Below the pieces are notes generated by a model. That model ran no database searches, was not told the origin of the DNA, and saw nothing but the letters and a program-made list of their open reading frames with translations. A program made the position numbers and the translations under genes. Below, piece by piece: positions 1-47,420 of a DNA stretch of 47,420 bases. Position 1 is the stretch's first letter. Each line of letters begins with the position of its first letter. Source of the stretch: Flavobacterium sp. Its GTDB lineage: Bacteria; Bacteroidota; Bacteroidia; Flavobacteriales; Flavobacteriaceae. The stretch spans positions 1-47,420 of the forward strand of contig JANXVF010000129.1 of NCBI GenBank assembly GCA_025351785.1. Direction: 5' to 3'.

Positions 1-432
1 ATTGGAAATTTCTGATAAATAATCCTTAATGCCCGAAGTATTTGTCAAAAGATTTTCAATAGTAATTGTGTAACCTTTTGACGGAAAGTCTTTGATATAT
101 TTTTGAATACTGTCCTGCAAACCAATTTTGCCTTGTTCTAGCAATTGCAAAACTGCAATTGCTGTGTATTGTTTGCCCATAGAACCTGTCCTAAAAAGCA
201 TATTGGGGTTCATTGGAATGTTCAGTTCTGTGTTAGCCATTCCAAATGCTTTCCTGTAAATAACTTTGTCATTTTTTACAATCACTACTACGCAACCTGG
301 TGCAATCTCGGTCAACCGTTTAGGAATTAGTTCGTCAAGGCTTTTTGATAATTTTTTCTCTTGCTTACTTTGTCCATAAGAACTTGTCAAAAGTAAAAGT
401 GAAATGAGGAAAAAGGAAATTAATTTAATCAT
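1..432 (-). CDS. Serine beta-lactamase-like hydrolase (class C fold), N-terminal part
   Basis: The reading frame is open from an ATG at 432 to the left edge, 144 codons, so the C-terminus lies outside the window. The first ~20 residues (MIKLISFFLISLLLLTSS...) form a signal peptide, so the product is exported. Around residues 78-81 there is SMGK in the context FRTGSMGKQYTA, the SxxK catalytic motif of the beta-lactamase/D-Ala-D-Ala carboxypeptidase superfamily; a later LLTNTSGIKDY segment is typical of this family. The Tyr and His/Lys motifs would lie beyond the edge. It is the second unit of a short cassette-like array: an attC-like palindrome lies directly upstream. Substrate unknown; a peptidase or esterase role is as likely as antibiotic hydrolysis. 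Confidence 0.85.
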   Translation of the reverse strand, partial: MIKLISFFLISLLLLTSSYGQSKQEKKLSKSLDELIPKRLTEIAPGCVVVIVKNDKVIYRKAFGMANTELNIPMNPNMLFRTGSMGKQYTAIAVLQLLEQGKIGLQDSIQKYIKDFPSKGYTITIENLLTNTSGIKDYLSEISN

Positions 433-464
433 TGTTTGAATTGTTAGAGAATGTCAAATGGGAT

Positions 465-604
465 AGCACACAATGTTTCGCCGCTTCTCTTCAGTTGCGA
501 AGTTCGGAACCGATTATTTTCTGTTAAAGATAAAATTTCTTGCGGAATTTAAACGTGGATTTACTATAAAACTCGCAATTGCGAGAAACGGCTGTTGTGT
601 GACG
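465..604 (-). repeat. attC-like imperfect palindrome, copy A
   Basis: On the minus strand this starts just after the stop of the upstream small gene with the end box GTCACACAAC (594-603), followed by a hairpin arm at 574-591. The opposite arm is at 481-499 and the terminal box is ATTGTGTGCTA near 464-474. The arms pair imperfectly with a few extra bases. The stretch 492-560 is nearly identical to 19172-19240 (copy C). The layout R''-L''-L'-R' is that of an integron attC site, but the boxes do not fit the strict GTTRRRY consensus. Confidence 0.6.
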
Positions 605-607
605 TAT

Positions 608-985
608 TTATTCATAAACTAAATCAAACCACGAATTTCTTTCAATTACATCAAAACCATTTTCGGCATTTCCAATAAACTCAAATTCAATATTATTCTT
701 TAATAGCGTAAACACTTTTACACTTTTTTCTATTTTTAATTCGCCACATTTTATTTCGATAGTATGATAACCTGAATTTACGTTCAACCTCGAAGATTTT
801 TGCGGAAATGCATATGAATAAACTATTTCGTTATTTTCAATTTCCTTTCCATCTAAAAATAACTCAACATTCAAAACTTTAGTTTCAATTGAGTTTTGAT
901 AAATTACATTTATCTTCTTTGGTATAAAAGCCAAAATGATAAAAAAGCAAATAATTAAAATTATGATAGTTTTCTGTTTCGTCAT
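608..985 (-). CDS. Small membrane-anchored protein of unknown function
   Basis: A 125-residue product if translation starts at the ATG at 985 (MTKQKTIIILIICFF...). The reading frame stays open to 1033, but that extension crosses a cassette end box (GTTGTGTGACATATT in minus-strand sense) and is unlikely to be coding. One N-terminal hydrophobic segment, residues ~6-22, is followed by a basic stretch and a beta-rich polar domain of ~95 residues, so it is either a type II membrane protein or has an uncleaved signal. I do not recognise the domain. Its two flanks carry matching inverted boxes (GTTGTGTGAC before the start, GTCACACAAC after the stop), as expected for a mobile gene cassette. Confidence 0.6.
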   Translation of the reverse strand: MTKQKTIIILIICFFIILAFIPKKINVIYQNSIETKVLNVELFLDGKEIENNEIVYSYAFPQKSSRLNVNSGYHTIEIKCGELKIEKSVKVFTLLKNNIEFEFIGNAENGFDVIERNSWFDLVYE

Positions 986-1220
986 TTCAAATAAAATTTT
1001 CTTCCGAAGCGCGGGTTGAAATATGTCACACAACTCATAAATATACGAATCTCCTACATTTACTTTTCAAATATATAAATTAAATCTCACAACCTTTCCT
1101 GTTTTGTCTTTCCTTTTTCCGCTACCAAAAATTGTCAAAAACATTCTTAATAACTTCTACAAAAATCACTTTAAAACAGTACCAAATTTACTACATTAGC
1201 ACAAAAGCGACAGTTTTAAA

Positions 1221-3077
1221 ATGGCAGAAGAAAATCAGTATAACGAAGACAATATTCGCTCACTCGACTGGAAAGAACACATCAGAATGCGTCCCGGAAT
1301 GTACATTGGAAAACTCGGTGATGGTTCATCTCCAGACGATGGTATTTATATTTTACTTAAAGAAGTTTTAGACAATTGTATTGACGAATTTGTAATGGGT
1401 GCTGGCAAAACCATTGAAGTTACCATAAAAGATAAAATGGTTTCAGTTCGTGATTATGGTCGAGGTATTCCGCTTGGTAAAGTGATTGATGTGGTTTCAA
1501 AAATGAATACTGGTGGTAAGTATGACTCAAAAGCATTTAAAAAATCAGTAGGATTAAACGGTGTTGGTACAAAAGCTGTAAACGCATTATCAAATTATTT
1601 TAGGGTAGAATCTGTTCGAGATAATCAGCAAAAAGTAGCTGAATTTTCGGCAGGAAATTTAACTTTAGATGAACAAGTTGAAGAAAGCACCAAGCGAAAA
1701 GGAACTAAAGTATCGTTTGTAGCTGATGAACTCATTTTTAAAAATTATAAGTATAGAAATGAGTATGTTATTAAAATGCTCAAAAATTATTGTTATTTAA
1801 ATACAGGATTATCAATATATTATAACGGAGAAAAATATTATTCTGACAATGGATTAAGAGATTTATTAGAAGAAACTATTACTGTTGAAGATTCTGTTTA
1901 TCCAATAATTCATTTAAAAGGTGAAGATATAGAAATTGCAATAACACATAGTAAATCTCAATATTCTGAAGAATACCATTCATTTGTAAACGGACAAAAT
2001 ACTACTCAAGGCGGAACCCATTTAAACGCGTTTCGCGAAGCTATAGTAAAAACAATTCGGGAATTTTATAATAAGGGTTTTGAAGCATCAGATATTAGAA
2101 AATCAATTGTATCTGCAGTTTCTGTAAAAGTAGAAGAACCCGTTTTTGAAAGTCAAACTAAAACTAAATTAGGCTCAAACGATATTGGCCCAAATGGTCC
2201 TACAGTTAGAACTTTTGTACATGATTTTATAACCACAAAACTCGATAATTTTTTACACAAAAATTCTGAAGTTGCCGACTCACTTTTGCGAAAAATATTG
2301 CAAGCAGAAAGAGAACGAAAAGAACTGTCAGGAATAAGAAAACTAGCAAAAGATAGAGCAAAAAAATCGAGTTTGCATAATAAAAAACTGCGTGATTGCA
2401 GGGTTCATTTATCTGACATAAAAAATCCAAGATACTTAGAAAGCACCCTTTTTATAACCGAAGGAGATTCAGCTTCTGGCTCTATAACAAAATCGCGCGA
2501 TGTAAATACTCAAGCCGTTTTTAGTTTGCGAGGAAAACCTCTCAATTCTTACGGAATGTCGAAAAAAATTGTTTATGAAAATGAAGAATTTAATTTACTT
2601 CAAGCCGCATTGGATATAGAAGAATCAATGGAAGATTTAAGGTATAATAATATCGTTATTGCAACAGATGCTGATGTTGACGGCATGCACATTCGATTAT
2701 TATTAATCACCTTCTTCTTGCAGTTTTTTCCGGAGTTGATAAAAGATGGTCACTTATATATTTTGCAAACACCTCTTTTTAGAGTTCGAAATAAAAAAGA
2801 AACCATCTATTGTTATTCAGAAGAAGAAAGGAAAAATGCTATAGAAAAGTTAAAACCCAAGCCAGAAATAACACGATTTAAAGGATTGGGTGAGATTTCG
2901 CCCGATGAATTTAAACATTTTATTGGTGCAGATATTCGATTAGATCCTGTAATGCTCGACAAAACAATATCTATAGAAAAATTGTTGGAATTTTATATGG
3001 GCAAAAATACTCCCGATCGACAGGTTTTTATTATTAATAATCTGAAAGTAGAATTGGATGTTGTGGAGCAGATTTAA
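1221..3077 (+). CDS. parE: DNA topoisomerase IV subunit B
   Basis: ATPase subunit of a type IIA topoisomerase (618 aa), which decatenates daughter chromosomes together with the ParC product encoded 35 bp downstream. Visible signatures are RMRPGMYIG and the GHKL ATP-binding motifs near residues 20-110 ([28 protein letters not shown]), the transducer-domain lysine region QTKTKLG, the TOPRIM motif TEGDSASG around residue 415, and the Mg-binding [12 protein letters not shown] near residue 485. Length fits flavobacterial ParE rather than a ~640-aa GyrB. The ATG at 1221 places the conserved N-terminus correctly. GyrB is the main alternative; the adjacency to a 902-aa A-subunit gene favours topoisomerase IV. 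Confidence 0.93.
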
Positions 3078-3112
3078 TTAAAAAAAACTAAAACAAAAGC
3101 TGTTTTAAATAA

Positions 3113-5821
3113 ATGAAAGACGAAGAAGAAAATTCAATTCCAGAAGACGATTTTCAGGACGAATTAAAAGAAACTAAAGACGAATCTATCGATGAAGGCT
3201 TTGACGATATTGTTTCGACTGGAGATCATTTTTACGAAAATCAGGAAGATCCAGAAGAAACCATAACCAAAGTTACAGGAATGTATAAAGACTGGTTTTT
3301 GGACTATGCTTCCTATGTAATTCTTGAACGAGCCGTACCCGCAATAGAAGATGGTTTTAAGCCCGTGCAACGTCGTATTATGCATTCTATGAAGGAATTA
3401 GATGATGGTCGCTATAATAAAGTGGCAAACATTGTAGGACATACAATGCAATATCATCCGCACGGTGATGCAAGTATTGGCGATGCCATGGTTCAAATTG
3501 GGCAAAAAGATTTAATAATTGATACGCAAGGAAACTGGGGAAATATCCTAACTGGAGATAATGCGGCAGCATCGCGATATATCGAGGCAAGAATAAGCAA
3601 ATTTGGACATGATGTGTTGTTTTCTCCAAAAATTACAGAATGGGGAGTTTCCTATGATGGTCGAAGAGCTGAACCTATAAATCTTCCTGTAAAATTTCCG
3701 CTATTATTGGCTCAAGGTGCCGAAGGAATTGCGGTAGGATTGTCGACAAAAATATTACCTCATAATTTTAATGAACTCATAGATTCATCAATAAAAATTT
3801 TAAAAGGAAAACCTTTTACATTATTTCCCGATTTTTTAACTGCAGGTATTGCAGATGTTTCAAATTATAACGACGGAGTTCGTGGAGGACGCGTGCGTGT
3901 AAGAGCAAAAATTACGCAACTCGACAAGCAAACATTAGTAATAACTCAAATTCCATTTTCTACAAATACATCAACTTTGATTGATAGTATTTTGAAAGCC
4001 AACGAAAAGGGAAAAATTAAAGTCAAAAAAATTGAAGATAATACAGCAGCCGAAGTTGAAATATTAATTCATTTATATCCTGGAGTTTCACCCGATAAAA
4101 TGATTGATGCTCTATATGCTTTTACAGCTTGCGAAAGCTCGATTGCTCCTTTAGGTTGTGTTATCGAGGATAACAAACCGCTTTTTATTGGCGTTAGCGA
4201 AATGCTAAAAATTTCGACAAATAGAACTGTTGATTTATTAAAACGAGAACTTGAAATTCAGTTGAGCGAACTTCAAAATAAATGGCATTTTTCTACTTTA
4301 GAAAAAATATTCATCCGCGAGGAAATGTATATAGACTTCAAATTATATTCTGACAGAGAAACCCTTTATGAATACTTATATAAAAAATTTGAACTTTTCA
4401 AAAAATTATTAGTTCGGGAAATAAATGATGACGACTTACAAAAGTTGACTTTAATTCCGATGATACGAATTACCCGCTTTGATTCTGATAAAGCTGATGA
4501 TGCAATTGCAAAATTAGAAGACGAAATGCTTCAAGTAAAGCATCATTTGGATAACATTATCGATTTTGCCATTGATTTTTTCCAAAAATTGAAAGATAAA
4601 TATGGAAAAGGCAGAGAACGCCAAACAGAACTAAGAAGTTTTGATACCATAGAAGCTACAAAAGTAGTATTACGAAATACAAAATTATATGTCAATATGG
4701 AAGAAGGTTTTTTAGGAACCGGACTCAAAAAAGATTTATATGTTGCAGATTGTTCTGATATTGACGATGTTATTGTTTTTTTAAGAGATGGAAAAATGAT
4801 GATTACTAAAGTAGATGAAAAAAAGTTTGTTGGTAAAGATATCATTCACATTGCCGTTTTTGATAAAAACGATAAGAGAACCATTTATAACATGATTTAT
4901 CGCGACGGAAAAAATGGCAGCACTTTTATAAAACGTTTTAATGTTTCTGGAGTAACTCGAGATAAATTTTATGACTTGACACAAGAAAAAATAGGTTCGC
5001 AAACCTTATATTTCTCGGCAAACCCAAATGGCGAAGCCGAAGTTATTACCGTTTTATTAAGACAAATAGGCAATGTAAAAAAACTAAAATGGGATTTAGA
5101 TTTTTCTGAAATTGCCATAAAAGGAAGAGCTTCGAGAGGAAACACAGTTACTAAATATCCTATTAAAAAAATAGAATTAAAAGAAAAAGGGATTTCTACT
5201 TTACGACCAAGAAAAGTTTGGTTTGATGACACAGTTCAAAAATTAAATGTAGATGGAAGAGGCGAATTACTTGGTGAGTTTCGACCAAATGATAGATTAT
5301 TAATTATCAATCAAAATGGAAAATTAAAAACTATAATCCCAGAATTGACAACTCATTTTGACGAAGACATGATTGTGTTAGAAAAATGGAATCCAAAAAA
5401 ACCAATTTCTACCTTATATTATGATGGCGAAAAAGAACGTTATTTTATCAAACGTTTTTTGGTAGAAAACGAAAACAAAGAAGAATTATTTATTACCGAG
5501 CACGAAAAATCGCAATTAGAAATTGTTTCTACCGATTGGCGACCCGTTGTAGAAATAATTTTTGCAAAAGTGAAAGGAATCCAAAAAGAAAATCAAACCA
5601 TAAGTTTGGAAGATTTTATAGCTGTAAAAGGTATCAAAGCTATTGGAAACCAACTTACATCTGACAAACTGAAACAAGTAAATTTGTTAGAGCCTTTAGT
5701 TTTTGAAGAACCCGAAGAGGTAATTCCTGAAGAACTAGAAGTTTTGATGGATGAAACTGCAAGTGATGATATTCAAACCGAACTCAACGAAGATGGACAA
5801 ATTACGCTAAGTTTAGATTAA
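3113..5821 (+). CDS. parC: DNA topoisomerase IV subunit A
   Basis: DNA breakage-reunion subunit of topoisomerase IV, 902 aa. After a ~50-residue acidic N-terminal extension the conserved domain begins with YASYVILERAVPAIEDGFKPVQRRI; the quinolone-region motif HPHGDASIGDAMV follows, and the catalytic tyrosine lies in AASRYIEAR near residue 163. A coiled-coil gate region follows (residues ~370-530) and then a C-terminal beta-propeller DNA-wrapping domain. The tail (~50 residues) is again strongly acidic and Glu-rich. It is co-oriented with parE, 35 bp apart, and very likely co-transcribed. It ends 11 bp from the stop of the convergent hydrolase gene. Confidence 0.93.
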   Translation: MKDEEENSIPEDDFQDELKETKDESIDEGFDDIVSTGDHFYENQEDPEETITKVTGMYKDWFLDYASYVILERAVPAIEDGFKPVQRRIMHSMKELDDGRYNKVANIVGHTMQYHPHGDASIGDAMVQIGQKDLIIDTQGNWGNILTGDNAAASRYIEARISKFGHDVLFSPKITEWGVSYDGRRAEPINLPVKFPLLLAQGAEGIAVGLSTKILPHNFNELIDSSIKILKGKPFTLFPDFLTAGIADVSNYNDGVRGGRVRVRAKITQLDKQTLVITQIPFSTNTSTLIDSILKANEKGKIKVKKIEDNTAAEVEILIHLYPGVSPDKMIDALYAFTACESSIAPLGCVIEDNKPLFIGVSEMLKISTNRTVDLLKRELEIQLSELQNKWHFSTLEKIFIREEMYIDFKLYSDRETLYEYLYKKFELFKKLLVREINDDDLQKLTLIPMIRITRFDSDKADDAIAKLEDEMLQVKHHLDNIIDFAIDFFQKLKDKYGKGRERQTELRSFDTIEATKVVLRNTKLYVNMEEGFLGTGLKKDLYVADCSDIDDVIVFLRDGKMMITKVDEKKFVGKDIIHIAVFDKNDKRTIYNMIYRDGKNGSTFIKRFNVSGVTRDKFYDLTQEKIGSQTLYFSANPNGEAEVITVLLRQIGNVKKLKWDLDFSEIAIKGRASRGNTVTKYPIKKIELKEKGISTLRPRKVWFDDTVQKLNVDGRGELLGEFRPNDRLLIINQNGKLKTIIPELTTHFDEDMIVLEKWNPKKPISTLYYDGEKERYFIKRFLVENENKEELFITEHEKSQLEIVSTDWRPVVEIIFAKVKGIQKENQTISLEDFIAVKGIKAIGNQLTSDKLKQVNLLEPLVFEEPEEVIPEELEVLMDETASDDIQTELNEDGQITLSLD

Positions 5822-5832
5822 AATTTAAAAAA

Positions 5833-6693
5833 TTATTCTTTTAATTTCAAAAGTTCATCTCTAATAAGGTCATAATGTTCCCAGGGAATAAAATGATTGG
5901 CATTTTTTATTGAAATAACATGAAGTGATTTTGCATTTACAAACTCTCGTTCCATAAAAGCGACGTTGCTGTAAGGAACTAACGGATCTGCGGTGCCATG
6001 AATAATTAAAACATTGGTTGTGATTTTGTTTAGCGTAGGTTGCATATATTTTAAATCGGTTTTGAGCCACCACAACTCGTCATTTGCAGGTTGTAACGCG
6101 CCAGGAACTATAAATCGTAAAGGTTGTGCTTTGAAAAATTTACGCCACTTTTCAGGATCTTCAGCATTTGGATCAATTGCACCAGCCAAAATTATAATTT
6201 CTTTAAAATAATTGGGTTTATCGACTGCCATTTTTACAATAGTTGGTCCTCCAAATGAATGCCCTATTAAATAAATATTTTTTCCGTTTAGTATTTTATC
6301 AACAAATTGCTCAATGATATGTCCTTGCTCAAATAAATTTTTAGATTCTCTAAAATTGCTATAACCAAAACCAGGTCGGTCAATAGCAATCATTCGATAT
6401 TTTTTTAGCAACAAAGTGTCTTTTAAATAATCTTTAAAGGCATCCCAGCTTCCTGGCGAACCGTGCACAAAAAAAAGTGTAGGTAGGTTTTTTTTACCTG
6501 TTTGTATATAATGTATTTTTGATTCTCCAACAACAATGGTACTATCAAGATATGAAATCTTTGAAGCTTCAAAAAAAGTTTTTGTTTCTTTTTTGTCCAT
6601 TCGCATTGTGGCACACGACTGGCAAGTTAAAATATATAAAACTATCAGTATACCTAAAATGGTTTTGAATTTATTGTGCTTTATGAAATTCAT
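5833..6693 (-). CDS. Alpha/beta hydrolase, probable lipoprotein
   Basis: 286 aa. The N-terminus is hydrophobic and ends in LTCQSCATM, a plausible lipobox, so the protein is probably anchored in the cell envelope. The fold is shown by FFVHGSPGSWDAF (oxyanion region), the nucleophile elbow GHSFGG near residue 145, the acid in HGTADPLVP near residue 235 and the histidine in NANHFIPWEH near residue 268. Substrate is unknown; esterase, lipase or proline iminopeptidase-like roles are possible. Convergent with parC. Confidence 0.85.
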   Translation of the reverse strand: MNFIKHNKFKTILGILIVLYILTCQSCATMRMDKKETKTFFEASKISYLDSTIVVGESKIHYIQTGKKNLPTLFFVHGSPGSWDAFKDYLKDTLLLKKYRMIAIDRPGFGYSNFRESKNLFEQGHIIEQFVDKILNGKNIYLIGHSFGGPTIVKMAVDKPNYFKEIIILAGAIDPNAEDPEKWRKFFKAQPLRFIVPGALQPANDELWWLKTDLKYMQPTLNKITTNVLIIHGTADPLVPYSNVAFMEREFVNAKSLHVISIKNANHFIPWEHYDLIRDELLKLKE

Positions 6694-6828
6694 TGCTTGT
6701 GATTGATATTATTATGAGTTGATTAAATTTACAAAACAAATTGTTATTAAATTTATTTAACCACTATTAGATATTGTTGAAAAATTAGGGATATTCTAAA
6801 CTAAAAACACATTGTCAAACTCCAAAAA

Positions 6829-8106
6829 TTATTTTTTAACTTTCTTCACTTTTTTTATTTTAGAAAAATTTGTAGTTGCTGTCAACTCAGCAATTTTAAC
6901 AATTAAATCAATCGCTTTCTGCATACTCTCGACAGGAATATATTCGTATTTTCCGTGAAAATTATGACCTCCTGCAAAAATATTTGGACAAGGTAAGCCC
7001 ATGTAAGATAATCGCGACCCATCTGTGCCCCCACGAATAGGTTTTATTAAAGGTTTTATATTGATTTCTTTCATAGCCTTTTCTGCTAAATCGACAATAT
7101 ATTTTACAGGCTCAACCATCTCTTTCATATTATAATATTGATCTTTAACCTCTGTAATTATAATATCTTCGCCAAATTGTTTTACAAATTTCTTATTTAT
7201 TTTTTTTGTAATTTGATGAATTAACTCTTTACGCTTTTTGAATTTTTTAGCATCAAAATCTCTAATTATTAATTCTAAAACTGTTTCCTCGATACTTCCG
7301 TTTAGATGATGCACATGAAAAAATCCCTCATAACCTTTTGTATCTTGAGGGGTTTCATTTTTTGGCAATTCGTTTATAAAATCGTTTGCAATAAGCATTG
7401 AATTTATCATTTTACCTTTTGCGTATCCTGGATGTACACTCTTACCTTTAAAAACAATTTTGGCACCGGCTGCATTAAAATTTTCATACTCTAACTCGCC
7501 TATTTGACTTCCATCCATTGTGTAAGCCCATTGTGCTCCAAATTTTTCTACATCAAACTTGTCAGCGCCACGACCTATTTCTTCATCTGGTGTAAAACCA
7601 ACTCTTATTTTACCGTGTTTTATTTCAGGATTTTTTATTAGAAATTCCATTGCGGTAATAATTTCAGTTAGTCCGGCCTTATCATCTGCTCCAAGCAAAG
7701 TTGTGCCGTCTGTAGTGATTAAAGTTTGACCTTTATAGAGCAATAAATCCTTAAAATAGTTTGGAGAAAGTATAATATTTTGAGTTGCATTTAACAAAAT
7801 GTCGCCTCCATTATAGTTGGGAATTATTTGAGGTTTTACATCTTTGCCAGTAAAATCTGGAGTAGTATCAAAATGTGATATAAACCCTATTACAGGAACT
7901 TCGTGTGTCACATTACTTTGCAGAGTTGCCATAACATAACCGTTAGAATCTATGGTAACCTCGGTCATACCAATAGTTTTTAATTCCTGAACTAGCAGTT
8001 TGGCTAAATTTAATTGTTTTTTTGTACTTGGAGTTGTTGTAGATTTAGCATCCGATTCTGTATCAATAGTTACATAACTAATAAATCGGTCGATAATATG
8101 TTGCAT
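6829..8106 (-). CDS. pepT: Peptidase T (tripeptide aminopeptidase)
   Basis: 425 aa, an M20B dinuclear zinc aminopeptidase that removes N-terminal residues from tripeptides in the cytoplasm. Metal and catalytic motifs are visible in order: SHFDTTPDF (HxD), [10 protein letters not shown] (bridging Asp), TPDEEIGRG (catalytic and ligand Glu), [18 protein letters not shown] (Asp ligand) and [15 protein letters not shown] (C-terminal His). The length is slightly above the usual ~410 because of a Lys-rich tail ([10 protein letters not shown]). It is transcribed away from pyrD; their starts are separated by 85 bp. Confidence 0.93.
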
Positions 8107-8168
8107 AATATTTATTTATTTTTCAAATATACAAAACAATTATAATTCAAAAATTCATTTCAAATCAC

Positions 8169-8176
8169 TATTTTTG
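8169..8176 (+). promoter_or_regulatory. Candidate -7 box of pyrD (TAnnTTTG)
   Basis: TATTTTTG fits the Bacteroidota sigma-A -7 consensus exactly and sits 15 bp before the first ATG of pyrD at 8192. This close spacing implies a very short leader and argues against the longer reading frame that would begin with TTG at 8174. No clear -33 TTTG was seen. Confidence 0.5.
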
Positions 8177-8191
8177 TGTTATATAACAACT

Positions 8192-9238
8192 ATGATGTAC
8201 AAACTATTTATTCGCCGAATTCTATTTTGGTTTGATCCAGAGAAAGTGCATTATTTTACCTTTTCTTTAATCAGAAATTTAACTAGAGTTCCTGGTTTTG
8301 ATGCTTTATTTAAATCGATTTATTGCATAAATGACAAGCGATTAGAAACCGAAGTATTTGGATTAAAATTTCCAAATCCTGTGGGACTTGGAGCTGGATT
8401 TGATAAAGACGCAAAATTATTTAAAGAACTTTCAAATTTTGGATTTGGATTTATAGAAATAGGAACATTAACGCCAAAACCACAAGATGGAAATCCTAAA
8501 AAAAGGTTGTTTAGATTGCAAAAAGATAGTGCAATAATAAATCGAATGGGGTTTAACAATGCTGGGGTTCACGATGCTGTTTTAAGACTCAAAAAAAATA
8601 AAAATATTTTAATTGGTGGTAACATAGGAAAAAACAAACATACCCCATTGGAAAATGCTGTTCAAGATTATGAAATATGCTTTGAGACACTCTTTAATTA
8701 TGTAGACTATTTTGTAGTAAATGTTTCCTCGCCAAACACGCCAAATTTGAGAGAACTTCAAGAAAAAGAACCTTTGACTAGGCTATTACAAACACTTCAA
8801 CGTAGTAATTTAGCTAAGCAAAAACCAAAACCCATACTCCTTAAAATTGCCCCAGATTTATCAAACGAACAACTTTTAGACATTATCGATATTGTAAAAA
8901 GTACAAAAATTGCAGGTGTAATTGCTACAAATACTACAGTTATTAGAGAAGGATTATTATCAGAAAATAAGGAAGAATTAGGAGGATTATCTGGAAAACC
9001 ATTAACAAAAAGAGCAACAGAAGTTATTCGTTTTTTATCTGAAAATAGCAAAAAATCATTTCCAATAATTGGAGTTGGAGGAATTCATTCTGCCACAGAC
9101 GCTTTAGACAAATTAAACGCAGGTGCAAGCTTGGTGCAACTATACACAGGTTTTATTTATGAAGGTCCACAACTTGTGAAACAAATAAACAAAGCCATCT
9201 TAGAACAAAAAAAATCTAATACTTTAAACTTTATCTAA
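8192..9238 (+). CDS. pyrD: Dihydroorotate dehydrogenase (quinone), class 2
   Basis: 348 aa from the ATG at 8192 (a second ATG follows at 8195). Oxidises dihydroorotate to orotate in pyrimidine synthesis, passing electrons to the quinone pool. The N-terminal helical extension ([22 protein letters not shown]) is the membrane-association domain of class 2 enzymes. FMN and substrate motifs follow: [39 protein letters not shown] and the catalytic-serine segment [24 protein letters not shown] and [16 protein letters not shown] near the end bind phosphate. 13 bp before the lyase gene, so probably an operon. Confidence 0.94.
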
Positions 9239-9251
9239 AATAGCATTCTTA

Positions 9252-10115
9252 ATGGAACAAGTAAAAATTATCGAATGTCCACGCGATGCTATGCAAGGCA
9301 TAAAAAAATTTATACCCACACAAAGAAAAGTAGATTATATACAATCGTTACTTCGTGTAGGATTTGATACTATTGACTTTGGGAGCTTTGTTTCATCAAA
9401 AGCCATCCCGCAAATGATTGATACTGCCGAGGTTTTATCAAAACTAGATTTATCGCAAACAAAAAGCAAGTTACTTGCTATTATTGCAAATACCCAAGGT
9501 GCAAAATTAGCTTCCATTCATAAGGAAATAAGCTATTTAGGATTTCCATTTTCGATATCCGAAAATTTTCAAATGCGAAATACTCATAAAACCATTGCTG
9601 AGAGTTTAGTAACACTTCGAGAAATTTTAGATATTGCAAACCATTCTAATAAAGAAGTCGTAACCTATATTTCAATGGGATTTGGTAACCCTTATGGCGA
9701 TCCGTGGAACGTAGAAATTGTAAGTGAATGGACCGAAAAATTATCAAATATGGGTGTAAAAATTTTATCACTTTCTGATACAATTGGGAGCTCCACATCT
9801 ACTGATATTGAATATTTGTTTAAAAATTTAATTCCTAAATATCCACTCGTCGAATTTGGAGCACATTTACACACAACTCCAAACAAATGGCACGAAAAAA
9901 TTGATGCCGCATTCAATGCTGGTTGCCACAGGTTTGATGGTGCAATTCAAGGTTTTGGTGGTTGCCCCATGGCAAAAGATGATTTAACCGGAAACATGCC
10001 TACCGAGAAAATATTGTCTTATTTTACACAACAAAATGCTCATACAAATACTAGCCCAATGAGCTTTGAAAGTGCTTATAATGTGGCTTCACAATTGTTT
10101 GGAGAATTTCATTAA
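9252..10115 (+). CDS. Hydroxymethylglutaryl-CoA lyase
   Basis: 287 aa. Cleaves HMG-CoA to acetyl-CoA and acetoacetate, the last step of leucine catabolism. The DRE-TIM metallolyase start is IIECPRDAMQGIKKFIPT, in which the Arg-Asp pair contributes to metal and base functions. GAHLHTTPN supplies metal-binding histidines and the active-site loop is QGFGGCPMAKDDLTGNMPTE, carrying the GxGGCP cysteine that distinguishes HMG-CoA lyase from isopropylmalate and homocitrate synthases. Follows pyrD by 13 bp. Confidence 0.92.
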   Translation: MEQVKIIECPRDAMQGIKKFIPTQRKVDYIQSLLRVGFDTIDFGSFVSSKAIPQMIDTAEVLSKLDLSQTKSKLLAIIANTQGAKLASIHKEISYLGFPFSISENFQMRNTHKTIAESLVTLREILDIANHSNKEVVTYISMGFGNPYGDPWNVEIVSEWTEKLSNMGVKILSLSDTIGSSTSTDIEYLFKNLIPKYPLVEFGAHLHTTPNKWHEKIDAAFNAGCHRFDGAIQGFGGCPMAKDDLTGNMPTEKILSYFTQQNAHTNTSPMSFESAYNVASQLFGEFH

Positions 10116-10390
10116 AGCTAATCTCGCCATTCATTTCAAGTTTTTTCATTACATGTTGTTTTTGTAAAGCATAAAAATAGCTTCCGTTGGTCGCTTTTTT
10201 ATACTAACAAAAACTAACATTTCATTTCAAAAAGCTTTCCATTGCTGTCAAGGCTAAACTACAGATAGAAGGAAATACTTAGTCAAAAACTAAATAGAAT
10301 CTTCAAGCCAAAAAAAAATAATTTCAAACCAAAAATACAAAATTGATTTATGTATATTTGCTTGCAATTTAACTACAACTACAAATTGCA
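10116..10390. other. Intergenic region before guaB
   Basis: About 275 bp without a credible gene. The only feature supported is the guaB -7 box near its right end. No strong hairpin was seen after the lyase stop. Confidence 0.5.
10353..10360 (+). promoter_or_regulatory. Candidate -7 box of guaB (TATATTTG)
   Basis: An exact TAnnTTTG match 30 bp before the guaB ATG. The -33 element is not evident at the usual distance. Confidence 0.5.
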
Positions 10391-11863
10391 ATGAAAGCAC
10401 ATTCCTCAAAAATTATCGGAGAAGGTTTAACTTATGATGATGTTTTACTCGTCCCAAATTATTCTGAAGTACTTCCACGCGAAGTAAATATCCAATCAAA
10501 ATTTTCTAGAAATATTACTTTAAACGTTCCCATAGTTTCTGCAGCAATGGATACGGTTACAGAAAGTTCAATGGCAATTGCAATGGCTCAAGAGGGAGGA
10601 ATCGGAGTTTTGCATAAAAATATGAGCATTGATCAGCAAGCAGCAAAAGTTAGAAAAGTTAAGCGAGCAGAATCTGGAATGATTATCGATCCAGTTACAT
10701 TACCACTAATCTCGACAGTAGGTGATGCAAAAATGTTAATGAAAGAACATGGCATTGGAGGAATTCCAGTTGTTGATGAATCAGGAATACTCAAAGGTAT
10801 TGTAACAAATAGAGACTTACGCTTTGAAAAAATAAATTCTCGTTCCATTTTAGAAGTAATGACATTCAAGAATTTAGTAACTGCAGCAAAAGGAACTACA
10901 CTTCAAGAAGCCGAGGGAATTTTACAACAAAATAAAATAGAAAAACTTCCTGTTATCGATGCCAACTATAAACTTATAGGATTAATTACTTTTAGAGATA
11001 TTACAAAACTTACCCAAAAACCGATAGCAAATAAAGACAAATTTGGACGTTTGCGTGTTGCAGCTGCAATAGGAGTTACTGCTGATGCATTGGAAAGAGC
11101 AACTGCTTTAGTAAATGCTGGTGTAGACGCAGTAGTAATCGATACAGCTCACGGTCACACACAAGGAGTTGTTACTGTTTTAAAACAAATAAAAGCAAGT
11201 TTTCCTACTTTGGATGTTGTTGTGGGAAATATTGCAACACCAGAAGCCGCACTATTTTTAGTAAAAAATGGCGCAGATGCTGTAAAAGTTGGAATTGGTC
11301 CTGGTTCTATTTGTACAACAAGAGTGATTGCTGGGGTTGGATTTCCGCAGTTCTCGGCTGTTCTCGAAGTTGCAGCCGCTCTAAAAGATTCTGGAGTTCC
11401 AGTAATTGCAGATGGTGGAATTCGTTACACAGGAGACATCCCAAAAGCAATAGCCGCAGGTGCATCATCAGTAATGTTAGGCTCACTTCTTGCTGGTACA
11501 AAAGAAAGTCCTGGCGAAACTATAATTTTTGAAGGACGAAAATTCAAATCCTATAGAGGGATGGGTTCTATAGAAGCAATGGAAGACGGCTCGAAAGATC
11601 GTTATTTTCAAGATGTTGAAGATGATGTAAAAAAACTAGTTCCAGAAGGAATTGTAGGACGTGTTCCTTACAAAGGTGAATTAAACGAAAGTATGCAACA
11701 ATTTATTGGTGGACTTAGAGCAGGAATGGGTTATTGTGGTGCTAAAGACGTTTTAACCTTGCAGGAAACTAGTAAATTTGTACGGATAACAACAAGTGGC
11801 ATAAGTGAAAGTCATCCTCATAATGTAACTATTACAAAGGAAGCACCTAATTATTCAAGATAA
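10391..11863 (+). CDS. guaB: Inosine-5'-monophosphate dehydrogenase
   Basis: 490 aa, the standard length. Catalyses NAD-dependent oxidation of IMP to XMP, the committed step of GMP synthesis. The N-terminal barrel strand [20 protein letters not shown] is followed by two CBS domains (residues ~95-205, [19 protein letters not shown] and [19 protein letters not shown]). The catalytic cysteine loop GPGSICTTR lies near residue 305, phosphate motifs [12 protein letters not shown] and [17 protein letters not shown] follow, and the mobile flap begins at YRGMGS. Preceded by a TAnnTTTG promoter box; single transcription unit. Confidence 0.96.
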
Positions 11864-11914
11864 TTTTTAGTTAATACAAAATTCAATTTTTCTGTAAAAT
11901 ATAAGTTTCAATTA

Positions 11915-11932
11915 TTATTGAAATTTCAATAA
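11915..11932. promoter_or_regulatory. Perfect 18-bp operator palindrome
   Basis: TTATTGAAATTTCAATAA is a perfect inverted repeat. A further TTTCAA half-site lies just to the left (11906-11911), giving overlapping TTTCAA/TTGAAA dyads. The palindrome ends 7 bp before the -7 box at 11940, overlapping where the -33 element should be, which suits repression by the GbsR-type regulator encoded directly downstream. Confidence 0.6.
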
Positions 11933-11939
11933 CTATATT

Positions 11940-11947
11940 TATATTTG
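11940..11947 (+). promoter_or_regulatory. Candidate -7 box of the GbsR-type gene (TATATTTG)
   Basis: Exact TAnnTTTG match 6 bp before the ATG at 11954. The mRNA would be nearly leaderless, as also seen for pyrD. Confidence 0.45.
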
Positions 11948-11953
11948 TGTGTT

Positions 11954-12457
11954 ATGGAATATATTGAAGCCAAAAAAAAATTTGTTCAAACATGGGGAGC
12001 CTTAGGAAATCAGTGGGGAATAAACAAAACCATGGCTCAAATTCACGCACTTTTAATGGTTTCAAACGAAGCTATTTCGATGGAAGACATTATGGACGAA
12101 TTACAAATTTCACGTGGTAATGCTTCAATGAATCTCCGGGCTTTGATGGATTGGGGAATTGTTTATAAAGAATATAAAGCGGGTGAAAGAAGAGATTATT
12201 TTACTGCTGAACAGGATCTGGACGAACTTGCAGTAAAAATTGCAAAAGAAAGAAGCAAGCGCGAAATAAAACCTGCCTTAAAAATTTTAAAAGAGGTTTC
12301 TTCAATTAGTGCAAACAAAACAGAAGAGGAAAAACATTTTATAACCCAGACTTCAAAACTTTATGATTTTGTTTTGAAGGCAGACAATATGTTAGAAAAA
12401 ATAACAGAATTTAAAGACAATTGGCTGGGAAGATTAGTGATAAAAATTATGAAATAA
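11954..12457 (+). CDS. GbsR/MarR-family transcriptional regulator
   Basis: 167 aa from the ATG at 11954; the longer frame starting with TTG at 11945 overlaps the promoter box and is rejected. The sequence MEYIEAKKKFVQTWGALGNQWGINKTMAQIHALL is characteristic of the GbsR-like branch (COG1510) of MarR regulators. The winged helix-turn-helix spans residues ~30-90, with a likely recognition helix in ISRGNASMNLRALMDWG and wing YKAGERRDYF. An amphipathic C-terminal helix region probably mediates dimerisation. The 18-bp palindrome in its promoter suggests autoregulation. The DUF2071 gene 46 bp downstream may be co-transcribed. Confidence 0.85.
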   Translation: MEYIEAKKKFVQTWGALGNQWGINKTMAQIHALLMVSNEAISMEDIMDELQISRGNASMNLRALMDWGIVYKEYKAGERRDYFTAEQDLDELAVKIAKERSKREIKPALKILKEVSSISANKTEEEKHFITQTSKLYDFVLKADNMLEKITEFKDNWLGRLVIKIMK

Positions 12458-12503
12458 AAAAAAATCTTAATCTAAATTATTCTAAAAGTTAAAAAAATAT
12501 ATA

Positions 12504-13211
12504 ATGAGTTTTCTTACTGCCGAATGGAATGATCTAGCAATGTTAAATTATGAAATTAATCCAAGTATTTTAAAAAAATATATTCCAAAAGGAACAGAAT
12601 TAGATTTATGGAACGGAAAATGTTTTGTGAGCCTAATTGGATTTATGTTTGAAAATGTAAAAATATTGGGCATAAAAATTCCATTTCATACAAACTTTGA
12701 AGAAGTAAATTTGCGCTTTTATGTTAAGCATTTTGAAAAAGGAAAATGGAAACGCGGTACTGTTTTTATAAAAGAAATTGTTCCTAAATATGCAGTGACT
12801 TTAATAGCAAACTTACTATATAACGAACATTATGAGACTTTAAAAATGCGACATCAAAGATCTGAAAGTGAAGCATCAAAAACTTTTATATATCAGTGGA
12901 AAAAGCATAATAAATGGAATTCAATCGAGGTTAAAACTACTAAAAATACTATGCCGATAGAAAAAAATTCTGAGGCAGAGTTTATTACAGAACATTATTA
13001 TGGTTACACAAAATTTAATGAAAATAAAACGGTTGAGTATGAAGTTACACATCCTAGATGGAATCAACTCGATGTAATTAATTTTAAAGTAGATGTAGAT
13101 TTTAAATCAATATACGGAAAAGATTTTGAAATTTTACAACTTTTAAAACCTACATCGGTTCTTTTAGCACTGGGTTCTAAAATAACAATTGAAGGAAAAA
13201 AAATAATCTAA
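12504..13211 (+). CDS. DUF2071 (YqjF-like) family protein
   Basis: 235 aa, soluble, no signal peptide. The opening MSFLTAEWNDLAMLNYEINPSIL, the following YIPKGTELDLWNGKCFVSLIGFMF and the NLRFYV segment match the DUF2071/YqjF family, whose biochemical role is not established. It follows the GbsR-type regulator on the same strand, so a shared transcript under the same operator is plausible. Nothing suggests truncation. Confidence 0.8.
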   Translation: MSFLTAEWNDLAMLNYEINPSILKKYIPKGTELDLWNGKCFVSLIGFMFENVKILGIKIPFHTNFEEVNLRFYVKHFEKGKWKRGTVFIKEIVPKYAVTLIANLLYNEHYETLKMRHQRSESEASKTFIYQWKKHNKWNSIEVKTTKNTMPIEKNSEAEFITEHYYGYTKFNENKTVEYEVTHPRWNQLDVINFKVDVDFKSIYGKDFEILQLLKPTSVLLALGSKITIEGKKII

Positions 13212-13331
13212 ATTTATATAATTATCTCATGAAAATAAATAAATCTGTAAACTTACTTGACAAATACTTTAGATTTTTTCAGATTTCTAAACTTTAATTT
13301 TTTAAATGAAAATACCAAAAAAAATTTAATC

Positions 13332-14147
13332 TTAGCTAAAAAATAATAGTAACAACCACCAAATTACAGGAATGCTTTCGACCCAAAAATTAGTGTAATA
13401 CTTTGATTTTTTTTGGTTAGCAAACCATAAAAATAAAAATGAAGTAACTGCGATTCCAACTTTTAATAGTAAAACTTTAAGGTTGGAGTCATGATTTATA
13501 AATTCAAGAAGTAAAAAAAAGACTAATAATAAACTACCAATTCTTTTTGTATTTAATACACCTATTTGTTGGGGTACAGTTTCTAAATTAGGATTATCAT
13601 TTTTCAAATCTATAATTTCAAAAATTAGAATTAAAACAAATAAAATAGTAAAACGCTGTAAAGCAAAAGGGAATAAAATCTGTGTAAAATTTATTCCAGA
13701 ATTTACAATTGGCAAAAAAAGGGTTACTCCTACCCAGCTTAATGCAACGATATAAATTTTGATTCCTGCCCAATTTCTTGCATTACTGCGGTTTGGAAAA
13801 AAAGGTAATGTGTAAAGTAAAGTAACTCCAAAAAAAATAAGAGCTATAATTTGTGTTATTCTTTGAAGTTGTAAATAAAAGTATCCTGTTGCTATAAATG
13901 AAAATAAACTTAACACTAAAATACATTTTAATTCTATTCGTAATCGAAATTTTTGTTCGTGAACCAATGAATTATATTTTACAAAATTATAACCAACGAT
14001 TGTACCAAAAAAAGCAAAGTAAACTACCGAATTTTCATAAGGAATCTTTACCATATATTGTGTCATTCTAACAAAAGAAAAAACAGCCAATGCCACATGT
14101 ATACTAGAATTTATATAAAAATCTAAAAGAAGTTTTAAAAATTTCAT
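13332..14147 (-). CDS. UbiA-like integral membrane protein
   Basis: 271 aa from the ATG at 14147 (MKFLKLLLDFYINSSIHVALAV); an upstream in-frame start at 14180 is possible. Seven to nine hydrophobic helices are seen. The segment FEIIDLKNDNPN resembles the second Asp-rich motif of UbiA prenyltransferases, and the following region (PQQIGVLNTKRI) also fits. The first Asp-rich motif (NDxxDxxxD) is replaced by NFVKYNSLVHEQ, so prenyltransferase activity is doubtful. Divergent from gcvP. Confidence 0.65.
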   Translation of the reverse strand: MKFLKLLLDFYINSSIHVALAVFSFVRMTQYMVKIPYENSVVYFAFFGTIVGYNFVKYNSLVHEQKFRLRIELKCILVLSLFSFIATGYFYLQLQRITQIIALIFFGVTLLYTLPFFPNRSNARNWAGIKIYIVALSWVGVTLFLPIVNSGINFTQILFPFALQRFTILFVLILIFEIIDLKNDNPNLETVPQQIGVLNTKRIGSLLLVFFLLLEFINHDSNLKVLLLKVGIAVTSFLFLWFANQKKSKYYTNFWVESIPVIWWLLLLFFS

Positions 14148-14244
14148 TCTCAAAAATAATGATAATGTTGATAACCACACTTAAAAGTTAAAAAATCAAT
14201 AAAAAATTAGAGCTTGTTTAACTAAAATTTTCGATTGTAATAAG

Positions 14245-14252
14245 TATTTTTG
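14245..14252 (+). promoter_or_regulatory. Candidate -7 box of gcvP (TATTTTTG)
   Basis: Exact TAnnTTTG match 41 bp before the gcvP ATG. A -33 element at the expected distance is not clear. Confidence 0.45.
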
Positions 14253-14293
14253 CTAGATAAAATATAACTATCCAAAATTAATATTTAGTATAA

Positions 14294-17137
14294 ATGAAAC
14301 AAGACGGATTTGCAATACGCCATTTAGGTCCACGTGAAAGCGACTTAAAAAAAATGTTTGAAACTATAGGGATTGAAACTCTAGATCAATTGATTTACGA
14401 AACAATTCCGTCTGATATCAGATTAAAAAACGAATTAATTTTAGATAAACCAATGACCGAGTATGAATATTTAAATCATATTCAGGAACTTGGAAAAAAG
14501 AATAAAATTTTCAAATCATACATTGGTCTAGGATATCACCCTGCGATTGTTCCAGCAGTAATACAAAGAAATATTTTTGAAAATCCAGGATGGTATACTG
14601 CATACACACCTTATCAGGCTGAAATTGCACAAGGAAGGTTGGAAGCAATATTAAATTTCCAAACCACAGTTATTGAGCTCTCGGGAATGGAAATTGCAAA
14701 TGCATCATTGCTTGACGAAAGTACTGCTGCTGCAGAAGCAATGGCATTATTATTTGACGTTAGAACTAGAGATCAAAAGAAAAATAGTATAAATAAATTT
14801 TTTGTTTCTGAAGAAGTATTGCCACAAACAATTTCAGTTTTACAAACACGGTCGGCGCCTATAGGAGTTGAATTAGTAATTGGAAATCATGAAACTTTTA
14901 AATTTTCAAGTGATTTTTATGGTGCTATTTTACAATATCCAGGGAAGTATGGTCAGGTAAATGATTATGCCGGGTTTATAGCTAAGGCTAAATCAAGCGA
15001 AATTAAAGTGGCTGTTGCATGTGATATTTTATCGCTAATAAAATTAATTCCTCCAGGCGAAATGGGAGCTGATGTTGTAGTTGGCACAACGCAACGCTTT
15101 GGGATTCCAATGGGATATGGTGGTCCACATGCCGCGTTTTTTGCCACAAAAGAAGAATATAAAAGATCTATGCCGGGCAGAATTATTGGCGTAACGATAG
15201 ATACTAATGGAAATCGTGCCTTGAGAATGGCTTTACAAACGCGAGAACAACATATAAAACGAGAGAAAGCCACATCAAATATTTGTACTGCTCAGGTTTT
15301 ACTGGCGGTTATGGCTGGTATGTATGCAGTATATCATGGCCCAAAAGGATTAGAATTTATTGCCGAAAAAGTTCATGCAACTGCAGTTACACTTGCTGAT
15401 GCTTTAAACAAACTTGGGGTTTATCAAACAAACACTGCGTTTTTTGATACAATTTGCGTAAAAGCTGATTCAAAAAAAATAAAAGAAATTGCCGAAAAAC
15501 ATGAAGTAAATTTTTATTATATAGATGAAAATACAATTTCTATATCGTTGAACGAAACAACATCTATCGAAGATATAAATCAAATTATAGAAATTTTTGC
15601 TCAAGCAACAAACAAAGAATCATTTAAAATTGTTGCATTAAATTATGATAAAAATTTTCCTTCAAATTTAGAACGAAGTTCATCATTTTTGAATCATAAT
15701 GTTTTTAATACCCATCATTCTGAAACTAGTTTAATGCGTTACATTAAAAAACTTGAAAAGAAAGACTTAGCTTTAAATCATTCTATGATTTCATTAGGAT
15801 CTTGTACAATGAAACTAAATGCTGCAGCAGAAATGTTACCACTCTCGATGGGAATGTGGAACAATATTCATCCCTTTGCTCCTATTGAACAAGCAGAAGG
15901 ATATCGAATAATGTTGAAAAAACTGGAAGAACAATTAAATGTTATAACAGGTTTTGCGGGTACTACCTTGCAACCAAATTCTGGTGCACAAGGCGAATAT
16001 GCTGGATTAATGACTATTAGAGCCTATCATATTTCGAGAGGCGATTTGCATAGAAATGTGTGTTTAATTCCATCATCAGCTCACGGAACAAATCCTGCAT
16101 CTGCTGCAATGGCAGGAATGGAGATTATTGTAACTAAAACAATGGATAATGGTAACATTGATGTAGAAGATTTAAGAGAAAAAGCACTATTATACAAAGA
16201 TAATTTATCTTGTTTAATGGTAACTTATCCTTCTACACACGGAGTTTTTGAAAGTGCTATTAAAGAAATCACTCAAATAATTCATGACAATGGGGGTCAA
16301 GTTTATATGGATGGAGCAAATATGAATGCACAAGTAGGTTTAACCAATCCAGCCACTATTGGAGCCGATGTTTGTCATTTAAATTTACATAAAACTTTTG
16401 CTATTCCTCATGGTGGTGGCGGTCCAGGCGTTGGGCCGATTTGTGTAGCACCACAACTAGTTCCATTTTTGCCTACAAATCCTATAATTCCAACTGGTGG
16501 AAACAAAGCTATAACAGCTATTTCGGGCGCTCCCTTTGGATCTGCTTTGGTTTGTTTAATTTCATACGGTTACATCTGCATGTTGGGAGCAGAAGGAGTT
16601 ACAAACGCTACAAAATATGCAATTTTAAATGCAAATTATATAAAAGCTAAACTCGAAAACTATTTTCCTATTTTATATTCTGGAGAAATGGGTCGTGCAG
16701 CACACGAAATGATAATTGATTGCCGTTCGTTTAAACAAAACGGAATTGAAGTTGTAGATATTGCAAAACGATTGATGGATTATGGTTTTCATGCGCCAAC
16801 TGTTTCTTTTCCTGTAAATGGAACTATGATGATTGAACCCACAGAAAGCGAAGATGTTGCAGAGTTAGACCGTTTTTGTGATGCAATGATTTCTATTAAA
16901 AAAGAAATTGATACCTGTAATGCTGACGATGTAAATAATATTTTGAAAAATGCACCTCATACTTTGGCAATGCTTACTTCTGATGTTTGGAATATGCCCT
17001 ACACCAGAGAAACCGCAGCTTTCCCACTAGATTATATTGCGGATAATAAATTTTGGCCTACAGTAAGACGAACAGATGATGCCTATGGAGATAGAAACTT
17101 AGTTTGTAGTTGCGCTCCAATTGAAGCATACATGTAA
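14294..17137 (+). CDS. gcvP: Glycine dehydrogenase (decarboxylating), P protein
   Basis: 947 aa, a single-chain P protein of the glycine cleavage system, as in most Gram-negatives. PLP-dependent decarboxylation of glycine with transfer of the aminomethyl group to lipoylated GcvH. The N-terminal half starts FAIRHLGPRESDLKKMF and has GYHPAIVPAVIQRNIFENPGWYTAYTPYQ (split here: GYHPAIVPAVIQRN, then GWYTAYTPYQ). The C-terminal half has SLGSCTMKLNAAAEM and the PLP lysine in NLHKTFAIPHGGGGPG near residue 700. GcvH and GcvT are not in the window. A strong terminator follows. Confidence 0.96.
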   Translation: MKQDGFAIRHLGPRESDLKKMFETIGIETLDQLIYETIPSDIRLKNELILDKPMTEYEYLNHIQELGKKNKIFKSYIGLGYHPAIVPAVIQRNIFENPGWYTAYTPYQAEIAQGRLEAILNFQTTVIELSGMEIANASLLDESTAAAEAMALLFDVRTRDQKKNSINKFFVSEEVLPQTISVLQTRSAPIGVELVIGNHETFKFSSDFYGAILQYPGKYGQVNDYAGFIAKAKSSEIKVAVACDILSLIKLIPPGEMGADVVVGTTQRFGIPMGYGGPHAAFFATKEEYKRSMPGRIIGVTIDTNGNRALRMALQTREQHIKREKATSNICTAQVLLAVMAGMYAVYHGPKGLEFIAEKVHATAVTLADALNKLGVYQTNTAFFDTICVKADSKKIKEIAEKHEVNFYYIDENTISISLNETTSIEDINQIIEIFAQATNKESFKIVALNYDKNFPSNLERSSSFLNHNVFNTHHSETSLMRYIKKLEKKDLALNHSMISLGSCTMKLNAAAEMLPLSMGMWNNIHPFAPIEQAEGYRIMLKKLEEQLNVITGFAGTTLQPNSGAQGEYAGLMTIRAYHISRGDLHRNVCLIPSSAHGTNPASAAMAGMEIIVTKTMDNGNIDVEDLREKALLYKDNLSCLMVTYPSTHGVFESAIKEITQIIHDNGGQVYMDGANMNAQVGLTNPATIGADVCHLNLHKTFAIPHGGGGPGVGPICVAPQLVPFLPTNPIIPTGGNKAITAISGAPFGSALVCLISYGYICMLGAEGVTNATKYAILNANYIKAKLENYFPILYSGEMGRAAHEMIIDCRSFKQNGIEVVDIAKRLMDYGFHAPTVSFPVNGTMMIEPTESEDVAELDRFCDAMISIKKEIDTCNADDVNNILKNAPHTLAMLTSDVWNMPYTRETAAFPLDYIADNKFWPTVRRTDDAYGDRNLVCSCAPIEAYM

Positions 17138-17158
17138 CAATTTTAAATAATTAATATT

Positions 17159-17203
17159 AAGGTTGAAAGCTAAAATTATATTAGTTTTCAACCTTTTTTT
17201 TAA
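17159..17203 (+). terminator. Rho-independent terminator of gcvP
   Basis: AAGGTTGAAAGCT (17159-17171) pairs with AGTTTTCAACCTT (17183-17195), with one wobble pair and an 11-nt loop, followed by a run of T. It lies 22 bp after the gcvP stop. Confidence 0.85.
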
Positions 17204-17692
17204 ATCAAATTTCAACTAAACTTTCAAGAGGAACAATATAAAACACAAGATGATTTTTATATATTTTAGTAGATAAGTTTTATAAACAAATTCATTGTTG
17301 TCCGATAAAAAACTAATTCTAGAATTTAAGGTGTTGAATATAATGTGTATTCTTATTTAGTTTGAAGGTTATCCTAGTTTACAATTAAAAAAAATAGCAC
17401 ACTAATTTTAACGGATTAAACAGATTTACTCAGATAGAATCCGTAAAATATGTATAATATGTGTCGAAAAATAAGCCACATATAAGTAAAATATTTTTAT
17501 CGGACTTTAATGAAACAAATTATTAAAAGATGATACTCTAAATTTTTATTTTTAGGGAATTTGTCAAAATAAAAATTGGAAACACTTACCAATATTAGTA
17601 ACCTTTTGGTCAACTTATTTCAGGAATAGTAATTTTTAAATTTACTACCTCATGCGAGAGGTTTCGTGGGGTACGGTGGCTACTAGGTTTGC
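17204..17692. other. Gene-less 490-bp stretch
   Basis: No credible coding region. It holds the 206-bp inverted-repeat-bounded element at 17300-17505 and, at 17640-17695, a short GC-richer patch with the hairpin CCTCatgcGAGaGG and GTGGGGTACGG, directly after the hepT stop in transcription order. The patch could be a hepT terminator or an element end. Confidence 0.5.
17300..17505. mobile_element. MITE-like element with 12-bp perfect terminal inverted repeats
   Basis: GTCCGATAAAAA (17300-17311) and TTTTTATCGGAC (17494-17505) are perfect inverted repeats bounding 206 bp of non-coding AT-rich DNA. This is the size and form of a miniature inverted-repeat element left by an insertion sequence. No convincing target-site duplication was found, and no transposase is present in the window. 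Confidence 0.45.
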
Positions 17693-18052
17693 CTAATATG
17701 TCTTTAAATCTGAAATAATTTGAGCAATTTGGACTTTTAATAATGGTATATTTGTTACTGCTGTTTCCCAAATAGTTTCTAACCTCATACTGAAATACTC
17801 GTGAGATACAAAATTTCTCATACCACGTATTTTGTGCCATTCAATAATTGGATATTTCTGTTTTGTTTCTTCTGTAATATGATTCGAAGCTTCTCCAATA
17901 ATTTCAAAATTCCGAAGCATTGCATCTTGTTCTACCCATTTACTTTTAAAAACTTCAACAGTTTTACAAAAATTTACTAAAAACTCAATTCTTTCTATAC
18001 AATCTATAATATGTCCAAGTCTGAATAAATCACTTTCTGTATTATGCTTCAT
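17693..18052 (-). CDS. hepT: HEPN-domain toxin, HepT-like (DUF86)
   Basis: 119 aa, all-helical HEPN protein. The RNase motif Rx4HxY is present as RNFVSHEY near residues 79-86, and GEASNHITEETKQKYPIIEWHKIRGMRN is the typical preceding helix pair (seen as GEASNHIT, then WHKIRGMRN). In the characterised systems the partner nucleotidyltransferase modifies the tyrosine of this motif with AMP and so neutralises the toxin. The ATG at 18052 overlaps the end of mntA by 11 bp, a translational-coupling arrangement usual for this pair. Confidence 0.9.
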   Translation of the reverse strand: MKHNTESDLFRLGHIIDCIERIEFLVNFCKTVEVFKSKWVEQDAMLRNFEIIGEASNHITEETKQKYPIIEWHKIRGMRNFVSHEYFSMRLETIWETAVTNIPLLKVQIAQIISDLKTY

Positions 18053-18329
18053 AAACTATTTTTGCATCATTTAAAATTTGTTCTTTTAATCTAGGGTGTA
18101 TAGCTGTAAATTCAACTAAATCGACTTCTTTATGTAGTTTTTCTTGCAATTCTATTTTCAAACCAGCCAAATCAAATAGGCTGTATTTTGAATCAAATGA
18201 GTACAAAATATCTATATCACTATCTTCTGTGTTTTCATCACGAGAATAAGAGCCAAAAACTCCAATCTTAGTTGGTTTAAATGGCTTTAAAGTATTGATA
18301 ATGATGTTAATTTGTTGTTCTGAAATCAT
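18042..18329 (-). CDS. mntA: Minimal nucleotidyltransferase antitoxin, MntA-like
   Basis: 95 aa. The pol-beta nucleotidyltransferase signature GVFGSYSRDENTEDSDIDIL (residues ~24-43) contains GSxxR and the paired catalytic aspartates SDIDIL; a third Asp is in KEVDLVEF. The family transfers AMP to the HepT tyrosine. First gene of the two-gene operon. It sits at the left end of the cassette island. Confidence 0.9.
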   Translation of the reverse strand: MISEQQINIIINTLKPFKPTKIGVFGSYSRDENTEDSDIDILYSFDSKYSLFDLAGLKIELQEKLHKEVDLVEFTAIHPRLKEQILNDAKIVYEA

Positions 18330-18661
18330 AATACAAATGTATAGAATTTATTATACTTAATTAACGAATTTTACTAGAAACAAGACATAAAAACTACAAC
18401 TTTTTACTGTTTAGTTTGTTTGCTTTTAGTTTCTATATGGGCACAGATTGCACCCGAGGCTTTTGCAAAACAGACGAAGTAAATCTCCGCTATCGTTTGT
18501 TTTTAAAGTATTTGCGCGCGATTGGGTTCACCGAAGTTGGAGACTAAGTTAGCCATATGTTTAGATTTAAAACCAAACTTGCAAACACAAACCAAACTTT
18601 AAATTAAAGCCCAAAACCCGCCATATTGCCAAACTGCTGTTGTGTGCTCGTGGCTATTGTC
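18330..18661. other. Gene-less region with a diverged attC-like site (copy B)
   Basis: Right after the stop of the NTF2-like gene (minus strand) comes the end box GAGCACACAAC (18639-18649) and an arm GCAGTTTGGCAATATGGCGG (18618-18637). A weakly matching opposite arm lies near 18465-18480, and GGTGCAATCTGTGCCC ends the unit near 18437-18455. It is GC-richer than its surroundings and has no ORF. Box order matches copies A and D; the sequence is otherwise different. Confidence 0.45.
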
Positions 18662-19105
18662 TCACTTTATAGGTTTTGTTGTCATACGTTTAATATGCCA
18701 ACCTTGTTTGCCTAGCCACACCCATTGTACTTCATATTCGCCTTTCACTATTATAGTATCTTTCTCTGATAGTACGTCTGTTTGGATATAATTTCCTTTT
18801 TGAATGGCACCGTCCCGAGAGAGTTCAATGGACTTAGTTTTTGAAATTTGGGACAAAACTTGAATATGCTTAAAAGAAGATAAAAATTTCCTTATAGAAT
18901 CTCTCCCAATCGCAATGTCGCCCATATTTCCGTCAGCAGAGTATAGTTGTGAAATAGAATCAGCGTCTAATTTTTGAATTAAATGGTCATAATATTTCAT
19001 TGCCGACTCAACACCTAATTTGTCGTGTTTTAAAGTATTACAAGAAACTTGAAGAAAAATGAATATTAAAAAAACCGAAATGAAGAGTTTTGAGTTAGGG
19101 AGCAT
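18662..19105 (-). CDS. NTF2-like (DUF4440-type) lipoprotein
   Basis: 147 aa. The signal peptide ends in FLQVSCNTL, a type II lipobox with Cys at ~22, so this is a periplasm-facing lipoprotein. The rest resembles NTF2/SnoaL-type small domains: ESAMKYYDHLIQKLDADSIS (helix 1), LYSADGNMGDIAIGRDSIRKFL, and the closing beta strands EVQWVWLGKQGWHIKRMTT. No catalytic role can be assigned. It is one gene of the cassette series and is followed by attC-like copy B; its upstream boundary box is lost in the hybrid copy C. Confidence 0.75.
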   Translation of the reverse strand: MLPNSKLFISVFLIFIFLQVSCNTLKHDKLGVESAMKYYDHLIQKLDADSISQLYSADGNMGDIAIGRDSIRKFLSSFKHIQVLSQISKTKSIELSRDGAIQKGNYIQTDVLSEKDTIIVKGEYEVQWVWLGKQGWHIKRMTTKPIK

Positions 19106-19130
19106 ATAAAATTGAAGTTTAGGATTTAAG

Positions 19131-19281
19131 CTATACCGCTGTGGCGCAAAACATTTTGTTGTTTCTCGTTAGTTGCGAACTTCGGAACTGATTATTTTCT
19201 GTTAAAGATAAAATTTCTTGAGGAAAATAAACGTGAATTTTGCACTATTTTCGCCATTTCTTGAAACCGCTGTTGGCAGAC
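19131..19281 (-). repeat. attC-like site, copy C (hybrid or degenerate)
   Basis: On the minus strand the box GTCTGCCAAC (19272-19281) follows the upstream gene's stop, then the arm GGTTTCAAGAAATGGCGAA (19250-19268), identical to that of copy D. The far half instead matches copy A: ~69 bp at 19172-19240 differ from 492-560 at only about seven positions. The far arm does not pair well with the near arm and the terminal box is degraded, so this copy seems to be a recombinant of two site types. Confidence 0.6.
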
Positions 19282-19289
19282 GTATTTAC

Positions 19290-20045
19290 TCAATATTGTA
19301 TTTCCTTTAGCTTAGTACTATCGTTAGCAATCCAAATATTGTTTTTAAATTGATATTCAACATCAAACTTTTCCAGCTTTTTAAATTTCTTTGAGTTTTC
19401 TGGTACTCCTCTTTTATATTCATAATGAAAAACTATAGAATTAGGCATAATTTCATACTTTGAGTCTAAAATACAAGCCAATATTTTTTTATTATAAGTT
19501 TCACACATTCCATTGAATAAACTTTTAATTATAGGATTCAATTTATCTTGTGGAATAATTTCTTTAAAAAAATACAATTCAGTTGCGCAAAATGCAGAAC
19601 CAGTCCCACAAGATTTTAAATAAAAATAATTTTTGCATTTTCCAAATCCGTCAAATTTATTTCCTCAACAACAAAGATAAAAGCCATTTACATATCTTTC
19701 ACTTTTTATAATATTTCCAATAGAATCTACTTCTAAAACAAATTGTGATGGTGCTGTTTTTGTGTTAACAATATCCTTCAGAAACAAAAAATAATTTTTA
19801 CTATTCTCCTTTTTATAAAATTTACCAATCGTGTCATTTTCATTTAGTTTTTTATAACTAAAATCAATAGTATCATTTTTGTTTAAATCCAAAAGGATTT
19901 TTTCACAATTCTTTATTGAAACATAACCAGAATCATTTACAAAAATATTTTCCTTGTAATACTTTCTATTTCTTTGATGCAACTGATTAGACAAAAAAAG
20001 AATTATCAAAAAAAAGAATAGTGTTGTTTGCGCATTTTTTTTCAT
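19290..20045 (-). pseudogene. Envelope protein gene interrupted by an in-frame TGA
   Basis: Two ORFs here are one gene. From the ATG at 20045 (MKKNAQTTLFFFLIILFLSN, signal or anchor) the frame runs to ...NGFYLCC and a TGA at 19665-19667, then continues in the same frame without any stop as GNKFDGFGKCKNYFYLKSCG ... to the TAA at 19290. The whole would be about 251 codons before the final stop. The downstream part has no ATG near its start, only TTG at 19577, so it is not a separate gene. The simplest reading is a Trp codon TGG changed to TGA (CCWGNK). The product family is unknown. End boxes GTTGGCAGAC before the start and GTCTGCCAAC after the stop mark it as one cassette. Confidence 0.75.
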
Positions 20046-20050
20046 AATAT

Positions 20051-20184
20051 GTCTGCCAACGTCTCGTGGCTTCAAGAAGTGGCGAACTTCGTAACCGCGT
20101 TCTTTCTGCTAAGATACTATTTCTTGCGAAAGACAGACGTCAATTTTGCAATTTTTCGCCATTTCTTGAAACCGCTGTTAGCAG
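20051..20184 (-). repeat. attC-like site, copy D (best preserved)
   Basis: In minus-strand order: R''-like CTGCTAAC (20177-20184), L''-like GGTTTCAAGAAATGGCGAA (20155-20173), a ~68-nt variable centre, L'-like TTCGCCACTTCTTGAAGCC (20068-20086) and R'-like GTTGGCAGAC (20051-20060). The two 19-nt arms pair at all positions if G-T wobbles are allowed (two of 19). Extra unpaired bases between arm and box differ on the two sides, as in folded attC sites. R'' matches the preceding cassette and R' the following one. Confidence 0.65.
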
Positions 20185-20189
20185 TAGTG

Positions 20190-20663
20190 TTATTGATTTA
20201 TTTGTTCAAGTTTAGCAATAAATTTTACAATTTTTTCCACTTTCTGATTTTCATTAGCGGATGAATTTATGTTCTGAATTATTTCATTTTGTTCCTCAAT
20301 TTTAAGTTTATAGAATATATTTAGAACTTCTGCATCTTTGAAACATTCAAAAATCATTTCATTTTCGTTATTTTTTTCTTTGTTTTGATTTTCAAGATAA
20401 AGTGTAACATTGACTAAATCTCCAGCGCCTTTTCCAATAGAATTTCTAATTTCAGAGTTTAGCGCCATCTTTTTGTCTGCGTTTTTCATTGGTCCTAAAT
20501 TCTTATTTTTGATTTCAAAGTTGTCAATTTTACCTGATACTTTTAAACCGCCCCATTTTCCCTTTATGTTTTTTGTATTTGGTATAATAAGTTGATAAGT
20601 CCAAGCACCGTTTCCTAAAATATATTGAATTTCTAATTTTTCATTTTCTACTATAAAATTCAT
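20190..20663 (-). CDS. DUF1905 domain protein
   Basis: 157 aa from the ATG at 20663 (MNFIVENEKLEIQYIL); the frame is open to 20699 but that part crosses the cassette end box GTTAGCAGTAATG and is not likely coding. The first ~95 residues match DUF1905 (TYQLIIPN..., KGKWGGLKVSGKID, then EIRNSIGKGAGDLVNVTLYLE), a small beta-barrel often fused to a YdeI/OmpD-associated helical region, which the C-terminal ~50 residues may be. Function unknown. It is the first cassette of the series, bounded by GTTAGCAG and CTGCTAAC. Confidence 0.7.
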   Translation of the reverse strand: MNFIVENEKLEIQYILGNGAWTYQLIIPNTKNIKGKWGGLKVSGKIDNFEIKNKNLGPMKNADKKMALNSEIRNSIGKGAGDLVNVTLYLENQNKEKNNENEMIFECFKDAEVLNIFYKLKIEEQNEIIQNINSSANENQKVEKIVKFIAKLEQINQ

Positions 20664-20987
20664 AGTTTTCGTTTCATTTTTGCGGTTCGGCAGAAACATT
20701 ACTGCTAACTAGCAAATCTACACAATTAGGGGTTATAAAATCCAATCTTGAGGTTCTATAGTCCAGCTTTGGGGTCTGATACTGATGTATTGGGCTACTG
20801 AACGAAACTTTTGTATTATGAAAACATTTTTAAAATTTTTTACAATTGATTTTAATCTTTTGTTGGCTCACTGTTTATGTTTGTTTTGCAAATTTACATT
20901 ATGCAATATTGGTAAGGACTAGTAGTTTGCAGTAGCCTTTAAACTTATTTCTGCTTATGATAGTTGCAAGTATTTAGATTGAAATAC
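20664..20987. other. Gene-less region at the head of the cassette array
   Basis: The cassette boundary GTTAGCAGTAATG (minus sense) lies at 20698-20710. Upstream of it there is about 275 bp with no ORF and no clear promoter. This is the position where an attI-like site or a cassette promoter would be expected, but I cannot show either. Confidence 0.4.
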
Positions 20988-21104
20988 AAAAAAACTCCAA
21001 CATTTCTGTTGAAGTTTTTGTGGGCGATTGCCTGTTCCGATGCAATCGGAAAGGGGTTCAAACCCCCGACCCTCCCGATAAAAAATCGGGATGTTCTGAA
21101 ACAA
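20988..21104 (-). pseudogene. Degenerate tRNA-Val remnant with terminator copy
   Basis: The terminator hairpin AACTCCAACA...TGTTGAAGTT (20993-21016) and the tRNA 3' end TGGGCGATT are repeated almost exactly from the intact tRNA-Val locus (21382-21416). The T-arm is kept (GGGGTTCAAACCCC), but a 7-bp-stem palindrome (TTCCGAT gca ATCGGAA, 21035-21051) is inserted between acceptor and T-arm, the anticodon arm is replaced by another (TCCCGAT aaaaa ATCGGGA, 21073-21091), and the 5' half is missing. It cannot be a functional tRNA. Confidence 0.7.
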
Positions 21105-21109
21105 CTTTT

Positions 21110-21361
21110 CTAATTTTTTTCAGAAATTAAAGCCTTAATTTTAATGCTACTTTTCCAAGATTTTATTTGAAATTCCCTTTTTTGAGCTTCTTCTTTAGTG
21201 CTATACTTTTCAGTATAAACCAATTCCCAATCATTGACACTGCCTGTAAAACCTTTGCTTTTTTGATTATGACGAATTAATCTTGACACAATATCTGCTG
21301 TAAATCCTATATAAAATTTATTTTTTAAAGCACTATAAAGTATATAAACGGTAAATTCCAT
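21110..21361 (-). CDS. GIY-YIG nuclease family protein
   Basis: 83 aa, a stand-alone GIY-YIG domain of the UvrC/YhbQ-like type. FTVYILYSALKNKFYIGFT carries the two motif strands (VYI...YIG), the conserved Arg is in SRLIRHNQ, and WELVYTEKYSTKEEAQKREFQIKSW (seen as WELVYTEKY then EAQKREFQIK) supplies the catalytic Glu. Such small proteins cut DNA in known relatives; the target here is unknown. The gene lies exactly between the intact tRNA-Val gene with its terminator and the degenerate copy of both, which suggests that it moved in with a tRNA 3' end. Confidence 0.9.
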   Translation of the reverse strand: MEFTVYILYSALKNKFYIGFTADIVSRLIRHNQKSKGFTGSVNDWELVYTEKYSTKEEAQKREFQIKSWKSSIKIKALISEKN

Positions 21362-21374
21362 AATTTTTTTATAT

Positions 21375-21405
21375 AAAAAAAAACTCCAACATTTCTGTTG
21401 AAGTT
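21375..21405 (-). terminator. Terminator of tRNA-Val
   Basis: The hairpin AACTcCAACA TTTC TGTTGaAGTT (21382-21405) starts four bases after the tRNA body and is followed on the minus strand by a run of eight T. The same hairpin recurs at 20993-21016. Confidence 0.8.
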
Positions 21406-21408
21406 TTG

Positions 21409-21483
21409 TGGGCGATGAGGGGTTCGAACCCCCGACCCCCTCGGTGTAAACGAGGTGCTCTGAACCAGCTGAGCTAATCGCCC
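21409..21483 (-). tRNA. tRNA-Val (anticodon TAC)
   Basis: 75-nt cloverleaf on the minus strand: acceptor GGGCGAT/ATCGCCC, D-arm AGCTCAGCTGGTTCAGAGC, anticodon arm CCTCG-TTTACAC-CGAGG giving anticodon TAC, and T-arm GGGGGTTCGAACCCC with the invariant TTCGAAC. CCA is not encoded after the discriminator A. Confidence 0.95.
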
Positions 21484-21551
21484 GATTAATGCTTGTTTAA
21501 GAATGCAAATATAACACTCTTTTTTACATCTGCAAACATATTTTAGAAAAA

Positions 21552-22772
21552 TCATAAAATTTCTGCAACAACAAAAGTGCTTCCGCCTATATAAATGAAG
21601 TCGTTTTTGCTGGCTTTTTTCTTAGCTTCTAGATAAGCGTTTGACACAGAATTATATACTTTCCCGATGAGTTGGAAATTTTTTGCTTTTTCTTTTAAAA
21701 TTTCTGCATCTAAACCTCTTGGAATATTGGGTTTACAGAAATAATATTTTGCATTTTTTGGAAACATGGGTAAAATTTCATTTAAATCTTTGTCATTAAC
21801 CACACCTAAAACGATATGTAATTCATTAAATTCTTCTTTTTGAACTTGATTTAAAACAATTTTTAAACCATCATAATTATGTGCCGTATCGCAAATTACT
21901 GTTGGATTTTCAGACAATTTTTGCCATCGACCTTGCAAACCAGTATTCTTTATTACATTTAAAAATCCTTCTTTTATATTTTCGTCTGAAACTTTAAATT
22001 CGTTTTGATTTTGTATAATTTTAATAGTTTGTTGAGCCGTCTTCTTATTCTGAATTTGATAATCTCCTATCAAAATTGAGGGATAGTTTTCGAGTTTTAA
22101 ATCGGATGCAAAATAAATTTCCGATTCCATTTTTTTTGCTTTTTGCTCAAAAACTAAACGTGACTCTTGAGAATATTCACCTACAACTACTGGAATTTTA
22201 TTTTTAATAATTCCTGCTTTTTCGGTCGAAATTAAACTTATTGTATTTCCTAAAAACTGAGTATGATCTAAACCAATATTAGTTATAACTGAAACAATTG
22301 GTGTTATAATATTAGTCGAATCTAATCTACCTCCCATTCCAACTTCAATAATATTTATTTCTGTTTTTTGATTTACAAAATAATCAAATGCTAATCCAAC
22401 TGTCATTTCAAAAAAACTCAAATCATTTTCTTCAAAAAAAGATTTATTTTTTTTAACAAAATCAACAACAAAATCTTCCGAAATTTCTACACCATTCACT
22501 TTAATTCGTTCTCTAAAATCTTTTAAATGTGGCGAAGTATACAATCCGACTTTATAACCAGCTTCCTGAAAAACCGATGCCAAAAGGTGACATGTTGACC
22601 CTTTTCCGTTTGTACCAGCTACATGAACGCATTTTAATTTTTTTTCTGGGTGATTGAGATGTTTAGCTAACAAAATTGAATTTGTCAAATCTTTTTTATA
22701 TGCCGTGGCACCTTGCAACTGATATATTGGAAGTTTATTAAAGAGCCAATTGGCCGTTTCAGAATAGTTCAT
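21552..22772 (-). CDS. folC: Bifunctional folylpolyglutamate synthase/dihydrofolate synthase
   Basis: 406 aa from the ATG at 22772 (MNYSETANWLFNKLPIYQLQ); an in-frame start at 22796 adds residues unlike the family. Adds glutamate to dihydropteroate and to folates. Mur-ligase family signatures: P-loop VHVAGTNGKGSTCHLLASV, the omega loop SPHLKDFRERIKVNG, EVGMGGRLDSTNI, and the SVITNIGLDHTQFLGNT block with the following EKAGIIK. CDTAHNYDG in the C-terminal domain is also typical. Divergent from exbB. Confidence 0.94.
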   Translation of the reverse strand: MNYSETANWLFNKLPIYQLQGATAYKKDLTNSILLAKHLNHPEKKLKCVHVAGTNGKGSTCHLLASVFQEAGYKVGLYTSPHLKDFRERIKVNGVEISEDFVVDFVKKNKSFFEENDLSFFEMTVGLAFDYFVNQKTEINIIEVGMGGRLDSTNIITPIVSVITNIGLDHTQFLGNTISLISTEKAGIIKNKIPVVVGEYSQESRLVFEQKAKKMESEIYFASDLKLENYPSILIGDYQIQNKKTAQQTIKIIQNQNEFKVSDENIKEGFLNVIKNTGLQGRWQKLSENPTVICDTAHNYDGLKIVLNQVQKEEFNELHIVLGVVNDKDLNEILPMFPKNAKYYFCKPNIPRGLDAEILKEKAKNFQLIGKVYNSVSNAYLEAKKKASKNDFIYIGGSTFVVAEIL

Positions 22773-22906
22773 TTTTTGAAAAAATATGTTAAACACAAAA
22801 TATTTTACGATTTTTATAGTTTAATACTACAAACGATTTTATCTTTATTGCAAAATTGAAAAAATTTTTGAAATTAGACACAAATATCAAATCAAAATAA
22901 AATTAT

Positions 22907-23623
22907 ATGATAAATATATTTATTGGATTACAATCCGATACGATTTCTAAGGCAACTCAGGCAGCTGTCGAAAACATTCCTACAGTAAATACAGAAATAT
23001 CTGTTTTAGGCTTTATACTCAAAGGAGGATTTTTTTTAATTCCGATTTCAATACTATTATTTTATACTTTTTATCTCATTTTCGAACGGTATTTATTTAT
23101 TCATAAAGCCGCTAAAATTGATTCTAATATGATGCGAGATGTTAGAGATAATTTAAATTCAGGAAATCTAGATATGGCTTTATCTATTGCAGAACGCAAT
23201 GGAACCTCATCGGGAATCATTTTAAAAGAGGGAATTCTTACAATTGGCAGACCAATATCAGAAATCGAATCAAATATGGAGCGTGCTACTAATATTGAAA
23301 TTGGTCAGATGGAAAAAAAAATGGGGCAATTAGGACTTATTGCCGGAATTGCACCTACACTTGGTTTTATTGGAACAATAGGTGGTGTAATTAAAATTTT
23401 TTATAGCATTTCGGTTACCGAGAATATTAGTATTGGTAATATTTCTGGTGGTCTTTATGAAAAAATGATCAGTAGCGGTTCTGGGTTGATAGTAGGAATT
23501 ATTGCCTACTCGGCCTATCATTTATTCAACGGTAAAATTGATAATTTTTCATTGGCTATTCAAAAACAAATTTTAGATTTTGTAAATATAATACAACGAC
23601 CAAATGCCGATAAAAAGAAATAA
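22907..23623 (+). CDS. exbB: MotA/TolQ/ExbB proton channel protein
   Basis: 238 aa, inner-membrane subunit that with ExbD converts proton-motive force into motion of a TonB-type protein. Transmembrane helices lie near residues 32-55, 140-165 (GLIAGIAPTLGFIGTIGGVIKIF, shown as GIAPTLGFIGTIGGV) and 185-210. The family hallmark APTLGFIGTIGGV is intact. Overlaps exbD by 20 bp, so translation is coupled. Confidence 0.92.
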   Translation: MINIFIGLQSDTISKATQAAVENIPTVNTEISVLGFILKGGFFLIPISILLFYTFYLIFERYLFIHKAAKIDSNMMRDVRDNLNSGNLDMALSIAERNGTSSGIILKEGILTIGRPISEIESNMERATNIEIGQMEKKMGQLGLIAGIAPTLGFIGTIGGVIKIFYSISVTENISIGNISGGLYEKMISSGSGLIVGIIAYSAYHLFNGKIDNFSLAIQKQILDFVNIIQRPNADKKK

Positions 23624-23999
23624 ACGCTTTCATGCAGAAGTTGCTACATCGTCTTTAAGCGATATCATGTTTTTTTTACTTTTGTTTTTTTTAATTATTT
23701 CAACATTAGCAAATCCTAATGTTATTAAAATGACATTGCCAAAATCGAAAACCAATGAAAAAACAAACAAACAACTCATAAGTTTATCTGTAACAGAGGA
23801 TAAAAAATTCTATTTAGACAAACAAGAAGTTGCTTTTGCAGATTTAGAAACAACTTTACTTTCAAAAATAGATGCCTCAAAAGAACAAACAATAGTAGTT
23901 AGAATTCCTTTTAATATGCAAGTCCAAGACTTGGTTGATGTACTGCAAATCGGTGTAAAAAACAAGCTTAAATTTGTTTTAGCCACAGATGCAAAATAA
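23604..23999 (+). CDS. exbD: Biopolymer transport protein ExbD
   Basis: 131 aa. One N-terminal helix after LSDIMFFLLLFFLIISTLANPN, in which the membrane Asp of the family (SDIMF) is present near residue 18. The periplasmic domain with DLVDVLQIGVKNKLKFVLATD at the end is typical. Partner of the ExbB encoded with a 20-bp overlap. A TonB-like gene is not adjacent but lies at 44.9 kb. Confidence 0.92.
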   Translation: MPIKRNKRFHAEVATSSLSDIMFFLLLFFLIISTLANPNVIKMTLPKSKTNEKTNKQLISLSVTEDKKFYLDKQEVAFADLETTLLSKIDASKEQTIVVRIPFNMQVQDLVDVLQIGVKNKLKFVLATDAK

Positions 24000-24010
24000 T
24001 TGTCATATTT

Positions 24011-24535
24011 ATGTACGAAAAAACTTTTCCAAACAAACGATTTAAGCATACGCTACATTTTTTAGATAAACATATTTCAAAATCAGAACAAATTTTAGAT
24101 TTAGGAGTTCCGAATCCATTTTCAAAAATCATGATTGAAAACGATTTTAAGGTTTTAAATACCAATGGAGAAGATTTAGATACAAATCAATCTTCGTTAA
24201 AAACAGCTAATTATTCTGTAGTAACAGCATTTGAAATATTTGAGCATTTATTAAATCCGTTTACTGTTTTAGAAAATATAAATTGTACAAAAATTTTAAT
24301 TTCAGTGCCTTTAAAACTATGGTTTTCTGGAGCATACAAAAGCAAAACCGATATGTGGGACAGGCATTATCACGAATTTGAAGATTGGCAACTTGACTGG
24401 TTATTAGAAAAAACTGGTTGGGAAATTAAGGATAGAGAAAAATTTACACATCCTGTAAAAAAAATTGGTTTCCGACCATTACTAAGATATTTTACACCTA
24501 GATATTACCTTGTTTTTGCAGAGAGAATCAAATAA
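24011..24535 (+). CDS. Class I SAM-dependent methyltransferase-like protein
   Basis: 174 aa. ILDLGVPNPFSKIMIEN resembles motif I of the Rossmann methyltransferases, though the glycine-rich loop is reduced to DLGVPNP; VVTAFEIFEHLLNPFTVLENI matches the motif with FExxEH seen in methyltransferase-11-type proteins; ILISVPLKLWF fits strand 5 and HYHEFEDWQLDWLLEKTGW fits the late HxxxF motif. Substrate unknown. It lies 11 bp after exbD and 35 bp before a glycosyltransferase gene, so a cell-surface role is possible. Confidence 0.75.
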   Translation: MYEKTFPNKRFKHTLHFLDKHISKSEQILDLGVPNPFSKIMIENDFKVLNTNGEDLDTNQSSLKTANYSVVTAFEIFEHLLNPFTVLENINCTKILISVPLKLWFSGAYKSKTDMWDRHYHEFEDWQLDWLLEKTGWEIKDREKFTHPVKKIGFRPLLRYFTPRYYLVFAERIK

Positions 24536-24570
24536 ATTAAGTCTAAATAATATTTATTAATAGTATACGA

Positions 24571-25419
24571 ATGAAGTTTTATATTATAATTCCGACTTTT
24601 AATGAAGAAAAATTTATTTCGCTCACACTCCAATCGTTACTTGATCAAACCGTTTTGCCACAAAAAATTGTTGTTGTAAATGATAATTCTACTGATAAAA
24701 CAGAGGAAATTGTAAAAAAATTTACAGAACTTCATTCTTGGATAACTATTGTCAATATTACTTCACAAGATATTCATTTACCCGGAAGTAAAGTAATACA
24801 AGCATTTCAAAAGGGATTAGACACCTTAGACGAGGTCTATGATTTTATTGTAAAAGCCGATGCTGATTTAATTTTTCCAAAAAATTATTTTGAAAAAATA
24901 ATTTTACATTTTAAATCAGATAATTCTATAGGAATGGTTGGAGGATTTGCCTACATAGAAAAAAACAACAATTGGATTTTAGAAAATTTGACAGATAAAG
25001 ATCACATTCGCGGTGCATTTAAATCATATAGGAAAGAAACTTTTAAGCAAATTGGCGGTTTAAAAGCAGCAATGGGTTGGGATACTGTTGATGAATTATT
25101 ATGTAAATACTATAATTGGAAAATTGTAACAGATGCCACATTAAAAGTAAAACATTTAAAACCAACTGGTTCAAATTATTCAAAAGAAGCTCGTTATAAA
25201 CAAGGTGAGGCGTTTTACAGTTTAGGTTACGGTTTATTTATTACCACAATCGCAGCAACAAAATTAGCTTGGATGAAAAAAAAGCCTCTTTTATTTTTAG
25301 ATTATTTAAAAGGATTTTGGAAAGCTAAATTGGGAAATAAACCTTTTTTGGTAACAAACGACCAAGCAAAATTTATCAGAAAATACCGGTTACAAAAAAT
25401 GAAAAAAAAATTAATCTAA
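24571..25419 (+). CDS. Family 2 glycosyltransferase
   Basis: 282 aa, GT-A fold. The start FYIIIPTFNEEKFISLTLQS (one strand and helix), VVVNDNSTDKTEEIVKKF and the DxD-like FIVKADADLIFPKNYF near residue 93 bind nucleotide-sugar and metal. MGWDTVDELLCKYYNWKI fits the ED-type catalytic region. No membrane helices. Acceptor unknown; together with the neighbouring methyltransferase it may modify an envelope polysaccharide. Confidence 0.87.
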   Translation: MKFYIIIPTFNEEKFISLTLQSLLDQTVLPQKIVVVNDNSTDKTEEIVKKFTELHSWITIVNITSQDIHLPGSKVIQAFQKGLDTLDEVYDFIVKADADLIFPKNYFEKIILHFKSDNSIGMVGGFAYIEKNNNWILENLTDKDHIRGAFKSYRKETFKQIGGLKAAMGWDTVDELLCKYYNWKIVTDATLKVKHLKPTGSNYSKEARYKQGEAFYSLGYGLFITTIAATKLAWMKKKPLLFLDYLKGFWKAKLGNKPFLVTNDQAKFIRKYRLQKMKKKLI

Positions 25420-25487
25420 ATAAAAAATCAAACTCTTAACTAGTAACTCGCAACTTCTTACTATTTTTGAAATTATTTACAACTAAA

Positions 25488-26234
25488 ATGCTCACTAGAT
25501 ATTTATCACAGATAGGAAAATACTTTTTAATGTTAAAAGAAATTTTCAATAAACCTACCAAATGGTCGGTTATGAGAGGATTAATTTTTAAAGAAATTGA
25601 TGATTTAATTATTGATTCTCTAGGAATTGTTGCATTTATTTCTTTTTTTGTTGGTGGTGTTGTAGCTATTCAAACTGCATTAAATTTAACAAATCCATTA
25701 ATCCCAAAATATCTTATAGGATTTGCAACCAGACAATCTGTAATTTTAGAATTTGCCCCCACCTTTATTTCTATAATTATGGCAGGAAAAATGGGTTCAT
25801 TTATTACCTCAAGTATTGGCACAATGCGTGTTACAGAACAAATTGATGCATTAGAAGTTATGGGTGTAAACTCGTTAAATTATCTAGTTTTTCCAAAATT
25901 AGTTGCTTCATTGCTATATCCATTTTTAATTGGAATTGCAATGTTTTTAGGAATTTTAGGAGGCTGGATTGCCGGAGTTTATGGCGGTTTTGCATCGGCA
26001 GATGAGTTTATACAAGGATTGCAATCTGAGTTTATTCCGTTTCATGTATTATATGCATTTATAAAAACTATTTTATTTGCTTTTTTACTTGCTACAATAC
26101 CGTCATTCCATGGATATTACATGAAAGGTGGCGCGCTTGAAGTAGGAAAAGCAAGTACGGTATCGTTTGTTTGGACTAGTGTTATGATTATATTAGTTAA
26201 TTATATTTTAACCCAATTACTTTTAAGCAAATGA
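25488..26234 (+). CDS. mlaE: MlaE-type ABC transporter permease
   Basis: 248 aa from the ATG at 25488; the frame is open to a TTG at 25467. Inner-membrane permease of an MCE-type lipid transport system. Signatures are FFVGGVVAIQTALNLTNP and EFAPTFISIIMAGKMGSFITS followed by GTMRVTEQIDALEVMGVNSLNYLVFPK, the EQIDALxxMG motif contacting the ATPase. About five membrane helices. Its TGA overlaps the ATG of mlaF. No MCE substrate-binding gene is adjacent. Confidence 0.9.
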   Translation: MLTRYLSQIGKYFLMLKEIFNKPTKWSVMRGLIFKEIDDLIIDSLGIVAFISFFVGGVVAIQTALNLTNPLIPKYLIGFATRQSVILEFAPTFISIIMAGKMGSFITSSIGTMRVTEQIDALEVMGVNSLNYLVFPKLVASLLYPFLIGIAMFLGILGGWIAGVYGGFASADEFIQGLQSEFIPFHVLYAFIKTILFAFLLATIPSFHGYYMKGGALEVGKASTVSFVWTSVMIILVNYILTQLLLSK

Positions 26235-26995
26235 TAGAAGTTAAAAATATAGAGAAATCATTTGGTGATAGTAAAGTTTTAAAAGGGGTCTCCACAGTTT
26301 TTGAGACTGGTAAAACCAATTTGATTATTGGTCAAAGTGGTTCTGGTAAAACGGTTTTATTAAAATCTCTCCTAGGAATTTTTACAGTAGATGTTGGTTC
26401 AATTTCGTTTGATGGTAGAGTTTATGACGAATTGACATCAGACGAAAAAAGAGATTTAAGAACAGAAATAGGTATGGTTTTCCAAGGAAGTGCACTTTTT
26501 GACGGAATGACTGTCGAAGAAAATATTGGTTTTCCGTTAAAAATGTTTACAGACAAAAGTAAATCTGAAATAAGAGATCGTGTAAATTTTGTAATAGAAA
26601 GAGTAAAATTAATTGATGCAAATAAAAAAAAACCATCCGAAATTTCGGGAGGAATGCAAAAAAGAGTAGCCATTGCTAGAGCAATTGTTAATAATCCGAA
26701 ATATTTGTTTTGTGATGAACCAAACTCTGGTTTAGATCCTAAAACTTCAACTGTAATTGATAATTTGATTAAAGAAATAACCGAGGAATATAATATTACA
26801 ACCGTCGTAAATACACATGATATGAACTCGGTTATGGAAATAGGTGAACGAATTATTTTTCTGAAAGAAGGAATTTTAGCTTGGGAAGGAACTAAAAAAG
26901 AAATTTTTAAAACAGATAATGAAGCAATAATTGATTTTGTTTACTCATCAAATTTGTTTAAAAAAATTAGAAAAGCTCAAAATAAGAAAGAATAA
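26231..26995 (+). CDS. mlaF: MlaF-type ABC transporter ATP-binding protein
   Basis: 254 aa. Walker A GQSGSGKT near residue 35, Q-loop VFQGSALFDGMTVEENIGFP, signature EISGGMQKRVAIARAI near residue 138, Walker B YLFCDEPNSGLDP and the switch histidine in NTHDMNSV. Pairs with the permease encoded just upstream with an ATGA overlap, indicating coupled translation. Confidence 0.93.
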   Translation: MIEVKNIEKSFGDSKVLKGVSTVFETGKTNLIIGQSGSGKTVLLKSLLGIFTVDVGSISFDGRVYDELTSDEKRDLRTEIGMVFQGSALFDGMTVEENIGFPLKMFTDKSKSEIRDRVNFVIERVKLIDANKKKPSEISGGMQKRVAIARAIVNNPKYLFCDEPNSGLDPKTSTVIDNLIKEITEEYNITTVVNTHDMNSVMEIGERIIFLKEGILAWEGTKKEIFKTDNEAIIDFVYSSNLFKKIRKAQNKKE

Positions 26996-27044
26996 TTTAT
27001 GATTAAAATAATTTAAATCAAATATTAAATAGAATTAATTCCAT

Positions 27045-30000
27045 TTATTGAGCTAAAAATACCCAACCATGCTTTTCTAGTCCTGATTTTAAACTTATAA
27101 AATAATAATAAGTTCCGCCAGGTAGACTACCACCATTATTATTTTGTCCGTGCCATTGATTAACATAATCATTTGAATTATAAACTAAGCGTCCCCAACG
27201 ACTAAAAATTTCTAATTTTTCTACATCATAACCTGTCAAATCAAAACTTTGATTATTTGGATTTGGATTTGAAGGTGTTACCACATTTGGAATTTCGCAA
27301 AATGTAGACTTAATATCAACTGCTACTGATTTGCTACAAAGGTTTGAATTAGAAACCGTTACAGTGTATATTCCTTGTGGTTGAGCGGTAAGTAAAATCG
27401 GATTTGCACTGCTTGTAAAACCATTTGGTCCAGTCCAATTGTAAGTAACAACATTGGCGTCAAATGAATTTGAATTTGGAACAACTTGTACAGTAAAAGC
27501 TCCACCAATACAAGCTTGTGTTATATCAAAACTAGGAAAAGGTTTAACTAAAATAGTTTTTGACGACTCATTATCGCAACCATTTATAAAAGCTTTCACT
27601 GTGTAAGTGCCTGAATTTTGAACCGAACTATTTAAAATTGTGGGATTTTGAAGTGTAGATGTAAAACCATTTGGTCCCGACCATAAATAGGTTGCATTTG
27701 GAATATTCTGTACATTTAATGAAATAGTTTCATCGATACAAAATTCGGGATTTACTGTAATTATTGGAGTTTCAGTAACAGGATTAAGATTTATAACAAC
27801 CAAGGCCTCATCAAATGTAGTACAAAAGCCTAAAACTTTGTATTTAAATATGTAGGTTCCAAAAGATATTCCTAATGGCAACCAACTATTTCCAGACAAC
27901 ATACCACTATTTGTAGTTTCACTCCAAATTCCTCCAGTATCATAAGTGCCATTTAGAAGCGTAAATAAATTTACAGAATTTGTTGCGCCACACAATGTTA
28001 AACTGCCATCTAAACCCGCATTAGGACTGTTTATAGCTGGAACTGTGTAGGATAAAATTCTGTCAACACAAGAATTTGTATTGGGTGCAAAAATTCTAAC
28101 ATAATAAGTCCCAGGTGAAGTCACATTAGAAAACGGACTAAAATTTAAAACATTTGTGGTGCTTAAAATCGTTCCTGTTGCAGATCCTTTCCACCATTCA
28201 TAATTTAGAAATGCAAAAGGTTGAACAGATAGCTGACCATTTGTTCCATCACAAAGATTTACAGGAGAAATTTCTGGTTGGGGTAATGTTTGAATATCAA
28301 ATAATCTGTTTACAATGTTACCGCACTGATCTTGAATTCTAAAATTATATATGGCCGGTTGCAAACCAGAAAATATATTGGATGTTCCATTATTAATCGC
28401 AAAAGCAATTCCATTTTTTGCTGTAATTTTATAATCTAATGGTGGGACACCATTTGCAACTACAACAACTTCGTTTCCACCGTTTACACAAGGGAATGAA
28501 TAAGCTGAAAGTATTTTTAGTTCACCTGTATATGTAAATGTTTTTATTGTATTGACACAGATAGTCAAAATTGGACTTCCATTTGAATAAATATAATCTA
28601 CTTTTAAAATTCTAAAATCACCTGTTGCAGCAATATTTAAAGTTGAACCATAATTTGATAATTGTAATGATGAACCAGCAAAAATATTATTGTTTAAATA
28701 TGGAGTTCCAGTAAGTGGATGTCCCCAATTTCCTGTTAATGGATTGAATTTTTGAAGCCAATATTCAGAATTATTGCTGCTATTTGTAGAATTAAATAAA
28801 TATAAATTAAAAGACCCGCAATTTTCTATAACATTATTTACATCGCTTATAACTTGATATCCTTGAATATTAAACTGAGTTGTATTTTCAACATCACAGC
28901 CATCTTTAGTGTAAAAAGTATAAATTCCTGATGGTAATGAATTCATATAAAATAATCCATCTGTTGCAATATTGAAAGAAACATTATAAGGCAATGGAAA
29001 TTGAAAAGTTGATGGAGCCGCAGTAATAATTACAGTTTGAAAATTACCATTTGAACTTTTTAATTTTATTGATGAAAATCCTGATGTACATCCTACTCGA
29101 AATACAACTGTAGGTGGACTTTGAGAAACAGTAACAGCAATTATAACATTTATAATTTTAACAACTCCACAATTATTTGTGATAGCAATTGTATAATTTC
29201 CAACTGGCAAATTAGGAATAAATGCTTCGATTGCATCTGGGAAAATAATTGTATTGTTTGCATTATATGGTAGCGGAAAAGCAAAACTAGAAGGTGCATT
29301 TGTTATAACAACAGAAGTTATATGTTGCGTTAAAGGTTTAGGGAAAATAACAGCAGGTATTATACCATCATCATAATATTGAATAGTTGTAAGTTTAATT
29401 GAACCAGTAGGGTTTGTACAGCTTGTATCGGTTGTTACTTTCAAAACATCTGTAACAATTTGATAAACATTGACAATATAAGTGAATGGATGACCACATT
29501 CATCTATTACATCAAATGTGTAAATACCAGGAGAAAAACTCATTTGAAAAATCCCTCCAACAATATTAAACGAAACATTATAGGGTAATGCTACAGGATA
29601 TGTAGGTGATGCATTTGTGAGAATTACAGAAACAACTTTAGGAAAATTCTCTCTTGGAATTTTAATTATTGAATTTCCACAAGTCAATATATCAGGGAAA
29701 ACTTTGAATAAAGGTTCAGGATCGGATATTGTAATATCCTGTTGATCAGACCGACCACAGGCATCTACAATTTTAACTGTATAATTTCCGTTTGGAATCG
29801 TGTTTGTCGCTGTAGATTGATATGATGTAGAAACTGTAGTAAAAGGACCTGGATGATTTGGGTTGTAAAGTGAAGGAGCAAAACCAGGTGGGGAGCTTAA
29901 AAATGTAACATTATAAGGAGCAACAAAATTACACAAATTTAATGAAAATGATTTTATGCAAGTTTCTGCTAATGACAAATTAAGACTTATTTTTATTTTA

Positions 30001-30881
30001 TAAAAATCTTCTAAAATATAAATGTAACCACAGGCATCAACTACTTTTATTTTATAATATGTATTTATGTTGTAATAGTATGGTACTGTTAATGGAATAC
30101 TTAGTGAAGTTAAACTACCTGAATTTATAGTTTGATTTATAACAGTCGGTAAACCACCAGAAGGATTTAAAACTGTAAACTCTACTGTTAACGGATATCG
30201 TATTGAATTGGTAGTTGCCGATATCGAAAAAGACCCACTCAAATTATCACAATCTAATAATTTACAACTTGGTGAAAAATTTGTTAACGATAAATTTTTA
30301 TTATTTATTTTGATTATCGTAAAAGTTTGAACAATTCCATCGCCACAAACGTCATTCACTCTAACATTGTACGTACCCAAAGGCAGGTTCAAAAAAGTAT
30401 TTGAAACTTGGGGAGCTACAATTACAGGTCCAGAAATTATTTCGTATGTTGCTGGATTTCCATTAACTACGGTTGCAGTTAAATTTGAAAAATCACCACA
30501 ACCTACCGCAACGTTCGTTAAATTGTAAACTAAAGTAGTAACTGTATTATTTATAGTAATATTTTGCTGCGCTGTATTACTTAAACTTCCTACTGTTTGG
30601 GTAGCAATAACTGTATAATTGCCTGCTACTAAACCAGAAAATAAGTTTGATGATGTAATAGCAACAGGAGAGGTAATGTTTGGCAGTTGATAAATTCTGT
30701 AAACTATAATAGAACCAGAAGTTGCACCAGTTGTAGTAAACGAAAGTGTCGCATTACCAGTGCAAGTTTCGTCAGTTTTAGTAAGATTTAATGTGAAATT
30801 TTGAAGTTGAGCAAAGGAAGTTTCATTTACAATAAACAAACTAATTGTTAAAAAAAAATATTTAAAAATAAAATTTTTCAT
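27045..30881 (-). CDS. Large secreted protein with gliding-motility/type IX C-terminal domain
   Basis: 1,278 aa. Signal peptide MKNFIFKYFFLTISLFIVNE...SFAQ. The body is Thr/Ser/Asn/Val-rich with repeated ~100-residue beta domains; the motif FPLPYN(V/A) followed by SFNI or NNTI recurs near residues 432, 537 and 630, each preceded by ITNA or ITAA. Ig-like segments FTSTLQNPTILNSSVQNSGTY and FTSSANPILLTAQPQGIYTV lie near 1,080 and 1,170. The end IPNVVTPSNPNPNNQSFDL ... LEIFSRWGRLVYNS ... GGSLPGGTYYYFI is the gliding-motility-associated (type B) domain for outer-membrane export by the type IX system. Likely a surface adhesin. Confidence 0.9.
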   Translation of the reverse strand: MKNFIFKYFFLTISLFIVNETSFAQLQNFTLNLTKTDETCTGNATLSFTTTGATSGSIIVYRIYQLPNITSPVAITSSNLFSGLVAGNYTVIATQTVGSLSNTAQQNITINNTVTTLVYNLTNVAVGCGDFSNLTATVVNGNPATYEIISGPVIVAPQVSNTFLNLPLGTYNVRVNDVCGDGIVQTFTIIKINNKNLSLTNFSPSCKLLDCDNLSGSFSISATTNSIRYPLTVEFTVLNPSGGLPTVINQTINSGSLTSLSIPLTVPYYYNINTYYKIKVVDACGYIYILEDFYKIKISLNLSLAETCIKSFSLNLCNFVAPYNVTFLSSPPGFAPSLYNPNHPGPFTTVSTSYQSTATNTIPNGNYTVKIVDACGRSDQQDITISDPEPLFKVFPDILTCGNSIIKIPRENFPKVVSVILTNASPTYPVALPYNVSFNIVGGIFQMSFSPGIYTFDVIDECGHPFTYIVNVYQIVTDVLKVTTDTSCTNPTGSIKLTTIQYYDDGIIPAVIFPKPLTQHITSVVITNAPSSFAFPLPYNANNTIIFPDAIEAFIPNLPVGNYTIAITNNCGVVKIINVIIAVTVSQSPPTVVFRVGCTSGFSSIKLKSSNGNFQTVIITAAPSTFQFPLPYNVSFNIATDGLFYMNSLPSGIYTFYTKDGCDVENTTQFNIQGYQVISDVNNVIENCGSFNLYLFNSTNSSNNSEYWLQKFNPLTGNWGHPLTGTPYLNNNIFAGSSLQLSNYGSTLNIAATGDFRILKVDYIYSNGSPILTICVNTIKTFTYTGELKILSAYSFPCVNGGNEVVVVANGVPPLDYKITAKNGIAFAINNGTSNIFSGLQPAIYNFRIQDQCGNIVNRLFDIQTLPQPEISPVNLCDGTNGQLSVQPFAFLNYEWWKGSATGTILSTTNVLNFSPFSNVTSPGTYYVRIFAPNTNSCVDRILSYTVPAINSPNAGLDGSLTLCGATNSVNLFTLLNGTYDTGGIWSETTNSGMLSGNSWLPLGISFGTYIFKYKVLGFCTTFDEALVVINLNPVTETPIITVNPEFCIDETISLNVQNIPNATYLWSGPNGFTSTLQNPTILNSSVQNSGTYTVKAFINGCDNESSKTILVKPFPSFDITQACIGGAFTVQVVPNSNSFDANVVTYNWTGPNGFTSSANPILLTAQPQGIYTVTVSNSNLCSKSVAVDIKSTFCEIPNVVTPSNPNPNNQSFDLTGYDVEKLEIFSRWGRLVYNSNDYVNQWHGQNNNGGSLPGGTYYYFISLKSGLEKHGWVFLAQ

Positions 30882-30925
30882 AATTCATTAATTTTATACT
30901 TCTTTTTAATAAAAGTTTAGAATTT

Positions 30926-30933
30926 CAAATATA
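30926..30933 (-). promoter_or_regulatory. Candidate -7 box of the type IX-secreted protein gene
   Basis: Minus-strand TATATTTG, an exact TAnnTTTG match, 44 bp before the ATG at 30881. Confidence 0.4.
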
Positions 30934-30943
30934 ATAAATCAAA

Positions 30944-32005
30944 TCATAATTTACTAACTTCATTTATTATTTGTTTTATATTTTGCTCTTTACTTTTTGG
31001 ATAAATGAGCAAAACCCCTTCTTTATCAACTATGATATAATCGTGCAAGCCATCTATAACTATTATTTTTGAAGCATCAGATCTGATAATATTATTTGAA
31101 GCATTTTCTAAAACAACTTGTGCATTAATTACACCATTATTATTTTCGTCTTTGTCTAATTTATCGTGCAACTGTCCCCAGGTTCCTAAATCATTCCAAT
31201 CGAAAGTTGCTGGCAAAACATAAACATTTTTAGCACTTTCCATTATGGCATAATCTATCGAAACGTTTGCTGCGTTGGCATAATTTAGATTTATAAAATT
31301 CTTTTCATTATTGGTATTATAACTTTCATTACCTTTTAAAAACAAGGCACTCATTTGTGGTTGAAATTTTTCAAACGCTGCAGTAATAGATTTTACGCTC
31401 CAAATAAAAATTCCTCCGTTCCAAAGAAAATTTCCTTGTTCGAGAAAAGATTTTGCAGTTTCATAATCGGGTTTTTCTCTAAACTGATTCACTCTTTTTA
31501 TAGAATTTCCATCCGATTTATCAAATTCGATATATCCAAAACCTGTGTTTGGAAATGTAGGCTGAATGCCTAATGTCATCAAAGTATCTTTTTTTTCACA
31601 AAAATCAAAACATTTTTTTAGGTTATTTGCAAATGCATCTTCGTCTTCAATCCAATGATCACTTGGCGCAACAACCATAACTGCATCAGGATTTGCCTTT
31701 TGAATTTTTAATGATGCGTATAGAATACAAGGTGCTGTATTTCGCATCGCTGGTTCTAATAATACTTGTTCTTGATTTACCATTGGCAACTGCTCTAATA
31801 CTAAATCATTATATTTTTCGTTCGTTAAAATAAAAATATTTTCTTGTGGAATTAATTTTGACAAACGACTGAAAGTTTTTTGGATTAAGGTCGATCCTGA
31901 ACCTAACATATCATGAAATTGCTTTGGAAATTCAGTTGTAGATACCGGCCAAAAACGGGAGCCAACTCCACCAGCCATTAATATTGCGTAATAATTTTTA
32001 TTCAT
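30944..32005 (-). CDS. Mannose-1-phosphate guanylyltransferase
   Basis: 353 aa. Makes GDP-mannose from mannose-1-phosphate and GTP for surface glycans. N-terminal nucleotide-binding motif AGGVGSRFWPVSTTEFPKQF, then VMVVAPSDHWI (metal Asp), FGYIEFDKSDG, FREKPDYETAKSFL (FxEKP motif), NGGIFIW and the VSIDYAIME/FDWNDLGTWG pair. The length corresponds to the single-domain enzyme without the phosphomannose isomerase half. Confidence 0.92.
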   Translation of the reverse strand: MNKNYYAILMAGGVGSRFWPVSTTEFPKQFHDMLGSGSTLIQKTFSRLSKLIPQENIFILTNEKYNDLVLEQLPMVNQEQVLLEPAMRNTAPCILYASLKIQKANPDAVMVVAPSDHWIEDEDAFANNLKKCFDFCEKKDTLMTLGIQPTFPNTGFGYIEFDKSDGNSIKRVNQFREKPDYETAKSFLEQGNFLWNGGIFIWSVKSITAAFEKFQPQMSALFLKGNESYNTNNEKNFINLNYANAANVSIDYAIMESAKNVYVLPATFDWNDLGTWGQLHDKLDKDENNNGVINAQVVLENASNNIIRSDASKIIVIDGLHDYIIVDKEGVLLIYPKSKEQNIKQIINEVSKL

Positions 32006-32074
32006 ATTTATTTATTTTTTGCCACTAAGTCACTAATTTGCAAAGTTCTAATTATTTTTAATTAAATCTTGGAA

Positions 32075-32677
32075 TCACCCCAGAATTATTTCAACTTCTG
32101 CATTTGCATTAAATAAAAATAAGCGTCCTGTTTTTATTTCTAAACATTCGTATCGCTTTACTCGAAGACCTTTTTTTTGAAAAACTCTTCCGTTTTTTAT
32201 TCTAAAAAAACTGCCACTCGGAACTTCGTGTATAAAACTAATATCGGGTTTTCGTTCGTCAAATTGTTTTAAAGCAAAAGCTAACTTTGCATCAGTATCG
32301 CTACTTGCAGTGGGATTTCTAAAATGGTTTGCCACTAAAGACAATACTGAATTCGGAAAAATTTCTGGATGAATAAATGGAACCATAAGTTTTTGAAATG
32401 TAATTTTCCACTCAACTCCATGTGGTAAAATTTTTGTACCATATTTTTCAAAAGCTACAAGATGAGCAATTTCGTGCACCAAAGTTATTAAAAATCTATA
32501 CTTATTTAAATTAACATTTACAGTAATTTCATGTTTTCCAGTAACACCTTTTCGATAATCGCCATGTCTGGTTTGACGTTCATTTACAATTTTAAGATGT
32601 ACAGCATTATTTTTGATTAACTCAAAAACTGCATGAACTGCATGTTCTGGAAGATATTTAGCTAAAACCTCACTCAA
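32075..32677 (-). CDS. SprT-like metalloprotease-domain protein
   Basis: 200 aa. The zinc motif HExxH is present as HEIAHLVAFEKYG near residue 68, followed by HGVEWKITFQKLM, typical of SprT-like domains. The C-terminal ~60 residues (FRIKNGRVFQKKGLRVKRYEC) resemble the zinc-ribbon position but lack paired cysteines. The stop is 3 bp from the start side of the SDR gene, so both are in one unit. Confidence 0.8.
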   Translation of the reverse strand: MSEVLAKYLPEHAVHAVFELIKNNAVHLKIVNERQTRHGDYRKGVTGKHEITVNVNLNKYRFLITLVHEIAHLVAFEKYGTKILPHGVEWKITFQKLMVPFIHPEIFPNSVLSLVANHFRNPTASSDTDAKLAFALKQFDERKPDISFIHEVPSGSFFRIKNGRVFQKKGLRVKRYECLEIKTGRLFLFNANAEVEIILG

Positions 32678-32679
32678 AA

Positions 32680-33357
32680 TTATGGTGTTGAAGAGGAAAC
32701 TTGTAATACTTTACCGTTGTAAAATTTATTTCCATTTAAAGCAAAATTAAAAATATAATCTGACATTTCAGTGGCAGAAATTAGTGCTTCATATCCTGGA
32801 AATGCCTCTTGTAACATTTCGGTATTTACAGATCCTAAAGCTAAAACATTAAACGAAATTCCTTGAGCGCGATATTCCTCGGCAAGAAGTTCTGAAAGTG
32901 TGATTAATGCTCCTTTGCTTGACGAATAAGCCGAAAGCCCAGCAAATTTTGAACTTCCTTGAATTCCGCCCATCGAACTAATAGAAACTACATGACTCCC
33001 TTTCTGTAAAAATGGCAAACAAACACGCGTTAAGTTAGCTACTCCAAAAACATTGACTTTATATACATTTTCAAAGTCAAGCTGCGTAGTCTCGGCAAAA
33101 GGCTTGTTTAATAAACTACCAGCATTGTGAATCAAAACATCTACTTTTTTCCATGTTTTATTTAGAAAATCATTTACATTTTTTAAATCAAGCTCCGAAG
33201 ATAAATCTACAGAAAGGCATTTGATATTTGGTATATCCTTGAATTGAATTGGAATTTTTCTTGATAACGCTAATACATTATAACCTGATTTTGCAAATTG
33301 TAATGCTAATTCATATCCTATTCCTCTTGAAGTTCCTGTTATAATTATATTTTTCAT
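32680..33357 (-). CDS. Short-chain dehydrogenase/reductase
   Basis: 225 aa from the ATG at 33357 (MKNIIITGTSRGIGYELALQ); the longer frame from 33399 adds residues before the first beta strand. NAD(P)-binding TGTSRGIG, structural NAG in LIHNAGSL, catalytic Ser in VVSISSMGG and YxxxK in SAYSSSKGAL. Classical SDR of unknown substrate. Ends 2 bp before the SprT-like gene begins. Confidence 0.9.
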   Translation of the reverse strand: MKNIIITGTSRGIGYELALQFAKSGYNVLALSRKIPIQFKDIPNIKCLSVDLSSELDLKNVNDFLNKTWKKVDVLIHNAGSLLNKPFAETTQLDFENVYKVNVFGVANLTRVCLPFLQKGSHVVSISSMGGIQGSSKFAGLSAYSSSKGALITLSELLAEEYRAQGISFNVLALGSVNTEMLQEAFPGYEALISATEMSDYIFNFALNGNKFYNGKVLQVSSSTP

Positions 33358-33408
33358 GTTGAATTTAATAATGTAAATATACTGAAAACTAAATTTCAAA
33401 TTATTGAT

Positions 33409-34044
33409 TTATTTAGAATAATATTTTTTATAAAACTTATAAATTTGAAAAATAGCTAGACCAAAAAATACCAAAGGAATTCCCTTAGAAATTGTATTTT
33501 GATTGATAACAGAACTATTTTTTGAAAAATAATATAAACTTAAAATAAGACTTAGCATACCCAAAAAAGTGCCAAGTATAGTGCCAGCTAGATAGAAAAA
33601 TTTATTATATCTTTTGATAGTAATAAATTTATTATTAATAAGATATAAATTCCATCCTGTCCAAAAAGGGATTTGAATAAAATTTAAACTACTTAAAATT
33701 ATCCCGGTAATTAAAGGTAAATAATTAGTGTATACTGACTTTAAATTTGTGCCAGAATTATCATTATTAATAAAAAAAGTAGAAGCAAGAATTAATAAAA
33801 AAAAAATAGTAAATAGTTCTATTTTTTTCATCCATTGCTTATTTTTAGTCAAAATATTGGCAAAAATAAGCGTTAGGTAAATAACAATTGCCTCGATTAT
33901 AACTACCCCAATTAAATATTGGATAGTATTATTAATTCCTTTTTTGGTATAAATTTCATATCCTATAATATTGAGATAACCTAATGGAATAGATCCAACA
34001 AAGCTTACTAGAAATCCAACTACTAAGTTTTTTAATGTTATCAT
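33409..34044 (-). CDS. LysE-like integral membrane protein
   Basis: 211 aa with about six hydrophobic helices. The opening LKNLVVGFLVSFVGSIPLGYLNIIGYEIYTKKG (seen as GFLVSFVGSIPLGYLN) resembles the N-terminal SxPxGP-type helix of LysE/RhtB exporters, and the second half repeats the pattern (TGIILSSLNFIQIPFWTGWN). Transport role and substrate are inference; the family match is weak. Confidence 0.6.
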   Translation of the reverse strand: MITLKNLVVGFLVSFVGSIPLGYLNIIGYEIYTKKGINNTIQYLIGVVIIEAIVIYLTLIFANILTKNKQWMKKIELFTIFFLLILASTFFINNDNSGTNLKSVYTNYLPLITGIILSSLNFIQIPFWTGWNLYLINNKFITIKRYNKFFYLAGTILGTFLGMLSLILSLYYFSKNSSVINQNTISKGIPLVFFGLAIFQIYKFYKKYYSK

Positions 34045-34072
34045 TTCTATTGTTTCTTATGGTGAAATTTAG

Positions 34073-35107
34073 TTAAAAATTGACAATTTTTTCGCTTTGT
34101 TCTTGATGTAAACGATATTCCTTCATACCCTCACGATGTGAAAGGTACTGAAATCCACGATTGTGATTTTCAATACTTATCTTGAACATATATGAAATGT
34201 GACGTGCTAATTCTTTCCAAGCAAAAAATATAGAATGTTTTGGATCGTAAATATGTGTAGGTTCGCTCGCGGCACCATTTAATTCGACTAACTGAAAATT
34301 TTTGCCATTTTCAAATTCCTCCCAAGTGTTGTACATAATATCGAGTCTTCCAAAATAAAAATCTTCAATTTGAAGGCACATCTCATTGAGCACATTTTCT
34401 AATTTTTCTGAATTACGGTAGCTTGCATCAATAAATTTCGCACCTCGTGCATGATTACCAAATGGAACTAAGTTCAACTTTTCGCCTGCTGGTAAAATTT
34501 CTTTAAGTTTTGCTCCATATTCCTTTTTTAATGAACGCAATTGTATTCTAAATCTCGGATTTTGTTTGACTAATTTTTCGATTGTTGCTTTTCCGTTTCC
34601 TTCTACAATCAAAAATTCTTTGGCCACAATTCCTGTGATTTTTCCTTTGGTTTCGTTAGGAAATCTAACATAAAATATTCCAACTTCGTTTTCATAGGGA
34701 ATTAAATCTTGAACAAGATAATCAAAATTAGCCTTAGAATGATATAATAACAAATCGTCTAAATTTTTAATTTTCTTTACTGCCGAACCTCGCAAACCTA
34801 TATCTGGCTTGGCTATCAAAGGAAATTTTACATTCGATTTATTTACTATTGCTATTACTTTTTCAAATGAAATTTGTCCTTTTATTATTTCTGTTTGCGG
34901 ATAATATTTTTGGGGAATTATATTGTAAATCTTTTTTTTTGATTCGTTGATAAATCCACCATTTTTAATTGATGGGTTGCAGGCATTAAAAAAGAAAAGT
35001 GATCTAGCTTTTAAAGAATAATATGCCCAAAGAAAATAAATTGGAATATAAACAATTTTAAAAGGCCAAAATTCCCAGTTCGTGAGTTTGTAAAAAAATT
35101 GTTTCAA
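34073..35107 (-). CDS. ATP-grasp domain protein
   Basis: About 344 aa. No ATG is available near the start: the open frame reaches back to a TTG at 35188, which would overlap the NRDE gene by 80 bp. A TTG at 35107, directly after that gene's stop (35109), gives LKQFFYKLTNWEFWPFK as first residues and fits the gene spacing best. ATP-grasp features are FPLIAKPDIGLRGSAV (lysine and glycine loop), DYLVQDLIPYENEVGIFYVR and FYFGRLDIMYNT ... LVELNGAASEPTHIYDP (metal ligands Asp, Glu, Asn). Such proteins join carboxylates to amines; D-Ala-D-Ala ligase names are often given, but the substrate is unknown. Confidence 0.8.
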   Translation of the reverse strand: MKQFFYKLTNWEFWPFKIVYIPIYFLWAYYSLKARSLFFFNACNPSIKNGGFINESKKKIYNIIPQKYYPQTEIIKGQISFEKVIAIVNKSNVKFPLIAKPDIGLRGSAVKKIKNLDDLLLYHSKANFDYLVQDLIPYENEVGIFYVRFPNETKGKITGIVAKEFLIVEGNGKATIEKLVKQNPRFRIQLRSLKKEYGAKLKEILPAGEKLNLVPFGNHARGAKFIDASYRNSEKLENVLNEMCLQIEDFYFGRLDIMYNTWEEFENGKNFQLVELNGAASEPTHIYDPKHSIFFAWKELARHISYMFKISIENHNRGFQYLSHREGMKEYRLHQEQSEKIVNF

Positions 35108-35108
35108 T

Positions 35109-35819
35109 TTATATAGTACTGAATGATTTTGTGAATTCTTCTTTTGTTTGTAAGTCGCAATATTTAAGGATAAAATTAGTGTCCTCAATAACTGATTGAG
35201 TTATACTTAGAGTTTGCATAACATCATTTCTATTAATGATAAGTCCATTTTCTTGATTTTCAATTTCGGTATATCGATGAAAATTATACATTTCAGAGGG
35301 TGATATATTAGGTTTTGTTTGTAAAAATGTATCAAACCAATTGCTTCTTTTTTCTCTAATTTCTCTGGAATATAATGTACTAGAAGACCAAATATAACTT
35401 TTAGATTCGTCAAGTTTGATGCATTCTTTATCAATTTCGTTCCATCGAAGTTGATATAGTTCATTGTTCAAAAAAAGTACTAGGGTAAAAGGTTCTATTT
35501 GATCAAGGTTTATTGTTTTCCAAAATTCTAAAACCGTTTGATTTGAACTTATTAAATCTAAAACAATCAAACCGCGACTTCGTTTATAATGCTGTTTTAC
35601 CTCATGTTTGTCTGAGCCTCCGTTTAAAAGTACTAAAACTGTGCCGTTTTCTGAAACTGCAAACCAAGTCCCACCTGCCTTAGGATCTTTAGGAAAAGTT
35701 ATATTTTTATTATTCAAAATATAACTTTTGGGTTCAATTGCCGGACGAATAACTTTTTCGTCTCTATTTGAAGTAATAATAAATTTATTGTTTGATGCTA
35801 CAAAACTTACTGTGCACAT
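35109..35819 (-). CDS. NRDE (TANGO2-like) family protein
   Basis: 236 aa. Begins MCTVSFVASNNKFIITSNRDE, with the Cys-2 and the NRDE motif that name the family; the following GGTWFAVSENGTVLVLLNGG is also conserved. Cys-2 could act as an N-terminal nucleophile after Met removal; TANGO2 relatives have been linked to heme or lipid handling, but no activity is assured here. Its start overlaps the end of the DinB gene by 13 bp. Confidence 0.88.
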   Translation of the reverse strand: MCTVSFVASNNKFIITSNRDEKVIRPAIEPKSYILNNKNITFPKDPKAGGTWFAVSENGTVLVLLNGGSDKHEVKQHYKRSRGLIVLDLISSNQTVLEFWKTINLDQIEPFTLVLFLNNELYQLRWNEIDKECIKLDESKSYIWSSSTLYSREIREKRSNWFDTFLQTKPNISPSEMYNFHRYTEIENQENGLIINRNDVMQTLSITQSVIEDTNFILKYCDLQTKEEFTKSFSTI

Positions 35820-36295
35820 TGTTTTCTAAATTCAATTGTAGAACGAGCAACCCCAAAATTTTCATCAATTTTAAGATTTTCATTGTTTAGAACTGCAACT
35901 TTTATCAAGGCTTGATGATGTATGCAGTGTTCTAAATTGTAAAGCAACTCTCTATAATAGTTAGTTTCTATTTGAAGTTCTTCACCGTCTAAAAGTTGTT
36001 GAAGTATGATATTTTTATTAGGTTTTTCTAAATTTTTAATAATTTCGACTATTGCTTCTTTGGCAACATTAGTATCTGTTTGTATTAAATAATCACGTTT
36101 CCTGTCGTCATAATTTATAATTGAACTTTCATATTGACTCTCCAAACATTGAAACATTTCTATAATATGACGTGTATGTTCGCCAATTGTTGCATTACTT
36201 AAACCATAACAAGGTGCAATATAATCCTCAATTGAAATTTGTGATAACAAATCGGTTAACTCGTTCAAAGTATTTTTTATAGAAGGTAGTAACAT
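35807..36295 (-). CDS. DinB-family protein
   Basis: 162 aa, four-helix-bundle DinB/DUF664-type. Putative metal histidines are in SNATIGEHTRHIIEMFQ (near residue 40) and LEHCIHHQALIKVA (near residue 125), the usual three-His arrangement. Cytoplasmic; thiol-transferase or stress roles are known for some relatives. Start of a three-gene overlapping unit with the NRDE and ATP-grasp genes. Confidence 0.85.
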   Translation of the reverse strand: MLLPSIKNTLNELTDLLSQISIEDYIAPCYGLSNATIGEHTRHIIEMFQCLESQYESSIINYDDRKRDYLIQTDTNVAKEAIVEIIKNLEKPNKNIILQQLLDGEELQIETNYYRELLYNLEHCIHHQALIKVAVLNNENLKIDENFGVARSTIEFRKQCAQ

Positions 36296-36354
36296 ATTAT
36301 TATTATTATTCTAGATATACGTTTTAGTGTAGTATACAGTTTTAAAGTTCTAAT

Positions 36355-36750
36355 TTATAAATTAAATTTTAATTTCAAAAGATTAATAATTTTATTTTTT
36401 TCTTGATAAATTAATATGAAACAACAAACCAAAGTGACTACTGCAAGTAAAAATAATGTTCCTCCATCATTTTTTACTTCAATTCCGAGTACAAATATAT
36501 GAGAAAAAATTGCACCAAGCATAGTTCCAAAACCTAAAATTGCGCCAATTAATGTTGTTTTAGGAATTAATATTAAAATTGATGCTATAAGTTCCACAAT
36601 TCCAGAACCAATTCTTCCAAAAGGTTCAATTCCTAGTTTTGTAAAAATATAAATAGATTCGTCTGCACCTGAAAATTTGAAATATAATGTTTGAATTAAA
36701 ATTATTACTGCAACAAACTTGATTATCAATGTAAATACTGATTTTTTCAT
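36355..36750 (-). CDS. DoxX-family membrane protein
   Basis: 131 aa, four membrane helices. Start KFVAVIILIQTLYFKFSGADES and GRIGSGIVELIASILILIPKT followed by GAILGFGTMLGAIFSHIFVLG match the DoxX-like family. Function uncertain; some members take part in thiol or quinone redox processes. 26 bp downstream of the YHS-domain gene, in its operon. Confidence 0.83.
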   Translation of the reverse strand: MKKSVFTLIIKFVAVIILIQTLYFKFSGADESIYIFTKLGIEPFGRIGSGIVELIASILILIPKTTLIGAILGFGTMLGAIFSHIFVLGIEVKNDGGTLFLLAVVTLVCCFILIYQEKNKIINLLKLKFNL

Positions 36751-36776
36751 CTTATTTTGATTTATAAATTATAATA

Positions 36777-37235
36777 TTAGTTACTAAATTTTTTCCAACT
36801 CATATCTGCTTTTTTCTTCAAGTTCATTTCGTCTTTATTCCAAGATTTAAGAGTATTGTTAAAAAAAGCATTATAAAATAAATATAATTTAGTATCGACA
36901 ATTTTAAAAGTTTCAGGATTTATATCAACTTTCTCGCCTGTTGCTCCCATTGCATAAGCACACCAACCGCCATATTGAGGCTCGTAACTTGATGGAGATT
37001 TTAAAAATAAATCTTTGTTTACTTGAGATGAAAAGTAATATTGAACTCCTTCATTACTAGCCGTTATTTCTTTTTTTCCTTTTACAGCTTTAGATAGTTT
37101 AAAATAGGCCACTGGATCATAACCTTGAATTGCAACTTTGTTTTCTAAATTAAATTGCGAGACTCTTTTAGAAGATTGAGCAAATGATGTAACCGCTGTA
37201 AGTGATACTAATAAAATTAAAATTTGTCTTTTCAT
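36777..37235 (-). CDS. Exported YHS-domain protein
   Basis: 152 aa. Signal peptide MKRQILILLVSLTAVTSFAQ. The YHS-like domain follows: NKVAIQGYDPVAYFKLSKAV and GVQYYFSSQVNKDLFLKSPSSYEPQYGGWCAYAMG (core YYFSS...LF...PSSYEPQYGGWCA), with the closing cysteine in GGWCAYA. Relatives bind metal or heme in the periplasm; the ligand here is unknown. First gene of the YHS-DoxX operon, with a Crp/Fnr-like operator centred about 41 bp upstream of its probable transcription start. Confidence 0.88.
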   Translation of the reverse strand: MKRQILILLVSLTAVTSFAQSSKRVSQFNLENKVAIQGYDPVAYFKLSKAVKGKKEITASNEGVQYYFSSQVNKDLFLKSPSSYEPQYGGWCAYAMGATGEKVDINPETFKIVDTKLYLFYNAFFNNTLKSWNKDEMNLKKKADMSWKKFSN

Positions 37236-37280
37236 TTTGATTGTTTTTAAATTGTTTTTAAATCGTTTAAATTATTAGGA

Positions 37281-37288
37281 CAAATTTA
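37281..37288 (-). promoter_or_regulatory. -7 box of the YHS-DoxX operon (TAAATTTG)
   Basis: Exact minus-strand TAnnTTTG, 45 bp before the YHS ATG. The operator at 37310-37325 lies exactly 21 bp upstream of it. Confidence 0.6.
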
Positions 37289-37309
37289 TGTAATATCAAA
37301 AATTACTCA

Positions 37310-37325
37310 TGTCGGCTAGTTTACA
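37310..37325 (-). promoter_or_regulatory. Crp/Fnr-type operator, copy 1
   Basis: TGTAAACTAGCCGACA in minus-strand sense, a TGT-N10-ACA dyad. An identical copy stands before the DM13 gene at 38765-38780, and similarity continues upstream to about 32 bp (29 of 32 identical). Distance to the -7 box is 21 bp in both cases, a class II activator position. Confidence 0.7.
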
Positions 37326-37400
37326 ATTTGGTATAATTTAATAAAAAAATGTGAAATTCAACTGTAAAATGTTATACAAAAATTAAAAGTATTTTTCCCT

Positions 37401-38300
37401 TTAGAAATTGATTTTATAGATAATACTTCCTACAAAACTTCTCGTTAATCCATCGGGACGAATCTCTCTTACCAAAAATGGTGTTGCTAAAGATAAATCT
37501 AATGAACTATTTTTATTAAAAGAATAGGAAGTAATTAAATTTCCATTAATGGTTAATCCGTCAGAATTTTTTATACTTTTTTCTATTCCAAAAATATTCT
37601 CATAGGTATCTTCACCAAGATGATAAATAAATAAAATATTGGGTTTGAATGTAAATTTTTTTGATTTTGTTTTTATTGTATAGGTTGTCCTGAACAAAAT
37701 ATCTGATTTTCGTTTAAACAAATTAGTCGTAGGAAAATCGTTTGATGCCGAAAATTCATCAAAATATGAATTTTTATTAATATTAAAAACTGGTACTTGT
37801 AAAACCGAATTAAAATCCCATTTTTTATAATTAAAATTTGCTCCTAAAAACAAATCAAAAGTTCCTAAACTAGACTGATAATCCAACGGAAGTGAAAATC
37901 CATTTATCTTTAAATTAGAACCATTTAAAGGAAATTTAAAACCGCTTAGAATACTCCATTGTTTATTCTTTTTTTCTTTAAACGAATAACTTCCAATTAA
38001 AAAAGCATCTCCAAAACTTGATTTTGTACCAAAACTACCATGAGCAGATGAAAACGTAACACGACTATTGAGTGAAAATTTATCACTAAACTTTCTTGTG
38101 TAAGAAATATACGGCGAAATATAAGTAACATCGGCAAGACCTATTCCATAAATTGAGGCAAATTCTATCGCATTTTTATCATTATTTTTTGATAAACTTG
38201 TTACAGCCCCAACAGAGCAAATACCTGCATCACTGCAACCTTGAGCAAATAGTTTTGATAAACAAAATGTAATATTTAGTATTAAAAATAACTTTTTCAT
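37401..38300 (-). CDS. Predicted outer-membrane beta-barrel protein
   Basis: 299 aa from the ATG at 38300 (MKKLFLILNITFCLSKLFAQ, signal peptide). The mature protein begins GCSDAGICSVGAV, with two cysteines, and then has many alternating beta strands (YISPYISYTRKFSDKFSLNSRVTF and others, ending FVGSIIYKINF with a C-terminal aromatic), as in outer-membrane barrels. Function unknown. The frame before 38300 overlaps the DM13 gene; the ATG at 38300 is 2 bp after the DM13 stop codon, so both are in one operon. Confidence 0.75.
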   Translation of the reverse strand: MKKLFLILNITFCLSKLFAQGCSDAGICSVGAVTSLSKNNDKNAIEFASIYGIGLADVTYISPYISYTRKFSDKFSLNSRVTFSSAHGSFGTKSSFGDAFLIGSYSFKEKKNKQWSILSGFKFPLNGSNLKINGFSLPLDYQSSLGTFDLFLGANFNYKKWDFNSVLQVPVFNINKNSYFDEFSASNDFPTTNLFKRKSDILFRTTYTIKTKSKKFTFKPNILFIYHLGEDTYENIFGIEKSIKNSDGLTINGNLITSYSFNKNSSLDLSLATPFLVREIRPDGLTRSFVGSIIYKINF

Positions 38301-38302
38301 AA

Positions 38303-38716
38303 TTAATTTTGAATTAGTTTTGCTGTAGCAAATAAATGATTGTATTGCTGACAATGAATTAATACATAAGAGTAATCTGCCACATCTATTCCGGCAGGGA
38401 CAGTGTAATTAGTTGCTGAAGTCAAATTTCCTAAGGTTACAAATTGATTTGGTGTATTTGATTTTGATAAATAAACTTTCAAATCAGGTCCTGATGAAAT
38501 ATTGAAATCATTTAGAGTAACATAATATTGATTGTTATCAAAATATATTTTTACAGCTCCAGAAACTGAAATCCCAGAAGTGGGTTCAAAATTTCCTGTA
38601 AAAAGTAATGTTGCAGTAGCCGAAACATGATTGTTTAGATTTACTTTTGTGAACTCTCCTTCTTGCTCACAGGACAACATGAAAACTAAAAAGGGTAATA
38701 AAAATATATTTTTCAT
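38303..38716 (-). CDS. DM13-domain lipoprotein
   Basis: 137 aa. Lipobox FMLSCEQEG with Cys at 16. The rest is a DM13 domain: ATLLFTGNFEPTSGISVSGAVKIYF, LNDFNISSGPDLKVYLS (the hallmark SGPDLxVYLS) and ADYSYVLIHCQQYNHLFATAKL with the conserved late Cys. DM13 has been proposed to have an electron-transfer or hydroxylation-related role in animals; in bacteria its role is open. First gene of the DM13-barrel operon with operator copy 2. Confidence 0.88.
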   Translation of the reverse strand: MKNIFLLPFLVFMLSCEQEGEFTKVNLNNHVSATATLLFTGNFEPTSGISVSGAVKIYFDNNQYYVTLNDFNISSGPDLKVYLSKSNTPNQFVTLGNLTSATNYTVPAGIDVADYSYVLIHCQQYNHLFATAKLIQN

Positions 38717-38735
38717 AATTATAAGTTTTAATAAT

Positions 38736-38743
38736 CAAAAATC
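38736..38743 (-). promoter_or_regulatory. -7 box of the DM13 operon (GATTTTTG)
   Basis: Minus-strand GATTTTTG, one mismatch from TAnnTTTG, at exactly the same 21-bp distance from its operator as in the YHS promoter. A weaker box suits a promoter that needs an activator. Confidence 0.5.
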
Positions 38744-38764
38744 TTGATATTTAAAATTATAAAA

Positions 38765-38780
38765 TGTCGGCTAGTTTACA
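38765..38780 (-). promoter_or_regulatory. Crp/Fnr-type operator, copy 2
   Basis: TGTAAACTAGCCGACA, identical to copy 1 at 37310-37325. It lies 17 bp after the stop of the Crp/Fnr gene and 48 bp before the DM13 start. Confidence 0.7.
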
Positions 38781-38797
38781 TTTTGATAAAATTTAGG

Positions 38798-39475
38798 TTA
38801 AAGTTTAAAAATATCATCAATTAAAATTTCTTTGCGGTTGTAATGAATTAAGTTTTGTTCCACCAAGTCGTTTAGGATTTGAGTGGCTGTTTGTCTTGAA
38901 GTGCATATTATTTGAGCAATATCTGCTTGGGTTAAGTAATTTTGGATTACAACTTTGTTTCCATTAAAAATTCCTTCTTTTGTTGCCCAATTTTTTAAAA
39001 AGGATGTTAATCTAGTTTTAGCATCTTTTGAAATTAAATCTGAATAATTATTTTTTAAACGTTTCATTCGCATTCCTACAAACTTGGTGTAGGATAATGC
39101 TAAATTTGGATTTTTTAAGATTAACGCTTCAAAATCTGACATTAAAAAGCTACAAATTGAAACTTCAGGGGTTAACGCTTTTGCATATTCGTTTATCTCA
39201 GTGTCAGCTTCTAGTGATAATTCTCCAAACAAATCTCCTTTTTGAAGAATTTCTTTGATAGTTTCATTTCCATCTTCGTCTATAGAAACTATTTTGATAT
39301 TTCCTTTTTTAAGTAAAAAAATTCTAGGCACATCGCTTGACGAAAAGTAAATAATATCGCCTTTTGATGCTTTTTTAAATCCGGTAATTATACACAATTG
39401 TTTTATTTGAGACATGCTTAGTGTCCAGAATAATTTGTGATCTCTCAAATACCAATATTTTAATTCTTCATACAT
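38798..39475 (-). CDS. Crp/Fnr-family transcriptional regulator
   Basis: 225 aa. N-terminal cyclic-nucleotide-type beta-roll (residues ~20-135: GDIIYFSSSDVPRIFLLKKG, GDLFGELSL), a long dimer helix, and a C-terminal winged helix with LTQADIAQIICTSRQTATQIL, where TSRQTATQ is the recognition helix near residue 195. No N-terminal Cys cluster for an iron-sulfur centre is visible; the beta-roll lacks the Arg-Ser pair used for cAMP, so the signal is something else (heme, NO or redox are possible). It is followed directly by two operons that share a 16-bp operator. Confidence 0.9.
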   Translation of the reverse strand: MYEELKYWYLRDHKLFWTLSMSQIKQLCIITGFKKASKGDIIYFSSSDVPRIFLLKKGNIKIVSIDEDGNETIKEILQKGDLFGELSLEADTEINEYAKALTPEVSICSFLMSDFEALILKNPNLALSYTKFVGMRMKRLKNNYSDLISKDAKTRLTSFLKNWATKEGIFNGNKVVIQNYLTQADIAQIICTSRQTATQILNDLVEQNLIHYNRKEILIDDIFKL

Positions 39476-39506
39476 AAAAATAAATTAATGAAGTAAAAAT
39501 AAACAA

Positions 39507-39544
39507 AAAACCCTTAAAAAACATGTAGATTTTGAAAGGGTTTT
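39507..39544 (-). terminator. Terminator of the acyl-CoA dehydrogenase gene
   Basis: AAAACCCTT (39507-39515) pairs with AAGGGTTTT (39536-39544); inner A and T runs extend the stem. A T run follows on the minus strand. It lies 19 bp after the dehydrogenase stop and is also weakly bidirectional. Confidence 0.75.
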
Positions 39545-39562
39545 AATCGATATGTTTTTGCG

Positions 39563-40702
39563 TTATGAAACTAAAGTTCTAGAAATTACAATTCGTTGTA
39601 TCTCTGAGGTTCCTTCATATATTTGAGTAATCTTTGCGTCTCGCATCATTCGTTCTACATGATATTCTGCTACATATCCGTTTCCTCCATGAATTTGTAC
39701 CGCTTCTATTGTAGTATCCATTGCCACTTGTGATGCATATAGTTTTGCCATAGCGCCACTTTGTGAAATATCTTTTCCTTCATCTTTTTCTGAAGCCGCT
39801 TTTAAACACAATAATCTGGCACACATAATTTGGGTTGCCATATCGACTAATTTAAATGCAATAACCTGATGTTTAAAAATTTCTTTTCCAAAAGCTTTTC
39901 GCTGTTGAGCGTATGCTAATGACAATTCGTAAGCTCCAGTTGCAATACCTAATGCTTGAGAAGCAATACCTATTCGACCACCATTTAAAACATTCATTGC
40001 AAAATTAAAACCAAAACCATCTTCACCTATTCGGTTTGCTTTTGGGACTTTAACATCTGTAAACATTAAAGAATGGGTATCACTTCCTCGAATTCCCATC
40101 TTTTTTTCTTTTATCCCAATTTCAAAACCAGGCCAGCCTTTTTCAACTATAAGAGCATTAATACCTTTGTGCCCTTTTTCGACATCTGTTTGGGCGATGA
40201 TAATATATGTAGATGCCGTTGATCCGTTTGTAATCCAATTTTTTGTTCCGTTTAGCAAATAAAAATCCCCTTTATCTATTGCGGTTGTTTTTTGTGAAGT
40301 TGCATCACTTCCCGCTTCGGGTTCACTCAAACAAAAAGCACCAATGACTTCGCCTTTTGCTAGTGGCACTAAATATTTTATTTTTTGGTCTTCATTTCCA
40401 TATTTTTCAATTCCTGCGCATACTAATGAATTGTTTACCGACATAATTACTGCTGCCGAAGCATCAATCTTTGCAATTTCAGTTAATGCTAAAACGTATG
40501 AAACACTATCCAGACCCGATCCTCCATATTTTGGATCAACCATCATTCCCATAAATCCTAAGTCTGCCATCATTTTAACTTGTTCGGCAGGAAATTTTGA
40601 TAGCTCATCTCGTTCAATCACTCCAGGCAAAAGTTCAGCAACTGCAAAATCTTTAGCTGCTTGTTGAATCATTAAATGTTCTTCGGTTAGATTAAAATCC
40701 AT
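39563..40702 (-). CDS. Acyl-CoA dehydrogenase
   Basis: 379 aa, FAD-dependent dehydrogenase of short or branched acyl-CoAs, passing electrons to ETF. Signatures are GAFCLSEPEAGSDATSQKT, the FAD loop NGTKNWITNG, LNGGRIGIASQALGIA, RKAFGKEIFKHQ and the C-terminal QIHGGNGYVAEYHVERMMRDAKITQIYEGTSEIQ (seen as GGNGYVAEYHVER, IYEGTSEIQ), where the Glu of YEGTSEI is the catalytic base. With the HMG-CoA lyase at 9.3 kb it may serve branched-chain amino-acid breakdown. Confidence 0.93.
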   Translation of the reverse strand: MDFNLTEEHLMIQQAAKDFAVAELLPGVIERDELSKFPAEQVKMMADLGFMGMMVDPKYGGSGLDSVSYVLALTEIAKIDASAAVIMSVNNSLVCAGIEKYGNEDQKIKYLVPLAKGEVIGAFCLSEPEAGSDATSQKTTAIDKGDFYLLNGTKNWITNGSTASTYIIIAQTDVEKGHKGINALIVEKGWPGFEIGIKEKKMGIRGSDTHSLMFTDVKVPKANRIGEDGFGFNFAMNVLNGGRIGIASQALGIATGAYELSLAYAQQRKAFGKEIFKHQVIAFKLVDMATQIMCARLLCLKAASEKDEGKDISQSGAMAKLYASQVAMDTTIEAVQIHGGNGYVAEYHVERMMRDAKITQIYEGTSEIQRIVISRTLVS

Positions 40703-40741
40703 ATTGTAGTAAAAGGTTTCTTAAAATGATTAATTTTGATA

Positions 40742-40749
40742 CAAAAATA
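40742..40749 (-). promoter_or_regulatory. Candidate -7 box of the acyl-CoA dehydrogenase gene
   Basis: Minus-strand TATTTTTG, an exact TAnnTTTG match 39 bp before the ATG at 40702. Confidence 0.45.
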
Positions 40750-40793
40750 GTGCATTTAAATTAAAATTTCAAACGTTTTAGTAAATTTAGATA

Positions 40794-41879
40794 ATGTTTA
40801 AAAATCGGTATAATATAGTTGGCGTAATGTCGGGAACTTCGCTAGACGGTGTAGATTTAGCTCATATTATTTTCTATTTGAAAGATGAAAAATGGAATTT
40901 TGAACTTCAAGAGGCAGACACTATTGCATATGATTTAAACTGGTTAAGTACACTTAAAAAAGCAATTAATTATTCTATTAACGAATTGAATATTCTCGAT
41001 ATAGAATATACTAAATTACTAGGTAAAATAATTTCAGATTTTGTAATAAAACATAACATCATAAATATTGATGCAGTTTGTAGTCATGGACATACTATTT
41101 TGCATCAACCCCAAAACGGATTTACTTTACAAATTGGCAATCTTCCTGATATAGCTAGACTATGCAATCAAAATGTGGTTTGTAATTTTAGAGTTCAAGA
41201 TATTTCATTGGGTGGACAAGGTGCTCCGTTAGTTCCTATTGGCGATAAAATTTTATTTTCTAGTTATGATTATTGTTTAAACTTAGGAGGATTTTCTAAT
41301 ATTTCTTTCGAAAAAGATTTAAATAGAATAGCGTTCGACATTTCGCCTGTTAATACTATTTTAAATTTCTACGCAAATAAACTTGGCTTTGAGTATGATG
41401 ACAAAGGGAAAATTTCAAAATCAGGAAATTTCAATCAAGAGTTATTTGATGAATTAAATAATTTAGAATATTATAAAAAAACACATCCAAAATCGTTAGG
41501 ATTTGAATTTGTTCAAGATATTGTTTTACCACTTATTGAAAAATTTTTAATTCCAATTGAGAGTAAAATGCACACATTTACAAAACATATTGCTTATCAA
41601 ATTTCGTTAGGATTGCCACAAAAAAATACAAATTTATTAATAACTGGTGGTGGCACTTTAAATGATTTTTTAGTCGAGCAAATACAACTTTATTTACCCA
41701 AAATTAAAATTACAATTCCTTCAAAAAAAATAATAGAATTTAAAGAAGCATTAATTTTTGGTTTACTCGGTGTATTAAAACTTCGTAACGAAATAAATGT
41801 TTTAAGTAGTGTAACTGGTGCAAAATTTGATCACAGTTCTGGTGAGATTTATTATTTTGATTCAACGCAACCTTTTTAA
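40794..41879 (+). CDS. anmK: Anhydro-N-acetylmuramic acid kinase
   Basis: 361 aa. Phosphorylates and opens 1,6-anhydroMurNAc in peptidoglycan recycling. Opening phosphate-binding loop NIVGVMSGTSLDGVDLAHI, then AVCSHGHTILHQP, LGGQGAPLVPIGDKILFS (GGQGAPLVP motif), LNLGGFSNISF, FDISPVNTILN and the LLITGGGTLNDFL block close to the C-terminus. Fits the family well and is slightly shorter than the proteobacterial ~370. Confidence 0.93.
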   Translation: MFKNRYNIVGVMSGTSLDGVDLAHIIFYLKDEKWNFELQEADTIAYDLNWLSTLKKAINYSINELNILDIEYTKLLGKIISDFVIKHNIINIDAVCSHGHTILHQPQNGFTLQIGNLPDIARLCNQNVVCNFRVQDISLGGQGAPLVPIGDKILFSSYDYCLNLGGFSNISFEKDLNRIAFDISPVNTILNFYANKLGFEYDDKGKISKSGNFNQELFDELNNLEYYKKTHPKSLGFEFVQDIVLPLIEKFLIPIESKMHTFTKHIAYQISLGLPQKNTNLLITGGGTLNDFLVEQIQLYLPKIKITIPSKKIIEFKEALIFGLLGVLKLRNEINVLSSVTGAKFDHSSGEIYYFDSTQPF

Positions 41880-41906
41880 CATTTGGTATCTAATAGAAAA
41901 ACTTCT

Positions 41907-42683
41907 GTGAAAAAATATTATTATTTACTGCTTATCCCGATTATTTTAATTTCATGTTCAAAAAATGATGAGATAAATTCATTGCCAAAGTATCAAGCTG
42001 GAGTTGTACTCACTCTTGATGATGATTATGTTTACGAATGGGAAATGGCTCAAGATATTTTAAAAAATTATTCTTGGAAAGCTACATTTTGTGTTAGTAA
42101 AGTGAATCAATTTTCACCAGAAAAAATTGTAATACTTAAAGCTCTTGAAAATTATGGACATGAAATTGCTGGACATAGTTTAAACCATATCAATGCAGTT
42201 GAATATAGTAATAGTTATGGAGTAGAGGCATATTTTAACAATGAAATTAGCCCTATGATGTCAATAATGAATGCAAATTCTTTTGCTATAAAATCTTTTG
42301 CTTATCCTTATGGCGCGAGGAATAATTCAATTGATACAAAATTATTTTCAACATTTAATATCCTTCGTGGCACAACTTATGGCGCACTGAATCCTAATAT
42401 TCAAAATTGTTATTATAACAATTCAAATTTAGTTTATGGTCTTGGTATAGATTCTAGTTATTCTCATTTTAGCATTTCATATTTTATAAAACTATTAGAA
42501 TATGCAAAATTAAATCACAAAATTTTAATTTTATATGCACATAAACCAGTCTTAACTGCCAATGCGAGTTATCAAACAGATATGAATACGCTAATTCAAA
42601 TTTGCAATTATGTAAATCAAAATAATATGAAGTTTTACAAACTATCAGAACTTTATAATTTGTGGAAAAACTTTGAGTCTTAA
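41907..42683 (+). CDS. Polysaccharide deacetylase-family lipoprotein
   Basis: 258 aa from a GTG at 41907 (MKKYYYLLLIPIILISCSKND, lipobox LISC); the frame is open to a TTG at 41883, only 3 bp after anmK. NodB-type catalytic motifs: VLTLDDDYVYEWE (Asp pair) and GHEIAGHSLNHINAVEYS (HxxxH metal site), then FAYPYGARNNSI (YPxG). Probably removes N-acetyl groups from an envelope or extracellular glycan. Likely in an operon with anmK, whose product also handles amino-sugars. Confidence 0.83.
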   Translation: MKKYYYLLLIPIILISCSKNDEINSLPKYQAGVVLTLDDDYVYEWEMAQDILKNYSWKATFCVSKVNQFSPEKIVILKALENYGHEIAGHSLNHINAVEYSNSYGVEAYFNNEISPMMSIMNANSFAIKSFAYPYGARNNSIDTKLFSTFNILRGTTYGALNPNIQNCYYNNSNLVYGLGIDSSYSHFSISYFIKLLEYAKLNHKILILYAHKPVLTANASYQTDMNTLIQICNYVNQNNMKFYKLSELYNLWKNFES

Positions 42684-42763
42684 CAATTAAAAATAACAAC
42701 TAATAAAAAAATTATAATTATTAATTTTTTTGTAGATTAGCATTGAATTTAAAATCAAAAAAG

Positions 42764-42982
42764 ATGAAAAAATTATTTTTTACACTCATTGCCCTTGTTG
42801 GATTTACATTAACATCAAATTCACAAGAAGTAGCAAAAAAAACTACAAAAGTTGTTACGAAAACTGAAGTTAAAACTGTTATGAAAAAAGACGGAACTCC
42901 AGATAAGCGTTATTCAAAAAAAGTAGAAACTAAAGTTGTTTTGAAAAAAGACGGAACTCCGGACAAACGTTACAACAAATAA
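42764..42982 (+). CDS. Small exported repeat protein
   Basis: 72 aa from the ATG at 42764. Signal peptide MKKLFFTLIALVGFTLTSNS, then a strongly basic mature part of about 50 residues with two copies of KKDGTPDKRY (residues ~43-52 and ~61-70), separated by SKKVETKVVL. The two DNA copies are nearly identical, so the repeat is a recent duplication or under selection. I know no function; similar small flavobacterial proteins exist only as hypotheticals. Confidence 0.7.
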   Translation: MKKLFFTLIALVGFTLTSNSQEVAKKTTKVVTKTEVKTVMKKDGTPDKRYSKKVETKVVLKKDGTPDKRYNK

Positions 42983-42989
42983 TTTAATG

Positions 42990-43062
42990 AAAAAACCACT
43001 TTAATTGACACTTCTTCATAAGTGTTCAAACTTCTGCTTGAAGTGTATTAAAGTGGTTTTTT
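42990..43062. terminator. Bidirectional terminator with branched structure
   Basis: AAAAAACCACTTTAAT (42990-43005) and ATTAAAGTGGTTTTTT (43047-43062) form a perfect 16-bp stem between convergent genes. Inside it ACACTTcttcatAAGTGT and CTTCtgcttGAAG can form two smaller hairpins, giving a three-way junction. T runs are present on both strands. Confidence 0.85.
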
Positions 43063-43066
43063 TAAT

Positions 43067-43498
43067 CTATTTAGAGTTTCCAGTATTCAATTTATCAAGC
43101 ATTTCTATTATCTTATCTAGCTTGTTAATTTCAATAGCATTTAATTTTTCTGTTAATTCTTCAATTTCAAGTTTTGCATCAATGTTAGTTTGATAATCGG
43201 CTTGAGCCTGAGCTCTATCTCGTTCTGTTTGTCTGTTTTGGGCCATCATAATTATTGGGGCGGCATAAGCAGCTTGAGTTGAAAATAATAAGTTTAATAA
43301 TATAAACGGATAAGGATCCCAATGCTTTACAAACGCTATAACATTAAATAACATCCATACTGCCACTATTATGGTTTGTATGATAATAAATCTCCACGAA
43401 CCCATTTTTTCTGCAACCTTATCTGCAAGTTTACTTCCAAAACTTAACGATTCATTGTGGGTTTGATGCCAATTTTGAGTTTTTATTTCTTTTTTCAT
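43067..43498 (-). CDS. DUF1003 membrane protein
   Basis: 143 aa. Core SFGSKLADKVAEKMGSWRFI and two membrane helices (IIQTIIVAVWMLFNVIAF; YPFILLNLLFSTQAAYAAPI) separated by VKHWDPYP, followed by IIMMAQNRQTERDR, are the DUF1003 pattern. A C-terminal coiled coil of ~45 residues follows. Function unknown. Confidence 0.9.
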   Translation of the reverse strand: MKKEIKTQNWHQTHNESLSFGSKLADKVAEKMGSWRFIIIQTIIVAVWMLFNVIAFVKHWDPYPFILLNLLFSTQAAYAAPIIMMAQNRQTERDRAQAQADYQTNIDAKLEIEELTEKLNAIEINKLDKIIEMLDKLNTGNSK

Positions 43499-43519
43499 TA
43501 TTTAATTAATTTATTGATT

Positions 43520-43527
43520 CAAAATTA
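43520..43527 (-). promoter_or_regulatory. Candidate -7 box of the DUF1003 gene (TAATTTTG)
   Basis: Exact minus-strand TAnnTTTG match 21 bp before the ATG at 43498. Confidence 0.4.
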
Positions 43528-43611
43528 ATTCTTTTTTCTAATTAAAAAGAATTAGTTTTAAAATAACCAGTTAAATTCTTAAAATCGAAATCTGAAATCT
43601 TTTATAAAGTT

Positions 43612-43619
43612 TATATTTG
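43612..43619 (+). promoter_or_regulatory. Candidate -7 box of the Glu/Leu dehydrogenase gene
   Basis: TATATTTG, an exact TAnnTTTG match 21 bp before the ATG at 43641. Confidence 0.5.
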
Positions 43620-43640
43620 CAATACAAACTAAATTTGAAA

Positions 43641-44867
43641 ATGAAAGATTTACTCAAAAAATTTGAAAATAAAGAACCCGAAATCATATTTAATTGGAAA
43701 GACTCAGAAACCGAAGCTGAAGGCTGGACTGTAATAAATTCGCTTAGAGGTGGTGCAGCAGGTGGCGGAACTCGAATGAGAAAAGGGCTAGATATGAACG
43801 AAGTATTATCTTTAGCAAAAACCATGGAAGTAAAATTTTCAGTTTCGGGTCCTGCTATTGGAGGCGCAAAATCTGGAATTAATTTTGATCCCAGCGATCC
43901 TCGTAAAAAAGGAGTTTTACAACGATGGTATAAAGCAGTTTCGCCTTTATTAAAAAGTTATTATGGAACTGGAGGTGATTTAAATGTAGATGAAATTCAT
44001 GAAGTAATCCCGATGACTGAAGAATGTGGCGTGTGGCATCCACAAGAAGGTGTTTTTAATGGGCATTTTAAACCTTCTGAAGCTGATAAAATTAATAGAA
44101 TTGGTCAATTGCGTCAAGGCGTTGTTAAAGTAATTGAAAATACAAAATTTTCACCTGATGTATCCAGAAAATATACTGTTGCTGATATGATTACAGGATA
44201 TGGAGTTGCCGAAGCGGTAAGACATTTTTATACTATTTATGGTGGAGATGTAAAAGGAAAAAAGGCTATTGTTCAAGGATTTGGTAATGTTGGATCTGCC
44301 GCAGCATTTTATTTATCAGAAATGGGAGCAAAAATTATAGGAATTATTGACCGTGATGGTGGCATTATTAATGAAGAAGGATTCTCATTTGATGAAATAA
44401 AACATTTATTTTTAAATAAAGATGGAAACAAACTTATTTCAAAAAAAATGATCCCTTTTGAAGAAATAAATTCGAAAATATGGAGCATTGGCGCATCAAT
44501 TTTTACACCTTGTGCCGCATCTAGACTAGTAACAAAAAATCAAATCGATTCATTAATATCTTCAGGATTAGAAGTTATATCTTGTGGTGCAAATGTTCCG
44601 TTTGCAGATAAAGAAATTTTCTTTGGACCTATTATGGAAGAAACTGATTCAAAAATAAGTTTAATCCCTGATTTTATTTCAAACTGTGGAATGGCAAGAG
44701 TTTTTGCATACTTTATGGAGAAAAAAGTACAAATGACAGACGAATCTATTTTCTTTGATACATCAGAAACAATTAGAAAAGCCATTCATAAAATATATCT
44801 ACAGAATTCAGATAAAAAAAATATTAGTGCTAAAGCATTTGAAATAGCCCTAAATCAACTGATATAA
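43641..44867 (+). CDS. Glu/Leu/Phe/Val dehydrogenase family protein
   Basis: 408 aa from the ATG at 43641. NAD(P)-dependent oxidative deamination of an amino acid. Dimerisation domain with glycine-rich substrate loop SLRGGAAGGGTRM, the catalytic lysine region GPAIGGAKSGINFDP and YYGTGGDLNVDE (catalytic Asp). The Rossmann part has AIVQGFGNVGSAAAFYL (GxGxxG) near residue 215 and IIGIIDRDGG at the end of beta-2. Glutamate or leucine substrate cannot be decided by eye. Confidence 0.88.
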   Translation: MKDLLKKFENKEPEIIFNWKDSETEAEGWTVINSLRGGAAGGGTRMRKGLDMNEVLSLAKTMEVKFSVSGPAIGGAKSGINFDPSDPRKKGVLQRWYKAVSPLLKSYYGTGGDLNVDEIHEVIPMTEECGVWHPQEGVFNGHFKPSEADKINRIGQLRQGVVKVIENTKFSPDVSRKYTVADMITGYGVAEAVRHFYTIYGGDVKGKKAIVQGFGNVGSAAAFYLSEMGAKIIGIIDRDGGIINEEGFSFDEIKHLFLNKDGNKLISKKMIPFEEINSKIWSIGASIFTPCAASRLVTKNQIDSLISSGLEVISCGANVPFADKEIFFGPIMEETDSKISLIPDFISNCGMARVFAYFMEKKVQMTDESIFFDTSETIRKAIHKIYLQNSDKKNISAKAFEIALNQLI

Positions 44868-44924
44868 ATTTTATAAAACAATATTTTTACTATTAATTCG
44901 TTATAAATCAAAAATGAAGTAACT

Positions 44925-45818
44925 ATGAAAATAGATTCCACTGTAGAGGACAAAAGAAAATCTTTTTTTTTGGCCATATTAATATATTCAGCACTATTAA
45001 TTCTGTTATTTTTTATAAGATTTTGGCCACCATCAAATCTTGCTGAGTTAACTGGAGGTGGCGGAGGTGGCGGAATGAGTGTAAACTTCGGAGATTCTGA
45101 CTTGGGTTCTGGTCAAGATTTTAAAAGTAAAGAATTGGAAGTAAAACAACCAACAAAAACAGTTGCTCCAACTGCTACACCTGATGAAAATATTATTACT
45201 CAAGATAATAATAGTGAAACAGATGTTGCTATTGCTAAAACAGAGATAAAAAAGAAAACAAATATTGTAATAAAAAAAGAATCAAAACCAGTAGAAATAG
45301 TAAAACCTATTATAAGAAAAACCGATGATGCTCTTGCAAATATATTACATGGAAATAAAAAAGGAGGAGATGGTAATAGTAATTCTACTGGAAATCAAGG
45401 GCGGTCAAATGGAGATTTAAATTCAAACGGTTACTCTGGTTCTGGTGGTTCTGGGGGCGGTAGTGGTGGTGGCATAGGAACTGGGATAGGCACTGGATCT
45501 GGAAGTGGTTCAGGTAGTGGAAATGGAAATGGAAAAGGTAATGGATCTGGTTATTCTCTTGGAAACAGAAAAGCATTAAGTACACCACAGCCAATATATA
45601 ATTGTAATGAAGAGGGAATTGTTGTTGTGAAAATTACTGTAGATAAAACCGGAAAAGTAATAGAAGCAAAATCAGGTTTTAGAGGAACTACTAATACTGC
45701 AAGTTGTCTGGCATCTCAAGCAAAAATAGCTGCCCTTAATACTAAATGGGAATCTAGCCCAGATGGAAATGAAAAACAAGTAGGGAGTATAACTTATATT
45801 TTCAAAATTAAAAATTAA
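44925..45818 (+). CDS. TonB-like energy transducer protein
   Basis: 297 aa. One N-terminal membrane helix (residues ~15-35, FLAILIYSALLILLFFIRFW), a periplasmic linker with Lys/Thr/Pro-rich and then Gly/Ser/Asn-rich low-complexity DNA (residues ~155-210, GSGSGSGSGNGNGKGNGSG) and a C-terminal TonB/TolA-like domain with EEGIVVVKITVDKTGKVIEA, whose last strand is ITYIFKIKN. It probably works with an ExbB/ExbD complex such as that encoded at 22.9-24.0 kb. Follows the dehydrogenase gene by 57 bp. Confidence 0.8.
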   Translation: MKIDSTVEDKRKSFFLAILIYSALLILLFFIRFWPPSNLAELTGGGGGGGMSVNFGDSDLGSGQDFKSKELEVKQPTKTVAPTATPDENIITQDNNSETDVAIAKTEIKKKTNIVIKKESKPVEIVKPIIRKTDDALANILHGNKKGGDGNSNSTGNQGRSNGDLNSNGYSGSGGSGGGSGGGIGTGIGTGSGSGSGSGNGNGKGNGSGYSLGNRKALSTPQPIYNCNEEGIVVVKITVDKTGKVIEAKSGFRGTTNTASCLASQAKIAALNTKWESSPDGNEKQVGSITYIFKIKN

Positions 45819-45861
45819 TTTTATTTTCAAAACTTAAAAGTAATCACTCAAAATTATTATT

Positions 45862-46920
45862 TTACATCTGATAAACAATAGCGTTTACATTCATACCTGC
45901 ACCAACTGATGCAAACATTATGACATCACCTTTATTTATATGGTGATTCTCTATTTTCCCTTTTGTTAGTAAGTCAAATAGTGTTGGAATAGTTGCAACA
46001 CTAGAATTACCTAAAGTATGAATACTCATCGGCATAATGTCCTTCGGAACTTCGAGTCCGTACAATTTGTAAAATCTATTTATTATGGCTTCATCCATCT
46101 TTTCATTAGCCTGATGAATAAGAATTTTTTTAATTTGGGTAATTTTAATGTCACTTTTATCTAGACATACTTTCATTGCATTTGGTACATTTAAGAGAGC
46201 GAATTCATAAATCTTCCTACCATACATTTTAATATATCTTACATCTGCATCAAGCTTTTTATTAAAGGAATTTCCAAAAAATAAATAATGAGCATCCTCA
46301 AAAGTAAAAGACGCTGACTCATTTGATAAAATACCTCCAGCCTCTTCTGTAGCTTCAAGAATAGTTGCTCCAGCACCATCAGAATAAATCATTGAATCTC
46401 TATCATGAATATCTAAGACTCTGGATAAAGTCTCTGCACCAATTATCAGACATTTTTTAGCCATACCAGCTTTTATAAACGCTGTAGCTTGTATTAGTCC
46501 TTCAACCCAACCTGGACATCCAAAAAGCATATCATAAGCTACACATTTTTGATTTTTAATTTTCAAATTATGTTTTACTCTAGATGCAAGACTTGGTAAT
46601 AAATCAGTTTGAATTGTTCCCTTTTTTACATTTCCAAAATTATGCGCAAAAATAATATAATCAAGTGTTTCAGGATCTCCCTGAAATGACTTAATAGCTT
46701 CTCTTGCAGCAATCGTAGCAATATCAGACGTCAAAAATTCGTCATCAGCATACCTTCTTTCTTCAATTCCAGTTATACTTTTAAACTTATCTATAATAAC
46801 TTCATTGCTTAGATTCAAAACAGTACCATCATCGTTTAAAAATACATGATTTAAGAAAAAAGAATTAGAAATTTCTTTTGTTGGAATATAACTTCCTGTA
46901 CCTGTAATTTTTATATTCAT
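45862..46920 (-). CDS. 3-oxoacyl-ACP synthase III family protein
   Basis: 352 aa, FabH-like thiolase-fold condensing enzyme. Start NIKITGTGSYIPTKEISN; the catalytic triad is Cys in MLFGCPGWVEGL (near residue 130), His in ILIHQANEKMDEA and Asn in HTLGNSSVATIP. C-terminal FASVGAGMNVNAIVYQ is family-typical. Unlike housekeeping FabH (~330 aa) it is longer and starts with a divergent N-terminus, so it may serve a special lipid or polyene product rather than general fatty-acid initiation. Confidence 0.88.
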   Translation of the reverse strand: MNIKITGTGSYIPTKEISNSFFLNHVFLNDDGTVLNLSNEVIIDKFKSITGIEERRYADDEFLTSDIATIAAREAIKSFQGDPETLDYIIFAHNFGNVKKGTIQTDLLPSLASRVKHNLKIKNQKCVAYDMLFGCPGWVEGLIQATAFIKAGMAKKCLIIGAETLSRVLDIHDRDSMIYSDGAGATILEATEEAGGILSNESASFTFEDAHYLFFGNSFNKKLDADVRYIKMYGRKIYEFALLNVPNAMKVCLDKSDIKITQIKKILIHQANEKMDEAIINRFYKLYGLEVPKDIMPMSIHTLGNSSVATIPTLFDLLTKGKIENHHINKGDVIMFASVGAGMNVNAIVYQM

Positions 46921-47325
46921 TATTATTTTAATATAAATTTTAGCTAAAATAGTAATAATAAATAATATTTATATAATAATTATTCTATGCTTGCATAATA
47001 TCATCGATTTGTCAAAAAAAATCATTTTTTTTAAATAAAACTTATATATCATCCAAAAATATTGCATTAAACTGTTATCTATATATTTTTAAATTTAAAC
47101 TTTTATTATAATAAATAAGTTTTTTCTAATGTAGTTTTAATCTATTTTAGTTAACACATTTATTTAACAAAACTAATTTATTACCAAAACTATCAGGATT
47201 AATTATTTTTTTATCCTAATTTTTTTTAAATATTGATAAAACAAATAATTCCCATTTATTAAAAAGGTGAACTTACAAAACGCGTTACCAAGTTAGGTTT
47301 GCCAGCACGTTTTACAATAAGAAAA
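46921..47325. other. Gene-less AT-rich 405-bp stretch
   Basis: Between the ketoacyl synthase start and the rRNA terminator. Very AT-rich with short dyads (ATGCttGCAT at 46987-46996); no ORF and no exact TAnnTTTG box for the synthase gene was found. Confidence 0.5.
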
Positions 47326-47354
47326 GAAGCCCAACCTTTATAGGGTTGGGCTTC
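47326..47354 (-). terminator. rRNA operon terminator
   Basis: Perfect 11-bp stem GAAGCCCAACC/GGTTGGGCTTC with a 7-nt loop, 10 bp after the 3' end of the 5S gene and followed by TTTTC on the minus strand. Confidence 0.85.
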
Positions 47355-47364
47355 AATAAAAAAA

Positions 47365-47420
47365 GGCGGTGACATACTCTCCCACAAAATTGCAGTACCA
47401 TCTGCGCAGTCGGACTTAAC
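47365..47420 (-). rRNA. rrf: 5S rRNA, 3' half (cut by the window edge)
   Basis: The minus strand reads ...GATGGTACTGCAATTTTGTG, then GGAGAGTATGTCACCGCC, the typical 3' half of bacterial 5S rRNA (loop E/helix IV with GGGAGAGTA and the closing helix I strand). About half of the ~110-nt gene is inside the window. The rest of the rRNA operon would lie to the right. Confidence 0.92.

What the first reader, a model, noticed from the sequence alone, without database searches (positions are those of the whole stretch)
18639..20712. Integron-like cassette array with attC-like sites and no integrase
Read on the minus strand, short single genes alternate with ~130-150-nt imperfect palindromes. Copy D has two 19-nt arms (20155-20173 and 20068-20086) that pair over their whole length with two wobbles. 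Each cassette has its own pair of end boxes: DUF1905 gene, GTTAGCAGTAATG before the start and CACTACTGCTAAC after the stop; broken gene, GTTGGCAGACATATT before and AATACGTCTGCCAAC after. This is exactly what cassette excision and insertion by a tyrosine recombinase acting on folded sites would leave: R' at the front and its matching R'' at the back. The boxes are G-TT-rich but do not fit the strict GTTRRRY consensus, so standard attC models might miss them. Gene contents (lipoprotein, DUF1905, unknown envelope protein, nearby toxin-antitoxin) are cassette-like.
Basis: partly seen in the sequence, partly recalled or inferred. Interest (0 to 1): 0.85.

Follow-up and report, generated by a model that had tools for sequence, protein, structure and literature searches.

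The report
Bacteroidota integrons without the IntI domain
This is a short row of gene cassettes in a Flavobacterium-type genome, most likely moved by an integron-like enzyme that lacks the protein segment used to define integron integrases, so a cassette-shuffling system also seen elsewhere in this phylum would probably be missed by integron surveys.

Summary
The window carries three attC-like sites in one array (18.5-20.7 kb, minus strand) and a solo cassette at 0.46-1.03 kb. The genome has about 49 such sites on 19 contigs. In relatives, arrays often follow one tyrosine recombinase: of 40 loci, 27 have two or more sites downstream, 4 one, 3 a divergent array, 6 none. Boxes pair by cassette (100 of 131 perfect), not by site (6 of 146). 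Repeated cassettes change neighbours at CGTT. Stem arms covary; the bottom strand folds better in 92 of 97 selected sites. The recombinase is closest in the PDB to IntI4 but lacks 41 residues of the IntI additional domain; 68 of 97 predicted stems have no single-base bulge. The genome's own recombinase and attI-like point lie on another contig. So the window is an integrase-less array, probably fed in trans, of an integron class outside the present definition. Recombination is untested.

The parts
20710..20722 (-). attI-like insertion point (...TAGATTTGCTA|) in front of the first cassette
   Evidence: Resembles the point after the genome's own recombinase (...GATATTTACTA|GTT). Suggestive only.
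20693..20709 (-). front box (R'-type) of cassette 1, GTTAGCAGTAATGTTTC
   Evidence: the same 17 letters open the G045 copy of the cassette.
20190..20699 (-). cassette 1 gene, DUF1905 protein
   Evidence: Pfam PF08922 6.9e-09; 89% identical protein in the array of G045.
20048..20189 (-). attC-like site D, with back box of cassette 1 (20189-20177) and the start of the front box of cassette 2 (GTT at 20060)
   Evidence: 110.8 bits.
19665..20060 (-). cassette 2, front box GTTGGCAGACATATT (20060-20046) and first part of a broken gene
   Evidence: no Pfam match.
19290..19577 (-). cassette 2, second part of the broken gene
   Evidence: no Pfam match.
19141..19289 (-). attC-like site C; back box of cassette 2 at 19289-19275; its far box is decayed
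   Evidence: 74.6 bits.
18662..19105 (-). cassette 3 gene, lipoprotein with weak SnoaL-like match
   Evidence: E 0.0014, below Pfam's cut-off.
18511..18652 (-). attC-like site A, decayed at its 3' half
   Evidence: 46.9 bits.
463..1034 (-). solo cassette: front box GTTGTGTGACATAT at 1034 (preceded by ATATTTATGA), ORF 1033-608, site 605-463
   Evidence: (96.6 bits).

Best explanation
The window holds an integrase-less array of gene cassettes of an integron class found in Flavobacterium and other Bacteroidota, likely put there and rearranged by an IntI-related tyrosine recombinase encoded elsewhere in the same genome. Shown by comparison: most cassettes are one gene between two boxes that are reverse complements; boxes belong to cassettes, not sites; cassettes change neighbours at CGTT; the site arms are complementary and covary; in 27 of 40 loci examined an array lies just past a gene of this recombinase family, and in 13 of the 40 plus the window's own genome an attI-like point could be placed there. 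Inferred: a cassette excises as a circle, its site folds on the bottom strand, and the recombinase joins it at G^TT (by analogy with integrons) to attI or to an attI-like chromosomal point. The recombinase lacks the additional domain of canonical IntI and most predicted stems lack single extrahelical bases, so recognition would have to rest on the long paired box, the one-sided four-base bulge and fixed mismatches.
For: Same-cassette boxes match 6 of 6 positions in 100 of 131 cassettes, against 6 of 146 for the two boxes of one site and 3.9 of 131 on average in 2000 shuffles. Consensus-free chains reach 19 cassettes, against at most 3 in base shuffles. Identity between repeated cassettes or sites breaks at CGTT in 234 + 19 site pairs. 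Arm covariation score is 0.624 against 0.150 shuffled and at most 0.137 slid. The bottom strand is the more stable in 92 of 97. Sites lie downstream of 31 of 40 recombinase loci within the fetched flank (27 with two or more, first site 412-2372 nt away) and divergently upstream of 3. An attI-like point recurs past the gene. Of 110 cassettes with matching boxes, 100 have the longest ORF in the sense direction. A DUF1905 cassette (89% identical protein) sits inside G045's array. Best PDB match is IntI4 by sequence and by Foldseek rank, the latter with TM 0.42.
Against: No recombinase on the window's contig; cassette 2's gene is broken and cassette 3's boxes are decayed, so this copy may be inert. 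Six of 40 recombinase loci have no site in the fetched flank, two of them at contig ends; in 4 more the only site is 1.7-8.1 kb away. Many genomes without a clear family member still carry sites (11 of 29 with 8 or more hits, against 22 of 31 with the recombinase), so linkage by genome is only moderate. Fifteen same-genus loci gave no empty-site comparison. 21 of 131 cassettes match in 4 or fewer of 6 box positions. CGTT is invariant in the compared sites by selection, so the bond inside it is not resolved. Some members pass NCBIfam NF040815, an archaeal-XerA-named model also titled integron integrase (L082 230.7, L143 243.5, L151 220.2 bits, cut-off 220). No recombination was observed; models have modest confidence (pTM 0.46 and 0.34).
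Confidence: 0.88

Rival explanations
1. The window array is a dead relic: cassettes of this class were inserted long ago and the genome's recombinase no longer acts on them.
For: Broken gene in cassette 2, decayed boxes of cassette 3, solo site with a damaged GTT.
Against: Site D and both boxes of cassettes 1 and 2 are intact; the genome keeps an open 581-codon recombinase with an attI-like point and many more sites.
Confidence: 0.4
2. The sites are an ordinary dispersed palindromic repeat (REP- or MITE-like) that happens to lie between genes.
For: Copies are palindromic and scattered over 19 contigs.
Against: Repeats would not give boxes that match across a gene rather than across the repeat, one-stranded arrays, sense genes, or linkage to one recombinase family.
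Confidence: 0.02
3. A canonical IntI or host XerC/XerD moves the cassettes and the linked recombinase is a bystander.
For: Xer-like proteins are present in the genomes sampled; a genus-wide search for TIGR02249 did not complete, so a canonical IntI elsewhere is not excluded by it.
Against: The recombinase is at the array's head in most loci, with an attI-like point past its end; all 9 members tested score 200-217 bits on TIGR02249, under its 265 cut-off; the Xer rows form a separate clade.
Confidence: 0.06

Closest known systems
Integron (IntI integrase, attI, attC cassettes), including sedentary chromosomal integrons such as that of Vibrio
   Same: One-stranded arrays of short, mostly single-gene cassettes, AAC/GTT site ends, junctions at GTT, cassette-wise paired boxes, bottom strand predicted to fold better, an attI-like point by the recombinase gene, recombinase closest to IntI4.
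   Different: Recombinase lacks 41 residues of the additional domain and has one or three extra N-terminal beta/alpha units (predicted); boxes are not GTTRRRY and pair over about 15 nt; a one-sided 4-nt bulge and 1x1 mismatches, with no single-base bulge in 68 of 97 sites.
CALIN (cluster of attC sites lacking an integrase)
   Same: Two or more sites without an integrase on the contig.
   Different: Sites are not canonical attC; the likely integrase is of the insert-less family and lies on another contig.
Treponema-type integrons (integrase transcribed toward attI)
   Same: Integrase and cassettes in one direction, attI past the integrase (PMC3607928, passages).
   Different: Treponema integrases are described as intI; here the additional domain is absent, and 3 of 40 loci have the divergent layout.
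'Integron-like' subgroup of simple tyrosine recombinases (PMC8138268)
   Same: [quoted passage not shown] whether the present family falls in that subgroup was not tested.
   Different: Here insert-less recombinases sit at the head of cassette arrays, which the quoted statement would not predict.

Membership tests
Integron (IntI/attI/attC) | Array of short, mostly single-gene cassettes in one orientation | tested here: met
   110 cassettes with at least 5 of 6 box matches: longest ORF sense in 100, antisense in 3, none of 50 codons in 7; median 706.5 nt.
Integron (IntI/attI/attC) | Sites bounded by AAC and GTT | tested here: met
   AACA and CGTT are invariant in 50 aligned sites, but these had been picked by those motifs; 388 of 426 profile hits have CGTT at the expected place and room on both sides.
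Integron (IntI/attI/attC) | R box consensus GTTRRRY (named in the finding; otherwise recalled) | tested here: not met
   Window boxes GTTAGCA and GTTGGCA; 91 distinct 12-nt front boxes among 131, position 6 is C in 74.
Integron (IntI/attI/attC) | R'' and R' complementary within one cassette | tested here: met
   100 of 131 same-cassette against 6 of 146 same-site.
Integron (IntI/attI/attC) | Junctions at the GTT of R' | tested here: met
   Identity breaks at CGTT in 234 and 19 site pairs; CGTT itself is shared by selection, so the exact bond is not resolved.
Integron (IntI/attI/attC) | Folded bottom strand with unpaired central spacer | tested here: met
   Bottom strand more stable in 92 of 97 cassettes with perfect boxes; spacer is a one-sided 4-nt bulge in 88 of 97. 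Prediction only.
Integron (IntI/attI/attC) | Conserved extrahelical bases in the stem | tested here: not met
   No single-base bulge in the first 24 pairs in 68 of 97 sites, one or more in 29; 1x1 mismatches in 88. Prediction only; the canonical control gave one candidate site.
Integron (IntI/attI/attC) | Integrase with the IntI additional domain | tested here: not met
   27 + 14 residues absent in 4 family members against 4 canonical IntI; 9 of 9 below the TIGR02249 cut-off; 4 more members, from other Bacteroidota, 193-217 bits.
Integron (IntI/attI/attC) | attI beside the integrase gene | tested here: met
   Junction point placed 53-57 nt (5 long-form) or 95-107 nt (8 short-form) past the protein match in 13 of 40 loci, and 45 nt past the stop in the own genome; comparative only.
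Integron (IntI/attI/attC) | Integrase-dependent cassette excision and insertion | not testable with these tools
   Needs an experiment.
CALIN | At least two attC sites, no integrase nearby | tested here: inconclusive
   Three sites within about 1.7 kb and no recombinase on the contig, but the sites are not canonical attC; IntegronFinder could not be run.

The most novel reading that the evidence does not exclude
Bacteroidota carry a separate, widespread class of integrons whose integrase captures folded cassettes without the IntI additional domain and whose sites do without the extrahelical bases that canonical integrases bind; the class may be ancestral to, or parallel with, canonical integrons, and it has escaped surveys because they define integrons by that domain.
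Probability: 0.68. Interest if true: 0.9.

Novelty: new variant of a known kind. Interest (0 to 1): 0.86.

Why it matters
Integron surveys find integrases by the IntI additional domain (PMC2426708, PMC9668308; passages). IntegronFinder 2.0 reports a complete integron in Bacteroidetes from Salinibacter ruber, with In0 only before (PMC9024848, passages); reviews do list Bacteroidota among phyla with integrons (PMC8618304, passage). Yet 263 of 299 Flavobacterium-genus genomes have at least one hit to the present site model. If active, this is a large, apparently unrecorded pool of mobile cassette genes in a common environmental phylum. It also gives a natural test of whether the additional domain and the extrahelical bases are needed for folded-site recombination, since both appear to be missing together.

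Tried and rejected
Dispersed-repeat reading: rejected by the box test. Known RNA family: Rfam gave the tRNA and four sub-threshold matches in 17.5-22.0 kb. Phage carriage: the one exact pattern tried found nothing in viral contigs. Empty-site test: in 15 same-genus folC loci, of 31 genomes with a folC match, only folC and in one case a GIY-YIG gene of the window's neighbourhood were found, so no empty site could be compared. Tree: canonical IntI and Xer each form a 100/100 clade in the tree thinned from 92 to 68 rows, but where IntI joins the insert-less family is unresolved. Canonical attC control for bulges: one candidate only.
Full report
OBSERVATION. Cassette 1 (DUF1905) runs from GTT at 20709 to the back box at 20189-20177; cassette 2 (broken gene) from GTT at 20060 to about 19275; cassette 3 (lipoprotein) has decayed boxes, and copy A has lost its far half. 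The 19-nt arms of copy D are complementary with one wobble and one A.C mismatch on either strand, not two wobbles. Genome-wide, copy D has 43 blastn matches at E<=10, and model R1 finds 51 hits at E<=0.01, 49 of them at E<=4e-6, on 19 of 176 contigs.

RELATIVES. Blastn with copy D hits 30 of 100 genomes searched (own genome included), all within the genus; 0 of 39 from other genera of the order. Arrays in relatives are long and one-stranded: 34 profile hits in a 72-kb stretch of G045 and 20 in 22 kb of G011.

BOX TEST. For 131 neighbouring site pairs I compared the front box of each cassette with the reverse complement of its back box, anchoring only on AAC and GTT. Positions 4-9 match completely in 100 of 131 same-cassette pairs, 6 of 146 same-site pairs, and 3.9 of 131 on average over 2000 shuffles; the mean is 5.34 against 2.84 and 2.74 (highest shuffle 3.08). 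Of 103 distinct pairs, 73 match fully. Matching runs to about position 15, except position 11, where the front is A in 130 of 131 and the back is A in 3. 21 of 131 pairs match at 4 or fewer positions; I did not check each, but missed sites between them and wrong anchors are likely causes. So the boxes belong to cassettes, as expected if each cassette was once a circle.

JUNCTIONS. Of 426 profile hits, 388 had CGTT at the expected place. Among these, 234 pairs share the 120 nt upstream (95% or more) but not what follows: identity is 1.00 through GTT and falls at the next base. Another 19 pairs share the downstream cassette (90% or more) but not the upstream site: identity is 0.95-1.00 from CGTT onward and lower before it. 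CGTT is shared by selection, so the break is placed at CGTT but the bond inside is not resolved; G^TT is taken from integrons. Some of the 234 are shared site types in different cassettes, so the 19 are the cleaner evidence. A DUF1905 protein occurs in 19 of 299 genus genomes at E<=1e-15; the G045 copy (89% identical) is inside its recombinase-linked array with the same boxes.

SITE STRUCTURE. In 50 diverse sites, 18 arm pairs form standard pairs in 89.6% of cells (shuffled 62.8%), 17 of 18 show changes on both sides, and the covariation score is 0.624 against 0.150 shuffled and 0.048-0.137 slid; the structure was drawn from the same alignment. For 97 cassettes with perfect boxes, with the cassette's own ends rejoined, the bottom strand is more stable than the top in 92 (mean -32.2 against -28.2 kcal/mol); box position 11 is never paired on the top strand and paired in 74% on the bottom. 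The spacer is a one-sided 4-nt bulge in 88 of 97; 1x1 mismatches occur in 88; single-base bulges occur in 29. Canonical sites are described as having conserved extrahelical bases that the integrase binds, without which attC x attC recombination failed (PMC2727003, passages). That paper also says that only AAC and GTT are conserved and that box pairing can extend to 9-11 nt, so the long boxes differ in degree.

RECOMBINASE. A PF00589 search of 13 genomes showed members of one family at array heads. They are 350-370 aa or about 580-590 aa, with PF13495 + PF00589 and an N-terminal extension; predicted folds show one beta/alpha unit in the short form and three in the long one (pTM 0.46 and 0.34). 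The best PDB match is IntI4 of Vibrio by sequence (1.9e-40) and by Foldseek rank (TM 0.42). All 9 members tested scored 200-217 bits on TIGR02249, cut-off 265; four canonical IntI scored 450-488. Three members reach the cut-off (220) of NF040815, a model named XerA_Arch and described as site-specific recombinase/integron integrase. Aligned with the four IntI, four family members lack 27 + 14 residues in the additional-domain region. In a tree thinned from 92 to 68 rows, IntI and Xer each form a 100/100 clade and array-linked recombinases fall in neither; where IntI joins is unresolved.

LINKAGE AND attI. I fetched 40 recombinase loci (24 from single-contig genomes, 16 from others, picked from the list). 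27 have two or more sites downstream on the same strand (first site 412-2372 nt away), 4 have one (1.7-8.1 kb away), 3 have the array divergently upstream, and 6 have none, two of these with under 200 nt of contig left. A consensus-free detector of chained box pairs gave chains of four or more in 22 of these 40 and in 7 of 80 named loci, against at most 3 in three base shuffles of each downstream flank; one locus, F. enshiense/G265, is in both sets. The 80 are the best of 592 matching stretches. Outside Flavobacterium the chains of four or more are in Rufibacter, Winogradskyella, Algibacter, Flavobacteriaceae S0862, a Sphingobacteriales MAG and a Bacteroidetes MAG. In 13 of the 40 the chain begins 53-57 nt (5 long-form) or 95-107 nt (8 short-form) past the protein match, after a lead such as ATATTTACTA|GTT; in the rest the longest exact chain begins further in, or there is none. 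The window's own genome has the same lead on C48, 45 nt past the stop; that contig ends 222 nt after the gene. Co-directional integrases are known from Treponema (PMC3607928, passages).

WINDOW ARRAY. No PF00589 match (E<=1e-5) lies on the window's contig. The first cassette follows TAGATTTGCTA|GTT and the solo one ATATTTATGA|GTT; a third array start on C55 reads TATTGGTA|GTT. With three cases this only suggests insertion at attI-like chromosomal points by the recombinase acting from elsewhere.

DISTRIBUTION. Model R1 hits 263 of 299 genus genomes at E<=1e-4, with at most 10 candidates scored in each. Among G001-G060, 22 of 31 with a clear family member (E<1e-40) and 11 of 29 without have 8 or more hits (Fisher p 0.019; relatedness not corrected).

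LITERATURE. Ten full-text searches of the held library showed, in the titles and abstract openings listed, no paper describing integrons in Flavobacterium or an insert-less integron integrase; several searches listed only part of their hits, and the library lacks preprints and most subscription papers. IntegronFinder 2.0 reports only In0 and then one complete Bacteroidetes integron (PMC9024848, passages); Bacteroidota is named among integron-bearing phyla in PMC8618304 and PMC9668308 (passages). PMC8138268 says the integrase insertion is not fully conserved in its integron-like subgroup but essential for function (passage).

VERDICT. It works like an integron on the comparative tests that could be run. 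By the definition in use it is not one, because the integrase lacks the additional domain, the boxes do not fit GTTRRRY and most predicted stems lack extrahelical bases. I file it as a new variant of integron. What remains inferred: activity, circles, strand use, the exact bond, action in trans, and whether the window's copy is still mobile.

Noticed in passing
window 20693-20048 and L270 (G045:C1:230722-231201): The DUF1905 cassette has the same boxes in both genomes but a different site stem, which recombination at R' alone would not give; stems may be exchangeable.
   Followed up: partly
L073 4071-4143 and 4969-5044 (G000:C33): Two sites keep only their left half and then run into TTTATGA|GTT, as if cassettes had inserted at an attI-like motif inside the loop of another site.
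   Followed up: no
window 17693-18329: HepT/MntA-type toxin-antitoxin pair directly beside the array; whether it was ever a cassette was not tested.
   Followed up: no
alignment A3, box position 11: An almost invariant A in the front box faces mostly C or G, a mismatch on the top strand and usually a T.G pair on the bottom strand; a possible strand mark.
   Followed up: partly
L087 and other long-form recombinases (alignment A4): The N-terminal part is predicted as three copies of a small beta/alpha unit that occurs once in the short form; only a weak DUF5710 match in short-form homologues.
   Followed up: partly
L097, L098, L114: In three Flavobacterium-genus genomes the array is divergent from the recombinase, the classical layout, so both layouts occur in one family.
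   Followed up: partly
window 20979-21084: A partial, diverged copy of part of the tRNA-Val gene and its flank lies about 0.37-0.39 kb from the intact gene, next to a GIY-YIG gene.
   Followed up: no
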